The notes beneath the pieces were generated by a model that was not told the DNA's origin, made no database searches, and was given only the letters and a program-made list of their open reading frames with translations. DNA of 64,000 nt. It comes from Chloroflexota bacterium (GTDB lineage: Bacteria > Chloroflexota > Limnocylindria > QHBO01). The stretch is from NCBI GenBank assembly GCA_040902225.1, contig JBBDXT010000004.1, positions 178,060 to 242,059 on the forward strand, given 5' to 3'. Position 1 is the first letter of the stretch, and the number at the start of each line of letters is the position of its first letter. Below, piece after piece: positions 1 to 64,000 of this stretch. A program made the translations under genes and the position numbers.

Positions 1-559
1 GTAGGAAGAGGTCGATCGTAGCGAACATCCCCAGACCTGCGGCACCCTGGAGGCTGGGCAGTCCAAGGACGCTGTGATAACGACGTTGTATGAGCGCGAT
101 CCGCCCGATGTCGTCGAGAACCTCGAAGGCATGGAACCGGTCAGCATCAAGGTCACGCAGCAGTCGCATGCAGTAGGCATGGATTGTGCCGACATACATG
201 CTGCCGAGTGTCGCATCCACCCCGGCTGGCGTGATCCGCGCGACCCATTCGCGTATGCGAAACTTCATCTCCTCGGCCGCACGCTCGGTGAAGGTGAACG
301 CCACGATCTGATCCTTGGACACGCCGTCGACGCCAACCCACCAGGCGACGCGGCGCGCCATCACCTCCGTCTTGCCGGAGCCCGCGCCTGCGATGACCAA
401 GACGCGTCGCCGCTCCGACTCGACGGCGCGGACTTGTTCATCGGCGGTCAGGTCCGCAAGGAGAAGCGCGGCGATCGCTCCCCGCCGGTCCGCGAGCGTT
501 CCCGGTTCTTCAGTCACAGACCTCACCCCGTCAGGCTGCCACGGTGTTCGTTTGGTCAT
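1..559 (-). CDS. UvrD/Rep-family ATP-dependent DNA helicase, N-terminal part (cut by window edge)
   Basis: Reading from an ATG at 559 toward the left edge gives 186 codons without a stop. A Walker A motif GAGSGKT lies near residue 58, preceded by the LTADEQVRAV segment that corresponds to the Q-motif region. It is followed by VAFTFTERAAEEMKFRI (motif Ia region) and GTIHAYCMRLLR (motif Ib region). This is the 1A domain of a superfamily 1 UvrD/PcrA/AddA-like helicase, which translocates 3'-5' on single-stranded DNA in repair or plasmid and element maintenance. The motor and C-terminal domains lie outside the window, so UvrD, AddA-like and element-encoded helicases cannot be told apart. GTG codons a little downstream are alternative starts. 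Confidence 0.85.
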   Translation of the reverse strand, partial: MTKRTPWQPDGVRSVTEEPGTLADRRGAIAALLLADLTADEQVRAVESERRRVLVIAGAGSGKTEVMARRVAWWVGVDGVSKDQIVAFTFTERAAEEMKFRIREWVARITPAGVDATLGSMYVGTIHAYCMRLLRDLDADRFHAFEVLDDIGRIALIQRRYHSVLGLPSLQGAAGLGMFATIDLFL

Positions 560-805
560 TCGACCGCCCGACGAGTCTCATACGGAAACAACCCCTAGTT
601 GACCGGCACCACCGTACTCCAGTCTGCGCTCGGGTCGTGCCAGCTCGGGTGTCACCGCCCTTGGAAGTGGCTTGATCCGGCTCCGTCGGAACACAGTCCC
701 GAAATGACCTCCCTTTGAGCCGACCGAGAGCTGGGCGGCGCTCAGCACGAATGGGCCCGGTCTTGGGGGTTCCCCTTTTGAGACGGGTCTCGTCCAGCGA
801 CGGCG

Positions 806-811
806 TACGAT
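806..811 (+). promoter_or_regulatory. -10 element of a leaderless-type promoter
   Basis: TACGAT stands 6 nt before the ATG at 818, with no Shine-Dalgarno sequence between. The same TAnnnT-(5-10 nt)-start layout recurs before many genes of this window, so transcription probably begins at or next to the start codon. Confidence 0.5.
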
Positions 812-817
812 TCGGAC

Positions 818-1222
818 ATGGGTAACGACCTACCGACGGGCCCCGCGGTGCCATTCCCAGACGGCGGGGGGCGACGTCGGCAAGTGGTGTCGTGGTCTCG
901 CAGCCCGCGCGCCATCGCGGCCATCGCGCTGCTGGCTGGCCTAGCGGCCGGGATCACGCACTACCTCGCCTGGGCTTGGATTCGTCCCATGCCGGCGTAC
1001 CTGCCGACTTACCGACCCGACCCAGAGTTTTGCCTGATTTTCACGCGGACACCGCAGTCATACGGCAACGTAGATCGCGTGCCGTGCTCGAGTCTTGGCT
1101 ATCTCTTGGGTTCCCCCGTCTGGGACGACGTGCTGTTCGCCGGGCTGGTCGCGGTCGTCGGGTACTTCCTCTTGGTCGGTCTCATCCTCTCAGTTCGAGC
1201 CATTCGGGGACCGAGCCGGTGA
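818..1222 (+). CDS. Small two-helix membrane protein, unknown function
   Basis: A 134-residue product with two hydrophobic segments, about residues 31-54 and 105-127, separated by a polar loop with two cysteines (C72, C90). Both ends should therefore lie on the same side of the membrane. I do not recognise the family. The start is supported by a TACGAT hexamer 6 nt upstream. The stop codon overlaps the GTG of the next gene (GTGA), so the pair is probably co-translated. It lies between a truncated helicase and a recombinase module, a likely accessory region. Confidence 0.55.
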   Translation: MGNDLPTGPAVPFPDGGGRRRQVVSWSRSPRAIAAIALLAGLAAGITHYLAWAWIRPMPAYLPTYRPDPEFCLIFTRTPQSYGNVDRVPCSSLGYLLGSPVWDDVLFAGLVAVVGYFLLVGLILSVRAIRGPSR

Positions 1223-1479
1223 GGAAGCGATGGACGATCTCGGTCACCTACCGCGGAGGTCCGATGGACGGACAAACCGAGGAAATCACGGACCTCACGG
1301 CGGAAACCCGCCCTGACATTCTCTTTGTGTTTCACGAGCACGTCTTCTCTGACCGGACGCGAGACAGGCGCTTCCGGGGAGCGTATCGACGCCGTGAGGA
1401 CGGTCTGTGGTATCACGACGGATCCCTCGGCGCGGCCGATGCGCCCGTAGGGTCCGGCGACGGCCGCGGCGATCGGTAG
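1219..1479 (+). CDS. Hypothetical protein, 86 aa
   Basis: The GTG at 1219 overlaps the TGA of the preceding gene, indicating translational coupling. The product begins with a short beta-rich segment containing TYRGGPMDGQTEEI, followed by an Arg-rich stretch ending in a predicted strand (GAYRRREDGLWYHD). The YRGGPMDGQ motif resembles N-termini of small uncharacterised proteins from actinobacteria and phages, but no function is known to me. The C-terminal 20 residues are low-complexity (Gly/Asp/Arg). No membrane segment or signal peptide is seen. Confidence 0.5.
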   Translation: MRKRWTISVTYRGGPMDGQTEEITDLTAETRPDILFVFHEHVFSDRTRDRRFRGAYRRREDGLWYHDGSLGAADAPVGSGDGRGDR

Positions 1480-1514
1480 CGTTACGGGCGACTCCGGCCC
1501 CTAGACTTATCGCC

Positions 1515-1736
1515 GTGCGCGATAAGTCGGACGAACCAACCTCCCCGGCCGTGTTCGTGCCAGAGCGGCCCGCCCCCGGCGGCGACGAGCTGCTGCGCAT
1601 GCTGCGGCTCACGAGCGGGTATCCGGCATTGCCTGGCCTGCTCCGAGCAGGAGCATCGGGCGAATCTCGCAGCCTGATCCGGTGGGCGGCCCGGCTTCTC
1701 CTTCGGCCGGGTGGCCACCTACACTTATCCCCATGA
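1515..1736 (+). CDS. Small hypothetical protein, 73 aa
   Basis: The GTG at 1515 is preceded by TAGACT-TATCGCC, a -10 hexamer 7 nt from the start. The following gene has almost the same arrangement (TACACT-TATCCCC-ATG), and the reading frame ends in an ATGA overlap with it. The product is Pro/Leu/Arg-rich with one possible amphipathic segment (SLIRWAARLLLR) and no recognisable domain. Its last residues are encoded by the promoter region of the next gene. It may be a short coupling ORF or the remains of a longer gene. Confidence 0.3.
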   Translation: MRDKSDEPTSPAVFVPERPAPGGDELLRMLRLTSGYPALPGLLRAGASGESRSLIRWAARLLLRPGGHLHLSP

Positions 1737-1984
1737 GCGGACATACGAAGTGGAGCGAGATCAAGCGGCAGAAGGCCGCCACGTCGATCAGCGGGGACGC
1801 CTACAAGCTGGCGCTCCCGCTGCTCGTGGAGCGCGCTGGCGGTGTGGTGGAGATCAGCGAGGCCGAGTACGACGCCTTCGCTGAGCGGCACGGCGGGATA
1901 CGCGAGGTCGCGGTGCAGATCAACCGGACTGCGGCGGGCCTGCGGCTGACGATCGTGCACAAGGAGCGGCCGCCGCTCAGCTGA
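1733..1984 (+). CDS. Small hypothetical protein, 83 aa
   Basis: The ATG at 1733 overlaps the preceding stop and is preceded by TACACT at 7 nt. The N-terminus MSGHTKWSEIKRQKAA looks like the start of YebC/PmpR proteins, but the rest does not match and the protein is only a third of YebC's length. The middle (LPLLVERAGGVVEISEAEYDAFAERHGGI) and end (VAVQINRTAAGLRLTIV) suggest a small alpha/beta fold. Function unknown; soluble and cytoplasmic by composition. Confidence 0.5.
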   Translation: MSGHTKWSEIKRQKAATSISGDAYKLALPLLVERAGGVVEISEAEYDAFAERHGGIREVAVQINRTAAGLRLTIVHKERPPLS

Positions 1985-2041
1985 GTGCCGTCACTTAGGT
2001 TCATTCTCAGCCGTGTGAGTGGGTTCGCGAGGAGACGGAAG

Positions 2042-2337
2042 ATGGGTGATCGCGGCGCAGAGTTCTGGGTGACCTGGCTCATTCTGGCGGCGATCATCGG
2101 AGCAATCTCGAACTCACGTGGCAAAGGCTTCTGGGGCGGGTTCCTGATCTCGCTCATCCTGAGCCCGCTGATCGGCCTGTTGGTTGTGCTATTCAGCGGA
2201 GACGGCCAGAAACGGGCCCCTGCTGGCAGTGCAAGGAGCAGGTCATTGTGGGCGCCGCTAAGTGCAAACACTGCGGGGCTATGCCGAGCAGGCGCTCCGC
2301 CGCCTGGGGGATGGGTTGCGAAAGCGACGGCAGGTAG
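2042..2337 (+). pseudogene. Frameshifted membrane protein with C-terminal zinc ribbon
   Basis: From the ATG at 2042 the first frame encodes two hydrophobic helices (about residues 8-22 and 30-51) of the type found in short membrane proteins. At a CCCC run (2217-2220) the coding pattern moves to another frame. From 2221 that frame reads CWQC, then ten residues, then CKHCG, and ends at a TAG at 2335. This C-x2-C-x10-C-x2-C zinc ribbon is the usual C-terminal partner of such membrane segments. Read without the shift, the first frame instead continues into Ser/Ala/Arg-rich nonsense to 2410. The break is either a real frameshift, a sequencing error at the C run, or a -1 slip. It lies among small accessory genes. 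Confidence 0.6.
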
Positions 2338-2385
2338 CACCGAGCGGGTAGCCGAAGAGCCGTGCACGGCCCTACGCTTGGTGAC

Positions 2386-3018
2386 GTGCTCCCAGACACT
2401 GATGAGGTAATCGCCGAGCTTGTCCGTTTGCGAGACGCCGCGGAGGCCGGAACCGACGATTCGATCACGTTCCTGGGCGGGGAGCTCAGGATCGCGGTCT
2501 ATTCGCTGGTCCAGGGACACGATGCAATCGCGCGAGGCGAGATCATTGGGGCCTTGCACTACCTTCGTCTGCTCTCCGAGACAACGATCCGGGTTCGATG
2601 GATGGGCGGAGACGAAGACGTTGCAGACGATCGTGGGCGACCTATCGCAGATATGGCGACTATTCGGTCGCGCGCAAGTTCGTTGCAAAAGCGTGACCTA
2701 AAGATGTTGGCGGCAGCTCAACGCGCAATCGCTGAGATCGGGCACGGTGATCCTGACCTGTCTGATGCGTTGGTGGCCATGGCCGACGCGATCGACGGGG
2801 CGGAGGCGCCTTGGAGCATCAAGAGCCTGGCCACGTCGAAGAGTGGCCTCTCGGCCTATGCCGGACATCGCCTCTGCTCGGCGCTCATTCACCCCGGTCG
2901 CGCCATGCGTCGCGGGACCCTCATGCCGCGGGACCGCATCGGCGCCATGCTTGCGGAGGTGGGATTCTTGTGCGCGGCATGGGGTGACGCGGCACTTCGT
3001 GCGTCTCATGCGCAATAG
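2386..3018 (+). CDS. Hypothetical helical protein, 210 aa
   Basis: A predominantly alpha-helical soluble protein. The segment ALHYLRLLSETTIRVRWM followed by repeated Ala-rich helices resembles uncharacterised proteins of the DUF5677 type, which I suggest only weakly. The GTG at 2386 is preferred because TACGCT stands 7 nt upstream, the spacing seen for other genes here. An in-frame GTG at 2362 would add eight residues. No membrane segment, signal peptide or catalytic motif is visible. It is the last gene before the regulator-recombinase module, from which it is separated by 276 bp with no recognisable gene (one GC hairpin near 3099-3113). Confidence 0.55.
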   Translation: MLPDTDEVIAELVRLRDAAEAGTDDSITFLGGELRIAVYSLVQGHDAIARGEIIGALHYLRLLSETTIRVRWMGGDEDVADDRGRPIADMATIRSRASSLQKRDLKMLAAAQRAIAEIGHGDPDLSDALVAMADAIDGAEAPWSIKSLATSKSGLSAYAGHRLCSALIHPGRAMRRGTLMPRDRIGAMLAEVGFLCAAWGDAALRASHAQ

Positions 3019-3278
3019 AGTCAGGGCCAGCCTGGCAGACGACGCTCGTGCGAGTAGGGCCCGGGGCGCTGGGCCTCGGGTAGCATCGCAGTAGCAACAG
3101 GGGCGAACGGCCCCGATTAGTGGGAGTCTCGTATCAGTGACGTTGAGCGCGTTGGACGCACCGGCGGACGTTCGCGGACACTATGGCGGGGACTGCAAAA
3201 CCGCGTACACCGGTCTCCCGTCGCAGCGGGGCTTGGGGGCGTGCTGGACCCCCGTTTGCGGCCTTGCGTGGATGCAGT

Positions 3279-3296
3279 ATGGTATGTACATTCCAT
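3279..3296 (+). promoter_or_regulatory. Near-perfect 18-bp palindrome over the start codon of the RHH regulator (candidate operator)
   Basis: ATGGTATGTACATTCCAT is an inverted repeat with a single mismatched pair (T3283/T3292), centred on the GTAC at 3286-3289. It includes the first bases of the ATG at 3295 and a weak -10 (TATGGT, 3278-3283). Binding here would block both transcription and initiation. Since the gene begins with a ribbon-helix-helix domain, autorepression is the simplest reading. Confidence 0.5.
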
Positions 3297-3909
3297 GCCA
3301 CGCCGACGATCTGCAGAACCTCGCTACCGCCGCCGCGTCGTGCTGGAACTGACGCCGGACGAGTCGAGCGTCCTTGACAGCCTTGCCGATCGCCACGGCA
3401 CCATTCGCGGCGCAGTCCTTGCCGGTCTGCGCGAGCTGGAGGCGAACCGCAACGCCGCTCTGGAGGCGCAGGCGGCTGACTTGAGCAAGCGGCTTGAAAG
3501 CGCCGAACGAGACGTGCAGGCTGAGCGCGATCAGTCGACGGCGGAGGTCGCCGCACTCAACGAGGAGCTCGCCGCCAGCCGTACGGCACTCAAGCTCGCA
3601 CAGGGGCAGACCAAGGAGGTCCGGGCCGACCTGCGCGAGACGAGGGCCAAACAGTCCAACCAGACGGCCGCGCGGCGTGCGGCAGAGGCAGCTCGTCAGG
3701 CCGCCGAGGCCCTCCGCGTCCACTACGCCTATTGCGCGACCTGCGACAAGCTGGTGCCCGAGGCGGAATGGGCTGAGCAGCCCTGGGGCAATGGGTTCGC
3801 CACCTACCACAAGGCCCACCCGTTCCGCGAGAAGAATGGCGGCCTCCTCGGCCAGCCGGCGACCGTGTTGTTCTGGCGCGGGCGGTCGACTGCCGATGGC
3901 ACCCAATGA
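3295..3909 (+). CDS. Ribbon-helix-helix DNA-binding protein with long coiled coil and C-terminal Cys motif
   Basis: A 204-residue protein in three parts. Residues about 10-50 (RVVLELTPDESSVL, then a second helix TIRGAVLAGLRELE) fit a ribbon-helix-helix fold: one strand for DNA contact and two helices. Residues about 50-145 are a heptad-rich coiled coil dominated by Glu, Ala, Arg and Gln. The end carries CATC and a short His/Trp/Phe-rich region that could bind a metal or a partner. The ATG at 3295 is chosen because the RHH strand begins shortly after it. The 18 upstream codons would have to cross the palindrome at 3279-3296. The stop overlaps the next gene (ATGA). It heads the recombinase module and probably regulates it; a segregation-type protein is an alternative. 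Confidence 0.65.
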   Translation: MPRRRSAEPRYRRRVVLELTPDESSVLDSLADRHGTIRGAVLAGLRELEANRNAALEAQAADLSKRLESAERDVQAERDQSTAEVAALNEELAASRTALKLAQGQTKEVRADLRETRAKQSNQTAARRAAEAARQAAEALRVHYAYCATCDKLVPEAEWAEQPWGNGFATYHKAHPFREKNGGLLGQPATVLFWRGRSTADGTQ

Positions 3910-4151
3910 GGGCCGACCGGAGGCCCAACGCCGCGGACTCGCTCCCGAGCATCAGTGCCGGCGCCTTGCTGATCCTGCTGCTCCTTATCCTCTTCGCTGG
4001 CCGCACTCGGCGCCAGGCGGCGGGTGGCATTCGGGTCGCGACGCCGGCCTTCGTCCCGCTCGCCCAGGATGCAGCGAGCCAAGTTGCCAGCGAGCTAGGG
4101 GCAGCGGTCGGTGAGCTGCTCGACGCCGAGCGCCGCCGGAGTGAGGGCTAA
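3906..4151 (+). CDS. Small single-pass membrane protein, 81 aa
   Basis: ATGA overlap with the regulator gene and a 1-bp gap before the recombinase gene place it firmly in the same transcript. Residues about 16-31 form one strongly hydrophobic helix (GALLILLLLILFAG) followed by Arg residues, so the C-terminal 50 residues are probably cytoplasmic. They form an Ala-rich amphipathic helix (AASQVASELGAAVGELLDAERRR). I do not recognise the family. Its conserved place between regulator and integrase suggests a role in the element rather than in the host, but nothing in the sequence shows which. Confidence 0.6.
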   Translation: MRADRRPNAADSLPSISAGALLILLLLILFAGRTRRQAAGGIRVATPAFVPLAQDAASQVASELGAAVGELLDAERRRSEG

Positions 4152-4152
4152 G

Positions 4153-5709
4153 GTGAACGGCACGTCGCGTAGGGTGGCGCTCTACACCCGGATCTCAACC
4201 GACGAGGTCAACCAGCCCTACTCGCTCGGCGCCCAGCGCGACCGGCTGGAAGCCTACGTCGCTGCCCAGCCGGGCTGGCAGATCGTGGCCCACTACGAGG
4301 ATCGCGCGTCTGGCAAGAGCCTGGAACGGCCGGCACTGGCTGCCGCAAGGCGCACGGCGCGGGCGGGCCAATACGACCTGCTCCTCGTCTTCCGCGTCGA
4401 CCGCCTGTCGCGCAATCTCGGGCAACTGGCGGTGCTGATCGAGGAGCTGGAGGGCGCGCGGGTCGCCTTCCAGTCGCTGTCCGAGCCGTTCGACACCACC
4501 ACCCCGGCGGGGCGGATGATGCTGCAGATGCTGGGCGTATTCGCCGAGTTCGAGCGGGCGTCAATCATCGAGCGCATCGGTGCCGGCATGGAGCGCAAGG
4601 CCCGTCGCGGGGAATGGACGGTCGGCAGTTACCCGTATGGCTACCATCGCGGCCCCGACGGCCCGGGCCTGACCCCCGACCCAGCCGCCGCTCAGGTCGT
4701 GCGCGACGTCTTCGACAGGTACGTCACCCACCACCAAGGCAGCGGGGCGATCGCGGCCTGGCTCAACGCACGCCGTCTGCGCACCACCCGGGGCGGTCCC
4801 TGGACCCGAGCTTCGGTCCTCAAACTGCTCGGCAACCGCGTCTATCGCGGCGAGGTGCCGTTTCGCCGGAGCTGGCATCCCGGGCAGCACCCCGCACTGG
4901 TTGATGCCGACCTGTTCGAGGCCGCCCAGCGTCTGCGGGCGGGTCGCGCCCGCTCGCCAGCCCAGCGGCGCACCAACGCCAGCCCGTTCCTGCTCAGCGG
5001 CCTGCGCTTGGTCTGCGACCGGTGCGGGAGCCCGCTGGTCGGCACGGCCGCCCACAACCGGTCCCGCCGCTACGACTACTACACCTGCACCACTCGATCA
5101 CGGCATGGCACGGCTGCCTGCGACCAGGACCGTCTGCGTCGCGACCAGCTCGAAGCTGCGGTCCTCGGCCAGCTCGCCGAGGTCTACGCCAACACCACGG
5201 TGTTGCGGCAGGCGCTCGACGCGGCGGATCAACAGTGGCGCGCGGAGGAGGGAACCCGGCGCGGTCGGCTTGCGGCCCTCGCTGTAGAGCGCGTCGACTT
5301 GGAGCATCGGCTGCAGCGCTACCTGGTCGCCTTCGAGGAGGGACGCCTCCGCCCGGAGACGGCGCAGAGCCGCATCGGCACCATCGAGGCCCGATTGGCG
5401 GTGATCGGTGGCGAGGAGGCGCAGTTGGTGACCGAAACAGATGCCGGCGACTGGGGACCGCCCGATCTCGACTTCGCCGCGGCATTGCTCGGGGTATCGC
5501 TCGACGCGATCCTCGCCCACCAGCTGCCTCCTGAGCGCAGCAAGGCACTCCTAGCGCAACTCATCGAGGAGGTGCGCGTCGTCTCGGGCCAGGACGTGCG
5601 AGTCACATACCGCGTGCCGCCCGAGGTTCGCTTACCGGATGGAATGGTGGAGATGAGGGGACTCGAACCCCTGACCCCTGCGATGCGAACGCAGTGCTCT
5701 CCCGGCTGA
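4153..5709 (+). CDS. Large serine recombinase (site-specific integrase family)
   Basis: From the GTG at 4153, one base after the preceding stop, the protein is about 518 residues, typical of large serine integrases. The N-terminal resolvase domain shows YTRIST with the catalytic serine near residue 15, then DRLSRNL and the long E-helix (FAEFERASIIERI). A Recombinase domain follows (GAIAAWLNARRLRTTRGGPW), then a zinc ribbon with CDRCG and CTT...C spacing, then a coiled coil. The last 21 residues (MVEMRGLEPLTPAMRTQCSPG) are read from the antisense of the tRNA-Ala gene. The gene therefore ends in, or was fused to, the tRNA by integration. The host or ancestral C-terminus probably ended near residue 495. 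It would catalyse integration and excision of the element to its left. Confidence 0.88.
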   Translation: MNGTSRRVALYTRISTDEVNQPYSLGAQRDRLEAYVAAQPGWQIVAHYEDRASGKSLERPALAAARRTARAGQYDLLLVFRVDRLSRNLGQLAVLIEELEGARVAFQSLSEPFDTTTPAGRMMLQMLGVFAEFERASIIERIGAGMERKARRGEWTVGSYPYGYHRGPDGPGLTPDPAAAQVVRDVFDRYVTHHQGSGAIAAWLNARRLRTTRGGPWTRASVLKLLGNRVYRGEVPFRRSWHPGQHPALVDADLFEAAQRLRAGRARSPAQRRTNASPFLLSGLRLVCDRCGSPLVGTAAHNRSRRYDYYTCTTRSRHGTAACDQDRLRRDQLEAAVLGQLAEVYANTTVLRQALDAADQQWRAEEGTRRGRLAALAVERVDLEHRLQRYLVAFEEGRLRPETAQSRIGTIEARLAVIGGEEAQLVTETDAGDWGPPDLDFAAALLGVSLDAILAHQLPPERSKALLAQLIEEVRVVSGQDVRVTYRVPPEVRLPDGMVEMRGLEPLTPAMRTQCSPG

Positions 5710-5720
5710 GCTACATCCCC
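5645..5720 (-). tRNA. tRNA-Ala (anticodon CGC)
   Basis: On the minus strand the 76 nt fold as a standard cloverleaf. The acceptor GGGGATG pairs with CATCTCC (one G-T), the D arm is GCTC/GAGC, and the anticodon stem is CTGCG/CGCAG with loop TTCGCAT (anticodon CGC, codon GCG). There is a 5-nt variable loop and a T arm AGGGG/CCCCT with TTCGAGT. Discriminator A is followed by an encoded CCA (5645-5647). Its 3' half overlaps the end of the recombinase reading frame on the other strand. Confidence 0.95.
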
Positions 5721-5732
5721 ACGAGCCGAGGC

Positions 5733-5762
5733 AGTATATCAGCGCCCTTTGGGGGCTTCCCA
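5733..5762 (-). promoter_or_regulatory. Promoter of tRNA-Ala
   Basis: On the minus strand TTGGGA (5762-5757) and TATACT (5738-5733) are separated by 18 bp and lie 12 bp before the tRNA 5' end. The -35 hexamer occupies the same bases as the -35 of the divergent imuA promoter. Confidence 0.55.
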
Positions 5763-5785
5763 AACTAGAACATCTGTTCTATCAT
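5757..5785 (+). promoter_or_regulatory. SOS (LexA-type) promoter of the imuA operon
   Basis: AGAACATCTGTTCT (5767-5780) contains GAAC-N4-GTTC, the LexA box of Gram-positive and actinobacterial type. It lies between a -35 TTCCCA (5757-5762) and a -10 TATCAT (5780-5785) spaced by 17 bp, so LexA would cover the promoter spacer. The ATG of imuA is 10 nt after the -10, implying a leaderless or nearly leaderless transcript. The dnaE2 promoter at 19972-20000 has the same layout. Confidence 0.85.
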
Positions 5786-5795
5786 CGGTTGGGCC

Positions 5796-6578
5796 ATGAC
5801 CGATGCCGCACGGCCCATCCGACCCCTCCCCGAGCTCCTCGAGGCGCTCCGCGATTACGGGCTGCGGCGCGGGATTGACCCCGGACCGATGGTCGCCGCC
5901 AACCCCCTTCCCACCGGTCAGCCGGGGCTCGATGCGGCGCTGCGCAGCGGCGGCTGGCCGCGCGGCGCCCTGGCCCTGCTCGATGCCCCGCCCGGCGGTG
6001 GCGCCACCAGCCTGGCGCTCGGATCGCTGGCCGCCTGCCAGGCAGCGGGCGGGCAGGTCGCCTGGCTCGACCCTGCTGGTCGCTTCGATCCGGCGACTGC
6101 GGCTCGGCTCGGCGTCGAGCTGGAATGGCTGCTGGTCGTCCGTCCCGCCGATCCCGCCGAGGCGGTGGAGCTGGCTGGCTGGCTGGCCCGCAGCCGCCTG
6201 ATCGACCTGCTCGTCCTCGACCTGGCCGATGCCCCGCCGCCGCGCGGCCTTGATCGCCTGGCCGATCTGCTGCTGCGTGCCGGGGGCACGGCCCTGCTGC
6301 TGGCCGGACCTGCTGGCCGCGAAGCCGCCGGGCGCGTAGCAGGGGTTCGCGTTGCTTTGGCCCGGCGAGCCTGGCTGGCAGTGGGGGAGGACCTGGTCGG
6401 GCAGCGGGTCGAGGCGACCGTCACTCGCCATCGCTGGGCACTCGCCGGCGGCCACGCCGAGCTGGACCTCTGGTTCGGCGAGGGGCGCCGGATCGATCCG
6501 CTCCTGCACTCCGCCGCGGTCCCACGCGAGGTCCATCCCGTCGCCGAGCAGCCCGCGCTGCGTGTCATCTCGGCCTGA
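5796..6578 (+). CDS. imuA: ImuA-type RecA-like protein of the SOS mutasome
   Basis: A 260-residue RecA-fold protein. After an N-terminal helix (ELLEALRDYGLRRG), TGQPGLDAALRSGGWPRGALALL is the typical ImuA/SulA-like lead into a P-loop. Here the loop reads APPGGGATS and lacks the Walker lysine, so nucleotide hydrolysis is doubtful. LIDLLVLDLADA resembles a Walker B strand. In known mutasomes ImuA bridges ImuB, RecA and DnaE2 for error-prone lesion bypass. Support comes from the SOS box directly upstream, imuB downstream and dnaE2 14 kb away under the same promoter type. The gap to imuB (183 bp) is unusually long and filled with repeats. Confidence 0.85.
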   Translation: MTDAARPIRPLPELLEALRDYGLRRGIDPGPMVAANPLPTGQPGLDAALRSGGWPRGALALLDAPPGGGATSLALGSLAACQAAGGQVAWLDPAGRFDPATAARLGVELEWLLVVRPADPAEAVELAGWLARSRLIDLLVLDLADAPPPRGLDRLADLLLRAGGTALLLAGPAGREAAGRVAGVRVALARRAWLAVGEDLVGQRVEATVTRHRWALAGGHAELDLWFGEGRRIDPLLHSAAVPREVHPVAEQPALRVISA

Positions 6579-6599
6579 CCCTTCCCCGATGCGCGGCAA

Positions 6600-6738
6600 T
6601 GTGCGCCCAATGAGCATAACGGCCAAGAAGAGGCGTTCTGCCGCCCCAAATTGGCTCTCCTTTGCACCCAGCGAGCAGGAAGGCCAAGCAACGGAGTTTC
6701 GTGGTCCTGACTTGGTCGTTATGTGCACTGGGTGCACA
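6600..6738. repeat. Three copies of a 28-bp interspersed repeat between imuA and imuB
   Basis: Copies lie at 6600-6627 and 6661-6688 (plus orientation) and 6711-6738 (minus). The consensus starts TGTGCRCCCARTG and ends AACGRCCAAG. By hand alignment the first and third agree at 23 of 28 positions, and the first and second at 21 of 28. The inverted pair encloses a 22-bp spacer. The third copy contains a perfect TGTGCAC-TGG-GTGCACA palindrome (6722-6738). No further copy was seen in the window. Confidence 0.75.
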
Positions 6739-6760
6739 CGGGGCCACGGAGCGGCCCCGT
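6738..6760 (+). promoter_or_regulatory. GC hairpin directly before the imuB start codon
   Basis: ACGGGGCC (6738-6745) and GGCCCCGT (6753-6760) form a perfect 8-bp stem with a 7-nt loop, ending one base before the ATG at 6762. In a read-through imuA-imuB mRNA it would bury the ribosome-binding region. No Shine-Dalgarno sequence is otherwise visible. Confidence 0.55.
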
Positions 6761-6761
6761 G

Positions 6762-7817
6762 ATGCGGCTGTTGGCACTCGTCTGGCCGTCGCTGCGCGCG
6801 CCGGAAGCGGAGAGCGGCACCTTCGAGGCCATGCTGGACCGGCTCGACGACCTCTCCCCGCGGATCGAGGCGGTTGACCGGGGAGTGGCGCTGGTCGACA
6901 TCACGGGGCTCGGGCCGCTCCTCGGCGACGAGCGGCGAATCGCGGCGCGCGCGGTGGCACTGGCGCGCGAGGTCGCCCCACTCCCCGTGAAGGCGGGAGT
7001 AGGGGACAACCGCTGGCTGGCAGTCCTGGCCGCGCGCCTGGCACGTCCCCAACGAGCGGGAGCGCTGGCCTCATTCCATGTGATCCCGCCACGGGGAGGA
7101 GGGGCGGCCCTGGCGCCGCTCTCCCTGGACCTGCTCCCCGCCGATCCGGTCACGCGCGCCCGCTTCGCGCTGTTCGGGCTGACCGCCATGGGGCAGCTGG
7201 CCACGCTCCCTCGATCGGCGGTCGGCGCCCAGTTCGGCGAGGCCGGCGAGCGGCTCCAGCAGCTGGCCCGGGGACAGGACCACCGCCCCCTCGTTCCACG
7301 CAGACGCCCCGAGCGGCTGAAGACGCATGCCAGCTTCGAGCCGCCGGCGGAGGGGATCACCGAGATCGCCCTGGCCCTGCGCCGCCTCACCGCCGAGCTG
7401 TGCGACGTCCTGCGCGCACGTCACCTGGCACCCGGCCGCGCCACGCTCAGCCTGCGCATGGAGGATGCCCCGAATCTCAGGGTGGAGCTGGCCTTTCCCG
7501 AGCCGGCGCTCGAGCCGGACTGGATCGCGCGCCTGCTGATCGGTCGTCTGGAGCAGGTCACCCGTTCGCGGCAGGCCACCGAGGAGGAGCCGCGGATCGT
7601 CGGCATCGGCCTTGCCTTCGACCACCTGGCCGATCCGGCAGCAAGGCAGCTGCCGGCCTTCGAGGCGCGGGTCGGGCGCTGGGAGGAGCTGCGCTGGTCG
7701 CTGGAGCGGCTAACGATGCGCTTCGGGGAGGGCCGCCTGTGGCGGGCCGTGCATGACCGGCCAAGCGCGTCGCTGGCCGAGCGGCGGGCACGCCTGACGG
7801 AGATCGGTCCGTCATGA
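6762..7817 (+). CDS. imuB: ImuB-type inactive Y-family polymerase of the SOS mutasome
   Basis: A 351-residue protein with the Y-family scaffold: palm-like N-terminus, ALVDITGLGPLLG, then VKAGVGDNRWLAVLAARLA (the equivalent of the fingers-palm junction). A helix-hairpin-helix thumb (LFGLTAMGQLATLPRSAVGAQFGE) and a C-terminal little-finger region follow. The catalytic acids of active Y-family enzymes are absent: the DxD/FFA position reads LALVWPSL and the SxDE motif reads VDRGVALVD. It is therefore best read as an ImuB adaptor that brings DnaE2 to the clamp. It is shorter than many ImuB proteins (around 500 residues). ATG 6762 is chosen over a codon 13 residues upstream because homologous sequence begins at MRLLALVWPSL. 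Its stop overlaps the next gene. Confidence 0.85.
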   Translation: MRLLALVWPSLRAPEAESGTFEAMLDRLDDLSPRIEAVDRGVALVDITGLGPLLGDERRIAARAVALAREVAPLPVKAGVGDNRWLAVLAARLARPQRAGALASFHVIPPRGGGAALAPLSLDLLPADPVTRARFALFGLTAMGQLATLPRSAVGAQFGEAGERLQQLARGQDHRPLVPRRRPERLKTHASFEPPAEGITEIALALRRLTAELCDVLRARHLAPGRATLSLRMEDAPNLRVELAFPEPALEPDWIARLLIGRLEQVTRSRQATEEEPRIVGIGLAFDHLADPAARQLPAFEARVGRWEELRWSLERLTMRFGEGRLWRAVHDRPSASLAERRARLTEIGPS

Positions 7818-8068
7818 CGCGGCTGTATCTCGACCATCCCCTCATCCAGGTCGAGACCGACCCGACTGGCACGCCGCTCCGCCTGAGGCTGGACGGCGAG
7901 ACGCACGGCGAGGTGGGAATCTGCAACCGCTGGCGCGTCGACGACGACTGGTGGCGCGAGCCGACGGCGCGCTCCTACTTCAAGCTCGTCACCCGCGACG
8001 GGCTGCTGTGCACCGTCTACCTCGACGAGATGCGCGGCACCTGGCACCTGGAGCGCATCTTCGACTGA
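7814..8068 (+). CDS. DUF6504-type small protein of the mutasome operon
   Basis: An 84-residue beta-rich protein starting in an ATGA overlap with imuB. The spaced motif WRVDDDWWRE...SYFKLVTRDGLLCTVYLDEMRGTWHLERIFD matches the pattern I associate with DUF6504, a family often found beside SOS polymerase genes in actinobacteria and Chloroflexi. The molecular role is unknown. Co-translation with imuB argues that it is a mutasome accessory factor rather than an independent gene. Confidence 0.7.
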   Translation: MTRLYLDHPLIQVETDPTGTPLRLRLDGETHGEVGICNRWRVDDDWWREPTARSYFKLVTRDGLLCTVYLDEMRGTWHLERIFD

Positions 8069-8093
8069 CCGATCGTGCGCGTACCATCGCCGC

Positions 8094-8864
8094 ATGCCGG
8101 CCTTTCGCGTCGACCGCCTCTGGCCCGATCCCGTCGCCGACCTCGACCTGGACGAGGCCTTCGCCGAGATAGCGCTCCCATCGCCGCCGCCGGAACGGCC
8201 CTTGGTAGGCGTCAACATGGTCACCAGCATCGATGGACGTGCGCAGCTTGGCGGTCGAGCGGAGGGGCTGTCGGGACGAGCCGACCGACGGTTGCTCCAG
8301 CTTCACCGGGTCGCGTATGACGCGGTCGGAAGCGGGGCCGGAACCCTGCGTGCCGATGACTTCTACTCCCACCTGCCGGCCGACCTTGCCGCCCGACGAG
8401 CCGGCGCTGGACGTCCGCCTCAGCCCACCGCGGTGCTGATCGCCGGCGTTGGTCCGGTCCCAACCGATCGCAGGTGGTTCAGCCACGCCGACCAGCCGCG
8501 GATCCTGATCGTGGGTGGGGGACCGGCAATGGGCGAGCCACCGGGCACGGAGCTCCTTGTCGCCCCGACCGACCAGCCGGAGCCGGGCTGGGTCCTGGAT
8601 CGCCTCGCCGAGCGCGGCATCCGCTCGCTCCTGCTCGAGGGAGGACCGACCACCAACGCCGCCTTCCTGGCGGCTGACTGCATCGACGAGCTTTACTGGA
8701 CCATCGGTGCTCGGCTGCTGGGGACCGGCGCCCTGCCCATGATCGCCCCGATCCCCGGCGGGTCGCCGTGGGCCGAGCATGCGCGCGAGGGGCGGCTGGT
8801 CAGCCTCCACCGCTCCGGCGATGAGCTCTTCGTCCGCTACCGCTTCGAAGCCGGCAGCCCGTGA
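8094..8864 (+). CDS. RibD C-terminal/dihydrofolate reductase-fold NADPH reductase
   Basis: A 256-residue single-domain protein of the RibD_C (pyrimidine reductase) superfamily. VNMVTSIDGRAQLGG is the typical first strand and substrate loop, YDAVGSGAGTLRADD the NADPH-binding helix-loop, and RSLLLEGGPTTNAAFLAA the GGP motif. Without a deaminase domain it may act on a riboflavin precursor or another pteridine-like substrate; the substrate cannot be deduced. TACCAT lies 6 nt before the ATG, consistent with its own leaderless promoter although imuB's operon ends only 25 bp upstream. The stop overlaps the next gene (GTGA), pairing it with a flavin/F420 oxidoreductase. Confidence 0.8.
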   Translation: MPAFRVDRLWPDPVADLDLDEAFAEIALPSPPPERPLVGVNMVTSIDGRAQLGGRAEGLSGRADRRLLQLHRVAYDAVGSGAGTLRADDFYSHLPADLAARRAGAGRPPQPTAVLIAGVGPVPTDRRWFSHADQPRILIVGGGPAMGEPPGTELLVAPTDQPEPGWVLDRLAERGIRSLLLEGGPTTNAAFLAADCIDELYWTIGARLLGTGALPMIAPIPGGSPWAEHAREGRLVSLHRSGDELFVRYRFEAGSP

Positions 8865-9769
8865 GCGGCGTCGACCTCGGCCGACTCGGAGCCTGGGGCC
8901 ACCTTGACAGCCTGCCCATCGAGAAGGCAGGCGCGTATGCTCGCCGCGTCGACGAGCTCGCCTACGGGACGCTGTGGGTGCCTGAGACCGTGGGCCGCGA
9001 GCCGTTCACGCTGCTCGGCCTGCTTGCCGCGGAGACCGGTGACATCAGGCTGGGGACCAGCATCGTGGGCATCTGGGGCCACGATGCCCAGACCACGCGC
9101 ATGGCGGCCATGACCCTGCAGGAGGCCACCGGCGGCCGCTTCGTGCTCGGCCTGGGCGTCTCGCACCTCCACCTGGCCGAGAAGCTGCGTGGCCACACCT
9201 TCGATCGCCCCCTGACGCGCATGCGCGAGTACCTGGCCGCATATCGGGCCGCCGTCTATCGTGGACCGATGGTCGACGGCGCGGGCGATCCACCGATCCT
9301 GATCTCTGCGCTCCGCGAGCGGATGCTGGCTCTCGCCGCGACCGATGCCGACGGCGCCTTTCCCTACCTCGTCACGCCCGAGAGGCTGGGATGGATGCGG
9401 GGCGTGCTGGACATGGCCGCGGCAGGACGCGACGCCCGACCCGTCCTTGCCGTGACGATGCCCGCGGTCCTGGAAGAGGACGCGAAGGCCGCTCGCGCCG
9501 CGGCCCGTGCTTACCTGACGCCCTATCTCCGCACGCCGGCCTACCAGGCCAGCTGGGCCGAGCAGGGCTTCGAGCCGGCCGACTGGGAGAAGCCGGGGAG
9601 CGATCGGCTGGTCGACGGGATGGTTGCCCAGGGCGACGTCGAGGCGCTGCGCCAACGGATCGGGGAGCTCGTCGCCGCCGGCGCCGACCACGTGGCGGTC
9701 ATCCCGCTGGCGAGCGATGGGACGACCGAGCACCTGCCCGTGCTCGCGGCGCTCGCCGCCCCTTCCTGA
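8861..9769 (+). CDS. LLM-class (luciferase-like) F420- or flavin-dependent oxidoreductase
   Basis: A 302-residue TIM-barrel protein. LGRLGAWGHLDSLP, TLWVPETVGREPFTLLGLLAAETGDIRLGTSIVGIW and GGRFVLGLGVSHL are characteristic of the TIGR03620-like branch of F420-dependent LLM proteins. The GLGVSH segment and the C-terminal GADHVAVIPL strand bind the cofactor phosphate in relatives. The start GTG overlaps the stop of the RibD-like gene, so the two are co-translated and possibly act on related heterocyclic substrates. Whether the cofactor is F420 or FMN cannot be read from sequence alone. Confidence 0.8.
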   Translation: MSGVDLGRLGAWGHLDSLPIEKAGAYARRVDELAYGTLWVPETVGREPFTLLGLLAAETGDIRLGTSIVGIWGHDAQTTRMAAMTLQEATGGRFVLGLGVSHLHLAEKLRGHTFDRPLTRMREYLAAYRAAVYRGPMVDGAGDPPILISALRERMLALAATDADGAFPYLVTPERLGWMRGVLDMAAAGRDARPVLAVTMPAVLEEDAKAARAAARAYLTPYLRTPAYQASWAEQGFEPADWEKPGSDRLVDGMVAQGDVEALRQRIGELVAAGADHVAVIPLASDGTTEHLPVLAALAAPS

Positions 9770-9796
9770 CCCGCCCCGCCGGCGCCGTACGCCGGG

Positions 9797-10477
9797 CTAC
9801 GAGCGGTAGCTGCCTCCGGTTGGGCAGGTCGCGTCCGCGGCGTCATTCAGGGCAGCGAGGATGCGGGGGAAGGTGACGCTCGGGCTGTGCAGCAGCCCAT
9901 CGTGCGTTACTCCGGAGACTTCGAAGTGGCAGGCTCCACCGTCAAGTCTCGACCGGTCCCACGGCACGATCTCGTCATTGCGACTGTAGATGGTCGCCCA
10001 GGCCGGCCCGTTGGGCGTGTCATCACCGCTGTTCAGCGCCGACAGGAAGCTGCTCCACGGACACATCTGCCCGCCGTAGAACCCTGGCAGGGCGCAGGCG
10101 GTATAGACCCCGTACTGCGGCGTGCCGAGCGATACATAGGCCTGGACCGATGCGGCGCCGCCCAGCGATCTGATCAGGTACCGGCCCGATAGCCCGCCCA
10201 TGCTGTGCATCACCAGGTCGACCCGCTTCCAGCCGCGGGCGGCGATCTGGTCCTTGATGTACTGGGCGTTGACCTTGTTGTCCTGGCTCGGCAGGCTGAG
10301 CGCCACCACCGTGCGCCCCTGGGCGGTGAGCCAGGGCTTCAGCTCGGAGAAGTTGCCGGCGCTGCCACGGTAGCCGTGGACCAGGAGGATCGGATCGGGG
10401 GTTGCGCCGCGGACCGGCGCAGCCAGCACGGCCAGCACGGCGGTTGCCAGGAGGAAGGCACGCACGCGGCGTCTCAT
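9797..10477 (-). CDS. Secreted lipase, Bacillus LipA-like (lipase class 2, alpha/beta hydrolase)
   Basis: A 226-residue protein with a signal peptide (MRRRVRAFLLATAVLAVLAAPVRGA, about residues 1-26). PDPILLVHGYRGSAGNF follows with the oxyanion HG. The nucleophile elbow is MHSMGG. An Asp in IYSRNDEIVPW and a His in VSGVTHDGLLHSP complete a Ser-Asp-His triad. The mature size (about 200 residues) fits the small LipA-type lipases, which hydrolyse extracellular acylglycerols. ATG 10477 is chosen because the signal peptide starts there; an upstream ATG at 10510 would add a charged leader. Two cysteine pairs in the mature part suggest disulfides. Confidence 0.8.
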   Translation of the reverse strand: MRRRVRAFLLATAVLAVLAAPVRGATPDPILLVHGYRGSAGNFSELKPWLTAQGRTVVALSLPSQDNKVNAQYIKDQIAARGWKRVDLVMHSMGGLSGRYLIRSLGGAASVQAYVSLGTPQYGVYTACALPGFYGGQMCPWSSFLSALNSGDDTPNGPAWATIYSRNDEIVPWDRSRLDGGACHFEVSGVTHDGLLHSPSVTFPRILAALNDAADATCPTGGSYRS

Positions 10478-10583
10478 TGCCGTATTCCGGGGACGGATCG
10501 CGCGCAGCATCGGCCTGGCCTGGGCTGGGAATGTGCCGACCAGCCTACACCTCGCCACAAGAGCCGAAGGCCACCGGATCGGC

Positions 10584-11834
10584 TCAAGCAGGATCGGGTG
10601 TGACCTCGCCGGCGGTCTCGACCCAGCGCACGTCCCGAACGGCCCGAACGAGCAGGACGCCCAGGTTGCCAGCGAGCACCAGGGCCGCTGCGCCGAGCAG
10701 CGTGGCCGGCAATCCAATCGCTCCCGCCAGCGGGCCAGCCAGCAGGAAGCCGAGCGGCTGGAAGACCAGCGAGACCAGCCAGTCGTAGCTGCTCACCCGG
10801 GAGCGGGCATGCTCCGGCACGTGCTGCTGGAGCATCGTGAACCACCACGTGTTGGAGAGCTCGACCGCGACGAGCGATAGGAGTGCGCAGGCCGCGATGA
10901 GGAGGACGGGCAGCGGGCCGACCAGTGCGATCAGGGGCAGGGACGTGGCGCAGCTGATCAGGAATCCCACGAAGAGGGGCCGCCTCGGACGGAGTCGCAG
11001 CGCCAGCAGGCCGCCGATCAGTCCGCCGATCCCACTCCCCGTCAGGATGATCCCCCAGGCTGCGGCACCGCCCAGCTCCCGATCGGCGACCACCGCGCCC
11101 AGGATGAAGAACGGCGAGCTCGCCATGTTGGTGATGCCGAACGTGCAGATGGCCGCCAGGATCCACCGCCGCGACGTCACCTCGCGCCACCCCGCCGCCA
11201 GCTCCGCGAAGAACGGTTGCTGGGTTGGGCGCGCTTCGACCGGTTCCAAACGGAGCCGCAGCAGGGAGACGGCGCTGATGGCAAAGGTCGCGGCGTCGAT
11301 CAGGAAGATCGGCCCGGTCCCCCGAGACAGTGCGATCACCAGCCCTGCGACGGGCGGACCGAAGATCCTGGTCGCGTTCCGCGAGAGGCCCATCAGCGCG
11401 TTGGCCTGCTGCAGGCGGCCCGGGCTGACCGTCTGCGGCACCAGGCCGCTGCTCGCCGGCAGGAAGAAGGCGCTGGCTCCACCGATCACTGCAGCCCCCA
11501 CCGCGAGGTGCCAGACCTGCGCTGTGCCGCTGATCAGCAGGATCGCCAGCACCACCTGACCGACGGCGCGCACCACGTCGCACGCGACCATCACCAGCTG
11601 GCGCGGCAGCCGATCGGCCCACACCCCGCCGGCCAGCACCAGGGCGACGTGCGCCACGGTGAAGGCGGCGAAGACGATCCCCAGGTCAAACGCCGATCCG
11701 CCGATCCCCAGCACGGCGAAAGCGATCGCCACGGTGATGAGCGCGTCGCCGGCCGCCGAGGCGGTATGCCCGATCCACAACAGGCGGAACTGCCGCTCCG
11801 CCAGGGCTCCGAGCATGCCTGCCCGTCCGGTCAT
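10584..11834 (-). CDS. MFS transporter (MFS_3/enterobactin-exporter type)
   Basis: A 416-residue protein with about 12 hydrophobic segments. The segment LAERQFRLLWIGHTASAAGDALITVAIAFAVL is the classic start of the MFS_3 drug/siderophore efflux group. GGVWADRLPRQLVMVACDVVRA is the A-motif loop between helices 2 and 3, and a second cytoplasmic loop RLRPRRPLFV follows helix 7. The ATG at 11834 overlaps the stop of the acetyltransferase gene (ATGA), making a two-gene operon, perhaps for self-protection by modification and export. The substrate is unknown. Confidence 0.85.
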   Translation of the reverse strand: MTGRAGMLGALAERQFRLLWIGHTASAAGDALITVAIAFAVLGIGGSAFDLGIVFAAFTVAHVALVLAGGVWADRLPRQLVMVACDVVRAVGQVVLAILLISGTAQVWHLAVGAAVIGGASAFFLPASSGLVPQTVSPGRLQQANALMGLSRNATRIFGPPVAGLVIALSRGTGPIFLIDAATFAISAVSLLRLRLEPVEARPTQQPFFAELAAGWREVTSRRWILAAICTFGITNMASSPFFILGAVVADRELGGAAAWGIILTGSGIGGLIGGLLALRLRPRRPLFVGFLISCATSLPLIALVGPLPVLLIAACALLSLVAVELSNTWWFTMLQQHVPEHARSRVSSYDWLVSLVFQPLGFLLAGPLAGAIGLPATLLGAAALVLAGNLGVLLVRAVRDVRWVETAGEVTPDPA

Positions 11835-12367
11835 GTGCGGCTCGCCGTCCACTCCGCGCGACTGATGCCGTAGACCAGGACCCGGTGTCCCATCACCTCG
11901 GTCTCGCCGCGAAGCGACTCTCCGAGGCGCGTGGCGACCGCGATCGACAAGTGGTTATCTGGGTCGATCAGGCTCAGCAGATCCGGGAAGCCGATCTGCT
12001 CAAATCCCCAGTGCATCGCCGCGCGGGCGGCCTCGGTCGCGTAGCCGTGCCCCCACCATGCCCGACCGAGCAGGTAGCCGACCTCCGCCCCCGGCCAGTC
12101 AGCAGGGTTGATGATCCCTGCTCGACCCACGAAGCGACCACTCGACCGTTCCTCGATTGCCCACTGGCCGTAGCCCCGCAGCGCCAAGTGGCCGAGCCAG
12201 CCGGCGACCGCGCGCCACGCCTCCTGCATGGTCGGCACGTGGCGGTCGCCGATGTAGCGCATCACATCGGGGTCCTGGGATAGCTCGAAGAGCGCTGTTA
12301 CATCGGCCTCGCGAAATGGCCGCAGGGTCAGTCGCTCGGTCGCAATCGTTGGAATCGCCAGATTCAC
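11831..12367 (-). CDS. RimJ/RimL-type GNAT acetyltransferase
   Basis: A 178-residue single GNAT domain: IATERLTLRPFREADVTALFEL (strand 1/helix 1), IGDRHVPTMQEA, GQWAIEERSSGRFVGRAGI, and the acetyl-CoA loop VGYLLGRAWWGHGYATEAARAAM. The conserved asparagine in DNHLSIAVATRLG completes the fold. Relatives acetylate protein N-termini or small molecules; the substrate is open. GTG start at 12367 with CATCAT upstream, divergent from the MFS gene at 12419. It is co-translated with the exporter gene that follows. Confidence 0.85.
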   Translation of the reverse strand: MNLAIPTIATERLTLRPFREADVTALFELSQDPDVMRYIGDRHVPTMQEAWRAVAGWLGHLALRGYGQWAIEERSSGRFVGRAGIINPADWPGAEVGYLLGRAWWGHGYATEAARAAMHWGFEQIGFPDLLSLIDPDNHLSIAVATRLGESLRGETEVMGHRVLVYGISRAEWTASRT

Positions 12368-12405
12368 GTCGGGGATGATGCGCCAGCACCTCGTGCGGGC
12401 GCCGC

Positions 12406-12411
12406 TATCAT
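12406..12411 (+). promoter_or_regulatory. -10 element of the divergent MFS gene (leaderless type)
   Basis: TATCAT stands 7 nt before the ATG at 12419, with no ribosome-binding site between. The 51-bp divergent spacer to the acetyltransferase gene must hold both promoters. Confidence 0.5.
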
Positions 12412-12418
12412 CCGCGCG

Positions 12419-13666
12419 ATGTTGCCGCCCTCAACGCCCGAGATCGAGCGCCATCGCTCCCGTGCGCTCGCGACCTACTTCACGGCGGCGGCGCTGACGA
12501 GCATCGCCTACATCGCGACCTTCACGGTGGCATCGCTGGCTGCGCCGGAGATCACCGGCTCGGCCGGCTCCAGCGGCTGGCCCAGTGCGATCGCCGTCGC
12601 CGGCACGGCCCTTGCAGCTTCGTTCCTCTCATCCGTCATGGCGCGCCGAGGCCGTCGGGCGGGGATCGTCCTGGGCCTCGCTGTCGCTGTCGCCGGCGGT
12701 GCGCTGGCAGTGATCGCCGTGACGGCGGCGTCGCTGATACTCCTCCTCGTTGGCTCCGCGCTGGTCGGATTTGGCAACGCCGCCATGAACCTGAGCCGTT
12801 ACGCCGCCGCGGACCTCTTCCCGGTCGACCGTCGCGCCGGGGCGCTCGGTTTCGTCGTGTGGGGCAGCACCATCGGCGCCGTGGTGGGCCCGAACCTGGT
12901 CGCACCAGCCGGTGGCATCGCGCCAACCTTGGGCCTCCTGCCGCTGGCCGGGGGCTTCGCGATGGCGTTCGTGTTCCTGCTCGCTGCGCTGGCGGTAGCC
13001 ACCCTGGGTCCTCGAGCACCGATCCAGCCGCACCTGGACGAGCCGACGCGGGCGGTCGGCGAGCGGCCGAACTCCCAGCGTCGCCTGCTGGTCGACCTGC
13101 TACGAAAGCCGCAGGGGCGCACCGCCCTCGTCGCCTTGGTGACCAGCCAGCTGGTGATGACCCTGATCATGACCATGACCCCGTACCACCTCCACGCCGA
13201 GGGTCACGGGCTGGAGACGGTTGGCCTCGTGATCAGCGCCCACACCTTTGGCATGTTCGCTTTCTCGCCGCTCTCGGGACGGTTGACGGACCGATTCGGC
13301 GCGAATTCAATCGTCCTCGCTGGCTTCGCGGTCCTCGCCGCGGCCGGGGCGCTCGCTGCCGTGATGCCCGAGGGCGGGGCGGCGCTGGCGATCCCACTGT
13401 TCCTTCTGGGCGTCGGCTGGAACCTCGGCTTCGTGGCGGGCAGCTCATTGATCACCTCCGAGGCCCCGCTCGGGGACCGGGCACGCCTGCAGGGCGCCAG
13501 CGATGCCCTTGTGTGGGCAACTGCCGCCGCGGCCAGCTTCGTCTCCGGCTACGTGGTGCTCACCGCGAGCTACGCGTTCCTGGCTGTCGTTGGCGCCGGC
13601 CTGGCGGTCCTCCTGGCCGCTGCTGTCGCCCTGGACACGCGCTCCTCGCGGACAATGCCGGCCTGA
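12419..13666 (+). CDS. MFS transporter
   Basis: A 415-residue polytopic membrane protein with about 12 helices, arranged as two six-helix halves around a cytoplasmic loop at residues 200-235. The A-motif-like loop SVMARRGRRAGIVLG follows helix 2, and GRLTDRFGANSIVLAG is the repeated motif in the second half. RYAAADLFPVDRRAGALGFVVWGSTIGAVVGPNL resembles the antiporter (motif C-like) helix 5. It belongs to the drug-efflux-like MFS_1 group; the substrate is unknown. It is transcribed divergently from the acetyltransferase-exporter pair, from which it differs in sequence. Confidence 0.85.
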   Translation: MLPPSTPEIERHRSRALATYFTAAALTSIAYIATFTVASLAAPEITGSAGSSGWPSAIAVAGTALAASFLSSVMARRGRRAGIVLGLAVAVAGGALAVIAVTAASLILLLVGSALVGFGNAAMNLSRYAAADLFPVDRRAGALGFVVWGSTIGAVVGPNLVAPAGGIAPTLGLLPLAGGFAMAFVFLLAALAVATLGPRAPIQPHLDEPTRAVGERPNSQRRLLVDLLRKPQGRTALVALVTSQLVMTLIMTMTPYHLHAEGHGLETVGLVISAHTFGMFAFSPLSGRLTDRFGANSIVLAGFAVLAAAGALAAVMPEGGAALAIPLFLLGVGWNLGFVAGSSLITSEAPLGDRARLQGASDALVWATAAAASFVSGYVVLTASYAFLAVVGAGLAVLLAAAVALDTRSSRTMPA

Positions 13667-13742
13667 CGCACCCCGATCCGCGGAGCCAATACCGCCCGAC
13701 TGCATACCGGCTGCGGGGGGTGCAGCTCAAGGTGCTCGGCCG

Positions 13743-15146
13743 TCAACGGAGCAGGAGCGGCTGCCACGCGATGGCTGAGTTCGGCCCCACGGTGAACGTT
13801 CGGGCGTCACCCCCAGCAATCGGCTGGATCCGCACGTCGGAAGTGCCCTGGATGCTCCATGCCAGACTCGCCCCGTCGGGCGAGCCGATCACCTGGCCCG
13901 GTACTCCATCTGGTTGCTCAAACCGCGCAAACTCCGTCGCGTCTGATGTCAGCACGACGACACTGATCTTGAATCCTCCGACCTCCTGCTCGTAATAGGC
14001 CAACGCCCTGCCGTCCGGCAACCACGTGAAGGTTTCACTGACAAAACCCGGATATGACAGGATCGGCCTCACGTTCCCCGCCAGGTCGATGAGATCGACC
14101 TCCACGGTGCCGAGGTCGTTTCCCACCGCGCGGGAGTAGGCCAGCACGCTGCCGTCGGGCGACCAGGCGATCCATTCACGAAGCCTCTCCCGACTGCCAT
14201 CGTCGGCCCGCCCGCCGAGCAGGCGCTCTCCGGATCCGTCGGCAAAGCTCGTCCAGATCTCTGGGCCGCGTAGGTCACCAGCGAAGGCCGTCGGTTCGGG
14301 GTTGAAGCGAATGAAAGCGAACGCATCGCTCGTCGGAGACCAGATCGCGCCAATGGCTTCAGAAACCACTAGATGCGCGTCTCCAGTCGTCACTCGCATG
14401 ACATACAGATCAGCAGACCCAGGCTGATCCTGAGTGGTGCACGTGTGCGGGATGCGCGTGAATGCGAGTTGCGATCCATCCGGCGACCACGCTGGATGGG
14501 TGTCGTAGGCGCCGGTCGGAGGCGAGCTCCTCGCGATGACGCGACCTGTGTCGTCTAAGACGGCAACCCGACCCTCCAAGACACAGCCCAAGTCGGCATC
14601 CTGACGATGCTCACTGATGGCGAGCGCTCCTCCATCGGGCGCCCACGATGGGGATGCTGCGTACCACCCCTCGCCCACCTTCGCAAACAGTTCGCGATCC
14701 CCACCCTGGTCAACCGTCCAGATATCACGTCCAGACGCTCCCGTGATCTTCCCGTTGAGCACTACGGCGATCCAGGGCGTGGAACCCTCGCCTGCCGCAA
14801 CCCAGCCCGACACATCGCTCGGCATGAGGGACAGCTCGTGCCAGCGGTAGCCGTCGGCAACTTGGGACCTTCCGATCACGCGCGCCCGCTGACCTGCCGA
14901 CAGACTGGCACCGTGTGCGGCGTCCAGCCCCGGTTCGTCTCGCACGCGGAGGCCATCGACGAGAGCCTGGACCAACGCCCCGCTCGTCAGGGGCGTGGGC
15001 ATGAGCGAGGCCGACTCAGTGGGGGCCGGCTCGTCCGACGCCGGTGCCTGAGATATTGAACGCTGGGGCGACGGGCTGACCGCAGGAACGCATGCCGCAG
15101 TCAACATCACAAAGACGAGCGTCACGTATCGCTTCAAATTGACCAC
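13743..15146 (-). CDS. Lipoprotein with SH3-like domain and TolB/PD40-type beta propeller
   Basis: A 467-residue exported protein. The signal ends in the lipobox LTAAC (Cys near residue 19), followed by a Ser/Pro-rich linker. An SH3b-like segment (about residues 55-120: DGLRVRDEPG, GYRWHELSLMPSDVSGWV) follows. The rest repeats a PD40/WD-like strand pattern, with PSWAPDGGALAISE, PAWSPDGSQLAFTR, AIWSPTSDAFAFIR, IAWSPDGSVLAYSR and FTWLPDGRALAYYE. It is probably a surface-anchored propeller that binds wall polymers or proteins. The start GTG at 15146 has TACAGT 6 nt upstream. It lies at the end of a cluster of sigma-factor-linked surface genes. Confidence 0.8.
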   Translation of the reverse strand: MVNLKRYVTLVFVMLTAACVPAVSPSPQRSISQAPASDEPAPTESASLMPTPLTSGALVQALVDGLRVRDEPGLDAAHGASLSAGQRARVIGRSQVADGYRWHELSLMPSDVSGWVAAGEGSTPWIAVVLNGKITGASGRDIWTVDQGGDRELFAKVGEGWYAASPSWAPDGGALAISEHRQDADLGCVLEGRVAVLDDTGRVIARSSPPTGAYDTHPAWSPDGSQLAFTRIPHTCTTQDQPGSADLYVMRVTTGDAHLVVSEAIGAIWSPTSDAFAFIRFNPEPTAFAGDLRGPEIWTSFADGSGERLLGGRADDGSRERLREWIAWSPDGSVLAYSRAVGNDLGTVEVDLIDLAGNVRPILSYPGFVSETFTWLPDGRALAYYEQEVGGFKISVVVLTSDATEFARFEQPDGVPGQVIGSPDGASLAWSIQGTSDVRIQPIAGGDARTFTVGPNSAIAWQPLLLR

Positions 15147-15158
15147 TCCACAACTGTA

Positions 15159-15335
15159 CTAGTCGACATTTGCGGCGATCCGCCAAGCCGGCTCGGACGC
15201 GCGGAGCCGGCGCTCGCGCACCCAGCCGGGGCCCAGTGGGCTGGCCGAGCTGATCACGAACTGCATGCGGCAATAGAAGGTGGCCTGGACCTGCCCGATG
15301 TAGTTGGGATCAGCAGGCAGACACTGCTGCGGCGG
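15159..15335 (-). pseudogene. Remnant duplicating the C-terminus of the adjacent membrane protein
   Basis: On the minus strand this stretch reads CLPADPNYIGQVQ, then CRMQFVISSASPLG, and runs to a TAG at 15159-15161. It parallels the last residues of the gene just upstream (CPTGGDVGALSCRIQFVIRSVRALG). No start codon or N-terminal part is present. It is best explained as the decayed end of a tandem paralogue. It fills the space between the two neighbouring genes. Confidence 0.6.
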
Positions 15336-15347
15336 AGTCGCGTTCGC

Positions 15348-16865
15348 TCATCCGCTCGCACCCAGCGCCCGGACACTCCTGATCACGAACTGGATGCGAC
15401 ACGACAGGGCTCCGACGTCGCCTCCGGTCGGGCAGAGGGCCGACGTTGGATCATCCCAGTGCCCGGAGATCTCGATCCATTGCCCGCGGGATGGCATGAC
15501 GATGCCGCTTCCGGGGATTACAACGAAGTCCAGCCGGTTCCCGTTGCGCTCGTCATAAAACGCCATCTCGATCGGCCTGATGTCGTTGGCCGCGTAGTTG
15601 CAGAAGAAATAGGCAACGGCGGGGTCGGCGGCGCACGGCCCACTCGTCTCGAAGTCGGGTGGCAGCTCGGGGTACCAGCCGCTCACCGTCAACTCCTGGC
15701 CGCGGAAGCACCCAAGCCGAGTTGCCCAGTCGGTCGTGGTGGAGGTGTAGGTCAGGTCGGTCAGGGTCATCGGCCCTTCCGGACACGGGTTCTCGACGAT
15801 CAACCAGGGGTCGGTCCCATCTCCCGACGCCATCCAGCCGATGAAATACGGACCGATCCCTGTGTAGCTCTCATAGTCGATCGGAGCCACGCGGTACCAC
15901 TCGAACCCATCGGCCTCCACCGGCCCCTCGAGGATGTAGACGTGCTCGGACCCGGTGGCGGTGCCGACCACGGCCGGCATCGGGTCTCCATCGGCGATCG
16001 GGATGCCGACGTTTGGCGAGTCGAGGCCGGCCTGCTCGCGCACGTTCACGCTTGCTGGCACGACCCGAGCGAACGCATTGGGAGCAAGCACGTCGGGAAC
16101 GCCGGCAATGAGTGGCACCACGTCCGTAACGACAAACGTCCTGCGGCAGCGCTCGATCATCTCCGCCGCTGGCGCAAGCGATGTGGCGCCGCCGCCAAGC
16201 TGAGTCTCGCGGCAGGTTTGAGCGGCCGGGTCATCGAAGTGGCCCGTGACACGGACCTGCGCGTACGGCCCGGAGGGGATCGATAGGCTGGCCGAAGGGT
16301 GGATGGCCACAAACAGTCCTGGCGCGCCAACCTTTCTGGTATCTCCGGCCGCCTGCAGGCTGAACGCCGAGCAGGCGAGCCAGGCAGGCTCCGGTGCACT
16401 CGGGCAGTCCGCAACACCGCCGCCGTACCACGTCGCATCGAAGGTCAGCGGGGCATCGCCATAGCAGGCGACCGGATCGCTACCGGGATCGAGGGGTCCC
16501 GTGGGCACCATGTCGATCAGGGTCGTGATGTCGGTTGGCGGGTTGATGCAGCCCGCCGGTGGAGTAGCGGAAGGGCTGGGCGCGGTAATCGACGGCGATG
16601 GCGACGAATCGCCTACATCCGGAATCAGGTTATTGAGCTGAAGGCTAGCGAGCACGGCGATGACGATCACCGCGGTCAACGCCGCCGCGCGAAGAAGGGT
16701 GGCCATGGGGGTCTCTCCTATCAGGCGCTGCTGCCAGCTTCGCCGCTGGGATTCGGTGGAAACTCGCTGCAGTGCCGTCTCGAGCACCCGATCAGGCGCC
16801 TGTGGCGGCGCCTCCCGGCGCAACCAGGCCTGCAGCGTGCGATTGAAATCGTCGTCGCGGTTCAT
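15348..16865 (-). CDS. Single-pass membrane protein, probable anti-sigma partner with SH3-like extracytoplasmic region
   Basis: A 505-residue protein co-translated with the ECF sigma gene (ATGA overlap at 16862-16865). The N-terminal 55 residues (DFNRTLQAWLRREAPPQAPDRVLETALQRV) are cytoplasmic and of the kind that precedes the membrane helix in sigma-linked proteins. Residues about 58-78 are the helix (LLRAAALTAVIVIAVLASLQL), then a Ser/Pro linker. Outside are two beta modules ending in GHFDDP...C...C...FVVTDV and GHWDDP...C...C...FVIRSV, with an SH3b-like segment between them (ASVNVREQAGLDSP). By position it is the likely anti-sigma factor and surface sensor; no zinc anti-sigma motif (HxxxCxxC) is present. 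Confidence 0.7.
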   Translation of the reverse strand: MNRDDDFNRTLQAWLRREAPPQAPDRVLETALQRVSTESQRRSWQQRLIGETPMATLLRAAALTAVIVIAVLASLQLNNLIPDVGDSSPSPSITAPSPSATPPAGCINPPTDITTLIDMVPTGPLDPGSDPVACYGDAPLTFDATWYGGGVADCPSAPEPAWLACSAFSLQAAGDTRKVGAPGLFVAIHPSASLSIPSGPYAQVRVTGHFDDPAAQTCRETQLGGGATSLAPAAEMIERCRRTFVVTDVVPLIAGVPDVLAPNAFARVVPASVNVREQAGLDSPNVGIPIADGDPMPAVVGTATGSEHVYILEGPVEADGFEWYRVAPIDYESYTGIGPYFIGWMASGDGTDPWLIVENPCPEGPMTLTDLTYTSTTTDWATRLGCFRGQELTVSGWYPELPPDFETSGPCAADPAVAYFFCNYAANDIRPIEMAFYDERNGNRLDFVVIPGSGIVMPSRGQWIEISGHWDDPTSALCPTGGDVGALSCRIQFVIRSVRALGASG

Positions 16866-17419
16866 GCCGTGCCGCCTTTCGTCATGCCGCCGCTGCGGGC
16901 ATCGGCCTCCAGCGCCGCTCGAAGTGCCTGGGTCGCGTGATGGACGCGGGATTTGACCGTCCCGAGCGGGACGCCGATGGCGTCGGCGACTTCGGGCAGG
17001 GACAGCCCCATGTAGTGGTGGAGCACCAGTGCCGTGCGGTGATCCGGCGTCAGCCGGCGGAATCCACGCTCCAGCGCGTCCCGCTCCGCCAATGCCGCGT
17101 TCGAATCTGCGACCGCGGGCTCGTGGATGGGAAGCAACGTCATCTCGGGACGGCGCTGCCGCTGTCGCCTGCCTTCGTCGTGGCAAGCATTGACTAGCAG
17201 GCGTCGCAGCCAGGCGTCGAACCGATCCGGATCGCGCAGCGAGGGCAGGTCGCGCCAGGCGCGCACAATCGTCTCCTGGGTTGCGTCATCGGCCATGGAG
17301 TGGTCGCGCAGGATGAGCATGGCGGTGGCGTACAGCCGATCCACGACGCTGGCCGCCAGCGCCGAGAACGCTTCTCGATCGCCGCTCCTTGCCAGCTCGA
17401 CCAGCTCGCGCTGCACCAC
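16862..17419 (-). CDS. ECF-family RNA polymerase sigma factor
   Basis: A 185-residue two-domain sigma factor. Region 2 spans about residues 20-85 (AFSALAASVVDRLYATAMLIL, then DDATQETIVRAWRDLPSL). Region 4 spans about 120-175 (LTPDHRTALVLHHYMGLSLPEVADAIGVPLGTVKSRVHHATQALRAAL) with its helix-turn-helix. It would direct RNA polymerase to envelope-related promoters. The GTG start has GGGAGG 6-8 nt upstream, in contrast to the leaderless genes nearby. The 5' part of the gene and its leader are duplicated exactly at 19000-19221. The partner gene overlaps its stop. Confidence 0.9.
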   Translation of the reverse strand: MVQRELVELARSGDREAFSALAASVVDRLYATAMLILRDHSMADDATQETIVRAWRDLPSLRDPDRFDAWLRRLLVNACHDEGRRQRQRRPEMTLLPIHEPAVADSNAALAERDALERGFRRLTPDHRTALVLHHYMGLSLPEVADAIGVPLGTVKSRVHHATQALRAALEADARSGGMTKGGTA

Positions 17420-17495
17420 CGATGCCTCCCTTGGCCCGGTCAGTCCGGGCCGTTCAACATCAATGGCGGGCGCACTGGCCGAATGGTTCTAAATT
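17248..17495. repeat. Duplicated segment, copy A (sigma gene 5' end and leader)
   Basis: Positions 17248-17427 are identical, base for base, to 19000-19179 (180 bp). Positions 17453-17495 are identical to the end of copy B (about 43 bp). The 25 bp between the two blocks, containing a hairpin and the Shine-Dalgarno site, exist only here. The pair is in direct orientation and encloses a lipoprotein gene. Confidence 0.9.
17420..17495 (-). promoter_or_regulatory. Leader of the sigma gene: hairpin and candidate autoregulated promoter
   Basis: Reading on the minus strand, AGAACC (17490-17485) resembles an ECF -35 element. Closer to the gene, GGCCCGG-TCAGT-CCGGGCC (17433-17451) forms a perfect 7-bp hairpin just upstream of the ribosome-binding site AGGGAGG. 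The copy at 19000-19221 keeps the AGAACC part but has lost the hairpin and the Shine-Dalgarno bases. Confidence 0.4.
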
Positions 17496-17574
17496 GGTTC
17501 GGGGTCCAACAGTCAGCTGTTGACGAAGAGAGCGGGCTGCCGGACGACGCGAGTCGAACGACTGGCGCCGCTTC

Positions 17575-18828
17575 CTACGGCCCGACCACGCCCCGCAGCA
17601 GCACTGAATCGTGCGGCACGCCGTATTCAAGTTCGCGATACAAGAATAAGACGACCTCGTCGTGCCATGCCGCTAGGTTGTGTCCGTTCGAGGTGCCGGC
17701 AAGGATCGGACCCGCCTGCCAGCCGGCACCGTCGGCGGATGTCCAGGTGGCCGTACCGTCGGGCGCGGCGCCAACTGCAAGGAGGCCACCATCGAGCTGA
17801 AGGACCCCGTCGCCTGCGCCCTCGAAGTCGGCCGGCAGCGCAACCGCGGTCCAAGCCAGGCCGTCGGGTGAGATCCAGGCCGATGGAACACCGAGTTGGT
17901 CTTCGGTCGTACATCTCTCGCAACCGACCGCAACGAATCCGCCGCCCATAACAGGGCTGACGGCGTACATCACCGCTTCCTCGCGATCCGCGGAAGGCGG
18001 CGCGGCCTGCCAGCTGCGGCCGTCGGTCGAGACCCAGGACGACGCCCAAGTCCGCGCAGGCGCATAGCTCGCCGCCAATCCGACCGCCACATACTTCCCA
18101 TCGGCCCAGACCGCGTCCCAGACAACGGCGCCCCCCGTCACCGATTCCCAGACGACATCCAGCGGCGTCGTCTGGACCCAGCTTGTTTCGGCCGTCCACA
18201 CCCAGATTCCGCCCCCGTACTGGTGGACGGGCCCTCGCGTAAGTGCGAGAAGACCAGGATCTCCGGCCACGAGATCCATCACCGCACCACCCTCGGCAAA
18301 GAAGACGTTCTCGGACTCGATGGACTCCCATTCCGTCCCATCGGCCGAGCGCCAGCCAACCGGTCGGAGGACGTCGCCGTCATACGCAAAGAAAGTGCCA
18401 AACGAGAACAGGGTGTCGCCGAGACGCGCCAAGGCGCCCATCCCCTCGGACCCGTCGTCAGGTCGTTCCGGGTTCTCCCGCCATTCATTGAGAGTGCGTG
18501 ACTGGGGCACGGCATGCTCCTCCCAGGTCAGACCGTCACCCGAGGTCCACGCGGCTGACCCGTCTGCCGTCGCTCCCACCGTGACGAGTTGGGCGCCGTC
18601 GACGGCGAGCGCGTGCACCTGCCCGTCGAACGCGTGCTCCGACCACAAGATCTCGTGGACGCGTGCGGTCGCAGGTGTGGCAGATGGCGCCTCGCCGAAT
18701 GTCGCGCCAGGCGGCGGAGTCGAGGCCCCAGGCGGCGGTGCGGAGGCTCCGGCTTCGGGCGAGGCACAGCCCACAAGCACAGCGATGCTGGCGAAAGCGA
18801 TCGCGGAGGTCCGTCTCGTCCAAACCAC
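17575..18828 (-). CDS. Lipoprotein with Asp-box (BNR-like) repeats
   Basis: From the GTG at 18828 the product is 417 residues and begins with a lipoprotein signal (AIAFASIAVLVGCAS, Cys near residue 21), then an Ala/Pro/Thr-rich linker. The rest contains at least five S-x-D-G-x-x-W units (WTSGDGLTWEEH, WRSADGTEWESI, WVSTDGRSWQAA, WISPDGLAWTAV, WTSADGAGWQAG), the Asp-box pattern of sialidase-type propellers. No catalytic Arg triad of sialidases is evident, so a binding role is likelier. The start is supported by TATACT 5 nt upstream; a farther ATG at 18903 would bury the signal peptide. Direct repeats flank the gene. Confidence 0.8.
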   Translation of the reverse strand: MVWTRRTSAIAFASIAVLVGCASPEAGASAPPPGASTPPPGATFGEAPSATPATARVHEILWSEHAFDGQVHALAVDGAQLVTVGATADGSAAWTSGDGLTWEEHAVPQSRTLNEWRENPERPDDGSEGMGALARLGDTLFSFGTFFAYDGDVLRPVGWRSADGTEWESIESENVFFAEGGAVMDLVAGDPGLLALTRGPVHQYGGGIWVWTAETSWVQTTPLDVVWESVTGGAVVWDAVWADGKYVAVGLAASYAPARTWASSWVSTDGRSWQAAPPSADREEAVMYAVSPVMGGGFVAVGCERCTTEDQLGVPSAWISPDGLAWTAVALPADFEGAGDGVLQLDGGLLAVGAAPDGTATWTSADGAGWQAGPILAGTSNGHNLAAWHDEVVLFLYRELEYGVPHDSVLLRGVVGP

Positions 18829-18999
18829 GCTGGAGTATAGGAACAGCTGCCCTGCGGCCGGACTGCGGTCGGCCGGGCGCGGCGCTGAGCGCAGAGTCAG
18901 CATTCCGTCCGTAGCTCCCCCGGATGGCTACTACAGCCCACGGTCACTCCGTCAGCCCTCCTTACGGGGGCCATTACCTCGACCGCCAACAACCATGGC

Positions 19000-19221
19000 G
19001 GTCGCGCCAGGCGCGCACAATCGTCTCCTGGGTTGCGTCATCGGCCATGGAGTGGTCGCGCAGGATGAGCATGGCGGTGGCGTACAGCCGATCCACGACG
19101 CTGGCCGCCAGCGCCGAGAACGCTTCTCGATCGCCGCTCCTTGCCAGCTCGACCAGCTCGCGCTGCACCACCGATGCCTTCAACATCAATGGCGGGCGCA
19201 CTGGCCGAATGGTTCTAAATT
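19000..19221. repeat. Duplicated segment, copy B (truncated sigma gene start)
   Basis: This is an exact copy of 17248-17427 joined, without the 25-bp hairpin/Shine-Dalgarno part, to a copy of 17453-17495. On the minus strand it still encodes about 55 N-terminal residues of the sigma factor from an upstream ATG, then runs into unrelated codons and stops near 18974, so no working sigma factor can result. Perfect identity implies a recent event or ongoing recombination. Confidence 0.9.
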
Positions 19222-19243
19222 CGCCGGCGCGCTGCTGCGCGAC

Positions 19244-19942
19244 TCAGGACAGGTTGGAGCGCAGGAACTCGACGGTGCGACGATAGGCGAGTTCGCTCGC
19301 CTCCTCGGTGTACTCGGGGCGATCGGGCTCGGCGAACCAGTGGCTGGTGCCGTCGTACAGGTAGGCCGCCGATCCGGTGCCCTCCTGCGCCAGTCGGGCG
19401 ACGAGCCCGGGGACGCCGGCCGCGTCATCCTCATACGGGTCGTCGGCGGCGAAATGCGCGAGGTAGGCGGGCCGGATGCCCTTCTCCGCGTCTCCTGGCA
19501 GCTCGGTCCCGATGCCGCCGTAATAGCTGACAAAGGCGGCGGCCTCCGGCCGCTTCGCGACCAGCTGCCATCCATACGCGGCGCCGAAGCTGAAGCCGAT
19601 GACGCCCGCGCGGTCGCCGGCGACATCGGGAAGGGCCAACAAATGGTCGAGTGCCGCCGATACCCGGCCGAGGAGCCTGTCTCCGGCGGCCTCGTCCGGC
19701 TCGACCACCCCAAGGTTGGCCTCCGCCTCGTCGATCGTTGTGAGCACGGTCCCGTTGAAGAGGTCCGGCGCCAGCACGGTGAAGCCGTCGCCTGCCAGGC
19801 GGTCGGCGAGGTCGCGCATCATCTCGGTCAGGCCCCACCAGGCGTGCAGCAGCAAGACCGGCGGACCGGGGGATGGTCGGGCCGGGGCGAGGTAGGCGTC
19901 GGTGTCGCCGGCGGCGGTCTGAAGTCGTGTCATCTGTCCCAT
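19244..19942 (-). CDS. Dienelactone hydrolase-family alpha/beta hydrolase
   Basis: A 232-residue DLH-fold protein. VLLLHAWWGLTEMMRDLADRLAGDGF carries the typical DLH start, GVIGFSFGAAYGWQL the nucleophile elbow, AADDPYED the acid, and YLYDGTSHWFAEPDRPEY the His. The nucleophile is Ser, where classical dienelactone hydrolase has Cys, so the activity may be a general carboxylesterase. TAGCAT is 6 nt before the ATG, supporting the start and a leaderless mRNA. It is divergent from dnaE2, with the two starts about 70 bp apart. Confidence 0.85.
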   Translation of the reverse strand: MGQMTRLQTAAGDTDAYLAPARPSPGPPVLLLHAWWGLTEMMRDLADRLAGDGFTVLAPDLFNGTVLTTIDEAEANLGVVEPDEAAGDRLLGRVSAALDHLLALPDVAGDRAGVIGFSFGAAYGWQLVAKRPEAAAFVSYYGGIGTELPGDAEKGIRPAYLAHFAADDPYEDDAAGVPGLVARLAQEGTGSAAYLYDGTSHWFAEPDRPEYTEEASELAYRRTVEFLRSNLS

Positions 19943-19971
19943 GCCGCCATGCTACAGGGGTCGACAGGGGC

Positions 19972-20000
19972 TTGGCGGATTAGAACGCACGTTCTATCAT
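19972..20000 (+). promoter_or_regulatory. SOS (LexA-type) promoter of dnaE2
   Basis: TAGAACGCACGTTCTA (19981-19996) contains GAAC-N4-GTTC with 7-bp perfect arms. It sits between TTGGCG (19972-19977) and the -10 TATCAT (19995-20000), spaced by 17 bp, and the ATG follows after 10 nt. The stretch GTTCTATCAT and all spacings are the same as at imuA, so both units should respond together to LexA cleavage. Confidence 0.87.
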
Positions 20001-20010
20001 TCGTCGTCCA

Positions 20011-23000
20011 ATGGACACGCCGGACGGCTACTGCGAGCTCCACGCGCACTCCAACTTCAGCTTCCGGGACGGGGCGAGCCATCCAGAGGAGCTGATCGCG
20101 CGGGCGGCGGTGCTGGGCATGCTGGCGCTGGCGGTCACCGACCACGCCGGCCTGTATGGCGCGGTCCGCCTGTCGAAGGCGGCTGCCCAGACCCGGACCG
20201 ATGAAGCCCGGGACGCCGGCCTGTCACCGGTCACCGCCATTATCGGGATCGAGCTGACCATCCCGCGAAACGAGGGCGAGCTGCGCTTGGCTCGCCGCGG
20301 CCGGAAGCTTAACGACCCGTTTCGCGGGGAGCATGCGAGCCGAGGCTGGCCCGGCGAGCTGCATGCCGGCCCGATCCCCGGCGATCACCTCGTCGTGCTG
20401 GCCCGTGACGCCGCCGGCTACACCGCCCTGTCGCGGCTCGCCAGCCGTGGCCACCTCGCCGGGGAGAAGCAGTTCCCGATCTTCGCGCGGGAGCTGGTCG
20501 AGGAGGGACTCGACGACGGTCACGGCCACCTGATCGGGCTGTCCGGCTGCCGCAATGGGGAGGTGCCACGCCACCTGCTGGCCGGGGAGCGGGATGCTGC
20601 GCGCGAGGCAGCGCAACGCTGGGCGAGCCACTTTCCGGACGGCGACTACGCGGTGGAGCTGTCGCACCATCTCGAGCCCGATGACGACTGGCTCACGGCG
20701 CAGCTTGCCGAGCTGGCGGAGGAGACCGGGCTGCCGACCGTCGTCACCAACCAGGTGCACTACGCGGCGGCCGGGGGCCATCGGCTGCAGGACGTGCTGG
20801 TCTGCATCCGCCATGGCGCAAGCCTCGACGAGGCGCGCGAGCTGCTCCTCCCCAACGCCGAGTACCGCCTGAAAGGCGGGGACGAGCTGGCCGCCATCGG
20901 CGCAGGACTGTCCAACGCGCCCGCCCGCCGGGCCTGGGAGGCGGGGATGGCACAGGCGGCCGCCATCGGCCGGTCCTGCAGGCTGGACCTGGACTTCGAG
21001 CGCTATCGGTTTCCGGGCTTCACGGTCCCCGAGAGAGAGACGCCGTTCTCATATCTGTACCAGCGTGCACACGAGGGCTTACGCGTCCGTTATCGGCCCA
21101 TTACCAGGCAGGCGGTGAAGCAGCTGGCGCACGAGCTGGAGATCATCGAGCGCACCAACCTGGCCGAGTTCTTCCTGATCGTGTGGGACCTGATGGAGTT
21201 CGCGCGGCGCAAGGGGATCATCGGCCAGGGGAGGGGGAGTGCCGGCGACTCGATCGTGGCCTACTGCCTTGGCATCACCAAGGTCGACCCGATCGCCCAC
21301 AAGCTCCTCTTCGAGCGCTTCATCAACGAGGCTCGCACCCTCCCCGATATCGACATCGACTTCGACGTCAACCGCCGCGAGGAGGTGATCCAGTACCTCT
21401 ACACCCGCTACGGCGAGGACCACGCGGCCATGGTCTGCACGGTGATCACCTACCGAGCCCGATCCGCCGTGCGCGAGGTGGCCAAGGCGCTGGGCTTCCC
21501 GCTCGAGGCGGTCGACCGGGTGGCCAAGGCGCTCGACACGCGCGACGCCTCCGACGTTGCCCGCGACCTGGCTCTGGATGGCGGCTTCGGCTGGCTCTTC
21601 GAGGAGGCCGGCCTGGATATGCAGGCGGAGGCGATCCCGTCAGGCCGTGATGGCCGAGGCCATGCCGATGCAGCGGCAGGCGCCATCACGCGTCAGCCCT
21701 CCGACTCCCCGTGGCATGGCTCCGCCCGACCGGCGCTGGCACTCCCGCTGCGCCCTGACCTGGCCGATGCCGAGTCGCGCGCCCGTGACGCCGCCGGCGA
21801 CCACGACGGGCGGCCCTACAGCGAGAGCGGCTGGGTGCCGCCGCGCCGTCCGAAGGTCTTCGACCAGTCGGTCGTATCGGTCAAGTACGAGGGCTGGGAG
21901 CAGAAGCGCTATGGCCCGGGCGGCCTGAAGCTGCCCGAGCCGCGCGACAACGGCACGCCCGGACCGTCGAGCGAGCGGCCAAGCGTGGTGCGGGTGGACC
22001 CGGAGAGCGGCATGCCGATCGAGGAGCGGCGTCGCCCGAGCGTGCTGCCACCGATGCATGGGGGGAATGAAATCGCACCGGAGGCAGGCTTCCGGTGGTC
22101 TCCCATGCACGAGACGAATGAGGCAACACCGGAAGGGATCGATCCGCGCGATCTGATGCGCCCTATGAATAAGGCGCAGGAGCCCGCCCCCCACGTTGCG
22201 CCGCGCAACCGGTGGCAGTGGCTCCTCCAGCTGTGCGCGGAGATCGACGGCTTCCCGCGTCACCTGGGGATCCACGTCGGCGGGATGCTCGTCACCCGCA
22301 CCCCGCTGATCGACCTCGTCCCGATCGAGCGCGCCACGATGCCCAACCGGGTCGTGACCCAGTACGACAAGGAGGACATCGAGGCGCTGGGGCTCGTGAA
22401 GATCGACCTCCTCTCCCTGCGAACCCTGGGCGTGGTCAGCGAGTGCCTCGACAAGATCGAGCGCGACACGGGCGAGCGCATCGACCTCGACCAACTCCCC
22501 CACGACGACCCCGAGGTGTTCAAGACGATCCGGGCCGCCGACACGGTCGGCATGTTCCAGATCGAGAGCCGCGCCCAGATGCAGGCGCTGCCCAAGAGCC
22601 GGCCGGAGCGCTTCGAGGACCTGGTGGTGCAGGTCGCGATCATCCGGCCCGGCCCGATCCAGGGCAACGCGGTGCATCCGTATCTGAGAAGAAGGGCAGG
22701 GCAGGAACCGGTCACCTACCTCCATCCCAGCCTGCAGCCGATCCTGGAGGACACCCTGGGCGTGATCCTGTACCAGGAGCAGGTGATGCAGATCGCGATC
22801 GAGGTGTGCGGCTACACGGCGCTCGAGGCGGATATCTTCCGCAAGGCGATGGGCTCACATCGGTCGCACCAGAAGATGCAGGCCGAGCGCGATCGGTTCG
22901 TGGGCGGTGCCATGCGCACGGGGCTGACGGAACCCGACGCAGACGATCTCTTCCGTCGCTGCTCCGCCTTCGCCGAGTTCGGGTTCGCGCGGGCCCACGC

Positions 23001-23961
23001 CGCCGCCTTCGCCAAGATCACCTACGACACCGCCTGGCTGAAGCAGCGCTACCCGGCCTACTACTATGCCGGCGTCCTCAACAACCAGCCGATGGGCTTC
23101 TACTCGCCGGCCGTGATCGTGGGCGACGCCAAGCGGCATGGAGTGCGGGTGCTGCCGGTCGACGTCAACGCCTCGCGCTGGGAGCACGAGGTCGAGCTCC
23201 AGCCTGAAGCCAAAGCCGCGCTGCGGCTGGGGATGCGCCAGGTGAAGGGGATCGACGAGTCAGCGCGCGAGACGCTGGAGCGCGAGCGCGCCATCGGTCC
23301 GTATACGGGCGTGCGCGACTTCGTGGCGCGCACGGGCCAGGGCGAGCAGGTGGTCGAGCGGCTGATCGCCATTGGGGCGTTCGACTGGACCGATGCGCCC
23401 CGCCGCGAGCTGCTCTGGCAGCTGCGCAGCACCCTGGCCGATGCCAACCCCGCTCGTCCCGCGCTGGGCCTCACCGACGACGCGCAGCGCGAGCTCGGGG
23501 CGACGCTGCCGCCGATGTCCTTCGCCGAGCGGGTGGCGGCCGACTACCGGGAGCTGGGCCTCTCGCCGACGGCCCACGCAGCGGAGCTCTTCCGGGAGCG
23601 GCTCACTCAGCGGGGAGTGCTGCCGATTGCGGAGGCGGGGAAGCGGCGCAATCGGTCACGCATTCGGCTGGCTGGCCTGGCGGTGAGCATCCAGCACCCC
23701 ATGACCGCAAAAAACTTCGTCTTCATCGCGCTCGAGGACGAGACTGCCATGATCAACGTCACGGTGCGGCCGCAGGTCTACACCGCGCACCGCGCCATCC
23801 TGCACCGAAACCCGCTGCTGGTGATCGACGGGATCCTGCAGGTCGAGGGCGAGGTGCTGAACGTGGTGGCGCGGCGCATCCACCCGGTCGCGACCGTGAT
23901 CGCCGAGGACGCCCGCGAGACGCGCCTCGAGCTTGCCAAGCAGCAACGCCTGTTCCGCTAG
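20011..23961 (+). CDS. dnaE2: Error-prone DNA polymerase III alpha subunit DnaE2
   Basis: A C-family polymerase of 1316 residues. The N-terminal PHP domain begins CELHAHSNFSF (His11, His13) with TDHAGLYGAVRL. The palm has GQGRGSAGDSIVAYCLGI and the catalytic PDIDIDF at residues 445-451, with KIDLLSLRTLG as the third acid region. Then come FQIESRAQMQALPKSRPERF, GVILYQEQVMQIA, the tandem helix-hairpin-helix, and a C-terminal OB domain (LAGLAVSIQHPM, NVVARRIHPV). DnaE2 performs mutagenic bypass with ImuA/ImuB under SOS control. It is longer than usual because of about 190 extra residues (about 540-730) rich in Pro/Arg, which include tandem PMHxxNExxPE units. ATG 20011 is fixed by the SOS promoter. 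Confidence 0.92.
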   Translation: MDTPDGYCELHAHSNFSFRDGASHPEELIARAAVLGMLALAVTDHAGLYGAVRLSKAAAQTRTDEARDAGLSPVTAIIGIELTIPRNEGELRLARRGRKLNDPFRGEHASRGWPGELHAGPIPGDHLVVLARDAAGYTALSRLASRGHLAGEKQFPIFARELVEEGLDDGHGHLIGLSGCRNGEVPRHLLAGERDAAREAAQRWASHFPDGDYAVELSHHLEPDDDWLTAQLAELAEETGLPTVVTNQVHYAAAGGHRLQDVLVCIRHGASLDEARELLLPNAEYRLKGGDELAAIGAGLSNAPARRAWEAGMAQAAAIGRSCRLDLDFERYRFPGFTVPERETPFSYLYQRAHEGLRVRYRPITRQAVKQLAHELEIIERTNLAEFFLIVWDLMEFARRKGIIGQGRGSAGDSIVAYCLGITKVDPIAHKLLFERFINEARTLPDIDIDFDVNRREEVIQYLYTRYGEDHAAMVCTVITYRARSAVREVAKALGFPLEAVDRVAKALDTRDASDVARDLALDGGFGWLFEEAGLDMQAEAIPSGRDGRGHADAAAGAITRQPSDSPWHGSARPALALPLRPDLADAESRARDAAGDHDGRPYSESGWVPPRRPKVFDQSVVSVKYEGWEQKRYGPGGLKLPEPRDNGTPGPSSERPSVVRVDPESGMPIEERRRPSVLPPMHGGNEIAPEAGFRWSPMHETNEATPEGIDPRDLMRPMNKAQEPAPHVAPRNRWQWLLQLCAEIDGFPRHLGIHVGGMLVTRTPLIDLVPIERATMPNRVVTQYDKEDIEALGLVKIDLLSLRTLGVVSECLDKIERDTGERIDLDQLPHDDPEVFKTIRAADTVGMFQIESRAQMQALPKSRPERFEDLVVQVAIIRPGPIQGNAVHPYLRRRAGQEPVTYLHPSLQPILEDTLGVILYQEQVMQIAIEVCGYTALEADIFRKAMGSHRSHQKMQAERDRFVGGAMRTGLTEPDADDLFRRCSAFAEFGFARAHAAAFAKITYDTAWLKQRYPAYYYAGVLNNQPMGFYSPAVIVGDAKRHGVRVLPVDVNASRWEHEVELQPEAKAALRLGMRQVKGIDESARETLERERAIGPYTGVRDFVARTGQGEQVVERLIAIGAFDWTDAPRRELLWQLRSTLADANPARPALGLTDDAQRELGATLPPMSFAERVAADYRELGLSPTAHAAELFRERLTQRGVLPIAEAGKRRNRSRIRLAGLAVSIQHPMTAKNFVFIALEDETAMINVTVRPQVYTAHRAILHRNPLLVIDGILQVEGEVLNVVARRIHPVATVIAEDARETRLELAKQQRLFR
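22051..22190. repeat. Palindromic repeat cluster inserted in frame in dnaE2
   Basis: Units start with CCGATGCATG (22051), CCCATGCACG (22102) and CCTATGAATA (22162), giving protein repeats of the form PM[HN]xxNExxPE. Units 1 and 2 share ATGCA...GAATGA...ACCGGA in direct orientation. Between them TGCATGGG (22056-22063) pairs with CCCATGCA (22102-22109), and CACCGGA pairs with TCCGGTG, giving a long hairpin. It keeps the reading frame open. Confidence 0.65.
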
Positions 23962-24039
23962 GCAGCGCGCACGCGCCACCCTTGACGCCCGGCCGATCGG
24001 GGGCGCAGGCTTGCCTTCACCAGCTTCGGAGGCAGTCCG

Positions 24040-24306
24040 ATGTCCGAGGGACACGACCCCGAACAGGCGATCGGGACCGTCACCCACTACTTCAGCCACC
24101 TCTCGGTGGCCGCCGTCGCTCTCACCGATGTACTGCGGGTGGGCGACCGCATCCACATCACGGGTCACACGACGAACGTGGAGCAGACCGTCGAGTCGAT
24201 GGAGGTCGATCACCAGAAGGTGGTGACCGCCGGCCCTGGAGACGACCTGGCGCTGGCCGTGGCGGACCATGTCAGGGACCACGACAAGGTCTACCGCGAA
24301 GCCTGA
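24040..24306 (+). CDS. Translation elongation factor-like protein (EF-Tu domain 2-like)
   Basis: An 88-residue stand-alone beta-barrel. EQAIGTVTHYFSHLSVAAVAL, VGDRIHITGHTTNVEQTVESMEVDH and the closing VADHVRDHDKVYREA are the conserved pattern of the small EF-like family, which resembles domain 2 of translational GTPases without the G domain. Function is not established. GGAGG lies 7-8 nt before the ATG, so this gene uses a normal Shine-Dalgarno start. Confidence 0.8.
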   Translation: MSEGHDPEQAIGTVTHYFSHLSVAAVALTDVLRVGDRIHITGHTTNVEQTVESMEVDHQKVVTAGPGDDLALAVADHVRDHDKVYREA

Positions 24307-24319
24307 CGACCACGCTCCA

Positions 24320-24691
24320 GTGACCGCCGCCGACCTGCTCGAGCAGCTGCGCCGCGCTGCCTTCGCGCTCCCCGAAGCCTGGGAGGATCATCCGTGGGGT
24401 GAATCGGTTGCCAAGGTCGGCAAGAAGGTGTTCGTCTTCTTCGGCTCGACCGATGGCGACGAGCCATTCGGCTTCAGCGTGAAGCTCCCGATCTCGAACG
24501 ACGAGGCACTCTCCATGCCGTTCACGGTGCCGACCGGCTACGGGCTCGATCGCGGCAACTGGGTCACGGTTCGGCCCCCCGATGATGTGCCGCTGGACCT
24601 GCTGCTGGCCTGGATCGAGGAGAGCTATCGCACGGTGGCACCGAAGGCGCTGGTGGCGCAGCTCGACGCGCCGGGGATGGGCCGGGGCTAA
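24320..24691 (+). CDS. MmcQ/YjbR-family DNA-binding-fold protein
   Basis: About 123 residues from the GTG at 24320. VTAADLLEQLRRAAFALPEAWEDHPWGESVAKVGKKVFVFFG, then FGFSVKLPISNDEALSM and NWVTVRPPDDVPLDLLLAWIEESYRTVAPKAL, match the MmcQ/YjbR (CyaY-like) family, whose members have a double-wing fold but no agreed function. The upstream ATG at 24269 would overlap the preceding gene by 38 bp and add residues without family similarity, so GTG is preferred. Confidence 0.78.
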   Translation: MTAADLLEQLRRAAFALPEAWEDHPWGESVAKVGKKVFVFFGSTDGDEPFGFSVKLPISNDEALSMPFTVPTGYGLDRGNWVTVRPPDDVPLDLLLAWIEESYRTVAPKALVAQLDAPGMGRG

Positions 24692-24713
24692 CGCTCTGGA
24701 GCTGCGCGATCGG

Positions 24714-25133
24714 CTACTCGTCGATCGCGATGACCTCGGCGCTCCAGGGGCAGAAGCGGTCGCCGGAGAGGGTGCCGTCCTCGACGTATGACGGCAGGCC
24801 GTCGCACACCTCGGTGGTGAAGTCGGCGAACTCCAGCGTATCCGGGTCGATGTGCCAGGAATAGCCGGTGTTCACCCCTCCGTCATCGCCGCGCACGATC
24901 AGCCCATTGGGGATGCGCGGAGCCTCCTCGCCGGCGAGGAGCCGGTGCGCGATCGCGATATCGGCCGCATCGGTGAGCTGGATGCGGTACTCCTCGTCGC
25001 CGACCTGGAGCGTGACGACCGTGGTCGCCGACGCCGGCGGCGATGGCGAGGGAGAGGTGGAGGCGCTGGGTGTGGCAGCCGAACAGGCGGCGAGCAGAGC
25101 GCACAGCAGCGCCCCGGAAACGAGGGGTCTCAT
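24714..25133 (-). CDS. Lipoprotein with BP74 N-terminal-like domain
   Basis: 139 residues from the ATG at 25133. The signal ends in LLAACSA (lipobox, Cys near residue 17), followed by a Ser/Pro linker. The mature part has EEYRIQLTDAADIAIAHRLLAGEE, IPNGLIVRG, NTGYSWHIDPDTLEFADF, CDGLPSYVED and RFCPWSAEV. This spacing (nG.iv, swhldP, CDG.P, CPW) is that of the BP74 N-terminal domain, found in exported proteins. Two cysteines probably form a disulfide. Function unknown. It is divergent from the DUF2330-type gene. Confidence 0.7.
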   Translation of the reverse strand: MRPLVSGALLCALLAACSAATPSASTSPSPSPPASATTVVTLQVGDEEYRIQLTDAADIAIAHRLLAGEEAPRIPNGLIVRGDDGGVNTGYSWHIDPDTLEFADFTTEVCDGLPSYVEDGTLSGDRFCPWSAEVIAIDE

Positions 25134-25228
25134 GGGCCTCCGGACGGTCCGGACCGTCCAGAAGTTCCGCGGAACTCTCGCGGTCGCCGGGCCGTCCTGC
25201 CGGGCAACCGAACCAGAGGACCCCAACC

Positions 25229-26284
25229 ATGCGTCGCCTCGCCGCCCCGATAGCCGCATTCGCATTCACCCTTGCACTCGCCGCGCCCACCCTGGCCTGC
25301 GGCGGCTTGATCGGCCCGAACGGCGCCGTCAACCTGCTGCGCACGACCACCCTGGCCGGCTATCACGACGGCGTCGAGCATTACATCACCGCATTTGAGT
25401 TCGCCGGGGGCGGCGGCGCGTTCGGCAGCATCGTCCCGCTGCCAGGCATCCCGACCAGCGTCGTGAAGGGAGGCGATTGGACCCTCCAGCGCCTGCTGCG
25501 CGAGACCGATCCTCAGCCAGACTTCTTTGCCGCAGCCGGCGCTGCCGAGTCACGCGCGCAGGTGCTGCAGCAGGTGCGCATCGATGCGCTCGACATCACC
25601 ATCCTGAAGGGTGGCGGCGCTGAGATCGGCGTCTGGGCCAAGGAGCACGGCTTCTCGCTCCCGCCCGATGCGCCCGAGGTGCTCGACTTCTATGCCGGGC
25701 GCTCTCCGATCTTCATGGCAGCCGCCTTCGACGCCGCCGCGGCCGCGGAGCGCGGCCAGGCGATCGGGGATGGAACACCGGTGCACCTGAGCATCCCGAC
25801 CGACAACCCCTGGGTCCCGTTGCGCATCCTGGCGCTGGGCAAGAGCGCGGCCGAGGCGGTTCAGGCCGATGTCTACCTGCTCACCGACGAGCATCCGGCT
25901 CTCCTGCCCGCTCCTGGCAGCAAGCTGGCCGCGGGTGGCCTGAACCTGACCCACAGCGATTCGGCCAGCGCCGAGCTTCTCGCCGATCTGCGCTCTGACA
26001 AGGGGATGGAGTGGGTGCCGGAGGACGCGTGGCTGACAAAGATCGAGATCGACGCCTCGGCGGGGAACCTGCGCTTCGACCTGGCAATCGACCCGACCGG
26101 GGCCGGCCAGCCGTCCCTGCGCGATGCCGGACTGGCCCCCTTCGGGCCGCTGCCGGCGCCGCCAACATGGACCCCGCTGTTCGTCATGCTGCTGGCCGTC
26201 TCGTCCGCGATCCCGTTGGGCGGCGCCTGGCTGCTGGCGCTGGGAACGCGCAACGGCGGCCGAGGCCGGCCGCTCGCCGGCTGA
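25229..26284 (+). CDS. DUF2330-type exported membrane-anchored protein
   Basis: 351 residues from the ATG at 25229: signal peptide (about 1-24) ending ACGG, immediately followed by GLIGPNGAVNLLRTTTLAGYHDGVEHYITAFEF, the typical mature start of DUF2330. The middle is an Ala-rich alpha/beta region. A C-terminal helix (PLFVMLLAVSSAIPLGGAWLLAL) with following Arg residues anchors it to the membrane. The longer frame from 25043 is rejected because it would place the signal peptide inside. GAGG lies upstream of the ATG. It is separated by only 3 bp from the cupredoxin gene, so the two are probably co-transcribed. Confidence 0.75.
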   Translation: MRRLAAPIAAFAFTLALAAPTLACGGLIGPNGAVNLLRTTTLAGYHDGVEHYITAFEFAGGGGAFGSIVPLPGIPTSVVKGGDWTLQRLLRETDPQPDFFAAAGAAESRAQVLQQVRIDALDITILKGGGAEIGVWAKEHGFSLPPDAPEVLDFYAGRSPIFMAAAFDAAAAAERGQAIGDGTPVHLSIPTDNPWVPLRILALGKSAAEAVQADVYLLTDEHPALLPAPGSKLAAGGLNLTHSDSASAELLADLRSDKGMEWVPEDAWLTKIEIDASAGNLRFDLAIDPTGAGQPSLRDAGLAPFGPLPAPPTWTPLFVMLLAVSSAIPLGGAWLLALGTRNGGRGRPLAG

Positions 26285-26287
26285 CCG

Positions 26288-26695
26288 ATGCGGAATCTCC
26301 CGGTGCGGTCGACGGCCCTCAGCCTGCTGCTCCTGGCAGGACTGGCCGCCGGCTGCAGCCCGGACATGTCGCCGCTGCGGGTGGAGATCCGGATCCATTA
26401 CTCGCAGTTCGAGCCGATCGCGCTCACGTTCCCACATGGGGTGGCCGTGACCTTTGTGCTCATCAACGACGACCCGATCGATCACGAGTGGCTGATCGGG
26501 GACGAGGCGTTCCACGAACGACATCGCGACGGTACGGAGCCGCAGCACGGGGATCGACCGACCGAGGTCTCTCTTCCTCCACTGACGTCGATCGAGACGA
26601 CGCTGACCTTCGACAGCCCGGGCACGATGGACTACATCTGTCACTTCCCCGGGCACGAGAAGTACGGGATGGTTGGGACGCTGACCGTCACCTAG
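26288..26695 (+). CDS. Cupredoxin-domain lipoprotein
   Basis: 135 residues. The signal ends in a lipobox-like LAAGCSP (Cys near 23). The mature part is a plastocyanin-like sandwich: a VEIRIHYSQFEPIALTFPHGVAVTF strand pair, the first ligand His in IDHEWLIG, and the C-terminal loop YICHFPGHEKYGM supplying Cys, His and Met. These are the four ligands of a type 1 blue copper site, so an electron-transfer or copper-binding role at the outer face of the membrane is likely. It directly follows the DUF2330-type gene. Confidence 0.85.
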   Translation: MRNLPVRSTALSLLLLAGLAAGCSPDMSPLRVEIRIHYSQFEPIALTFPHGVAVTFVLINDDPIDHEWLIGDEAFHERHRDGTEPQHGDRPTEVSLPPLTSIETTLTFDSPGTMDYICHFPGHEKYGMVGTLTVT

Positions 26696-27475
26696 CTAGA
26701 CCGGAGTCGCGGGGACTCCCAGCAGGGTCGGCAGCAGGTTGCCGAAGAAGAATCCGGCAATGCCGGCGAAGGCGCCGAGGACCAGGATCTCGAGGCCGGA
26801 TCGCAGCCACGCCTGCCGCGTCCATCGGCTCTTGAGCACGCCGATCCCGAACAGCACGCCGCCGCTGGCCACGACCGCGGCCCAAATCGCGACCTCGATC
26901 GGCAAAACCAGGTACACAAGCACCGGCACCAGCGCCCCCAGGCCGAAGCTGGTCCCCATCACCAACGCGCCCTGCATCGGGCTCCCCTCCGCGTGCTCGC
27001 CAGTGAGGCCCAGCTCCTTCTCAACCATCGTCTTGAGCAGCACGTCGGAATGCGCCGCGATGGTCCCGGCCACGGCCGAGGCCTCCTCGCGAGGCAGGCC
27101 ATCCTCCTCGAACATGTAGGCCATCTCGGCTTCGGCCTCGCCGGGGCGTTCCGCGACCTCCTCGCGTTCGCCGGCGATTTGAGCCACAAAGATCTCGCGC
27201 TGGCTCTTGCTGCTCATGTACTCGCCGGCGGCCATGCTGAAGACACCCGCGAGGCCGGTGGCGATGCCGGCGATCAGCACCGGAACGCGATCCGCGGAGG
27301 CGCCCGCGACGGTGCTCACCACCGCCAGGGTGCTGACCAGCCCGTCCTGCGCCCCAAAGATCGCCTCGCGGATCTCACCGAGCAGGCTTGCCTTGCGCCG
27401 CTCATCGGCGAGGTGATCTCGGACCCAGCTGCGGTCGAAATCTACGGCGGGCGTGCCTGGGGGTGGTGACTGCAT
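26696..27475 (-). CDS. VIT1/CCC1-family metal transporter
   Basis: 259 residues. LGEIREAIFGAQDGLVSTLAVVSTVAGAS is the signature first helix of the VIT1/CCC1 family. SMAAGEYMSSKSQREIF is the second-helix motif. The acidic cytosolic helix pair that binds transported iron or manganese follows (EREEVAERPGEAEAEMAYMFEEDGLPREEA). Three more helices (about residues 165-250) complete the protein. Bacterial members export or store Fe(II)/Mn(II). ATG 27475 is chosen because TACGAT stands 6 nt upstream; a farther start at 27541 would add a Cys/Asp-rich leader. The 3' end abuts the convergent cupredoxin gene. Confidence 0.87.
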   Translation of the reverse strand: MQSPPPGTPAVDFDRSWVRDHLADERRKASLLGEIREAIFGAQDGLVSTLAVVSTVAGASADRVPVLIAGIATGLAGVFSMAAGEYMSSKSQREIFVAQIAGEREEVAERPGEAEAEMAYMFEEDGLPREEASAVAGTIAAHSDVLLKTMVEKELGLTGEHAEGSPMQGALVMGTSFGLGALVPVLVYLVLPIEVAIWAAVVASGGVLFGIGVLKSRWTRQAWLRSGLEILVLGAFAGIAGFFFGNLLPTLLGVPATPV

Positions 27476-27565
27476 GCCTTGATCGTACCGGAGGCCGGGA
27501 ACGAGCGGGTCAACTCCTGCGTCCCGGTCACACATACGCAAGATGTAGCCCAGGAGGACGGACCG

Positions 27566-28459
27566 ATGCCCAACGCCAATCGGCGCTTCACGCGTCCCTT
27601 GTCCGTGAGAACGCTGGCGATCCTGAGTCTGCTGATGGTTGCGTCCATCGTCGCCGCCTGCGCTGCGGCCAGCGGGCCGGGTGCTGCGCCCGGCGACGGC
27701 CGAGATCTCGGCGGTGGGCCGGTCACCGGCGGCACCGACGAAGGCGGCAACGGCGAACAGCCCGCCAGCCTCGCCGACCAGAAGATCATCAAGACCGGAG
27801 AGATCAGCATCGAGGTGCCCGATGTCGCCAGGGCGTTGGCCCGCGTGCGCGCTATGGCCCTCCAGCTCGACGGATACGTGGGCGGCTCACAGGCTGGGAC
27901 CCGGGACGAGGCGGCGACGCTGACGTTGCGCATCCCCGCCGATCGGTTCGAGGATGCCCTCGCGCGTCTGCACGAGCTCGACGGTGACGTCGTCGTCGAG
28001 GCAACCAACGAGCAGGACGTGACCTCGGCGGTGGTGGACCTCGAGGCCAGGATCGCGAACCTGCAGGCCTCTGAGACCCAGTACCGCTCCCTGTTGAGCA
28101 AGGCGGTCAAGATCGAGGACATCCTGGCTGTTCAGACCCGGCTTGACGACGTTCGCGGCCAGATCGAGCAGCTTCAGGCACAGCATAAGGAGCTCAGTGG
28201 GCTGGCCGACCTCTCCACCCTGCATGTGACGCTGATTCCCAGCGCGCTGCAGCAGGCTGCTGGCAGCTGGGATCCCGGCAAAACGGTTGCGGACGCCTTC
28301 GCGGCGCTGGTAGCCGTTGGTCAGGGCGTCGGGAACGGCGCGATCTGGTTCGTGATCGTGTGGCTGCCCGCCCTTATCGCGCTGGGGCTCCTGGTCCTGC
28401 TGGTCATGCGCCTGTTCCCTGGCCTGCGCAACCGGATCAGCCGCGCTCCGAAGGCCTGA
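27566..28459 (+). CDS. DUF4349-domain lipoprotein
   Basis: 297 residues from the ATG at 27566, which has AGGAGG 8 nt upstream. The lipobox is SIVAAC, followed by a Gly-rich linker. The DUF4349 core reads KIIKTGEISIEVPDVARALARVRAMALQLDGYVGGS, with RIPADRFEDALARLHELD and VVDLEARIANLQASETQYRSLL. A coiled coil (DVRGQIEQLQAQHKEL) follows, and a C-terminal helix (WFVIVWLPALIALGLLVLLVM) crosses the membrane. Anchored at both ends, it could form an envelope scaffold. The 3' end overlaps the convergent bioY by 23 bp. Confidence 0.82.
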   Translation: MPNANRRFTRPLSVRTLAILSLLMVASIVAACAAASGPGAAPGDGRDLGGGPVTGGTDEGGNGEQPASLADQKIIKTGEISIEVPDVARALARVRAMALQLDGYVGGSQAGTRDEAATLTLRIPADRFEDALARLHELDGDVVVEATNEQDVTSAVVDLEARIANLQASETQYRSLLSKAVKIEDILAVQTRLDDVRGQIEQLQAQHKELSGLADLSTLHVTLIPSALQQAAGSWDPGKTVADAFAALVAVGQGVGNGAIWFVIVWLPALIALGLLVLLVMRLFPGLRNRISRAPKA

Positions 28460-29051
28460 CGGCGCGCCAGGCCAGGGGCAGGAGCGCTGCGGCAGCCGCG
28501 ATCTTGATCAGGTCCCACGGGACGAAGTCGAGCGCGCCGACCCGTAAGGCAGTGGCCAGGTCAAGCCCCGCGATCGCCATCAGGGCCGGCACGCCGACGG
28601 CGTAGATGGCGAGGTTGCCGAGCACCATGAGCCCGATCGTCGAGGCGGGCGACCGATCCCAGCCGCGCTCGGCGAGCCAGCCGACCAGTGCCCCGGCCAG
28701 GATGAAGCCACCCAGGTAGCCGACGCTGAATCTCAGCGCCCCGTCGGCGGCAAGCCCCGACGACCCATCGGCGAAGACGCCCAGCCCCGCCGCCCCGAGC
28801 GCGACATACAGCAGCATCGAGGCCAGGCCCAGCCGTGCGCCGAGGGCTGTGCCGACCAGCAGCACCGCGGCCGTCTGGAAGGTATACGGCACCAGCGGGT
28901 TCCAGGGCGCGAACCACACGATCTGGGCCGAGATGGCGGTGAGGCCCGCCCCGCCGCCGACCAGGAGCGAGGCGCGTAGCCATCGGGCCGCCTCGCTCGA
29001 ACCGATCGCCGGGACAGCGACATCGGCCAGGGTTGCGGCGCGACTGGTCAT
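28437..29051 (-). CDS. bioY: BioY biotin transporter (ECF substrate-binding component)
   Basis: 204 residues with six hydrophobic segments. VPYTFQTAAVLLVGTALGARLGLASMLLYVALGAAGLGVFADG is the family hallmark: the P-x-T-x-Q-T motif and the G-A-x-x-G helix. RFSVGYLGGFILAGALVGWLAERGW and FVPWDLIKIAAAAALLPLAWR (the DxxK motif) follow. BioY binds biotin and works alone or with the shared EcfAT module, which is not in this window. ATG 29051 is preferred to the GTG at 29060 because GAGGAG lies 8 nt before it. Confidence 0.9.
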   Translation of the reverse strand: MTSRAATLADVAVPAIGSSEAARWLRASLLVGGGAGLTAISAQIVWFAPWNPLVPYTFQTAAVLLVGTALGARLGLASMLLYVALGAAGLGVFADGSSGLAADGALRFSVGYLGGFILAGALVGWLAERGWDRSPASTIGLMVLGNLAIYAVGVPALMAIAGLDLATALRVGALDFVPWDLIKIAAAAALLPLAWRAVRPSERG

Positions 29052-29130
29052 GGGCGTCACTCCTCGTGCAGGTGCCTCCAGGGGAGCGATGGTACCGCGC
29101 CGATGGCCCTCGGATGCGCCTCGGCTGCGC

Positions 29131-29178
29131 TACACTGCGACCGTCCTTTAAGCCCGGCACTGCGATGCCGGAAAGGAG
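29131..29178 (+). promoter_or_regulatory. PyrR-type RNA leader of carAB with promoter
   Basis: TACACT (29131-29136) is a likely -10. Starting about 8 nt on, CCTTT (29145-29149) pairs with AAAGG (29172-29176). AAGC is an internal bulge, CCGGCA (29154-29159) pairs with TGCCGG (29166-29171), and the loop is CTGCGA. The hexaloop fits the CNGNGA consensus and the flank fits the CCTTTAA consensus of PyrR-binding hairpins. The lower stem contains the AAAGGAG Shine-Dalgarno site of carA, so PyrR with UMP would block translation. No terminator is seen. Confidence 0.75.
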
Positions 29179-29184
29179 CGATCT

Positions 29185-30339
29185 TTGCGCACAAGCCTGA
29201 CCCGCGAACCCACGACGCCACCCGCCACCGAGCGGTCGGCGTCGTTTTTCGTGCCGGGGATCCTCGCGCTCGAGGGCGGGACGCTCTTCCGTGGCCGCCT
29301 GCGCGGCGCCTTACGCTCGGCAGAGGGCGACCTGATCTTCTCGACGGCCGCCTCCGGCTGGGGCGAGATCCTGACCGATCCCTCGTACGCGGGCCAGATC
29401 GTGGTCCTCACCCATCCGATGGTCGGCAGCTACCGGATCGATCCGGACGAGCTCGAGTCCGACCGGGTGCATCCCAGGGCCGTCATTGTCACCCGGCTGG
29501 TGACGCCACCGACTGGCCCGGGTCGCTCGTTCGAGGAGCTGCTGATCGAGGCCGGCATTCCGGCACTCGAGGGGATCGACACGCGCGCCCTGACGCTCGA
29601 GCTGCGGCGCGGCGCGGCGCGCAAGGCGGTCATTCGCGCCGCCACCGATGACGCGGGGGCGACCGAGCAGGCGAGGCAGATCGTCGGTTGGGAGGCGGTC
29701 GACCACGTCGCGGCGGTCTCGACGCGCGCGTCGTACCGCCTTGCAGCGGCTGGCACCCGTCGCGGGCATGCGACCCTCATCGACTTCGGCGTGAAGCGGT
29801 CGCTCCTGCGCGCCCTCACCGAGCGTGGCCTGGAGGTCGAGGTGCTGCCTCACGACGCCACCGCCACGGACGTGGCCGCCACCGAACCGGACCTCGTGGT
29901 CCTCTCGCCGGGCCCGGGCGATCCCTCGCGCATGGCGCCCCAGATCGAGACGGCGCAGCAGCTGGCAGAACGGGCGGTGGCGGGCGGTCCGCCCGTTCTG
30001 GGGATCTGCCTCGGCCATCAGCTCCTGGCCCTTGCCGCGGGGGCAGAAACGCGCCGCCTGGCGGTCGGGCATCACGGCGGCAACCACGCCGTGCTCGAGC
30101 TGGCCACCGGTCGCGTGGACATCGGTGCCCACAACCACGAGGTCGAGGTCCTCGACGGTCCGATGCTGGCGGCTGGCGGCTACCGGGTCAGCCACCGGGA
30201 TCTCAACGACGGAACGGTCGAGGGGCTGTTGCATGCCTCGGGCCGGATCGCATCGGTCCAGTTCCACCCGGAGGGGGCTCCCGGACCGATCGACGCGGCG
30301 CGGGTCTTCGACGTGGCAGTCAACGGGGTCACGGCATGA
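29185..30339 (+). CDS. carA: Carbamoyl-phosphate synthase small subunit (glutamine amidotransferase)
   Basis: 384 residues from a TTG at 29185, 6 nt after GGAG. The N-terminal CarA domain reads ALEGGTLFRGRLRGALRSAEGDLIFSTAASGWGEILTDPSYAGQIVVLTHPMVGSY. The class I amidotransferase domain has LVVLSPGPGDPSRM, GICLGHQLLALAAGA with the nucleophilic Cys, and the FHPEGAPGPIDA His/Glu. It hydrolyses glutamine and passes ammonia to CarB for pyrimidine (and arginine) synthesis. Translation is probably controlled by the PyrR-type hairpin that masks its ribosome-binding site. The stop overlaps carB (ATGA). Confidence 0.93.
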   Translation: MRTSLTREPTTPPATERSASFFVPGILALEGGTLFRGRLRGALRSAEGDLIFSTAASGWGEILTDPSYAGQIVVLTHPMVGSYRIDPDELESDRVHPRAVIVTRLVTPPTGPGRSFEELLIEAGIPALEGIDTRALTLELRRGAARKAVIRAATDDAGATEQARQIVGWEAVDHVAAVSTRASYRLAAAGTRRGHATLIDFGVKRSLLRALTERGLEVEVLPHDATATDVAATEPDLVVLSPGPGDPSRMAPQIETAQQLAERAVAGGPPVLGICLGHQLLALAAGAETRRLAVGHHGGNHAVLELATGRVDIGAHNHEVEVLDGPMLAAGGYRVSHRDLNDGTVEGLLHASGRIASVQFHPEGAPGPIDAARVFDVAVNGVTA

Positions 30340-33128
30340 CGCCGCGCAAGGTCCTGGTAATCGGCTCGGGGCCGATCGTCATCGGCCAGGCGGCGGAGTT
30401 CGACTACGCCGGCGTGCAGGCCTGCCTGGCGCTGCGCGGCGAGGGCGTGGAGACGGTGCTCGTCAATTCGAATCCAGCCACCGTCATGACCGATCCGGAC
30501 GTGGGTGGCACCGTGGTGATCGGGCCGTTGACGGTTGACCATCTGGAGCGGGTCATCGCCGAGCACCGGCCCGATGCGCTGCTGCCGACCCTTGGCGGGC
30601 AGACGGGCCTGAACCTTGCCGTCGCGCTCGACGATGCCGGCGTCCTGGAGCGCTACGGCGTGCGAGTCCTCGGAACGCCGCTGGCGGCCGTGCGCGCGGC
30701 GGAGGATCGAGGCGGCTTCCGCGACCTGGTGACGCGGATCGGGGAGCCAGTGCCGGAGAGCGCCGTGGTGGAGACGATCGAGGACGGCCTGCGCTTCGTC
30801 GAGGAGCTGGGCGCCCCGGTGGTGGTGCGGCCAGCGTTCACGCTTGGCGGCGGCGGGGGCGGCTTCGCGTCCACGCCTGAGCAGGCGCGGGCGCGTCTGA
30901 CGACCGGGCTGGCGGCGAGCCCCATCGGCCAGGTCCTGGTCGAGCGCAGCCTGCTGGGCTGGTACGAGATCGAGTTCGAGGTGCTGCGAGACGCCTCCGA
31001 CACGGCGATCGCCATCTGCGGCATGGAGAACCTCGACCCGATGGGCGTGCACACCGGCGACTCGATCGTGGTCGCTCCGATCCAGACGCTGCCCGATCCG
31101 CTCGTCCAGCAGCTGCGGCGCTGCGCGCTGAAGATCGTGCGCGAGCTGCGGCTGGAGGGCGGCTGCAACGTGCAGTTGGCGGTGCGGCCTGACGGCCGAG
31201 ACTACCGTGTCATCGAGGTCAACCCGCGGGTCAGCCGTTCGTCCGCGCTGGCCAGCAAGGCGACCGGTTACCCGATAGCGCGGGTGGCCGCCCTCATCGC
31301 GCTCGGTAAGCGGCTGCACGAGCTCCCGAACCCGGCCACCGGGTCGGGGAGCGCCGCCTTCGAGCCGGCCGTCGACTACGTGGTCGTCAAGCTGCCGCGC
31401 TGGCCGTTCGACAAGTTCCCGGACGCGGATCGTTCGCTGGGGATCCAGATGAAGGCGACCGGCGAGGCGATGGCGATCGACCGCGAGTTCGGCACGGCGC
31501 TCCTCAAGGCGATCCGCTCCCTTGAGCCGCGGGGACACGGATGGCTGTGGGAAGACCCGGCATGGGGCCTCTCCCATCGGCCTCCGAACGACCTCGCCTC
31601 CTTCCTGGAACCAACCGATACGCGCCTGTGGAGGTTGGTTGCCCTCCTGCGCCATGGCTGGACCGATGCCGCCGGGCTGAGCGAGGCGACCGGGATCGCG
31701 CCGTGGTTCAGTGAGCGGTTGGCGGAGCTGGTCGAGGCAGAACGGAGCCTTGTCGGCATGCCGCTCCTCGAGGCCAAGCAGCTCGGCTTCGGCGACGCCG
31801 ACATCGCGACCCTCTCCGGCGTGCCGGCGGTGGCGGTGCGGCGCGCGCGCGTTCGCGCGGGGATCCGCCCCGCGTATCGGCGGGTGGACACCTGCGCCGG
31901 AGAGTTCCCGGCCGAGACGCCGTACTTCTACTCCTCGCACACCACGCCCGAGGTTGCGCCCCCGACCGATCGTCGCAGCGTGATCGTGGTCGGCTCCGGG
32001 CCGATCCGCATCGGGCAGGGCATCGAGTTCGACTACTGCTCGGTACGAGCCGCCTGGGCAATCCGAGAGATGGGCCTCGACGCCGTCGTAATCAACAACA
32101 ACCCGGAGACCGTGTCGACCGATTACGACGCCTGCTCGCGCCTCTACTTCGAGCCGCTTGACGCCGAGAGCGTGCTCGACGTGATCGACCACGAGCGGGC
32201 ACTCACCGGCGAACCGCCTCACGTGGTGCTCACCTTCGGGGGGCAGACGGCCATCGACCTGGCCAAGGAGCTGGCATACGCCGATGTGCCGATCGCCGGG
32301 CTCACGGCCCAGGCGATCGAGCTGACCGAGGACCGGGAGCGCTTCGCCACGCTCCTCGATGAGCTCGCGATCGAGGGGCCGCGCGGGCGGCTGGCCGCCG
32401 ACGAGAGGGAGCTGCGCTCCATCGTCGGCGTGCTCGGGCTGCCGGTCATCGTCCGGCCGTCATGGGTGATTGGCGGGCGCGGGATCGCGGTGCTACGGAG
32501 CGAGGATGATGTCACGGGGCAACTGGCGACCGAGATCGGCTGGCCGCTGCGGGTGGACCCGATGGTCGACGGGGTCGAGCTGGACGTGGACGTCATCAGC
32601 GATGGGCAGAACTGGTGCGTGCCGGGGATCCTGGAGCAGCTCGACCCTCCCGGTGTTCACTCCGGAGACTCGGTCGCGGTCCTCCCGCCCCAGCGCATCT
32701 CGCGGCAGGTGCAAGTGGCAGCGGCCGAAACGGCCGGGCGCATCGCCCTGCGCCTTGGGGTGCGCGGGATCCTGAACGTGCAGATGATCGTGTCCGATGA
32801 CCGGATCGTGGTGATCGAGGCCAATCCGCGTGCCAGCCGAACGGTGCCGATCGTGGCCAAGGCGACCGGTCGTGACGTGGTCGCCGCCGCGGTGCGCTGC
32901 GCGCTCGGCGCGACGTTGGCGGAGGTGCGCTGGCAGCCGGGCCTCGCGGCGGACGCTCCGCTGGTCGCGGTCAAGACGCCGATCGGCTCACTCTGGCGCC
33001 TGCCGGGCGTGGATACGGCGCTCGGTCCGGAGATGCGTTCGACCGGGGAGGTGCTCGGGCTGGCGCCTGACTACGCAGGGGCCATGGCGGCCGCGGAAGC
33101 AGCGGCGTTGGCGCACTCGGCGCCCTGA
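30336..33128 (+). CDS. carB: Carbamoyl-phosphate synthase large subunit lacking the C-terminal regulatory domain
   Basis: 930 residues from the ATG at 30336. The first synthetase half has VLVIGSGPIVIGQAAEFDYAG, TLGGQTGLNLAV and an ATP-grasp domain (VVVRPAFTLGGGGGGFAS, VIEVNPRVSRSSALASKATGYPIA). The oligomerisation region follows, then the second half, IVVGSGPIRIGQGIEFDYCSV with LPVIVRPSWVIGGRGI and VIEANPRASRTVPIVAKATG. The protein ends soon after EMRSTGEVLGLAPDYAGAMAAAEA. Full-length CarB (about 1070 residues) continues with a roughly 140-residue MGS-like domain that binds UMP and ornithine. That domain is absent, and the next gene starts 8 bp away. Allosteric control is therefore probably missing. 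Confidence 0.93.
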   Translation: MTPRKVLVIGSGPIVIGQAAEFDYAGVQACLALRGEGVETVLVNSNPATVMTDPDVGGTVVIGPLTVDHLERVIAEHRPDALLPTLGGQTGLNLAVALDDAGVLERYGVRVLGTPLAAVRAAEDRGGFRDLVTRIGEPVPESAVVETIEDGLRFVEELGAPVVVRPAFTLGGGGGGFASTPEQARARLTTGLAASPIGQVLVERSLLGWYEIEFEVLRDASDTAIAICGMENLDPMGVHTGDSIVVAPIQTLPDPLVQQLRRCALKIVRELRLEGGCNVQLAVRPDGRDYRVIEVNPRVSRSSALASKATGYPIARVAALIALGKRLHELPNPATGSGSAAFEPAVDYVVVKLPRWPFDKFPDADRSLGIQMKATGEAMAIDREFGTALLKAIRSLEPRGHGWLWEDPAWGLSHRPPNDLASFLEPTDTRLWRLVALLRHGWTDAAGLSEATGIAPWFSERLAELVEAERSLVGMPLLEAKQLGFGDADIATLSGVPAVAVRRARVRAGIRPAYRRVDTCAGEFPAETPYFYSSHTTPEVAPPTDRRSVIVVGSGPIRIGQGIEFDYCSVRAAWAIREMGLDAVVINNNPETVSTDYDACSRLYFEPLDAESVLDVIDHERALTGEPPHVVLTFGGQTAIDLAKELAYADVPIAGLTAQAIELTEDRERFATLLDELAIEGPRGRLAADERELRSIVGVLGLPVIVRPSWVIGGRGIAVLRSEDDVTGQLATEIGWPLRVDPMVDGVELDVDVISDGQNWCVPGILEQLDPPGVHSGDSVAVLPPQRISRQVQVAAAETAGRIALRLGVRGILNVQMIVSDDRIVVIEANPRASRTVPIVAKATGRDVVAAAVRCALGATLAEVRWQPGLAADAPLVAVKTPIGSLWRLPGVDTALGPEMRSTGEVLGLAPDYAGAMAAAEAAALAHSAP

Positions 33129-33135
33129 GCCTCCG

Positions 33136-33798
33136 TCAGCGGCGACGTCGCGCGGCGGCCGCCTGGCGCGTGGCGGGGTCGGCCATGCGCCGTCGCAGAT
33201 AGCCACCGTAGAAGCCCGCCAGCGCCCCAATGCCTGCCTGCAGTATCCCGTTGGTGAGCAGATACGTGGCTGCCAGCGTGGTCGCTCCAGGCTCATCGAG
33301 GGCGGCGGTCCCCGCGAGGGCGAAGATCGCGTAGCCCGCATACAGCAGGTAGCCGATCACCGCCGCCACGAAGCCGTACAGCCACGGCCGCTGCCAGCCG
33401 ATCCAGCCTGCCGCCACGAGCGCTCCGAACGAGACGAACGACGCGATGCTGCCCACCACCGACCTCCCCTCCTGGACCGTGATGATGTAGGCCGCCGCCC
33501 AGAGCAGGCCCATCACAATGCCGGCGAGCGGGTTGCGGGGGATCAGCCACAGGCTCGAAACGACCGGGCGAAGCCTCCCCGTATACGTGAAGCCGGCCAG
33601 CGGATCCGGCTTGCCGGGGAGGGGGGCTGCCGGTGGGAAGAGCCGTCGCAGAAGCGATCCGGACGGTCGTCGCGCGGGGGCGGCCTCGACCTCGTCCTGC
33701 TCCTCGTCCTCGAGGCGTCCCTGCGCCTGCAGACGGGCTCGGCGACGTGCTTCCGCCCGGCGTTCAGCGTCCAGCGCGGCGGAGGTCTTCTTCGACAT
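33136..33798 (-). CDS. Polytopic membrane protein, unknown function
   Basis: 220 residues: a charged N-terminal 65 (ERRAEARRRARLQAQGRLEDEEQDE), then about four hydrophobic helices (IVMGLLWAAAYIITV, IASFVSFGALVAAGWIG, LYGFVAAVIGYLLYAGYAIFAL, TYLLTNGILQAGIGALAGFYGGYL), and an Arg-rich tail. No family recognised. TACAAT 8 nt before the ATG supports the start. Its 3' end lies 8 bp from the convergent carB. Confidence 0.7.
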   Translation of the reverse strand: MSKKTSAALDAERRAEARRRARLQAQGRLEDEEQDEVEAAPARRPSGSLLRRLFPPAAPLPGKPDPLAGFTYTGRLRPVVSSLWLIPRNPLAGIVMGLLWAAAYIITVQEGRSVVGSIASFVSFGALVAAGWIGWQRPWLYGFVAAVIGYLLYAGYAIFALAGTAALDEPGATTLAATYLLTNGILQAGIGALAGFYGGYLRRRMADPATRQAAAARRRR

Positions 33799-33904
33799 GG
33801 CCCGCGATTGTACGCGGGATCGGTAAGCGCGGCCTAAGCGACCGGTAACGATCCACCGCGCATCCTGCGGCGACCTGCACGCCTCCGGCTATTCGAGGTG
33901 TGCC

Positions 33905-36460
33905 GTGCCCGTCGTCCGCGCCGTTCCCGTTGCCCCACACCGGCTGCTGGCCGGTTTGATCTCGATCGGCGTGCTTGCGCTGGCGATCGACCACGCCATG
34001 GCGTTCCCCATGACGGAGGACCTCGGCAGCACGGCCGCCCCGCTCGTCGAGGTGACCGGTCACCTGCTCGTGAGCGAGGTGATGACGGGCGGAGTGAGCG
34101 CATCCGACGAGTTCATCGAGCTCTACAACCCGGCGCCCTCGATGCTGCCGCTCGAGGGCCTCGAAGTGGTGTACGTCACCGCCAGCGGCGCAACCGTCAC
34201 CCGCAAGGCCTCATGGTCGGCTGGAGCTGCGGGGATTTCGCCGGGCGCCCATCTGCTGATCGCGAACGAGGCCGGGATCCTTGCCGGCCTGGCCGACGTG
34301 GCGTACGCCAGCGGGCTGGCGGCGACGGGTGGCAGCGTCGCCCTGCGGGTGGTTGGCGCCGCCACCGCGATCGACGCGGTCGGCTGGGGGAACGCCGCGA
34401 GCTCCTGGCTCGAGGCGCGACCGGCGCCCGCCCCGGCCGCCGGCAGCAGCCTCGAACGGCTTCCCGGCGGCTGGCTGGGATCCGGCCAGGACACCGATGA
34501 CAACCTGGTCGACTACGTCGTCCAGCCGATCCCGGATCCGCAGAACAGCGGCTCGCCGCCCATTCCCGTCGCGAGCGACAGTCCGGCGCCAAGCAGCTCG
34601 CCGATCCCTTCAGCAACGGCGGAACCCAGCTCCTGTCCGACGATGGAGCCGTCCGTGGAACCGAGCGTCACCGGGACGCCCTTGGCCACCCCGTCACCTG
34701 AACCCACCGCAACCGCTGCTCCCACGGCGATCCCTGCCCCCACCTCAACTCCCGTGCCCACCCCGGCGCTGCTCTCCATCGCGGACGCGCGGTCGCAGCC
34801 TGACGGCACGACTGTGACGGTCGAGGGCGTGACGCTGACGGCCGGCGACTTCACCGATGGGGGTGGGTATCTCGTCGACGCGTCCGCGGGCATCGCCGTG
34901 CTCATCTCCGATGGGACGTTCGCTCGCGGCAAGCTATTGCGGGTCACGGGCACCCTCGACGATCGGTATGCGCAGCGCACCATCCGGACGACCGCGGACG
35001 CGGTCACAAGCCTGGGAGCCGCGAACGACCCGTTGCCGGTGGACGCGGCGACCGGATCCATCGGCGAGGCATTCGAAGGCCAACTGGTCGAGATCAGCGG
35101 GATCATCAGCAGCTCGGTGACGACGCTGAGCACAGGCCTGGCATGGGACCTCAATGACGGCAGCGGCGCAACCCGAATCCTGGTCGGGACCGGGACGGGG
35201 ATCGACACATCGTCCTGGGCGCGAGGGGTTGGGCTCACGCTCATCGGCGTCGTCGGCCAGCGGGATTCAAGCGGGACCGCGACATCGGGCTTTCGCGTCC
35301 AGCCCAGGGACGCCGCCGATGTCGTCTCGGTTGAACCGATCGCGACGTCCAGCCCAACTCCATCGCCGGCGCCGACTACAACGTCATCCGCATCCGCGTC
35401 GGCCAGTCCTTCAGCCACGCCGACGCCGGGGTCGTCGCTCGTTTCGATCAGCGAGGCACGCGCGGCGGCGACCGGCACCCACCTCCGGATCCGTGGGGTG
35501 GTGACGGCGCCCTCCGGACTGATCGAGTCCGGCAGCGCCGTGATCCAGGACGCGACCGCGGGGATCCTCGTCCGGCTTGGAGCCGATGTCGGCAGCCTCG
35601 CCCTGGGGCAGCTGGTCGAGCTGGACGGGACCAGGTCCACCAAGGCCGGCATGCTCAGCCTTCGGGTGGCCACCTCGCCGCGCTACCTCGGGACGCAGGC
35701 CGAGCCGGAGCCGCTGCGTCGCGCAACGGGCGCACTGGGCGAGGGCGAAGAGGCTCGCCTGGTGGTCGTCCGCGGTGCGATCAGCACGGCGATCAGCCGG
35801 CCCCGCGGTGGCAACGTCTCCTTCGCGATCGACGACGGCTCAGGGCCGATCCGCGTCTCGATCTCCTCGCGCAGCGGCATCTCCGGCGGATCGCTGACAC
35901 GGGGCGCCTGGCTGGAAGTCCGCGCGGTTCTCGCGCAACAGACGACCGGCTCCGCCCCGTCGAGCGGCTACCGCCTGTGGCCGAGGACCGCCGCTGACCT
36001 CAGAGTGATCGCCTCTCCCGTAACGGGTTCGACCCAACCGCTGGCCTGCTGCGCATTCGTCCAGACGGCGCAGCACTCGCTCCCGACCGGCGACCTCGGG
36101 AATGCTCTGCACGATCAGGTCGACGCTCCGCTCATCGCGCGAACGCCCCCGACACTGGCTCGACCTCAGCCGACCAGCTCGTCCCGGCCCATCTCCACCA
36201 TCGAGCGAGGAACCGCGTCGGTGACGGACCATCAAGCGCCTGCCGCGGGACTCGTCGTCTCCGGCATGGGGCTCGCCGCGCTGGCCGGCCTGGCGGCCTG
36301 GTTCGGCCGCCGGCGCGGGCCCGACGGCGACCAGCCGATCGACGCGGAGCTGCCAGAGGCCCACGAAGGCATGGCCGCGCAAGGTGGCCCACGCCTGTCC
36401 GTGCTGCGCGTCGAGGCGAATGACGCTCGAAACGAGCGGCGTATACTCCCGCCGACCTGA
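33905..36460 (+). CDS. Large exported lamin-tail/OB-fold surface protein with C-terminal anchor
   Basis: 851 residues. A signal peptide (about 1-33) is followed by a lamin-tail domain (about 52-190: HLLVSEVMTGGVSASDEFIELYNP, ending in GQDTDDNLVDYVVQP). Ser/Pro/Thr-rich linkers (about 215-285 and 475-515) separate two OB-like modules (LSIADARSQPDGTTVTVEGVTL, and VSISEARAAATGTHLRIRGVV). These resemble nucleic-acid-binding exported OB folds beside YhcR-type nucleases. A membrane helix lies near 780-800 (AGLVVSGMGLAALAGLAAWF) with a basic cytoplasmic tail. No nuclease motif is visible. It could bind extracellular DNA or wall polymers. The end overlaps the start of the next gene. Confidence 0.7.
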   Translation: MPVVRAVPVAPHRLLAGLISIGVLALAIDHAMAFPMTEDLGSTAAPLVEVTGHLLVSEVMTGGVSASDEFIELYNPAPSMLPLEGLEVVYVTASGATVTRKASWSAGAAGISPGAHLLIANEAGILAGLADVAYASGLAATGGSVALRVVGAATAIDAVGWGNAASSWLEARPAPAPAAGSSLERLPGGWLGSGQDTDDNLVDYVVQPIPDPQNSGSPPIPVASDSPAPSSSPIPSATAEPSSCPTMEPSVEPSVTGTPLATPSPEPTATAAPTAIPAPTSTPVPTPALLSIADARSQPDGTTVTVEGVTLTAGDFTDGGGYLVDASAGIAVLISDGTFARGKLLRVTGTLDDRYAQRTIRTTADAVTSLGAANDPLPVDAATGSIGEAFEGQLVEISGIISSSVTTLSTGLAWDLNDGSGATRILVGTGTGIDTSSWARGVGLTLIGVVGQRDSSGTATSGFRVQPRDAADVVSVEPIATSSPTPSPAPTTTSSASASASPSATPTPGSSLVSISEARAAATGTHLRIRGVVTAPSGLIESGSAVIQDATAGILVRLGADVGSLALGQLVELDGTRSTKAGMLSLRVATSPRYLGTQAEPEPLRRATGALGEGEEARLVVVRGAISTAISRPRGGNVSFAIDDGSGPIRVSISSRSGISGGSLTRGAWLEVRAVLAQQTTGSAPSSGYRLWPRTAADLRVIASPVTGSTQPLACCAFVQTAQHSLPTGDLGNALHDQVDAPLIARTPPTLARPQPTSSSRPISTIERGTASVTDHQAPAAGLVVSGMGLAALAGLAAWFGRRRGPDGDQPIDAELPEAHEGMAAQGGPRLSVLRVEANDARNERRILPPT

Positions 36461-37349
36461 GGTCCCACGCTCGCACGAGGAGCTCACCGAGGCCTTGACC
36501 GATCTCTCGCAGGCGGACGCGCCGCGCACCGGCGGTCGCCAGTACCACATCGCGCTGGAGCGGGGTGAGCTGGCCGAGTACATCGTGCTGGTGGGGGATC
36601 CCGGGCGAGTGGCCAAGGTCTCGTCCCGATGGGACTCGGTCGAGCTCAACCGCAGCAACCGGGAGATCACCACCGCCACCGGCACCTACCAGGGGATGCG
36701 GCTCTCGGCCATGTCCACCGGGATGGGCCCTGACAACGTGGAGATCGTGCTGGCCGAGGTGATGGAGATCACGGATCAGCCCACGCTGATCCGCATCGGC
36801 TCGAGTGGCGCCCTCCAGCCGGAGATCGCCCTCGGGGACCTGATCGTGTCGATCGGGGCGGTCCGTTTGGAGAACACGACCGACTTCTATGTGCACCCTG
36901 GATACCCGGCCATCGCCCACCGAGACGTGGTCTGGGCCCTCGAGGCGGCATGTCGCGAGACGGGTGCTCCGTACCATGTTGGGATGACAGCGACCGCGAG
37001 CGGGTTTTACGCTCCGCAGGGAAGGGCGATGCGCACGCTCCCGGTTCGCTATCCTGATCTCGCGGAGGAGCTGCGACGCCAACGCGTCGCCAACCTCGAG
37101 ATGGAGTCGTCGGCACTCTTCGTGTTGGCAGGACTCGCGGGGTTGCGCGCCGGGACGGTATGCGCCGCCTACGCACAGCGCGTCGATGGGACGTTTCTGG
37201 AAGGCGCGGCGAAGGAGGCCGCAGAGGCACGCTGTATCGATGTCGGACTGGCCGGCATCCACCTGCTCTGGGCGATCGACAACGGAGACGAAGGCGATCC
37301 CCACGCACGCTGGTCGGGCTTGATCGGCGGGCAAGGCGGGGAGCGTTAA
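36420..37349 (+). CDS. Nucleoside (uridine-type) phosphorylase
   Basis: A PNP/UDP family 1 phosphorylase. GGRQYHIALERGELAEYIVLVGDPGRV carries the phosphate loop, and SAMSTGMGPDNVEIVLAE, IRIGSSGALQPEIALGDLIVS and RVANLEMESSALFVLAGL (the ribose-binding MES motif) are all present. It reversibly cleaves uridine or a related nucleoside with phosphate, feeding pyrimidine salvage beside carAB. The start is uncertain. ATG 36420 overlaps the preceding gene by 41 bp. TATACT at 36442-36447 would instead serve a start further down, such as the TTG at 36495 (MTDLSQADAP), which still leaves a complete domain. Confidence 0.85.
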   Translation: MTLETSGVYSRRPEVPRSHEELTEALTDLSQADAPRTGGRQYHIALERGELAEYIVLVGDPGRVAKVSSRWDSVELNRSNREITTATGTYQGMRLSAMSTGMGPDNVEIVLAEVMEITDQPTLIRIGSSGALQPEIALGDLIVSIGAVRLENTTDFYVHPGYPAIAHRDVVWALEAACRETGAPYHVGMTATASGFYAPQGRAMRTLPVRYPDLAEELRRQRVANLEMESSALFVLAGLAGLRAGTVCAAYAQRVDGTFLEGAAKEAAEARCIDVGLAGIHLLWAIDNGDEGDPHARWSGLIGGQGGER

Positions 37350-37392
37350 GCAACGCCGGCACGTTGCCGGCACACAAGGAGGCAACTCACCG

Positions 37393-37536
37393 ATGGCGAC
37401 CAATGCCTACTGCGTCAAGTGCAAGGCAAAGCGCGACATGCGTAACGAAAGCAAGATCACGATGAAAAACGGCAAGCCGGCCACCCAGGGCACCTGTCCG
37501 GTGTGTGGCACCAAGATGTTCAGGATCGGCGGCTGA
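37393..37536 (+). CDS. Small zinc-ribbon protein (DUF5679 type)
   Basis: 47 residues: YCVKCKAKRDM, then a short beta segment TMKNGKPATQGTCPVCGTKMFRIGG. The C-x2-C...C-x2-C arrangement forms a minimal zinc ribbon, and the whole matches the small DUF5679 pattern widespread in Actinobacteria and Chloroflexi. Function unknown; nucleic-acid binding is possible. AAGGAGG lies 10 nt before the ATG. It sits between the phosphorylase and the glycolytic operon. Confidence 0.8.
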   Translation: MATNAYCVKCKAKRDMRNESKITMKNGKPATQGTCPVCGTKMFRIGG

Positions 37537-37563
37537 ACCAGGGCTTGCAGATCTGACACAGCG

Positions 37564-37580
37564 CGCGGGCTCCGCCCGCG
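37564..37580 (+). terminator. GC hairpin downstream of the zinc-ribbon gene (weak terminator candidate)
   Basis: CGCGGGC-TCC-GCCCGCG is a perfect 7-bp stem with a 3-nt loop, 28 bp after the stop. No T-run follows, so it would not be a classical intrinsic terminator. Confidence 0.35.
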
Positions 37581-37685
37581 ACGCTCAATACCAAGCGCGT
37601 CGGCCGTTCGGTCGCGCGCCGTCGGGAGACCCGATGGCCGCCGCCGAGCGGCCGATTCCATGCTCGGCCGCTACAATGACGGCCT

Positions 37686-38687
37686 GTGGATGAGGTAGCC
37701 GATCGGTCGATCCTGGCGATCGACCTCGGCGGGACCCAGATCCGCGCCGCGCACGTCAGCCCCGACCTTACCGTCTCGTGCCGTCGTGCCCTGGAGACTC
37801 GTGACGAGGAGGGCGTGGAAGCGGTGATCGATCGGATCTGCGCCGCCGCTCGCACCGTGCGCGAGGATGCGCGGCGCGCCGGCCTGGCGGATCCGGTCGG
37901 GATCGGCATTTCGTCGCCCGGCCCGCTGGACCCCTGGAAGGGCGTCGTGATCGCGCCGCCCAACCTGGCGGGCTGGCGGAATATCCCGCTGGCGGCGCGC
38001 GTGGAAGAGGCTGTCGGGCTGCCCACCTACCTGGAGCGCGACACCAACGCCGCCGTCATGGGAGAGTGGCGCTACGGTGCAGGCAAGGGCGCCGACGACG
38101 TGATCTACGTGACCGTCTCGACCGGCATCGGCGGCGGCCTGGTGCTCGACGGCCGGCCCCTGATCGGCAAGGACGGCACCGCCGGCGAGATCGGGCACAT
38201 GACGGTCGACATCGACGGGCCGCTGTGCGGCGACGGCCAGCCCGGCCACGCCGAGGCGATCGGCTCCGGCAGGGCAATCGCGCGTGAGGGACGCGCCCTG
38301 CTGAAGAGCGGCGCGGCGCCTGGTCTGGCAGCCCTCGCGGCCGACGCGGAGGTGGATGCCGAACTGGTGGCGCGCGCCGCCGATGCGGGCGACGTCGCGT
38401 GTCAGCGCGTTCTCGACCGCGCCTGGGTCGCGATCGGCGCCATGTGCGCGAGCCTGGTCAACGCCGTCAATCCCGAGGTGATCGTGCTCGGCGGCAGCAT
38501 CGGCTGCAATCGGCCAGAGTTGCCCAGCGCGATTCGCGCCGAGATCGACCGCCGCGCCTTCCCGGCTCCGGCGCGGCGCGTGCGGCTCGAGATGACGCAG
38601 TTCGCCGGCGACGTCTCGCTGATCGGCCTGCTGCCGATCGTGAATGAACGAATGACAGATCCGTCCTATTCGAAGGAGCTCGCGTGA
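37686..38687 (+). CDS. ROK-family sugar kinase (probable glucokinase)
   Basis: 333 residues from a GTG with TACAAT 8 nt upstream. The ATP site [16 protein letters not shown], the sugar-binding [25 protein letters not shown] and [13 protein letters not shown] (catalytic Asp), and [30 protein letters not shown] all fit ROK glucokinases. The zinc site normally CxCGxxGC is reduced here to [11 protein letters not shown], a variant with one clear Cys and a His. It phosphorylates glucose (or a related hexose) to feed the downstream glycolytic genes. It overlaps gap by GTGA, so it is the first gene of the operon. Confidence 0.83.
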
Positions 38688-39691
38688 CCCGCATCGGCAT
38701 CAATGGCTTCGGCCGGATCGGCCGTCAGACTCTCAAGGCCATCCTTGAGCGCCATCCGGACAGCCTCGAGGTGGTCGCCGTCAACGACCTGGCTCCCACG
38801 GCAACCAATGCGCACCTGTTCAAGTACGACTCGACCTACGGGCGCTATTCCGGCGAGGTGTCGCATACCGAGAGCGACATCGTCGTCGACGGCTACCCGA
38901 TTCGCGCCCTCTCGGAGCGGGACCCCGCGGCTCTCCCGTGGAAGGACCTGGGCGTCGAGCTCGTGGTGGAGTCGACGGGCATCTTCACGGACGCCACCAA
39001 GGCGCACGCCCACCTGGACGCCGGCGCGCGCAAGGTGATCATCAGCGCTCCCGCCAAGAACGAGGACGTGACCCTGGTGCTCGGCGTGAACGAGGGCGTC
39101 TACGACCCGGAGAAGCACCACATCGTCAGCAACGCCTCGTGCACCACCAACGGGCTGGCACTGCCGGCCAAGGTCGTGTGGGACTCGTTCGGGATCGAGC
39201 GCGGCATGATGACGACCGTCCACTCGTACACCAACGACCAGAACGTGCTCGACGTCTTCCACCCGGACCTGCGCCGGGCGCGATCCGCCGGGCAGAACAT
39301 CATTCCCACCACCACCGGCGCCGCCAAGGCACTGTCGCTGGTGATCCCCGAGCTCAAGGGCCGCTTCGACGGCTTTGCGCTGCGGGTGCCGACCGCCACG
39401 GTGAGCATCATCGACTTCGTGGCGATCACGTCGCGCCCGGTCAGCGCCGAGACCGCCAACGCGGCGCTCAAGGCCGCGGCGGACGGGCCGATGAAGGGGC
39501 TGCTGGGCTTCACCGCCGAGCCACTGGTAAGCATGGACTTCAAGGGCGACGAACGATCCAGCATCGTCGACAGCCTCTCGACCATGGTCGTTGGCGACAA
39601 CCTGCTGAAGGTGATCGCCTGGTACGACAACGAATGGGGCTACTCCTGCCGGGTGGCGGATCTCGCCAGCTTCATGGCCGCCCGGCTGTAG
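38684..39691 (+). CDS. gap: Glyceraldehyde-3-phosphate dehydrogenase, type I
   Basis: 335 residues. NAD-binding [15 protein letters not shown], the catalytic [12 protein letters not shown] (Cys near 150), [14 protein letters not shown] with the catalytic His, and C-terminal [14 protein letters not shown]. It oxidises glyceraldehyde-3-phosphate to 1,3-bisphosphoglycerate. The GTG start overlaps the kinase stop, and pgk follows after 4 bp. Confidence 0.96.
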
Positions 39692-39695
39692 CTGG

Positions 39696-42171
<2,476 letters not shown>

Positions 42172-42172
<1 letters not shown>

Positions 42173-42945
42173 TGGACGGCCTGACCGATCACGCACGCAC
42201 GAACCGGGCCTTCTGGAACGAGCTCTCCGACACCTACCAGGCCGATCACGGCCCCGACCTGGCGCGCCACGGCGCGGCCTGGGGCGTGTGGCAGATCCCC
42301 GAGGACGAGATCCATGCGCTCGGCGAGGTGGCCGGCAGGGACGTGCTGGAGTTGGGCTGCGGGGCTGCCCAGTGGTCGATCGAGCTGGCCAGGCGCGGGG
42401 CCCGGCCGGTGGGCCTCGACCTCAGCGAGCGTCAGCTCGAGCATGCCCGCGAAGCGATCGCCGAGGCTGGGCTCGACTTCCCGCTGGTCCACGCCAGCGC
42501 CGAGGCGGTGCCCTATCCCGACGCCAGCTTCGATCTCATCTTCTGCGACCACGGAGCCATGGTCTTCGCCGACCCCCGCCGCACCGTCCCCGAGGCGGCG
42601 CGGCTGCTGCGCCACGATGGGCTGCTCGTCTTCAGCATGCACACCCCCATCGCTGACATCTGCTGGCCGCCCGATTCGGAGCAGGTCACCGACCAGCTGC
42701 GGCTCAACTATTACGAGCTGAACGTCGTGGACGTGGGGGAATCCCAGCACGTCGAGTTCCAGCTGCCATATGGCGAGTGGATCCGCCTCTTCCGGGCCAA
42801 CGGCCTGATCGTCGAGGATCTGATCGAGCTCCGACCAGAGGCCGACGCTGTCAGCACCTACCGCACCGACGCGGACCGCGAATGGGCGCGCAAATGGCCG
42901 ATGGAGCACATCTGGAAGGTTCGACGCCAGCGCGATGACCCCTAA
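42172..42945 (+). CDS. Class I SAM-dependent methyltransferase
   Basis: 257 residues. Motif I is VLELGCGAAQWSIELARRGARPVGLDLSERQL, followed by VPYPDASFDLIFCDHGAMVF (motif IV), AARLLRHDGLLVFSMHTP, and a C-terminal cap region with WIRLFRANGLIVEDLIEL. It is a small-molecule-type Methyltransf_11 enzyme, substrate unknown. The ATG shares one base with the enolase stop, so it is a passenger or functional member of the glycolytic operon. The 3' end overlaps the convergent MOSC gene by 4 bp. Confidence 0.85.
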
Positions 42946-43415
42946 CGAACGGTGTCTCCGGGGCGGACTGGCCCCTCGCTGATCACCCGCGCGTACCACC
43001 GTGCGTCGGCGGGGTTCGTCTTGCCGCTGATCCGCGCGAATCGTCCGTTTGAGAACCACTGCGCCTGCTTCTTGCACGGAGCGGCGTGCCAGGTCAGCTC
43101 GATGACGAGCCCACCCTCGCCGATGGCGAGCCGATCGCCCGGGCCTATCGCGTCCAGCTCGATCCCCTCGAGCGTCAGGTTCTCGCCGAAGGCACCCGGA
43201 AATGCGTTATGCCCCTCGGCTACGAGGCGCCCGATGGCCTCCATCGAGTAGAGGCAGACGGCCTGGTCCACGCCTCCGTGCATGGGCACCGGCTCCTCGT
43301 GCCGGTCATCCTTCAGGCCGAGCGGTCCGACCCATTGCTCGGCGACCGGCAGCTTGGGGACTCCGCCTTCGTTGACGTTGACGCTGACCACGCGGCCGGA
43401 TCGGGGCTCATCCAT
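42942..43415 (-). CDS. MOSC-domain protein
   Basis: 157 residues forming a single MOSC beta-barrel: RVVSVNVNEGGVPKLPV, DDRHEEPVPMHGGVDQAVCLYS, FPGAFGENLTLEGIELDAIGPGDRLAIGE, and the conserved Cys in HAAPCKKQAQWFSNGRF. MOSC proteins carry sulfur to molybdenum cofactor enzymes or reduce N-hydroxylated bases; which applies is open. TAGACT 9 nt before the ATG supports the start. Confidence 0.85.
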   Translation of the reverse strand: MDEPRSGRVVSVNVNEGGVPKLPVAEQWVGPLGLKDDRHEEPVPMHGGVDQAVCLYSMEAIGRLVAEGHNAFPGAFGENLTLEGIELDAIGPGDRLAIGEGGLVIELTWHAAPCKKQAQWFSNGRFARISGKTNPADARWYARVISEGPVRPGDTVR

Positions 43416-43448
43416 CGGAGGCTGAGTCTAGCGCGCTAGGATGCCGAT

Positions 43449-43991
43449 CTAGCCCTCGGCGGGAGCCTCTGGCTCGGCGTCGCCAACGGCCTTGGCCCGC
43501 TTGCGCGCAGCAGCGGTCTCGCGGGACGCTCGAACCACTGCGACCTTGGCCTTGCCGGCCGCGGTGCGCGGCCGATCCGCGGCCTTGGCGGCAGCGGCCT
43601 TCGAGGCCTTCGACGCGGCGACCTTCTTGCGCTGCGCAGTCCGGGTGGCGGTCGACTTCTTCTTGGGGGCCGACGGGGCCTCGCTCGCGGCTCCGTCCAG
43701 CAGGTGGGCGGCGTTGGCCTTGGCCATCAGCCGGCTCTTGCGGCGAGCGGCGTTGTTGGGGTGGATGATCCCCTTCTCGGCGGCCTTGTCGAGCGCGCTG
43801 ATAGCGGCCGTAACCGCAGCGGCGCCATCGCCCTCGGAGCGGCCCAGCGCAATGTTGCTGGCCTGCAGGACGAGGGTCTTGGTCTGGCTCCGCGTGCGCT
43901 GGTTGACGGTGCGGCGGCGGAGCGACTGGCGGACGCGCTTCAGGGCCTGCGGCGTGCGCGCGCCCTTCCAGGTTCGAGCCTTTCTGGCCAC
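43449..43991 (-). CDS. rpsT: 30S ribosomal protein S20 with long Ala/Lys-rich C-terminal tail
   Basis: 180 residues, about twice the usual 85-90. The first 90 are a standard S20 (TPQALKRVRQSLRRRTVNQRTRSQTKTLVL, DKAAEKGIIHPNNAARRKSRLMAKANA). The rest is an Ala/Lys/Arg-rich tail reminiscent of histone H1 tails (RKKVAASKASKAAAAKAADRP) with an acidic end. S20 binds 16S rRNA helices; the tail may add RNA or DNA contacts. The promoter TATACT (44066-44061) leaves a roughly 65-nt leader, unlike the leaderless genes, which would allow autoregulation. It is divergent from lepA. Confidence 0.9.
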   Translation of the reverse strand: MARKARTWKGARTPQALKRVRQSLRRRTVNQRTRSQTKTLVLQASNIALGRSEGDGAAAVTAAISALDKAAEKGIIHPNNAARRKSRLMAKANAAHLLDGAASEAPSAPKKKSTATRTAQRKKVAASKASKAAAAKAADRPRTAAGKAKVAVVRASRETAAARKRAKAVGDAEPEAPAEG

Positions 43992-44060
43992 AGGTAGTCC
44001 TCAGCGATGGCGGGTGAAATGGAAAAGAGCGCCGGCGAAGCCTGGCGCCGTGATCGGGCG

Positions 44061-44086
44061 AGTATAGCATCGGTCTCGGCTAGACT
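44061..44086. promoter_or_regulatory. Divergent promoters of rpsT and lepA
   Basis: On the minus strand TATACT (44066-44061) serves rpsT. On the plus strand TAGACT (44081-44086) is 8 nt before the lepA ATG, giving a leaderless transcript. The two -10 elements are only 14 bp apart, so polymerases at the two promoters should interfere. Confidence 0.5.
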
Positions 44087-44094
44087 CCGGCCCG

Positions 44095-45906
44095 ATGATC
44101 CCCCCGGAGCGCACCCGCAACTTCAGCATCGTTGCGCACATCGACCACGGCAAGAGCACGCTGGCGGATCGGCTCCTCGAGGCAACCCACACCATCGACC
44201 CGCGCCAGATGACGTCACAGGTCCTGGACAGCATGGATCTGGAGCGCGAGAAGGGGATCACCATCAAGGCCCGCGCGGTGCGGCTCCAGTACGACGCCAA
44301 GGACGGGCAGACCTACGCGCTCAACCTGATCGACACCCCCGGCCATGTCGATTTCACGTACGAGGTGAGCCGGTCCCTTCAGGCCTGCGAGGGGGCGATC
44401 CTGGTGGTCGACGCCAGCCAGGGGATCGAGGCCCAGACGTTGGCCAACATGCACCTGGCGCTGGAGCAGCAGCTGGTCATCATCCCGGTCATCAACAAGA
44501 TCGACCTCGCCTCGGCCGACCCCGAGATGGTCCTGGGGGAGCTGGAGGAGACCCTCGCCATCCCGCGCGAGGAGGTCATCCTGGCCTCGGCCAAGGAGGG
44601 GCGAGGGATCGACGAGATCCTGGAGGCGATCGTCAAGCGCATCCCTGCACCCAGCGGCCACGCGTCGGCGCCTCTCCAGGCGCTCGTCTTCGACAGCCAC
44701 TACGACCCGTACAAGGGCGTGGTCGCCTACGTCCGCGTGGCCAACGGTACGCTCCACGACCACGAGCGCATCCGCTTCATGGCCACCGGCGTCGAGACCG
44801 ACATCCTGGAGCTCGGCTACTTCCGGCCACAGCCGGTCCCGACCCGTCGCCTGACCGTCGGTGAGGTGGGTTATGTTGCCTCCGGTCTGAAGAGCATTGC
44901 CGACGCTCGCGTGGGCGACACCCTGACCGATGCCGACCGCCCCGCGCCCGAGCCCCTGCCCGGCTACAAGCAGGCGCTGCCGCTCGTCTTCGCCGGCATC
45001 TACCCGATGCGTGGCGACGAGTACCCGCTGCTGCGCGACGCGCTCGAGAAGCTGCACCTCAACGACGCCTCGTTCGTCTACGAGCCCGAGTCGAGCGTGG
45101 CGCTCGGATTCGGCTATCGCTGTGGGTTCCTTGGCCTGCTGCACATGGAGATCGTCCAGGAGCGCCTCGAGCGCGAGTTCGGGCTCGAGCTGATCGCATC
45201 GGCGCCGTCGGTCGAATACCGCGTCAAGCGCTTGAACAGGGCCGATGAGCTTGTCGTGGACAACCCCGCCCAGTTCCCGCCAGCCGGCGAGGTCGAGTTG
45301 ATCAGCGAGCCATGGGTGTCGGCCACGGTCATAACCCCGACCGACTACATCGGGCCGATCATGGAGCTGGCCACCACCCGCCGCGGCGACTTCATCAACA
45401 TGGAGTACCTCGACCCCAAGCGGGTGAACATGCACTTCGAGATGCCGCTGGCCGAGCTGATCATCGACTTCTACGACCAGCTGAAGAGCCGATCCTCGGG
45501 ATATGCCAGCCTCGACTACGCGTACCTGGGCTATCGGCCCGGGGAGCTGGTCAAGCTCGACATCATGGTCAGCGGCGAGCCGGTGGATGCGCTCTCCCTG
45601 ATCGTCCATCGGTCCAATGCTTTCCGGGTCGGGAAGGCGCTGGTCGAGAAATTGAAAGAGCTGATCCCGCGCCAGATGTTCGAAGTGCCGGTCCAGGCGG
45701 CCATTGGTTCCAATATCATCAGCCGCGAGACGATCCGGGCGATGCGCAAGAACGTGCTGGCCAAGTGCTACGGCGGCGACATCACCCGCAAGCGCAAGCT
45801 CCTGGAGAAGCAGAAAGAAGGCAAGCAGCGGATGAAGCGGATCGGGTCCGTCGAGATCCCGCAGGAAGCCTTCCTGGCCATCCTCCGCATGAACGAGGGG
45901 CAATAG
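44095..45906 (+). CDS. lepA: Elongation factor 4 (LepA), ribosomal back-translocase GTPase
   Basis: 603 residues, full length. G1 is [16 protein letters not shown], then the G3 region [39 protein letters not shown] and NKIDL (G4). The domain II start and the LepA-specific C-terminus ([37 protein letters not shown]) are present. It acts on stalled ribosomes. Its stop is 1 bp before the CPBP gene. Confidence 0.96.
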
Positions 45907-45907
45907 C

Positions 45908-46576
45908 GTGAACTTCCAGGACTCGTTGCGCCTCTCGATCGCCCTGGGGCTGACGATCTTCCTGGTCCTGCTGCGCTTCGACTCGGATCGCATCATGCGT
46001 TCCGACTACTTCCGCTCCCGATCCCCGTGGATCGGCCCGCTCTCCTACTACGGGCTGGTGGTGCTGTTCGCGATCGGGATCGCCTTCATCCTGCCGCGGG
46101 GCCGGGCGCAGCTCTTCCTGGCCCCGGGCGACCCGGAATCGATGCTGCCGGTGATGCTCCTGTTCTGCGCGGTGGCCATCCTGAACGGGCTGGTGCTCGC
46201 GTTCCTGCGCTACCGCGCCATCCTGCCGTTGCCCACCCCGCTGGTCGCCACGCGCCTGGCGGGCGCCGCGGCCAACGCCTTCGCAGAGGAGCTGCAGTTC
46301 CGCTCGATCGTGCTGGGTATGCTCCTCTTCGCCGAGCTGCCGGGCGGCGTGGGGACCGCCCTGGTGGTGCAGGCGCTGCTCTACGGCCTGGCGCACCGGC
46401 GCCTGTGGAGGGAGCGCGATTGGTACTTCCTGGCGGGCTCGGTCCTGCTCGGCTATGGCGCGGGGCTGGCGACCGTGACCACCGGGTCGGTGGTGCCGGC
46501 GATGGTGGGGCACTTCGCGGTGACAGCCTCGCTCTTTGCCTTTGCCGGGGGACGGCTCCGCCAGAGGCCGATCTAG
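45908..46576 (+). CDS. CPBP-family intramembrane metalloprotease
   Basis: 222 residues with about six hydrophobic helices. The first catalytic motif is AEELQFRSIV (EExxxR). The second is LLYGLAHRR with the metal-binding His, and MVGHFAVTAS supplies the third. CPBP (Abi) proteases cleave membrane-embedded substrates; the natural substrate is unknown. The GTG start lies 1 bp after the lepA stop, so it is co-transcribed. Confidence 0.83.
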   Translation: MNFQDSLRLSIALGLTIFLVLLRFDSDRIMRSDYFRSRSPWIGPLSYYGLVVLFAIGIAFILPRGRAQLFLAPGDPESMLPVMLLFCAVAILNGLVLAFLRYRAILPLPTPLVATRLAGAAANAFAEELQFRSIVLGMLLFAELPGGVGTALVVQALLYGLAHRRLWRERDWYFLAGSVLLGYGAGLATVTTGSVVPAMVGHFAVTASLFAFAGGRLRQRPI

Positions 46577-47032
46577 GGAGTTGACGGCGCGCCGAGACGC
46601 CGACCTCGGATGGCTTCGCAACATCCTCGCCGGCCGCCCGGTGCGCGCTCCACATGGGGCCTTGGTTGACCAGCTACCAACCACATTGGTAGATGAGTAC
46701 GCCGGGACCCACTGAGGATGGCTCGGGGCCTATCCATGCATCGGGCTACCAGTGACACTGGTAGGACCATGCGTAAGCGGTTGTCCGGAGGCCGAAGTGC
46801 GCCGTTGTACCAACAGGGTTGGTGAGCCGCGAGGATCAATGGGCTGTTGACATGGCCTTAGTACGTGGGGTGCCACATGGGCACCGATGCCCCATTTCCT
46901 GGCCCCCGGCACCATGCGTGCTGGCCAGTGCCATGCACCCGGCGGGGTGTCGATCCTGGGCAAGCCCAGGCGTCGTATAGGTAGACCGGCGAACGCAAGC
47001 GCCAACAGTAGTACGAGAAGGAGATCCCACTC
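46577..47032. other. 456-bp non-coding stretch before the VOC gene
   Basis: No credible protein gene was found on either strand. It holds three 19-bp palindromes (see the repeat at 46674-46825), a further inverted repeat GGTGCC-ACATG-GGCACC (46869-46885), and several CCACATGGG/GGCACC-like short repeats up to 46935. AAGGAGA at 47018-47024 serves the next gene. A regulatory region or a structured non-coding RNA is possible. Confidence 0.5.
46674..46825. repeat. Three 19-bp palindromes, CTACCA-N7-TGGTAG type
   Basis: CTACCAA-N5-TTGGTAG (46674-46692), CTACCAGTG-A-CACTGGTAG (46746-46764, perfect 9-bp arms), and the weaker TACCAAC-AGG-GTTGGTG (46808-46824). Centres lie near 46683, 46755 and 46816, i.e. 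72 and 61 bp apart. All keep ACCA...TGGT in the same register, as expected for binding sites of one dimeric protein or for a small hairpin repeat. Confidence 0.65.
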
Positions 47033-47371
47033 ATGGCAGCCAAGGTCATTCACGTGGAAGTCACGGGCAAGGACGGGCCCGCGCTTCAGAAGTTCTACTC
47101 CGACATCTTCGACTGGAAGCTCGACACCGACCTTCCCGACGGCTACGGCATGGCAAGGGACGAGACTGGATTCACCAGCGGCATCGGGCCGACCCGCGAC
47201 GGGTCCGCCGGCCAGGTGACTTTCTACGTCCATTCCGAGGACCCGGCCGGCATCCTGCGCCGCGTCGAGGAGCTCGGCGGCAAGGTGTTGATGCCCCTGA
47301 CCGAAGTGGCCAAGGACACCACCATCGCCCTCTTCGCCGATCCCGAGGGTCACGTCGTCGGGATCATGTAG
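47033..47371 (+). CDS. VOC-family (glyoxalase/bleomycin-resistance fold) protein
   Basis: 112 residues: one pair of beta-alpha-beta-beta-beta units with VIHVEVTGKDGPALQKFYSDIFDWKLD, VTFYVHSEDPAGILRRVEELGGKVLMPLTEV, and IALFADPEGHVVGIM. It is a VOC dimerising protein; metal ligands are possibly His and Glu, but the substrate is unknown. AAGGAGA is 8 nt before the ATG. The long upstream region with three palindromes suggests special regulation. Confidence 0.85.
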   Translation: MAAKVIHVEVTGKDGPALQKFYSDIFDWKLDTDLPDGYGMARDETGFTSGIGPTRDGSAGQVTFYVHSEDPAGILRRVEELGGKVLMPLTEVAKDTTIALFADPEGHVVGIM

Positions 47372-47428
47372 TCCTGCCGTCGCAAACCGCGAACACCGCC
47401 CCGAGCCCGCTGCATGTACGCTCGGGGC

Positions 47429-48583
47429 GTGTCGTTTCCCTCGCACCACCTGTACGTCCACGTCCCCTTCTGCCGGCTGGTGTGCGCCTACTGCGACTTC
47501 GTGACGGTGGGTGGGCGCGGCGTGGAGATTCCGCGCTACGTCGAGGCGTTGTTGCGCGAGATGGCGCTGCGACCGGCATCGGGCCAGCTGGCGACCATCT
47601 ACTTCGGTGGCGGCACGCCATCCCTGCTTCCAGCCGATGCTGTTGCTCGCGTTGTGGAGGCAGCCAGGGACCGATGGGGCTCGGAGCCTGCCGAGATCAC
47701 CCTCGAGGCCAACCCGAGCGAGCGCGAGGCACCCGATTGGACCGCCCTGCGCGCGGCCGGCGTGACGCGCATCTCGCTCGGCGTGCAATCGTTCCGTGAC
47801 CCCGAGCTGGTGACGTTGGCCCGCGGCCACACCGCCGAAGAGGCTCGCGCTGCCTACGCGTCAATCCGGGTCGCGGCCTTCGAGAACGTATCAGTGGACC
47901 TGATCTACGGCATCCCGGCCCAGTCCCTGGAAGATTGGCGAGAGGGCCTGCTGGCCGCGCTTACGGTCGAGCCCGAGCACCTCTCGCTCTATGCGCTTCA
48001 GCTCGCGCTCGCGCCCGATGAATGGGCCGCGCCGCCCCGTCCCGGCGCCCTGCGCTGGCGGCATCGGATGGTGGTACGACAGGACGATGGCCTGGCGGCG
48101 GCCCAATACCAGCTTGCCGAGGAGCTGCTGCGCAGCGCCGACTACCACCACTACGAGCTCTCCTCGTGGGCGCGGCCGGGCTTCGAGTCGCGCCACAACT
48201 CGGCGTACTGGGAGCGCAGGCCGTACACCGGCATCGGCGCCGGGGCGCATTCGTATGACGGTCTGACCCGTTCCTGGAATGAGCGCGACCTGGACCGATA
48301 CCTGGCACGGACCGAGGCGGGTGAACGAGTCCTGGCTGGGAGCGAAGAGCTCAACGAGCCGACCCGCGCCTTCGAGGCAATTGCGCTCGGGCTGCGCCGG
48401 TTAACGGGGTTCCGACGCGCCGACTTTGCCACGGAATTCGGTGAGGATCCGGTCCAGCGGTTCGCAGACGCCGTGGCTGAAGGGACCGCGGCGGGGTTGC
48501 TCGAGGTCACCGAGGAGGCGGTCCTGCTCACTGCCCGTGGGCGCCTCTTCGCCAACGAGGCGCTCGTCGCGTTTGCGCCCTAG
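47429..48583 (+). CDS. hemW: HemW-like radical SAM protein (heme chaperone family)
   Basis: 384 residues from GTG 47429; TACGCT is 6 nt upstream, so this start is preferred to the ATG at 47414. The SAM-cluster motif is HVPFCRLVCAYCDF (CxxxCxxC). IYFGGGTPSLLP, ITLEANPSE, ISLGVQSF and VSVDLIYGIPAQSLEDW are typical of the HemN/HemW family, and the C-terminal HTH-like RRLTGFRRADFATEFGEDP is present. It lacks the Cys-rich N-terminal tail of HemN, so HemW (heme chaperone) is more likely than an oxygen-independent coproporphyrinogen oxidase. Note that it lies upstream of the hrcA operon, as in many bacteria. Confidence 0.88.
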   Translation: MSFPSHHLYVHVPFCRLVCAYCDFVTVGGRGVEIPRYVEALLREMALRPASGQLATIYFGGGTPSLLPADAVARVVEAARDRWGSEPAEITLEANPSEREAPDWTALRAAGVTRISLGVQSFRDPELVTLARGHTAEEARAAYASIRVAAFENVSVDLIYGIPAQSLEDWREGLLAALTVEPEHLSLYALQLALAPDEWAAPPRPGALRWRHRMVVRQDDGLAAAQYQLAEELLRSADYHHYELSSWARPGFESRHNSAYWERRPYTGIGAGAHSYDGLTRSWNERDLDRYLARTEAGERVLAGSEELNEPTRAFEAIALGLRRLTGFRRADFATEFGEDPVQRFADAVAEGTAAGLLEVTEEAVLLTARGRLFANEALVAFAP

Positions 48584-48620
48584 GCTGTGATCGACCCCAG
48601 AACCCAGAGGAGAACGACAG

Positions 48621-48785
48621 ATCCGAAAGATCGTTGCCGGCCTACGAGCTCCGGCTCCAGGTCTACCCGATCCTCGTCGGGACGGGGAAGCACTTCTTCG
48701 AGGAGTCCGTCGGCGAGCTCCCGCTGAAGCTCGTGGAATCCAAGATCACGAGCAACGGCTCCACTACCAGCCTGCACCGGGGTAA
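48621..48785 (+). pseudogene. Remnant of a RibD_C/dihydrofolate reductase-fold gene with internal deletion
   Basis: AGAGGAG (48606-48612) precedes ATCCGAAAGATCGTTGCC, which would encode the usual start MRKIVAGL of this family if ATC were ATG. It then joins directly, in another frame, to YELRLQVYPILVGTGKHFFEESVGELPLKLVESK, the C-terminal part. About 120 residues between are missing and the frames do not match. The gene is dead, caught as a start plus an end. Confidence 0.65.
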
Positions 48786-48820
48786 GGCCAGGGGGTGCAG
48801 TTGGGTGGCCAGAGGGCCCT

Positions 48821-49357
48821 TCAGGCCCTTCCGCGAGCCCCGGCCAGTGCCGCGGCGTACGCGGCCGAGCCGATGGCGCCGGCCAGAAGGTCGTTCACGG
48901 TGTCCCAGGTGCCGCGCACGTTATGGAGCCCGAACCAGACGTCGCTGTAGTACTCCTGAGCCTCAAGCCCGATGTGGGCCAACTGCGCGAGGCCGACGGC
49001 GCTGAGTGGTGGCAGGTCAAGGAGCTCAGCGAGGACGACGGTGGCCGCACCCGTCCCGTGCGCATGAGGAATTGCGTCGAAATAGCGATAGCGGTCGTAC
49101 AGGTCGAAGTGGTTGCCGAGCAGGTCGAGCGAGAAGATGGACAGGTACAGGTTGTCCGTCCAGAACGGGTAGCGGCCTCGCTTTCCAGCGCCATGCACAA
49201 CCGGCACCAGCAGGCTCAAGGGAATCATCACGATGCCTCGGGTGCCAATCGCCTTCCCTGCGAAGCGGTGATCGTTTCTGTGAAGGAGGGCCTCGGCCAG
49301 GATCGCGACGATGGTCCCGCGCAGGAGGGCGTTGATCAGCACACCGATGACACGCAT
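48821..49357 (-). CDS. Membrane protein resembling the YjdF/DUF2238 group
   Basis: 178 residues from the ATG at 49357, supported by TACGAT 6 nt upstream. Hydrophobic helices are VIGVLINALLRGTIVAILAEALL, IVMIPLSLLVPVV and two near the C-terminus. The acid and His pattern DLYDRYRYFDAIPHAHGTGAATVVLAEL and DVWFGLHNVRGTWDTVNDLLAGAIGS suggests a polytopic enzyme or carrier; the DUF2238 assignment is tentative. It is divergent from hrcA. Confidence 0.55.
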   Translation of the reverse strand: MRVIGVLINALLRGTIVAILAEALLHRNDHRFAGKAIGTRGIVMIPLSLLVPVVHGAGKRGRYPFWTDNLYLSIFSLDLLGNHFDLYDRYRYFDAIPHAHGTGAATVVLAELLDLPPLSAVGLAQLAHIGLEAQEYYSDVWFGLHNVRGTWDTVNDLLAGAIGSAAYAAALAGARGRA

Positions 49358-49385
49358 GGGCGCATCGTACGGCGGCCGAGCCGCG

Positions 49386-49456
49386 TTGACACTGGTCCGG
49401 CGGGGTTGGTACGATTCCAGCCGAACCATTTAGCACTCTCATCGGTAGAGTGCTAA
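49386..49456 (+). promoter_or_regulatory. Heat-shock promoter and CIRCE operator of hrcA-grpE-dnaK
   Basis: TTGACA (49386-49391) and TACGAT (49410-49415) are spaced 18 bp. Downstream lies a perfect CIRCE, TTAGCACTC-N9-GAGTGCTAA (49430-49456), which would be in the mRNA leader and is the HrcA binding site. The first gene is HrcA itself, so the operon is autoregulated. Confidence 0.93.
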
Positions 49457-49490
49457 CGGACCCGCAAGGGCACGACAACGGAGGCCAGTC

Positions 49491-50600
49491 TTGGTCGGCG
49501 AGGGGATGACCCGCGGCGAGAAGAGCGCCCCGTCTCGGTCGGTGCTGAACCTGACCGAGCGGCAGCGCATCGTGCTGCGCGCCGTGGTCGAGGACTACGT
49601 GCTGAATGCCGTGCCGGTTGGTTCGCAGGCGCTGGTGGAGCGCTACGGACTGCCCGTGAGCTCGGCCACCGTGCGCAGCGCCATGGCCGAGCTCGAGGCG
49701 CTGGGCCTTCTGAGCCACCCGCATACCAGCGCTGGCCGCGTCCCCTCCGACCTGGGCTATCGGACCTACGTCGAGTCCCTCATGCGCGAGTCGGCCCTCG
49801 ACCGCGCCGACCAGCTCATGATCCGCCACCAGTTCAGCCAGGTGCAGCTGACCAGCAACGAATGGCTGCGACTGGCCGCCTCGATCCTGGCCACCAGCAC
49901 TCGCTCCGCCGCCGTCGTGACGCCGGCCCGGGCGCGGCGCGCCCGCTTCGGGCACGTCCAACTGGTCGAGCTGGCCGATCAGGCGCGCCTGGCAGTCCTC
50001 GTGCTCGGCGACGGCAACGTGGTGCAGCGCCGGCTCCAGCGCAGCAGCGTGGAGCGGGCAACCGCGGGAGATGCGACCGGGCAGGCTGAGCTCGACACGG
50101 CCGCAGCCACTCTCAACAGCGGGCTCGCCGGCCTGTCGGCGCCGCAGGTGCGACGCAGGCTGGGCAAGCTGGCTCCGCTCGCGGCGCACGTCGCCGAGGT
50201 CCTGGCGCAGATGCTGGAAGAGGCGGACTCGGTCGCGGTCGAGGAGGTCTTCACCGACGGCATCGTCAACGTCCTGGAGCAGCCGGAGTTCGCAGGCGGC
50301 GCCAAGCTGCGCGGCGTGCTCGAGGTGCTCCAGCGATCGGACTTCCTGGAGCAGCTGGTGCCGGTGCTGAGCCGCCGCGGCGGAGTCACGGTGATCATCG
50401 GCCACGAGAACATCAACGACGCGATGCACGAGGTGAGCCTCGTCTTCGCGCCGTACGGCACGGAGGACTCGGCGCTTGGCCTACTGGGCGTGCTGGGCCC
50501 GACACGCATGCCGTACCCCCGCGCCATTCCGACAGTGCGCTATCTCTCAACGCTTATGAACGAGCTGATCTCGAGTCACCCAACGGAGAACCATGACTGA
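49491..50600 (+). CDS. hrcA: Heat-inducible transcription repressor HrcA
   Basis: 369 residues from a TTG with GGAGG 8 nt before (an ATG at 49506 is also possible). The winged HTH is LTERQRIVLRAVVEDYVLNAVPVGSQALVERYGLPVSSATVRSAMAELEALGLLSHPHTSAGRVPSDLGYRTYV. The GAF-like and dimerisation parts follow (GHVQLVELADQARLAVLVLGDG; EDSALGLLGVLGPTRMPYPRAIPTVRYL). It represses the chaperone genes by binding CIRCE and is stabilised by GroEL in other bacteria. The end overlaps grpE by 8 bp. Confidence 0.95.
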   Translation: MVGEGMTRGEKSAPSRSVLNLTERQRIVLRAVVEDYVLNAVPVGSQALVERYGLPVSSATVRSAMAELEALGLLSHPHTSAGRVPSDLGYRTYVESLMRESALDRADQLMIRHQFSQVQLTSNEWLRLAASILATSTRSAAVVTPARARRARFGHVQLVELADQARLAVLVLGDGNVVQRRLQRSSVERATAGDATGQAELDTAAATLNSGLAGLSAPQVRRRLGKLAPLAAHVAEVLAQMLEEADSVAVEEVFTDGIVNVLEQPEFAGGAKLRGVLEVLQRSDFLEQLVPVLSRRGGVTVIIGHENINDAMHEVSLVFAPYGTEDSALGLLGVLGPTRMPYPRAIPTVRYLSTLMNELISSHPTENHD

Positions 50601-51147
50601 GCGACCCACCAACGGCGCCCCCGAGGACGCGCCCCACGCGCGCGGGCCGTCGCGCGCGGCCCTGATCCAGCAGCTGGAGGACATGCAGCGCGTGCTGGAT
50701 GAGACGCGCGAGCAGTCCGACGAGCACCTGCGCGGCCTGCAGCGCACCGCCGCCGACTTCGCCAACTACCGGCGTCGGGTCGACGAGGAGCGCGAGGGCC
50801 TGTCCCAGTTCAGCAACGCGCTGCTGATCGGCAAGCTGCTGGCCGTCCTCGACGACTTCGATCGCGCGCTCGAGAACGTGCCGAAGGACATCCACGAGGG
50901 TTGGGTGGACGGCGTGCGCCTCGTCGAGCGGAAGCTGCGCGGCCTGCTGGAGGCCGAGGGCGTCACCCAGATCGAGGCGCTCGGCCAGCCATTCGATCCG
51001 AACCTGCACGAGGCGGTCGTCCACGAGGAGACCGAAGACCATCCCGATAACCAGGTGATCGCTGAGCTACAGCGCGGATACCGGCTGCGAGACCGGGTCC
51101 TGCGCCCATCGCTCGTCCGCGTCGCGAACAATCCAAAGGAGCACTGA
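50593..51147 (+). CDS. grpE: GrpE nucleotide-exchange factor of DnaK
   Basis: 184 residues. A long coiled coil (about 25-90: [43 protein letters not shown]) and the C-terminal beta-wing ([40 protein letters not shown]) are the GrpE signature. It dissociates ADP from DnaK. dnaK follows after 4 bp. Confidence 0.95.
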
Positions 51148-51151
51148 ACAG

Positions 51152-53089
<1,938 letters not shown>

Positions 53090-53184
53090 CGATCCTTCTT
53101 GACTCCGGGATAGGGCCGAGCGACCATCCCTCGGCTGGCTGGCGCAACAGCCTGCGGGACGGCCGCCCGGCCCTTTCACACATC

Positions 53185-53204
53185 GGGAAGTGCCGAGACT
53201 TCCC
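53185..53204 (+). terminator. Inverted repeat downstream of dnaK (weak terminator candidate)
   Basis: GGGAAGT-GCCGAG-ACTTCCC is a perfect 7-bp inverted repeat about 95 bp after the dnaK stop. A T-run is lacking, so it may instead be a regulatory site or mRNA-stabilising hairpin. Confidence 0.35.
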
Positions 53205-53240
53205 TGCTTCCCCGGAAGCCCGCGCCTTAGCGCACCGTCC

Positions 53241-53438
53241 TTGCCAGATCGCAACCAGGCTGCTGTTGCGCGACCTGACCGGCTCGTACATCGCCAGATT
53301 GCAACCAGGCTGCACTTAGGCGGGTTTGGGCGGATCCTGGACACCTCCGCGCGCCCCATCCACGCTCACGGCCGCCCGCCCTCGCCGTACCCGCTGCCTT
53401 CCAGCGCGCCTAACGCCAACACCCTTGCGATCTGGCAA
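53241..53438. repeat. Short repeats with TTGCCAGATCGCAA cores near the end of the XRE gene
   Basis: Copies lie at 53241-53254 (TTGCCAGATCGCAA) and 53291-53304 (TCGCCAGATTGCAA), direct orientation. The first two share GCCAGATYGCAACCAGGCTG and are 50 bp apart. A third, reversed, lies at 53425-53438 inside the 3' coding part of the gene. Confidence 0.5.
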
Positions 53439-54092
53439 CTTGGCGAGCAGCAGGAGGCCGCTCGGAGTGCCGCTGGGCTTCCGAATCCAGGCGACGGCGC
53501 CCTTGCCGCGTAACCCGAAGCGCGCAAACAGGCGCGAATGGTCGGCCAAGCGCCGGCGGTTGGTGGTGCTCTCGGCAACGACCAGGACCGCGACCGCGCC
53601 CGTTGCCCGCCATCCGTGCGAGCGCGCCACAGTCGGCGCGACACGCTCTTTGGCATTCAGCGTCCCGAGCAGGTCCTGGATCTCCGCGATGACCGTCTTG
53701 ATCTCGATCACGGCGAGCGTATTCGTGACTGCGTGGAATGCCAGCAGGTCAATACGGCCGCGATCGCCGTATTGGTTGAAGCTCGCTTCGGGGACGACCG
53801 TCCAGCCGAATCTCTCCAATCGGCGGGTCAGCCACTCGGCCAATCGTGCGTGGTCGGCGTCGCGCAGCCGCGCGAGTTCCGCACCACGAAAGCCCGCATC
53901 AAACCCCAATCGCAGGTCTAGCGCGGAGCCGATGCGCCGGACACCCTGGATCGACAGCGCCTCGGCGTGTCCGCGTTCGAGCAGACTGATGAGTGAGGCG
54001 CTCACCCCGGCCTTTCCCGCCAGATCGGCTTGCCGCCAACCCCGCCTATGGCGGAGCGCCCGAACGATCCCACCCAGCTCCGCGTCATTCAC
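53316..54092 (-). CDS. XRE-type HTH regulator fused to a PD-(D/E)XK nuclease-like domain
   Basis: 258 residues from the GTG at 54092 (an upstream GTG at 54146 gives 276). The N-terminal HTH reads LGGIVRALRHRRGWRQADLAGKAGVSASLISLLERGH. After a linker (about residues 65-95) come VVPEASFNQYGDRGRIDLLAFHAVTNTLAVIEIKTVIAEIQDLLGTLNAKER. The Glu, ID and EIK residues match the E...D...ExK core of PD-(D/E)XK nucleases. The tail is Arg/Gly-rich. The pairing of a xenobiotic-response HTH and a nuclease fold suggests defence or a toxin-antitoxin-like DNA-damage response, but no partner gene is adjacent. A pure transcription factor with a dead nuclease fold is an alternative. Confidence 0.72.
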   Translation of the reverse strand: MNDAELGGIVRALRHRRGWRQADLAGKAGVSASLISLLERGHAEALSIQGVRRIGSALDLRLGFDAGFRGAELARLRDADHARLAEWLTRRLERFGWTVVPEASFNQYGDRGRIDLLAFHAVTNTLAVIEIKTVIAEIQDLLGTLNAKERVAPTVARSHGWRATGAVAVLVVAESTTNRRRLADHSRLFARFGLRGKGAVAWIRKPSGTPSGLLLLAKLPDRKGVGVRRAGRQRVRRGRAAVSVDGARGGVQDPPKPA

Positions 54093-54164
54093 TGGCGCGA
54101 TGATCGCGTTCGCGATGTACGGGCGTGTTATCCGGCGCTTAGGCACACGCGGCTCGGTGAATGG

Positions 54165-54481
54165 TTAGCCCTTGACGTCCGTGACCTCGAAGAAGACGAC
54201 GAGTGGGGCGAGGCGCTGAAACGCCTCGTGGTCGGCCAAGCCGTCACCCATGGCGTTCAGGGCGTCCACCGCAGCCATCCAATCGGCCAGTGAGTCGAAG
54301 GAGGCTTCGAGGACACGCGAGTACCGCGAAGGCGCTCCGCGGCTCATGACCGTCCCTCGCTCAGCCGCAGTGTTCAGATCCCGGTGGCGCTCGTGAGCTC
54401 GGGGACCAGGTGTTGCGTGAGGAGCCCGTCAACCTCGTCGGTGTCGAGCTCCTGGGGGAACAGCAAGAGGACATCGAGCAT
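54165..54481 (-). pseudogene. Decayed small dimeric alpha/beta-barrel (EthD-like) gene
   Basis: AGGAGG precedes the ATG at 54481, from which MLDVLLLFPQELDTDEVDG and LVPELTSATGI are read to a TGA at 54374-54376. Reading through gives TLRLSEGRS, then a frameshift enters the frame of RGAPSRYSRVLEASF and FQRLAPLVVFFEVTDVKG, which ends at 54165. Together this would be a roughly 100-residue EthD/Dabb-type barrel. Both a nonsense codon (TGA for CGA) and a shift are needed to explain it, so it is inactive. The second half alone could still be expressed from an ATG at 54347. Confidence 0.6.
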
Positions 54482-54606
54482 CTGCGCCTCCTATCGGGCC
54501 GCCACGTTGGCTCTCAAGCCTGTTGGATGCCATTTTGACCCTGCGTAGAATCGTGCTTCCTGGCGGCGGACCACGGACGAGGAAGCGGAGAGCGCGAGGG
54601 GCCACC

Positions 54607-55221
54607 ATGACCAAGATCTGGAGTGAGATGCCGGTCGCGAGGTTGAAAGAGCAGGTCGCGGACCTCGCGACGCTGGTGTGGGTCGTGTTCTGGGGCAATC
54701 TCGTCTGGCAGCTGTTCCAGGTGCTGGCCGGCTTCGCCCAGGCCGGACGGACGATCCACGCGGGCGGCCTGGCCATGATCCGGAGCGGGCGGGACGTGGG
54801 GGAATCCCTGTCCGGTGTGCCACTCATTGGGGAGCAGGTCCGCGACGTGGTGCGCAACGCCTTCGCCGGCGCCGGCCGGCCGCTCTCCGAATTCGGGACG
54901 GACCTGGAGCGCTTCATCCTGGTGGTGGCGACCGTGCTGGCCCTGCTCTTCGCACTGGCGACCCTCGGGCCGTGGCTGTCCCGCTACCTGCCGTGGCGCT
55001 GGGAGAGGCTGCAGCGCGTCCGGTCAGCCCATCGGGCCATCCGCACCGCGCCAAAGGTCAGCCATGCGAAGGTCGAGACCGCCCTGGCGATGCGGGCCGT
55101 CACCCGGCTCGACTACGCGACGCTGCTCGAGTACACCCCGGATCCACTTGGAGACTGGGCCAGCGGCCGCCACGATCGGCTTGCTCGCGCTGAGCTCGCC
55201 AGCGTGGGGTTGCGGCCATAG
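54607..55221 (+). CDS. Two-helix membrane protein, unknown function
   Basis: 204 residues. A hydrophobic segment near 22-45 (LATLVWVVFWGNLVWQLFQVLAGF) and another near 103-124 (FILVVATVLALLFALATLGPWL), with a basic C-terminal region (WRWERLQRVRSAHRAIR). I do not recognise the family. ATG 54607 is chosen; an in-frame leader from 54523 is Arg-rich and lacks similarity. The gene ends just before the terminator of the convergent neighbour. Confidence 0.65.
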   Translation: MTKIWSEMPVARLKEQVADLATLVWVVFWGNLVWQLFQVLAGFAQAGRTIHAGGLAMIRSGRDVGESLSGVPLIGEQVRDVVRNAFAGAGRPLSEFGTDLERFILVVATVLALLFALATLGPWLSRYLPWRWERLQRVRSAHRAIRTAPKVSHAKVETALAMRAVTRLDYATLLEYTPDPLGDWASGRHDRLARAELASVGLRP

Positions 55222-55253
55222 AAAAACCGCCCCGGCACGATGCCGGAGCGGTC
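55222..55253 (-). terminator. Rho-independent terminator of the ABM-type gene
   Basis: Read on the minus strand: ACCGC and CCGGCA stem halves (55253-55227) around a 3-nt loop, followed by five T residues. The stem-loop is strong and the T-run is at the right place for the gene that ends at 55321. Confidence 0.85.
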
Positions 55254-55320
55254 TTGCGTGGCTACGAATGCAGGGACAGCGGGTAGGCCGACGGTCCGTG
55301 CAGGCAGCCTTCAAACGGGA

Positions 55321-55626
55321 CTAGGCGGTGACGGGAACGCCACGGAACAGGGCCAGGTCACCGATGTAGGTGGTGACGAGGTGGACCCGGTCCGCAATGT
55401 TCTGCTTGACCCAGGTGGCGGCCATGTCAGCCGACTTCAGGGCCTCGTCGCGGGTCTCCCAGATGCTGATCGAGAGGACCTTGTGGTTGCCGACGTCGAC
55501 CAGTCCGTAGTTCACGAAGCCAGGCTCCTTGACGAAGGTCGGAAGGATGCCCTTCTCGGCAATGCCGGTCAGCTCAGGGAAGGTGCCCTTGGTGAGATCG
55601 TACGTAGAGATTCGTGTGTAACGCAT
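55321..55626 (-). CDS. Antibiotic biosynthesis monooxygenase (ABM)-fold small protein
   Basis: 101 residues from the ATG at 55626, with AGAGGAG 6 nt upstream. The fold pattern RYTRISTYDLTKGTFPELTGIAEKGILPTFVKEPGFVNYGLVDVGNHKVLSISIWETRDEALKSADMA is a dimeric alpha/beta barrel of the ABM type. Catalytic role uncertain; such proteins can be monooxygenases, heme-binding or stress proteins. Its own terminator and Shine-Dalgarno make it a separate transcription unit. Confidence 0.78.
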   Translation of the reverse strand: MRYTRISTYDLTKGTFPELTGIAEKGILPTFVKEPGFVNYGLVDVGNHKVLSISIWETRDEALKSADMAATWVKQNIADRVHLVTTYIGDLALFRGVPVTA

Positions 55627-55805
55627 GTTTGACTCCTCTGCCCCCATTTGCGGCTAAGTCGACACGAAACGGGTTCGCCGATGGCTCTTCGTCGTGCGCC
55701 GGCCATGAGATCAATCGGTTCGCAGCCTTGCAGCCGAGACGCGTAGTGTAGCACCTGTGATAGATTAGCGCCAGCCTCGCTACAGAGCAGTACAGGAGTT
55801 CACAG

Positions 55806-56246
55806 GTGCCAAGGATCGAATTCGAGGCCGAAACGGAAGAGCAGCTGGTGGGCCTCGCCTGGCGATGGGTGATGGGTCCCCAGCACCAGCCCGGCGATCC
55901 CGTGATGGACGAGGCGGACCAGGCCGACCTGCGGCGCAAGCAGCTCGGCGAGGTGCTGAACGCCATCCAGGGTGCCGATAGCCGTCGCCTCCTGCGCGAG
56001 GTCGCCGAGCTGTCCATCCGCAATGCCGCCCTGCCGCTGGATGCCGACCTGACGGCTCGCTACGGAAAGCAGACGGGGACCGCCTTCGCCGGCATCGTGG
56101 CCGGCCCGAACAAGGTGATGCGGCGGGTAGCCCATCGCGACCTGATCACCTGGGATGCCGACGTGCGCGGGTATCGAATGGATCCGGCCGATGCCGAGAT
56201 CGTGCTGCAGCGTTGGCCGGTGCCTCTGACCCCGGGGAGCGCCTAG
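55806..56246 (+). CDS. Hypothetical protein, 146 aa
   Basis: From the GTG at 55806: a soluble alpha-rich protein with RIEFEAETEEQLVGLAWRWV, DLRRKQLGEVLNAIQGADSRRLLREVAEL, and a basic patch (GPNKVMRRVAHRDLITWDADVRGYRMDP) near the end. The last part looks like a small winged-helix or SH3-like element but I cannot name a family. It overlaps the convergent mscL by 4 bp. Confidence 0.55.
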   Translation: MPRIEFEAETEEQLVGLAWRWVMGPQHQPGDPVMDEADQADLRRKQLGEVLNAIQGADSRRLLREVAELSIRNAALPLDADLTARYGKQTGTAFAGIVAGPNKVMRRVAHRDLITWDADVRGYRMDPADAEIVLQRWPVPLTPGSA

Positions 56247-56644
56247 CCCAGCTGGCTCGTGCAGTGCGGGCAGCGGGTGGCGGCGGTGGGGATATCGGTG
56301 GCGCAGAACGGGCAGGTCTTGATCGGCGGCTCGTCGTCGGGCTCAGACTTCTTCAGGCGGGCGGTCATCGCGTTCACCGGCTTGACCACGAAGAAGAAGA
56401 TGGCGACCGCGACCAGGAAGAAGGTGATGAGCTGGTTCAGGAAGAGCCCGTAGGAGACCGGCGTCGTGCCCGCGGTGAAGGACAGCGTCGAGAAATCAGG
56501 GATCCGCAGGAAGCCCAGCAGCGGGGTCAGCACGTTGGTGACGAACGAGGTCACGGTTGCGCCGAAGGCTGCGCCGATGACGATGCCCACCGCCAGGTCG
56601 ATGACATTGCCGCGCAGAATGAAGTCGCGGAATTCCTTGAGCAT
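56243..56644 (-). CDS. mscL: Large-conductance mechanosensitive channel MscL with C-terminal zinc ribbon
   Basis: 133 residues from the ATG at 56644 (TATACT 9 nt upstream). MLKEFRDFILRGNVIDLAVGIVIGAAFGATVTSFVTNVLTPLLG is the amphipathic N-terminus and first helix. LNQLITFFLVAVAIFFFVVKPVNAM is the second helix. The C-terminal helix of ordinary MscL is replaced by a CPFC-x10-CPHC zinc ribbon. It opens under membrane tension as an emergency valve; the ribbon may affect gating or a partner protein. Confidence 0.88.
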   Translation of the reverse strand: MLKEFRDFILRGNVIDLAVGIVIGAAFGATVTSFVTNVLTPLLGFLRIPDFSTLSFTAGTTPVSYGLFLNQLITFFLVAVAIFFFVVKPVNAMTARLKKSEPDDEPPIKTCPFCATDIPTAATRCPHCTSQLG

Positions 56645-56687
56645 CAGGCTCGGAGTATAGGAGCGGCCGCGGGCTAGACTCGGACCG

Positions 56688-57485
56688 ATGCGCCTCGCCA
56701 CCTGGAACGTCAACTCGCTGAAGGCTCGGCTCGACCGGGTGCTGGCCTGGACCGAGGCGATCCGGCCGGACGTGCTGTGCATGCAGGAGACGAAGCTCAC
56801 CGACGCCGCCATGCCGGACCTGGCGTTCCGCGCCATCGGCTACGAGGTGGCGCACCACGGGCTGGGGCAATGGAACGGCGTGGCGATCGCGTCGCGGATC
56901 GGGATCGATCAGGTGCAGGCAGGCCTGCCAACCTCCGACGGTTGGACCGATGACGGCGGCCGCTTTCTGGCCGCCACCTGCGGCGGCGTCCGCTTTGCGA
57001 GCATTTACGTGCCCAACGGCAGGGTGGTCGGGTCCGAGTTCTACGATCAGAAGCTCGTCTGGCTGGACCGCATCAACGAGTGGCTGATCACCGGGTGCGA
57101 CCCGGCTGAGCCGATGGCGGTCTGCGGCGATTTCAATGTCGCCCCTACCGACGATGACGTCTACGACGCCGCGGCCGTCCACGGGGCAACGCACGTGTCC
57201 GAGCCGGAGCGTGCGGCGGTCGCTCGCATGCGCGAATGGGGGCTGGTCGACATCGTGCGACGCTTCCATCCGGAGCCTGGCTTCTTCACCTGGTGGGACT
57301 ACCGTGCGGGGAACTTCCACAAGAACCTGGGGATGCGGATCGACCACGTGTACGTGACCGAGCCACTGGCCGGGCGGGCGGTCGCTGCCGAGCGCGACCG
57401 CGATGCCCGTAAGCCATCAACCTACCCGGGAATCCCCTCAGACCACGCACCGCTGGTGGTGGACTTCCACGACCAGGCCAGTTGA
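56688..57485 (+). CDS. xth: Exodeoxyribonuclease III (AP endonuclease)
   Basis: 265 residues. RLATWNVNSLKARLDRVLAWTEAIRPDVLCMQETKL is the metal-binding start of the EEP fold. FASIYVPNGR, VCGDFNVAPTDDDVYD and MRIDHVYVT then IPSDHAPLVVDF (catalytic His) follow. It cleaves at abasic sites and trims 3' ends, complementing the other repair genes here. TAGACT lies 7 nt before the ATG, a leaderless start. Confidence 0.95.
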   Translation: MRLATWNVNSLKARLDRVLAWTEAIRPDVLCMQETKLTDAAMPDLAFRAIGYEVAHHGLGQWNGVAIASRIGIDQVQAGLPTSDGWTDDGGRFLAATCGGVRFASIYVPNGRVVGSEFYDQKLVWLDRINEWLITGCDPAEPMAVCGDFNVAPTDDDVYDAAAVHGATHVSEPERAAVARMREWGLVDIVRRFHPEPGFFTWWDYRAGNFHKNLGMRIDHVYVTEPLAGRAVAAERDRDARKPSTYPGIPSDHAPLVVDFHDQAS

Positions 57486-57533
57486 GCCAGGACGAGCAGC
57501 CTGGCCCGAGATCCCGAAGTCTGGAGATCAGTG

Positions 57534-57995
57534 ATGGCAGTCAACTTCAATCCTGTGCCCCATCCGAGGATCGCGGAGCGCAGGAAGGCCGGACCGCCCA
57601 GGAGGTCGGACGAGCAGGTCGGATTCAATGGGCGCTTCGCGCTCCTGATCACGACGGTGGTCGGGACGATGTGGTGCGCCTACGCGTTCGCGGCCCTCGC
57701 GCTGGTCGCACTCCCGTCGGCCCTGACCAGCGGTCCGCTGGCGATCGTGCAATGGGTCAGCCAGACGTTCATCCAGCTCGTGCTCCTCTCGATCATCATG
57801 GTCGGGCAGAACATCATCGGGAAGGCATCGGACAAACGCGCTGAGATGACCTACCAGGATGCCGACGCGAGCTTCCACGAGGCCGAGCAGATCCAGCGGC
57901 ACCTCAAGGCGCAGGATGAAGCCCTGAACGTCATGCTCGACAAGCTGCTGAAGCTCGAGGCTGCCATTCCCAACGCGGCATCCGATCGTGGTTGA
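57534..57995 (+). CDS. DUF1003-like membrane protein
   Basis: 153 residues. A GFNGRFALLITTVVGTMWCAYAFAALALVALP helix, a second helix (IVQWVSQTFIQLVLLSIIMVGQNII) and a C-terminal coiled-coil helix (QDADASFHEAEQIQRHLKAQDEALNVML) match the conserved short DUF1003-related pattern. Function unknown. ATG 57534 is used; a GTG one codon upstream is equally possible. Confidence 0.72.
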   Translation: MAVNFNPVPHPRIAERRKAGPPRRSDEQVGFNGRFALLITTVVGTMWCAYAFAALALVALPSALTSGPLAIVQWVSQTFIQLVLLSIIMVGQNIIGKASDKRAEMTYQDADASFHEAEQIQRHLKAQDEALNVMLDKLLKLEAAIPNAASDRG

Positions 57996-58004
57996 GGGTC
58001 CGTG

Positions 58005-58454
58005 ATGAGCACCTCCGCACTCGAGGAATACCTGACGACCATCCCTGATGCTCAGGCCGAGCCGATGGTCCGCGAGCTCGATCGGATCATTAGGAAGTCG
58101 CACTCTGAATTCGATGTTGCGATCAAGTACAAGATCCTGATGTACGCCCTGAATGGCGACTTCCACACCTGGGTATGCGCGGTCAACGCCGGCCGCAGGA
58201 AGGTCTCCCTCAATTTCCTCTATGGCGTTCTGCTCGACGATCGGAAGAAGGTCCTGCGCGCCGGGAGCTCGGTCCTCATGACCTGGGACATCGGCTTTGA
58301 CGAGGATCTCGACGCGGCGGCGGTGGCGGCATACGTCGCGGAGGCTGTCAAGCGAAACCCCGACTACATCGCAGACCGAGAGAACGTGTTGGATATGGCC
58401 CGTCAGGCCGCCGCGAAGGCTGGCCGACGCCCCAAGTCGCCGCCCGGTCCATAA
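58005..58454 (+). CDS. DUF1801-domain protein (YdhG-like)
   Basis: 149 residues. LEEYLTTIPDAQAEPMVRELDRIIRKSHSEFDVAIKYKILMYALNGDFHTWVCAVNAGRRKVSLNFLYGVLLDDRKKVLRAGSSVLMTWDIGFDEDLDAAAVAAYVAEAV is the DUF1801/YdhG (IscU-like fold) sequence. Function is not established. ATG 58005 is used, with a GTG one codon upstream as alternative. It is 9 bp after its neighbour, so the two are probably in an operon. Confidence 0.8.
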   Translation: MSTSALEEYLTTIPDAQAEPMVRELDRIIRKSHSEFDVAIKYKILMYALNGDFHTWVCAVNAGRRKVSLNFLYGVLLDDRKKVLRAGSSVLMTWDIGFDEDLDAAAVAAYVAEAVKRNPDYIADRENVLDMARQAAAKAGRRPKSPPGP

Positions 58455-58567
58455 GCCACACTTATGCTCCTGCACCGATGAGGCCTCATCGGTGTCGGCT
58501 GATAACTGACGTTTATGCCGCGGCGCTCCGCGAGCGCGATCGGTGCATGAGTATTAGTCGGACTTAT
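58451..58567. repeat. Three 33-bp repeat units forming a large imperfect palindrome
   Basis: Unit 1 (58451-58483, plus) reads ATAAG...ACTTAT...CACCGATGAGG. Unit 2 (58484-58516) is its inverted partner, and the junction is a 22-bp perfect palindrome at 58473-58494. Unit 3 (58535-58567) is another minus-oriented copy ending in the stop of the next gene. Each aligned pair agrees at about 24 of 33 positions. All share ATAA...TTAT or similar and CACCGAT. Confidence 0.65.
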
Positions 58568-59682
58568 CAGTCCCGACGCGCGTAGCGAGCGAACTCGACT
58601 GAATGCACATCTGCGTGGGGGACGCTGAAGCGGAGCATGGCGTCGGCCTCGGTTCCAACCGCCGTTTCCTCGTCGCTCGACAGCGGACGGACTAGCCGCA
58701 GGACCGCGGTGGCGGCGCCCCTGTCGCGCTGGAGATGCCATTGGCCAAGGGCCGTCCCGGCGAGCAGGAGCATGCCGGGGATGGGGCCGTCCTGGTACGT
58801 GAACGCGGGCCGCTCAACGTCGCCGACGAAGCGGGATCGGTCAGCGTGCGATAGCAGGAGGTTGTCGTAGTCCGCCAGGAAGCGGACGGGGGCAGGCGTC
58901 TCCGGATCTGGGCGGGGTGCATCGGGCAGGTCGAACAGCTCGCGCCCGGCTCCGTCACGGAAAACCCGAAGGCGGGGCCGCAAGCGTGCGAACACCTCGC
59001 CCAACCGCGTCACCCCTGCCCAGGCTTGCGCGTCCATCACGGACGCCGGACCAAAAGCGGCGAGATAACGCAGCACGATCGGCTCGGGGTCGGTGGTAGC
59101 CAGCACCGGACGGCCAAGCCATGCGTCGAGGGCGGCGAGCTTTACCGCCCCGGGGCGGCGCCACACGCCGCGGGGTGGCACCTGGACCAGCGGCACCAGC
59201 GCGCGCACCGCATTCGTGACGGTGAGCCGATCGCGTCCGGGCCAGCGGGTGTCGAGGTGCCGGATGAGCTCGGTGGGCGTGCGTGGCGCATCGGCAGTGA
59301 ACCTTCGAACCTCGGTCGCCAGCTCGGCGAGGTCGATCCCCTCCAGCCGGCGCGCCCAGATTCCGCGCAGGCTGCGGTCGATCGCGGGCTGCGTGAAGGC
59401 TCGCAGGACGAGGGCGTCGTCATCGGTGACGAGGTGGATCGTCGAGCGCATGACCGCCACGCGCACCAACCGCCGCTCCTCGAGCAGCTGCCCGGTGGCG
59501 ATCGGGTCAAAGTCAGCCAGCCGCGACCAGAGGCTCAGGTACCACGACTGAGGTGTCTGCGCCTGGAGTCCGACGAGGTGGTGGACCGTGTCGTAGGGCG
59601 TCATCGCGACGCGCTCGAGAAGCATCTGTCGCGCGAGCGTCGCCCGGTTCAAAGCTTCGCGGCTGAGGACCTCGAACTTCAC
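58567..59682 (-). CDS. HTH_42-superfamily DNA glycosylase with a QxQ (AlkZ-like) motif
   Basis: 371 residues. LLERVAMTPYDTVHHLVGLQAQTPQSWYLSLWSRL places QAQ at residues 40-42, where the azinomycin-resistance glycosylase AlkZ has its catalytic Q37-x-Q39. The remaining winged-helix repeats are present, with no other catalytic motif. AlkZ-type enzymes unhook interstrand crosslinks and excise bulky N-alkyl bases. It starts in an ATGA overlap with the upstream glycosylase gene. Confidence 0.82.
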   Translation of the reverse strand: MKFEVLSREALNRATLARQMLLERVAMTPYDTVHHLVGLQAQTPQSWYLSLWSRLADFDPIATGQLLEERRLVRVAVMRSTIHLVTDDDALVLRAFTQPAIDRSLRGIWARRLEGIDLAELATEVRRFTADAPRTPTELIRHLDTRWPGRDRLTVTNAVRALVPLVQVPPRGVWRRPGAVKLAALDAWLGRPVLATTDPEPIVLRYLAAFGPASVMDAQAWAGVTRLGEVFARLRPRLRVFRDGAGRELFDLPDAPRPDPETPAPVRFLADYDNLLLSHADRSRFVGDVERPAFTYQDGPIPGMLLLAGTALGQWHLQRDRGAATAVLRLVRPLSSDEETAVGTEADAMLRFSVPHADVHSVEFARYARRD

Positions 59683-60944
59683 GAGCCGAGGCGCCGGAGC
59701 CCACCGGCGATGTCGCGGCCCAGCTTCGTGCGCGGCCAGGTCACGGCACCGGCCCCGACGAAGCGGCGGTACGCGTCGAACGCCCCGGCCACGGCGGGGA
59801 CGAAATCAGGCTCCTCCATCGGTCCAAAGCCATCCTCGAACCAGATGCCGGCAATCCGCAGGGTGCGTGAGGCACGTTCGTAGCGTGGCTCGATGCGCCC
59901 GACCAGGCGATCCCCGAAGAGCAGCGGCAGCACGTAATAGCCGTGCCTGCGCTTGGGGGCCGGGACGTAGACCTCCCAGATATAGTCGAATCCGAAGAGT
60001 CCCTTGACCAGGCGGCGGTCCCACATCAGCGGGTCGAGCGGCGCAAGGAACGAGACCGATGGCCCGGCGCGCCTCGCGGGCTTGGCGGCGGCCTCGAGCA
60101 AGGGCAGCTCGTCGGCCAGGACGTGGCGGGCCTCCCGGAATCCCTCCACTGCGACCGGGACGAGGGTGCCCTCCTCGACCAGCGCAGCCGTCGTCCGCGC
60201 GCGATCCGCGGCCGTCCCGGCGCCTGACACCAGCTCCCCTGCACCACCAACCGCCATGAGTCCGACCCCCCGGTGACGGCTGAGCAGCCGATGGCGGAGC
60301 TGGTCGGCCTCGCTCGCGTGCGAGTCGAGCATCTCGGCGGGAACCAGCCGCTCGATCAGGTCGTAGAAGCGGCGGTTGCCCTCCCGACGAGAGATCCCCA
60401 GCTCGCCGACCACGAAGAGGGCCTCCATCACCGCACGGGCGGCCTTGGTGCTGGTCGAGGCATCGTTGTCCCACCACCACTGGATGCGATCCTCGACATC
60501 CCGGAAGGACGCGGTCGAGACCGGACCGCTCTCGCGGATGTGATCGCGGATTCGGTTCGCCAGGCGCGCGTGCTCGGCCAGGAAGTCCCGGTATCGGCTG
60601 GCTCCGGAGGTCCAGGCCAGCCGGTAGAAGGGCAGCTCAGCGGCGGGGAGGATGTTCAGGCTCTTGTTGTAGAGCTCGATGAGGCGCCGATCCCTGCCGT
60701 ACAGCCACCGGTCGCACCACTCTCGCCGGTAGCCGGCGACCCGGTCGTGGAGCGCCAGGTCGTGGCTGCGGGTGCCGGGCACCTCCAGCGGGTCGAACTG
60801 CAGGCTTCCCAGCCGATCGATCACGCCGAGGACCGATTCCGGCTTCGCCGGCAGGGAGCGCGGCGGATCGAGCAGGTGGCGGCGGACGAGGAAACGGCGG
60901 GCATGGTCGGCAGAGATGTGGAGGTCGGGAAGGGGTGCGGGCAT
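59679..60944 (-). CDS. HTH_42-superfamily DNA glycosylase with a QxD (YcaQ/AlkX-like) motif
   Basis: 421 residues from the ATG at 60944, supported by TAGCAT 8 nt upstream. ISADHARRFLVRRHLLDPPRSLPAKPESVLGVIDRLGSLQFDPLEV places QFD at residues 49-51, the QxD variant of YcaQ (AlkX). WCDRWLYGRDRRLIELYNKSLNILP and PLDPLMWDRRLVKGLFGFDYIWEVYVPAPKRRHGYYVLPLLFGDRLVGRIEPRYER follow, which are the conserved YcaQ regions. It is a crosslink-repair glycosylase. Co-translation with the QxQ paralogue suggests joint crosslink repair. Confidence 0.85.
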   Translation of the reverse strand: MPAPLPDLHISADHARRFLVRRHLLDPPRSLPAKPESVLGVIDRLGSLQFDPLEVPGTRSHDLALHDRVAGYRREWCDRWLYGRDRRLIELYNKSLNILPAAELPFYRLAWTSGASRYRDFLAEHARLANRIRDHIRESGPVSTASFRDVEDRIQWWWDNDASTSTKAARAVMEALFVVGELGISRREGNRRFYDLIERLVPAEMLDSHASEADQLRHRLLSRHRGVGLMAVGGAGELVSGAGTAADRARTTAALVEEGTLVPVAVEGFREARHVLADELPLLEAAAKPARRAGPSVSFLAPLDPLMWDRRLVKGLFGFDYIWEVYVPAPKRRHGYYVLPLLFGDRLVGRIEPRYERASRTLRIAGIWFEDGFGPMEEPDFVPAVAGAFDAYRRFVGAGAVTWPRTKLGRDIAGGLRRLGS

Positions 60945-60997
60945 AGGCCGCGATGCTAGCAGCGGCCCGCGGTGCGCCACTTCGTACAATGGGTGCG

Positions 60998-61750
60998 ATG
61001 GTGATGGAGCGGATGCCCGAGGGTCCACCCACATCAGGTCCCGTCCCGGCCGATGAGGCCGCTGCTCGGCGCGCGCTGCGGGTGCAGATGCTGGCGACCG
61101 AGCACTGGAGCCTGCTCGCGACCCGCTCCCTCTCCTGGAACGAGGCATTCGCGCGCGCGAGCATGTTCCTCTCACTCCTGTCGGGAGCGGTGGTGGCGCT
61201 GGCCCTGGTCGCCCAGGCCACCGCATTCGGTGAGGGCTTCGTGCTGTTCGCGATCATGCTCCTCCCGGTTGTCCTGTTCGTGGGGCTGGCCACGTATGTC
61301 CGGCTCCTGGAGATCAACAACGAGGACTACGTCTGGGTGCGCGGCATGAATCGGCTGCGCGGGGCATACCTCGAGATCGACCCTGGGTTGGCGCCGTACT
61401 TCGTCACCGGTACCGATGACAGCGCCGAAGCGATCTTTCAGACGTTCGGCTCGCTGCCGAATGAACCCGGCAGCCTGGACGTCGGCAATTTCCATGGCTT
61501 CGTCACCACGCCGGCCACCATTGCCTTTGTCGACGCCATGCTCGCTGCGGTACTGGCTGCGATCGTGGCGGTCCAACTCCAGGAGGCCATGCTGCCGGCT
61601 GCGGGCGTCGGCGTCCTGGCCTTCTTCGTCGTCGGCGTGGCGCTGGCGGTGATCGGCTATCGGAGCCAGAGGATGGCCCACCTCGCCCCAGCAGCCCGCG
61701 CGTCCAATCAGGATCTAGCGCCCAAGAACCAACAGGAGGGATCCCAGTGA
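60998..61750 (+). CDS. Membrane protein, unknown function, with four helices
   Basis: 250 residues from the ATG at 60998, 7 nt after TACAAT. Hydrophobic pairs near 58-105 (MFLSLLSGAVVALALVAQATAF, LFAIMLLPVVLFVGLATYV) and 180-230 (AFVDAMLAAVLAAIVAVQL, AAGVGVLAFFVVGVALAVIGY). No family recognised. The GTG of the next gene overlaps its stop. Confidence 0.65.
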   Translation: MVMERMPEGPPTSGPVPADEAAARRALRVQMLATEHWSLLATRSLSWNEAFARASMFLSLLSGAVVALALVAQATAFGEGFVLFAIMLLPVVLFVGLATYVRLLEINNEDYVWVRGMNRLRGAYLEIDPGLAPYFVTGTDDSAEAIFQTFGSLPNEPGSLDVGNFHGFVTTPATIAFVDAMLAAVLAAIVAVQLQEAMLPAAGVGVLAFFVVGVALAVIGYRSQRMAHLAPAARASNQDLAPKNQQEGSQ

Positions 61751-62283
61751 CCGATCAGTCCCCGGCCGCGCCGCCCGCGCCACCTGCCCCACCCGCCGCG
61801 CCGGAGTCCGGCTGGGCGGGCGCACCTGTCACCACCCCGATCACACGCCCGGGACCGATGCCCGGGTGGCACTACGCCGGCTTCTGGGTCCGCTTCCTGG
61901 CAATCCTGATCGATGCGATCGTCATCGGGCTGCTGTCTGCAGCACTCATTCCAATCACTGGCGCGCAGATCACCACCACGACGAATGGAGTCGTGACGGT
62001 GAACTACGCGGAGAACGCGTACAGCGCGCTCATCGGGCTCGTGTACTTCATCGGCTTCTGGGCCTGGCGCGGTCAGACCGTCGGCATGATGCCGTTCAAC
62101 ATGCAGGTGGTGGGCGTCGCCGATGGCAAGAAGATCGACCTGGTGCGCGGTCTGTTGCGCTATGTCGGGTTCATCATCTCGATCATTCCGCTCTTCCTGG
62201 GCCTCATCTGGGCCGCCTTCGACTCGCGCAAGCAGGGCTGGCACGACAAGATCGCATCGACGGTGGTGATCCGCCCGAATTGA
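61747..62283 (+). CDS. RDD-family membrane protein
   Basis: 178 residues. A Pro/Ala-rich N-terminus of about 45, then YAGFWVRFLAILIDAIVIGLLSAALI with the RDD-type Arg and Asp residues, and a further pair of helices (YSALIGLVYFIGFWAW; LVRGLLRYVGFIISIIPLFLGLIWAAF) before DSRKQGWHDKIASTVVI, a characteristic end of the RDD family. Possible transporter or sodium antiporter-like; unproven. Overlaps the preceding gene by GTGA. Confidence 0.85.
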   Translation: MTDQSPAAPPAPPAPPAAPESGWAGAPVTTPITRPGPMPGWHYAGFWVRFLAILIDAIVIGLLSAALIPITGAQITTTTNGVVTVNYAENAYSALIGLVYFIGFWAWRGQTVGMMPFNMQVVGVADGKKIDLVRGLLRYVGFIISIIPLFLGLIWAAFDSRKQGWHDKIASTVVIRPN

Positions 62284-62295
62284 TCACCGCCTCGC

Positions 62296-62331
62296 TGGCA
62301 CTCTGATGTAGAGAGTGCCAATCGCTATAAT
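62296..62331 (+). promoter_or_regulatory. CIRCE-type operator and -10 of dnaJ
   Basis: TGGCACTC-N9-GAGTGCCA (62296-62320) is a CIRCE variant of the perfect site upstream of hrcA. TATAAT (62326-62331) follows, then 9 nt, then the ATG at 62341, so the operator lies upstream of the -10 and the mRNA is leaderless. Confidence 0.85.
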
Positions 62332-62340
62332 CCGCGCGCC

Positions 62341-63471
62341 ATGGCTGTCAAGCGTGACTACTACGAGGTGCTGGGCGTTCCGCGCGACGCCTCCGACGAG
62401 GAGATCAAGCGGTCCTACCGGCGCGCTGCGCAGCGCCACCACCCGGACATCGACTCGAGCGACGGGGCGGAGGCGCGTTTCAAGGAGCTGAGCGAGGCGT
62501 ACCGCGTCCTCTCCGACCGGCAGCGTCGAACCGCGTACGACATGTTCGGCCACAGCGGAGTGGATGGAGTGGGCGCAGGCGGCTTCGAGGGTGGCTTCGG
62601 CGGTGGGTTCGGGCCGTTCGGCGACATCTTCGACGCCTTCTTCGGCGGCTCGCCGGCAGGCACCCGCGGACGCCGACGCGTGGTTGCCGGCGCCGACCTG
62701 CGCTACGACCTGACCATCGAGTTCAGTGAGGCCGTCTCTGGCGTCACGCGCGAGATCAGCTTTCCGACCCTCGCGCGCTGCTCGGTCTGCGAGGGGTCCG
62801 GGGCCGAGCCGGGAAGCGAGCCGGAGAAGTGCCCGGAGTGCAACGGCACCGGCGAAAAGCGGCGCGTCAGTCAGACGATCCTGGGCCAGATGGTAAACAT
62901 CACCGCCTGCCCCCGCTGCGCCGGCGAGGGTCGCATCGTGTCCACGCCCTGCGCAACCTGCCGAGCCGACGGCCGCGTCCGCGAGCAGCGCACGTTGAAT
63001 GTCGAAGTGCCCGCTGGCATCGAGTCCGGTCAGCGGATCGCGATCGAGGGGCAGGGCGAGGCCGGTCCCCGCGGCGGCCCGCCCGGCGATCTGTACGTCG
63101 CGGTCACGGTGCGCGAGCATGCTCAGCTCCTCCGCCGCGGCACGGAGCTCTTCTATGAGCTGCCTGTCACATTCCCGCAGGCAGCCCTTGGCGCAACGCT
63201 CGAGATCCCGACGGTCGAAGGCACTGAGCCGATGGAGATCCCGGCCGGGACCCAGAGCGGCGCCGAGCTGCGCCTCCGCGGCCGCGGTGTGCCCCGGCTG
63301 CGAGGCGTGGGTCGCGGCGACCTGCACGTGATCGTGACGGTCGTGATCCCGCCAAAGCCCTCGAAGCGTGAGCGTGAGCTGCTCAAGGAGCTCGGGGAGG
63401 TCAGCTCGCCCCCGGTCCTGCCCAAGGGCGGTCCAAGCCTGGTCGATCGGCTTCGCGATCTGTTCGGCTAG
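62341..63471 (+). CDS. dnaJ: Co-chaperone DnaJ
   Basis: 376 residues. J domain: DYYEVLGVPRDASDEEIKRSYRRAAQRHHPDIDSSDGAEARFKELSEAYRVLSD with the HPD motif. A Gly/Phe-rich region (about 68-105) follows. Zinc-finger repeats CSVCEGSG, CPECNGTG, CPRCAGEG and CATCRADG give the cysteine-rich domain (fourth repeat slightly degenerate), then C-terminal beta domains (LEIPTVEGTEPMEIPAGTQSGAEL). It stimulates DnaK. It is separated from dnaK by 9 kb but shares HrcA/CIRCE control. prmA follows 7 bp later. Confidence 0.95.
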   Translation: MAVKRDYYEVLGVPRDASDEEIKRSYRRAAQRHHPDIDSSDGAEARFKELSEAYRVLSDRQRRTAYDMFGHSGVDGVGAGGFEGGFGGGFGPFGDIFDAFFGGSPAGTRGRRRVVAGADLRYDLTIEFSEAVSGVTREISFPTLARCSVCEGSGAEPGSEPEKCPECNGTGEKRRVSQTILGQMVNITACPRCAGEGRIVSTPCATCRADGRVREQRTLNVEVPAGIESGQRIAIEGQGEAGPRGGPPGDLYVAVTVREHAQLLRRGTELFYELPVTFPQAALGATLEIPTVEGTEPMEIPAGTQSGAELRLRGRGVPRLRGVGRGDLHVIVTVVIPPKPSKRERELLKELGEVSSPPVLPKGGPSLVDRLRDLFG

Positions 63472-63478
63472 GCCGGCC

Positions 63479-64000
63479 GTGCGCTGGCTGGAGCTGACGG
63501 TCACTTGCGACAACGAGGCGATCGAGGCGGTCAGCGAGATCTTCGGCCGCGTTGGGCAGGGGTCTGCGGTACGGCCCACGCGCCTGATCCGGGATCCCGC
63601 GGACGAGCTGTCCGCTCGTGAAGACCCGACTGCACCGTACGAGATCACTGCCCACATCCCCGAAGACGAGGAGGCCCCAGCCGCGGTCGAGTCCACGGAG
63701 CGGGCGCTATGGCATCTCCAGGCCTTCGGGCTGCGCCCGGTCGGCGAGCTGCGAGTCCGCTCGGTCGACGACGCGGACTGGACCGACGCCTGGAAGGCCG
63801 GCTACGCCCCGCAGCGCATCGGGCGCGTGGCGATCGTGCCTTCCTGGCTGGATGAATCGATCGGGACCGATGAGGTGGCCCTGCGCCTGGACCCCGGCAT
63901 GGCCTTCGGCACCGGCCTCCATCCGACGACGCGCGGCTGCCTTACGCTTCTCCAGGAGATCTCGCCGATGCCTCCCGTCGTGCTCGACGTGGGCTCCGGG
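63479..64000 (+). CDS. prmA: Ribosomal protein L11 methyltransferase PrmA, N-terminal part (cut by window edge)
   Basis: From the GTG at 63479: a strand-rich N-terminal domain followed by WTDAWKAGYAPQRIGRVAIVPSWLD, LRLDPGMAFGTGLHPTTRGCL and VVLDVGSG, the start of the SAM-binding motif. The order and sequences are those of PrmA, which trimethylates ribosomal protein L11. The end lies outside the window. dnaJ-prmA is a common arrangement in Gram-positive and Chloroflexi-like genomes. Confidence 0.92.
   Translation, partial: MRWLELTVTCDNEAIEAVSEIFGRVGQGSAVRPTRLIRDPADELSAREDPTAPYEITAHIPEDEEAPAAVESTERALWHLQAFGLRPVGELRVRSVDDADWTDAWKAGYAPQRIGRVAIVPSWLDESIGTDEVALRLDPGMAFGTGLHPTTRGCLTLLQEISPMPPVVLDVGSG

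Follow-up and report, generated by a model that had tools for sequence, protein, structure and literature searches.

How does a tRNA-targeted island govern its own integrase? The question is raised by a 64-kb stretch of a Chloroflexota genome (G000:C4:178060-242059; hereafter the window), in which the genes for a putative DNA-binding regulator and a small membrane protein directly precede that of a large serine integrase. An initial annotation, made from the sequence alone, did not recognise this combination, and our search of the open-access literature likewise yielded no description of it.

Layout and recurrence of the module

The three genes lie head to tail (Table 1; gene starts and promoter positions are predictions). 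All relatives of the regulator align from the ATG at 3295 and not from GTG 3241, an in-frame start that would lengthen the ORF. Its stop codon (TGA, 3907-3909) overlaps the ATG of the membrane protein gene at 3906 (ATGA), and the GTG start of the integrase gene at 4153 directly follows the stop of the membrane protein gene (TAA, 4149-4151). Four genomes (window, L002, L024 and L025) have the genes in this order, with starts that overlap or abut the preceding gene, in agreement with the earlier proposal that the genes form a unit. These four intact triplets are all that we know of; each was found in a genome assembly, and one or more of these assemblies are metagenome bins.

Table 1. Features of the module and its surroundings (window coordinates)
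Feature	Position	Strand	Basis or remark
UvrD-PD-(D/E)XK protein, N-terminal part	2..559	-	Rest of the gene, Vsr and Dcm outside the window, to the left
Apparent relic attachment end of a tyrosine-integrase island, then degenerate tRNA-Cys 3' half	3080..3240	+	tRNA half by eye
Near-palindrome ATGGTATGTACATTCCAT, candidate operator over regulator start	3279..3296	.	8/9 pairs
TATGTA, possible -10 hexamer	3283..3288	+	Read by eye from the sequence; putative
Regulator, 204 aa	3295..3909	+	Homologue alignments (5-6), AF2 model, phrog_3431 Arc-like repressor
Regulator parts: RHH-like N-terminus (about 10-50), single long helix (37-140), C-terminal CxxC...YHKxH zinc-site candidate			
Single-pass membrane protein, 81 aa	3906..4151	+	Hydropathy, positive-inside count, alignments
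Large serine integrase (Resolvase, Recombinase, zinc ribbon)	4153..5709	+	Pfam; ORF end inside tRNA-Ala
Right 33-bp attachment repeat	5618..5650	.	Left copy G000:C4:171189-171221, outside the window, 97% identical
tRNA-Ala(CGC), insertion target	5645..5720	-	ARAGORN; no insertion in other genera, with the same gene downstream

Relatives were sought in 177 genomes of the class and in 400 drawn from the phylum. Homologous triplets were found in three other genomes, all of the same class, with regulators 66% (L002/L015), 34% (L024) and 36% (L025) identical to that of the window. There were also two remnants, in which the regulator lies beside integrase debris (L026, 37%; L027, where the regulator lacks its N-terminus). 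Within this set the triplet was found only in one class of Chloroflexota. All regulator matches that reached beyond the coiled coil adjoined this integrase or its remnants, and no homologue away from the integrase was found in either genome set; the link that the initial annotation drew between regulator and integrase thus held from the side of the regulator. The converse linkage fails, L050 and L051 having integrase and membrane protein genes without a regulator. The remaining regulator matches were weak and mostly confined to the coiled coil. Those from the phylum (E about 1e-4 to 1e-3) were rejected as regulators for this reason, and the only one to reach the N-terminus, L071, falls on an ORF that resembles a MarR-type regulator. 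A viral, phage or plasmid origin was considered, and no relative of the regulator was found in IMG/VR, phages or plasmids. In a tree of the integrases, L049, L050 and L051 grouped together as a clade (100/99). Support was lower (87/88) for a clade of the distant integrases, and the tree did not unite the four regulator-bearing sequences in a single clade.

An integration module at the end of a tRNA-targeted island

The three genes are the integration module of a genomic island and form its right end. Two 33-bp direct repeats lie 12,488 bp apart, start to start, and delimit an island of ≈ 12.5 kb. Between them, on the minus strand, are genes for a C5-cytosine methylase (Dcm), a Vsr endonuclease and a UvrD helicase with a PD-(D/E)XK nuclease domain. 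The island has attL and attR repeats, an empty attB in relatives and an attP with inverted arms. Among the island ORFs scanned with Pfam, a part of all, there was no FtsK/SpoIIIE-type transfer protein or Rep protein (marks of AICEs).

The integrase has the domain set of a large serine recombinase, in the order PF00239 (8e-41), PF07508 (6e-18) and PF13408 (2e-13). Its ORF runs through the 33-bp repeat into the antisense strand of tRNA-Ala(CGC), and its last ≈ 20 codons consist of the attachment core and antisense tRNA. The attP, as read from the two ends of the island, is GGTTCGC(A/T)TAC…GGATGGAATGGTGG…GTATGCGAA(C/T)C with inverted arms of ≈ 11 bp, the left of which also encodes the integrase residues EVR(L/I). 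Neither the island nor this overlap of integrase, attachment site and tRNA had been noticed in the initial annotation.

Use of tRNA genes by this integrase group is well supported. In L104, L107-L110 and L112, the tRNA-Ala(CGC) gene next to the corresponding downstream gene carries no insertion. Decayed integrase tails stand at it in G001 (L103) and apparently in G005 (L111), a sign of repeated use of the site. An integrase, or what remains of one, stops at a complete tRNA gene in 13 of the loci examined, the isotypes being Ala, Leu, Met, Val, Lys and Ile. A sister island of ≈ 9.6 kb (L015 1095-10680, on the same contig as L002) has matching ends at tRNA-Ala(TGC) and lies in an rRNA operon, in the order 16S, tRNA-Ile, tRNA-Ala(TGC), island, 23S. 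In the rRNA operon of the window genome itself (L014, G000:C1, about 720-6760), the 23S side and tRNA-Ala(TGC) are ≈ 6 kb apart, and 18 bp of integrase-tail-like sequence stand before this tRNA, perhaps left by an older, decayed insertion. At the left junction of the island in the window (G000:C4:171189-171240; L013 3189-3243), both attP arms are present together with an integrase-like tail (RYRSPEVRIPDGMV), which suggests that a second tandem element, now lost, once stood to the left.

We also considered whether the C-terminus of the integrase could report the state of integration. The last ≈ 20 residues would come from the antisense tRNA strand in the integrated form and from the other attP arm (...MVVRVSQYAN...) after excision. 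The membrane protein and the zinc-tailed regulator would act on this tail, and membrane-held integrase and autorepression would together lock or release the island. We regard this scheme as very unlikely.

The upstream neighbour of the module looks like the relic of a tyrosine-integrase island. A block of ≈ 110 bp with GGTAGCAAC direct repeats is common to the window (3080-3240), L002 (5766-5950) and L053 (9174, minus strand). The tRNA 3' half that comes after it differs from place to place (Cys, Thr and another, by eye), and the block looks like the attachment ends of another island family that became joined beside the module. In the window, the direct repeats of this relic are GGTAGCATC/GTAGCAAC. 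The part at 3080-3130, with these repeats and a hairpin and conserved in L002, was considered as the true operator of the module. This was ruled out because elsewhere the repeats precede an apparent tyrosine integrase gene or a tRNA 3' half. A riboswitch or structured leader at 3060-3295 was likewise rejected (folding z 0.32, no Rfam match).

A regulator with a long predicted helix and a likely zinc site

AF2 modelling on five sequences predicted, with high confidence, helices at residues 21-34 and 37-140 of the regulator (pLDDT about 97 in the long helix), followed by a small beta domain at 144-196. The N-terminal segment modelled alone gave the same two helices. The long coiled coil proposed earlier corresponds to a single long predicted helix. 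The assignment of an RHH domain is less firm: the Arc-like repressor profile phrog_3431 (PHROGs) matched one member of the family with an E of 9e-4 and the window protein with 0.013, whereas Pfam returned no RHH match and Foldseek on the full model nothing significant. The RHH label, based on sequence pattern and the Arc-like profile, is plausible, with weak support. Searches of Pfam, NCBIfam and PDB gave no significant match, beyond coiled-coil noise, that would place the regulator or the membrane protein in a known family.

C147, C150, H172 and H175 are invariant in the alignment, within a conserved PExxWAEQ…YHK context. In the aligned C-terminal segment they are C11, C14, H36 and H39, identical in 6/6 sequences and of C2H2 ligand type (CxxC + HxxH). 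The CATC motif picked out at the C-terminus by the initial annotation, which had not linked it to the histidines, is therefore half of what is likely to be a zinc site.

The regulator shares its general architecture, a DNA-binding head and a long coiled coil, with KfrA-type plasmid proteins, which are autoregulators and polymerise on DNA (PMC7821693). Autoregulation over an operator, as we infer it here, would be a further likeness. One could imagine that the regulator is a maintenance protein that represses itself and polymerises into filaments by which the island is held or positioned. The head is RHH-like, however, and the Pfam scans revealed no KfrA N-terminal family; the tail carries the CxxC...HxxH zinc-site candidate, of which the KfrA abstract makes no mention. 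The regulator is linked to an integrase rather than to plasmid genes, and no replication or partition genes were found among the island ORFs scanned. A KfrA-like role is quite improbable.

A candidate operator over the regulator start

The initial annotation had noted an 18-bp near-palindrome over the regulator start and taken it for an operator. The near-palindrome is indeed there and includes the AT of the regulator ATG. Among 18 comparable 18-mers in the 64-kb window, ATGGTATGTACATTCCAT is the only one that is at least half A+T, and the chance that such an 18-mer touches the start codon is 0.0037 at the local base composition. In L024, GGTATGTACATACC, a perfect 16-bp palindrome, stands directly 5' of the ATG. 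Here 13 of 14 upstream bases are identical to those of the window, a value equalled in none of 200,000 shuffles (0/200,000), although the two regulators are only 34% identical. The position of the near-palindrome and its agreement with L024 argue for an operator. Conservation was otherwise patchy, and in this respect the earlier proposal fared only half well: L025 shares 10/14 bases, with a degenerate palindrome and an A+T-rich TATATA, and the palindrome is absent from L026 (7/14) and from the nearest relative, L002 (3/14). Similarity between L002 and the window starts only a few codons into the regulator gene, so the upstream DNA of L002 may have been replaced.

A scan against promoter consensus sequences gave no sigma-70 promoter. 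By eye, TATGTA would lie at -12 to -7 in both the window and L024 if transcription started at the A of the ATG (a leaderless transcript), and L024 has TTGCCG 17 bp upstream of it. Another reading pairs TATGGT (3278-3283) with TTGCGG (3256-3261) at a spacer of 16. With TATGTA as the -10 box, the need to keep a promoter can account for some of the conservation, and the palindrome might be nothing but a leaderless promoter, with the regulator acting elsewhere. The retention of TATATA without a palindrome in L025 fits this explanation. A -10 box leaves the matching right half (CATACC or CATTCC) unaccounted for, as it does the perfect palindrome of L024, and we consider a promoter alone possible but on the unlikely side. 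An operator over promoter and start is plausible. Given the patchy palindrome, the overlap with the -10 box and the possible replacement in L002, we put the probability of autorepression at about one half.

Serine integrases have diverse recombination directionality factors (RDFs), whose genes are often close to int. Instead of a repressor, the regulator, which travels only with this integrase, could in principle be one of these factors, or else bind att as an architectural protein and thereby favour excision. Related integrases do without it (L050, L051), and a factor made from the same operon as the integrase would tend to keep excision going all the time. The attP sequence showed no GGTATGTACATACC-like site. 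A role in directionality is therefore unlikely.

The small membrane protein as a putative integrase partner

Hydropathy analysis agreed with the one-helix protein of the initial annotation: there is a single 19-residue segment of mean hydropathy 2.55, and the excess of positive charge after this segment predicts that the conserved C-terminal half is cytosolic. The alignments define a C-terminal motif, IRL.xP.F.PL...A...LG...A.LL. The protein accompanies the integrase even in L050 and L051, which have no regulator, and in L049 the end of the motif precedes the integrase at a contig edge. With distant integrases (L065, L067, L068 and L069), the ORF directly upstream of int was among the best matches to the membrane protein profile. 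These ORFs have no membrane helix, and the matches are individually weak (E 0.017-0.11); their position directly upstream of int suggests that they are meaningful. L066 has a similar upstream ORF, by eye. Both the persistence without regulator and the recurrence of a similar motif without membrane helix point to the small protein as a partner of the integrase. The initial annotation had supposed that the module senses something at the membrane, for which we found no evidence.

Three ORFs upstream of distant plasmid serine recombinases were rejected as counterparts: the motif is missing, by eye, from the 58-aa ORF of L080, that of L082 is DUF2924 and that of L078 is an unrelated CopG-type protein. 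The last of these (L078 1013-1342, Mesorhizobium plasmid), an RHH protein directly upstream of the recombinase and not recognisably related in sequence, is a possible parallel to the regulator. Near the L050 genes (G060:C126) are a RepA-like ATPase and a large methylase-type protein, both named by eye.

An RHH protein encoded next to a small hydrophobic one also recalls an antitoxin and a membrane toxin that stabilise the island, and self-repression at the promoter is known from RHH antitoxins such as RelB (PMC2812701). This is highly improbable: the membrane protein persists without the RHH gene in L050 and L051, and the conserved part is the soluble C-terminus, common to the forms without membrane helix.

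Discussion

We propose that a single promoter at the start of the first gene would drive all three genes. The regulator, an RHH dimer held together by its long helix and probably stabilised by zinc at its end, would bind the palindrome that overlaps the putative -10 box and the start codon and so repress its own operon, which would hold down the level of integrase as long as the island remains integrated. The small protein would be made by coupled translation just before the integrase and may present its conserved, predicted cytosolic C-terminal segment to it, thereby holding or modulating the integrase at the membrane. We give this explanation as a whole, a self-repressing operon with the small protein as membrane-held integrase partner, an even chance of being right.

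Compared with Arc/CopG ribbon-helix-helix autorepressors, which the regulator recalls by its weak phrog_3431 match and a right-sized palindrome over the promoter, it differs by its long helix, its zinc-site tail and the lack of a Pfam RHH match. PLE 1 of Vibrio cholerae, an anti-phage island with a large serine recombinase (PMC6002521), likewise combines such a recombinase with anti-phage-type genes. The cargo here is Dcm, Vsr and a UvrD-nuclease, and no phage-responsive part was identified. More generally, the Resolvase-Recombinase-zinc ribbon integrase at the island end and the attP with ≈ 11-bp inverted arms resemble the large serine recombinase modules of islands, prophages and AICEs. The module differs from these in three respects: int codons double as the left attP arm and run into the tRNA, a regulator and a membrane protein share the int operon, and integration is at tRNA 3' ends. 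A survey of actinobacterial elements describes tRNA integration by serine recombinases as rare (PMC3218068). The present integrase group targets tRNAs routinely, with six isotypes, which is unusual for serine integrases.

If our explanation is true, int is coupled in this Chloroflexota group with a dedicated autoregulator and with a membrane protein. The module would then be a testable case of serine-integrase control inside the integrase's own operon, and the group would offer new integrase/att pairs aimed at conserved tRNA ends, one of them inside an rRNA operon.
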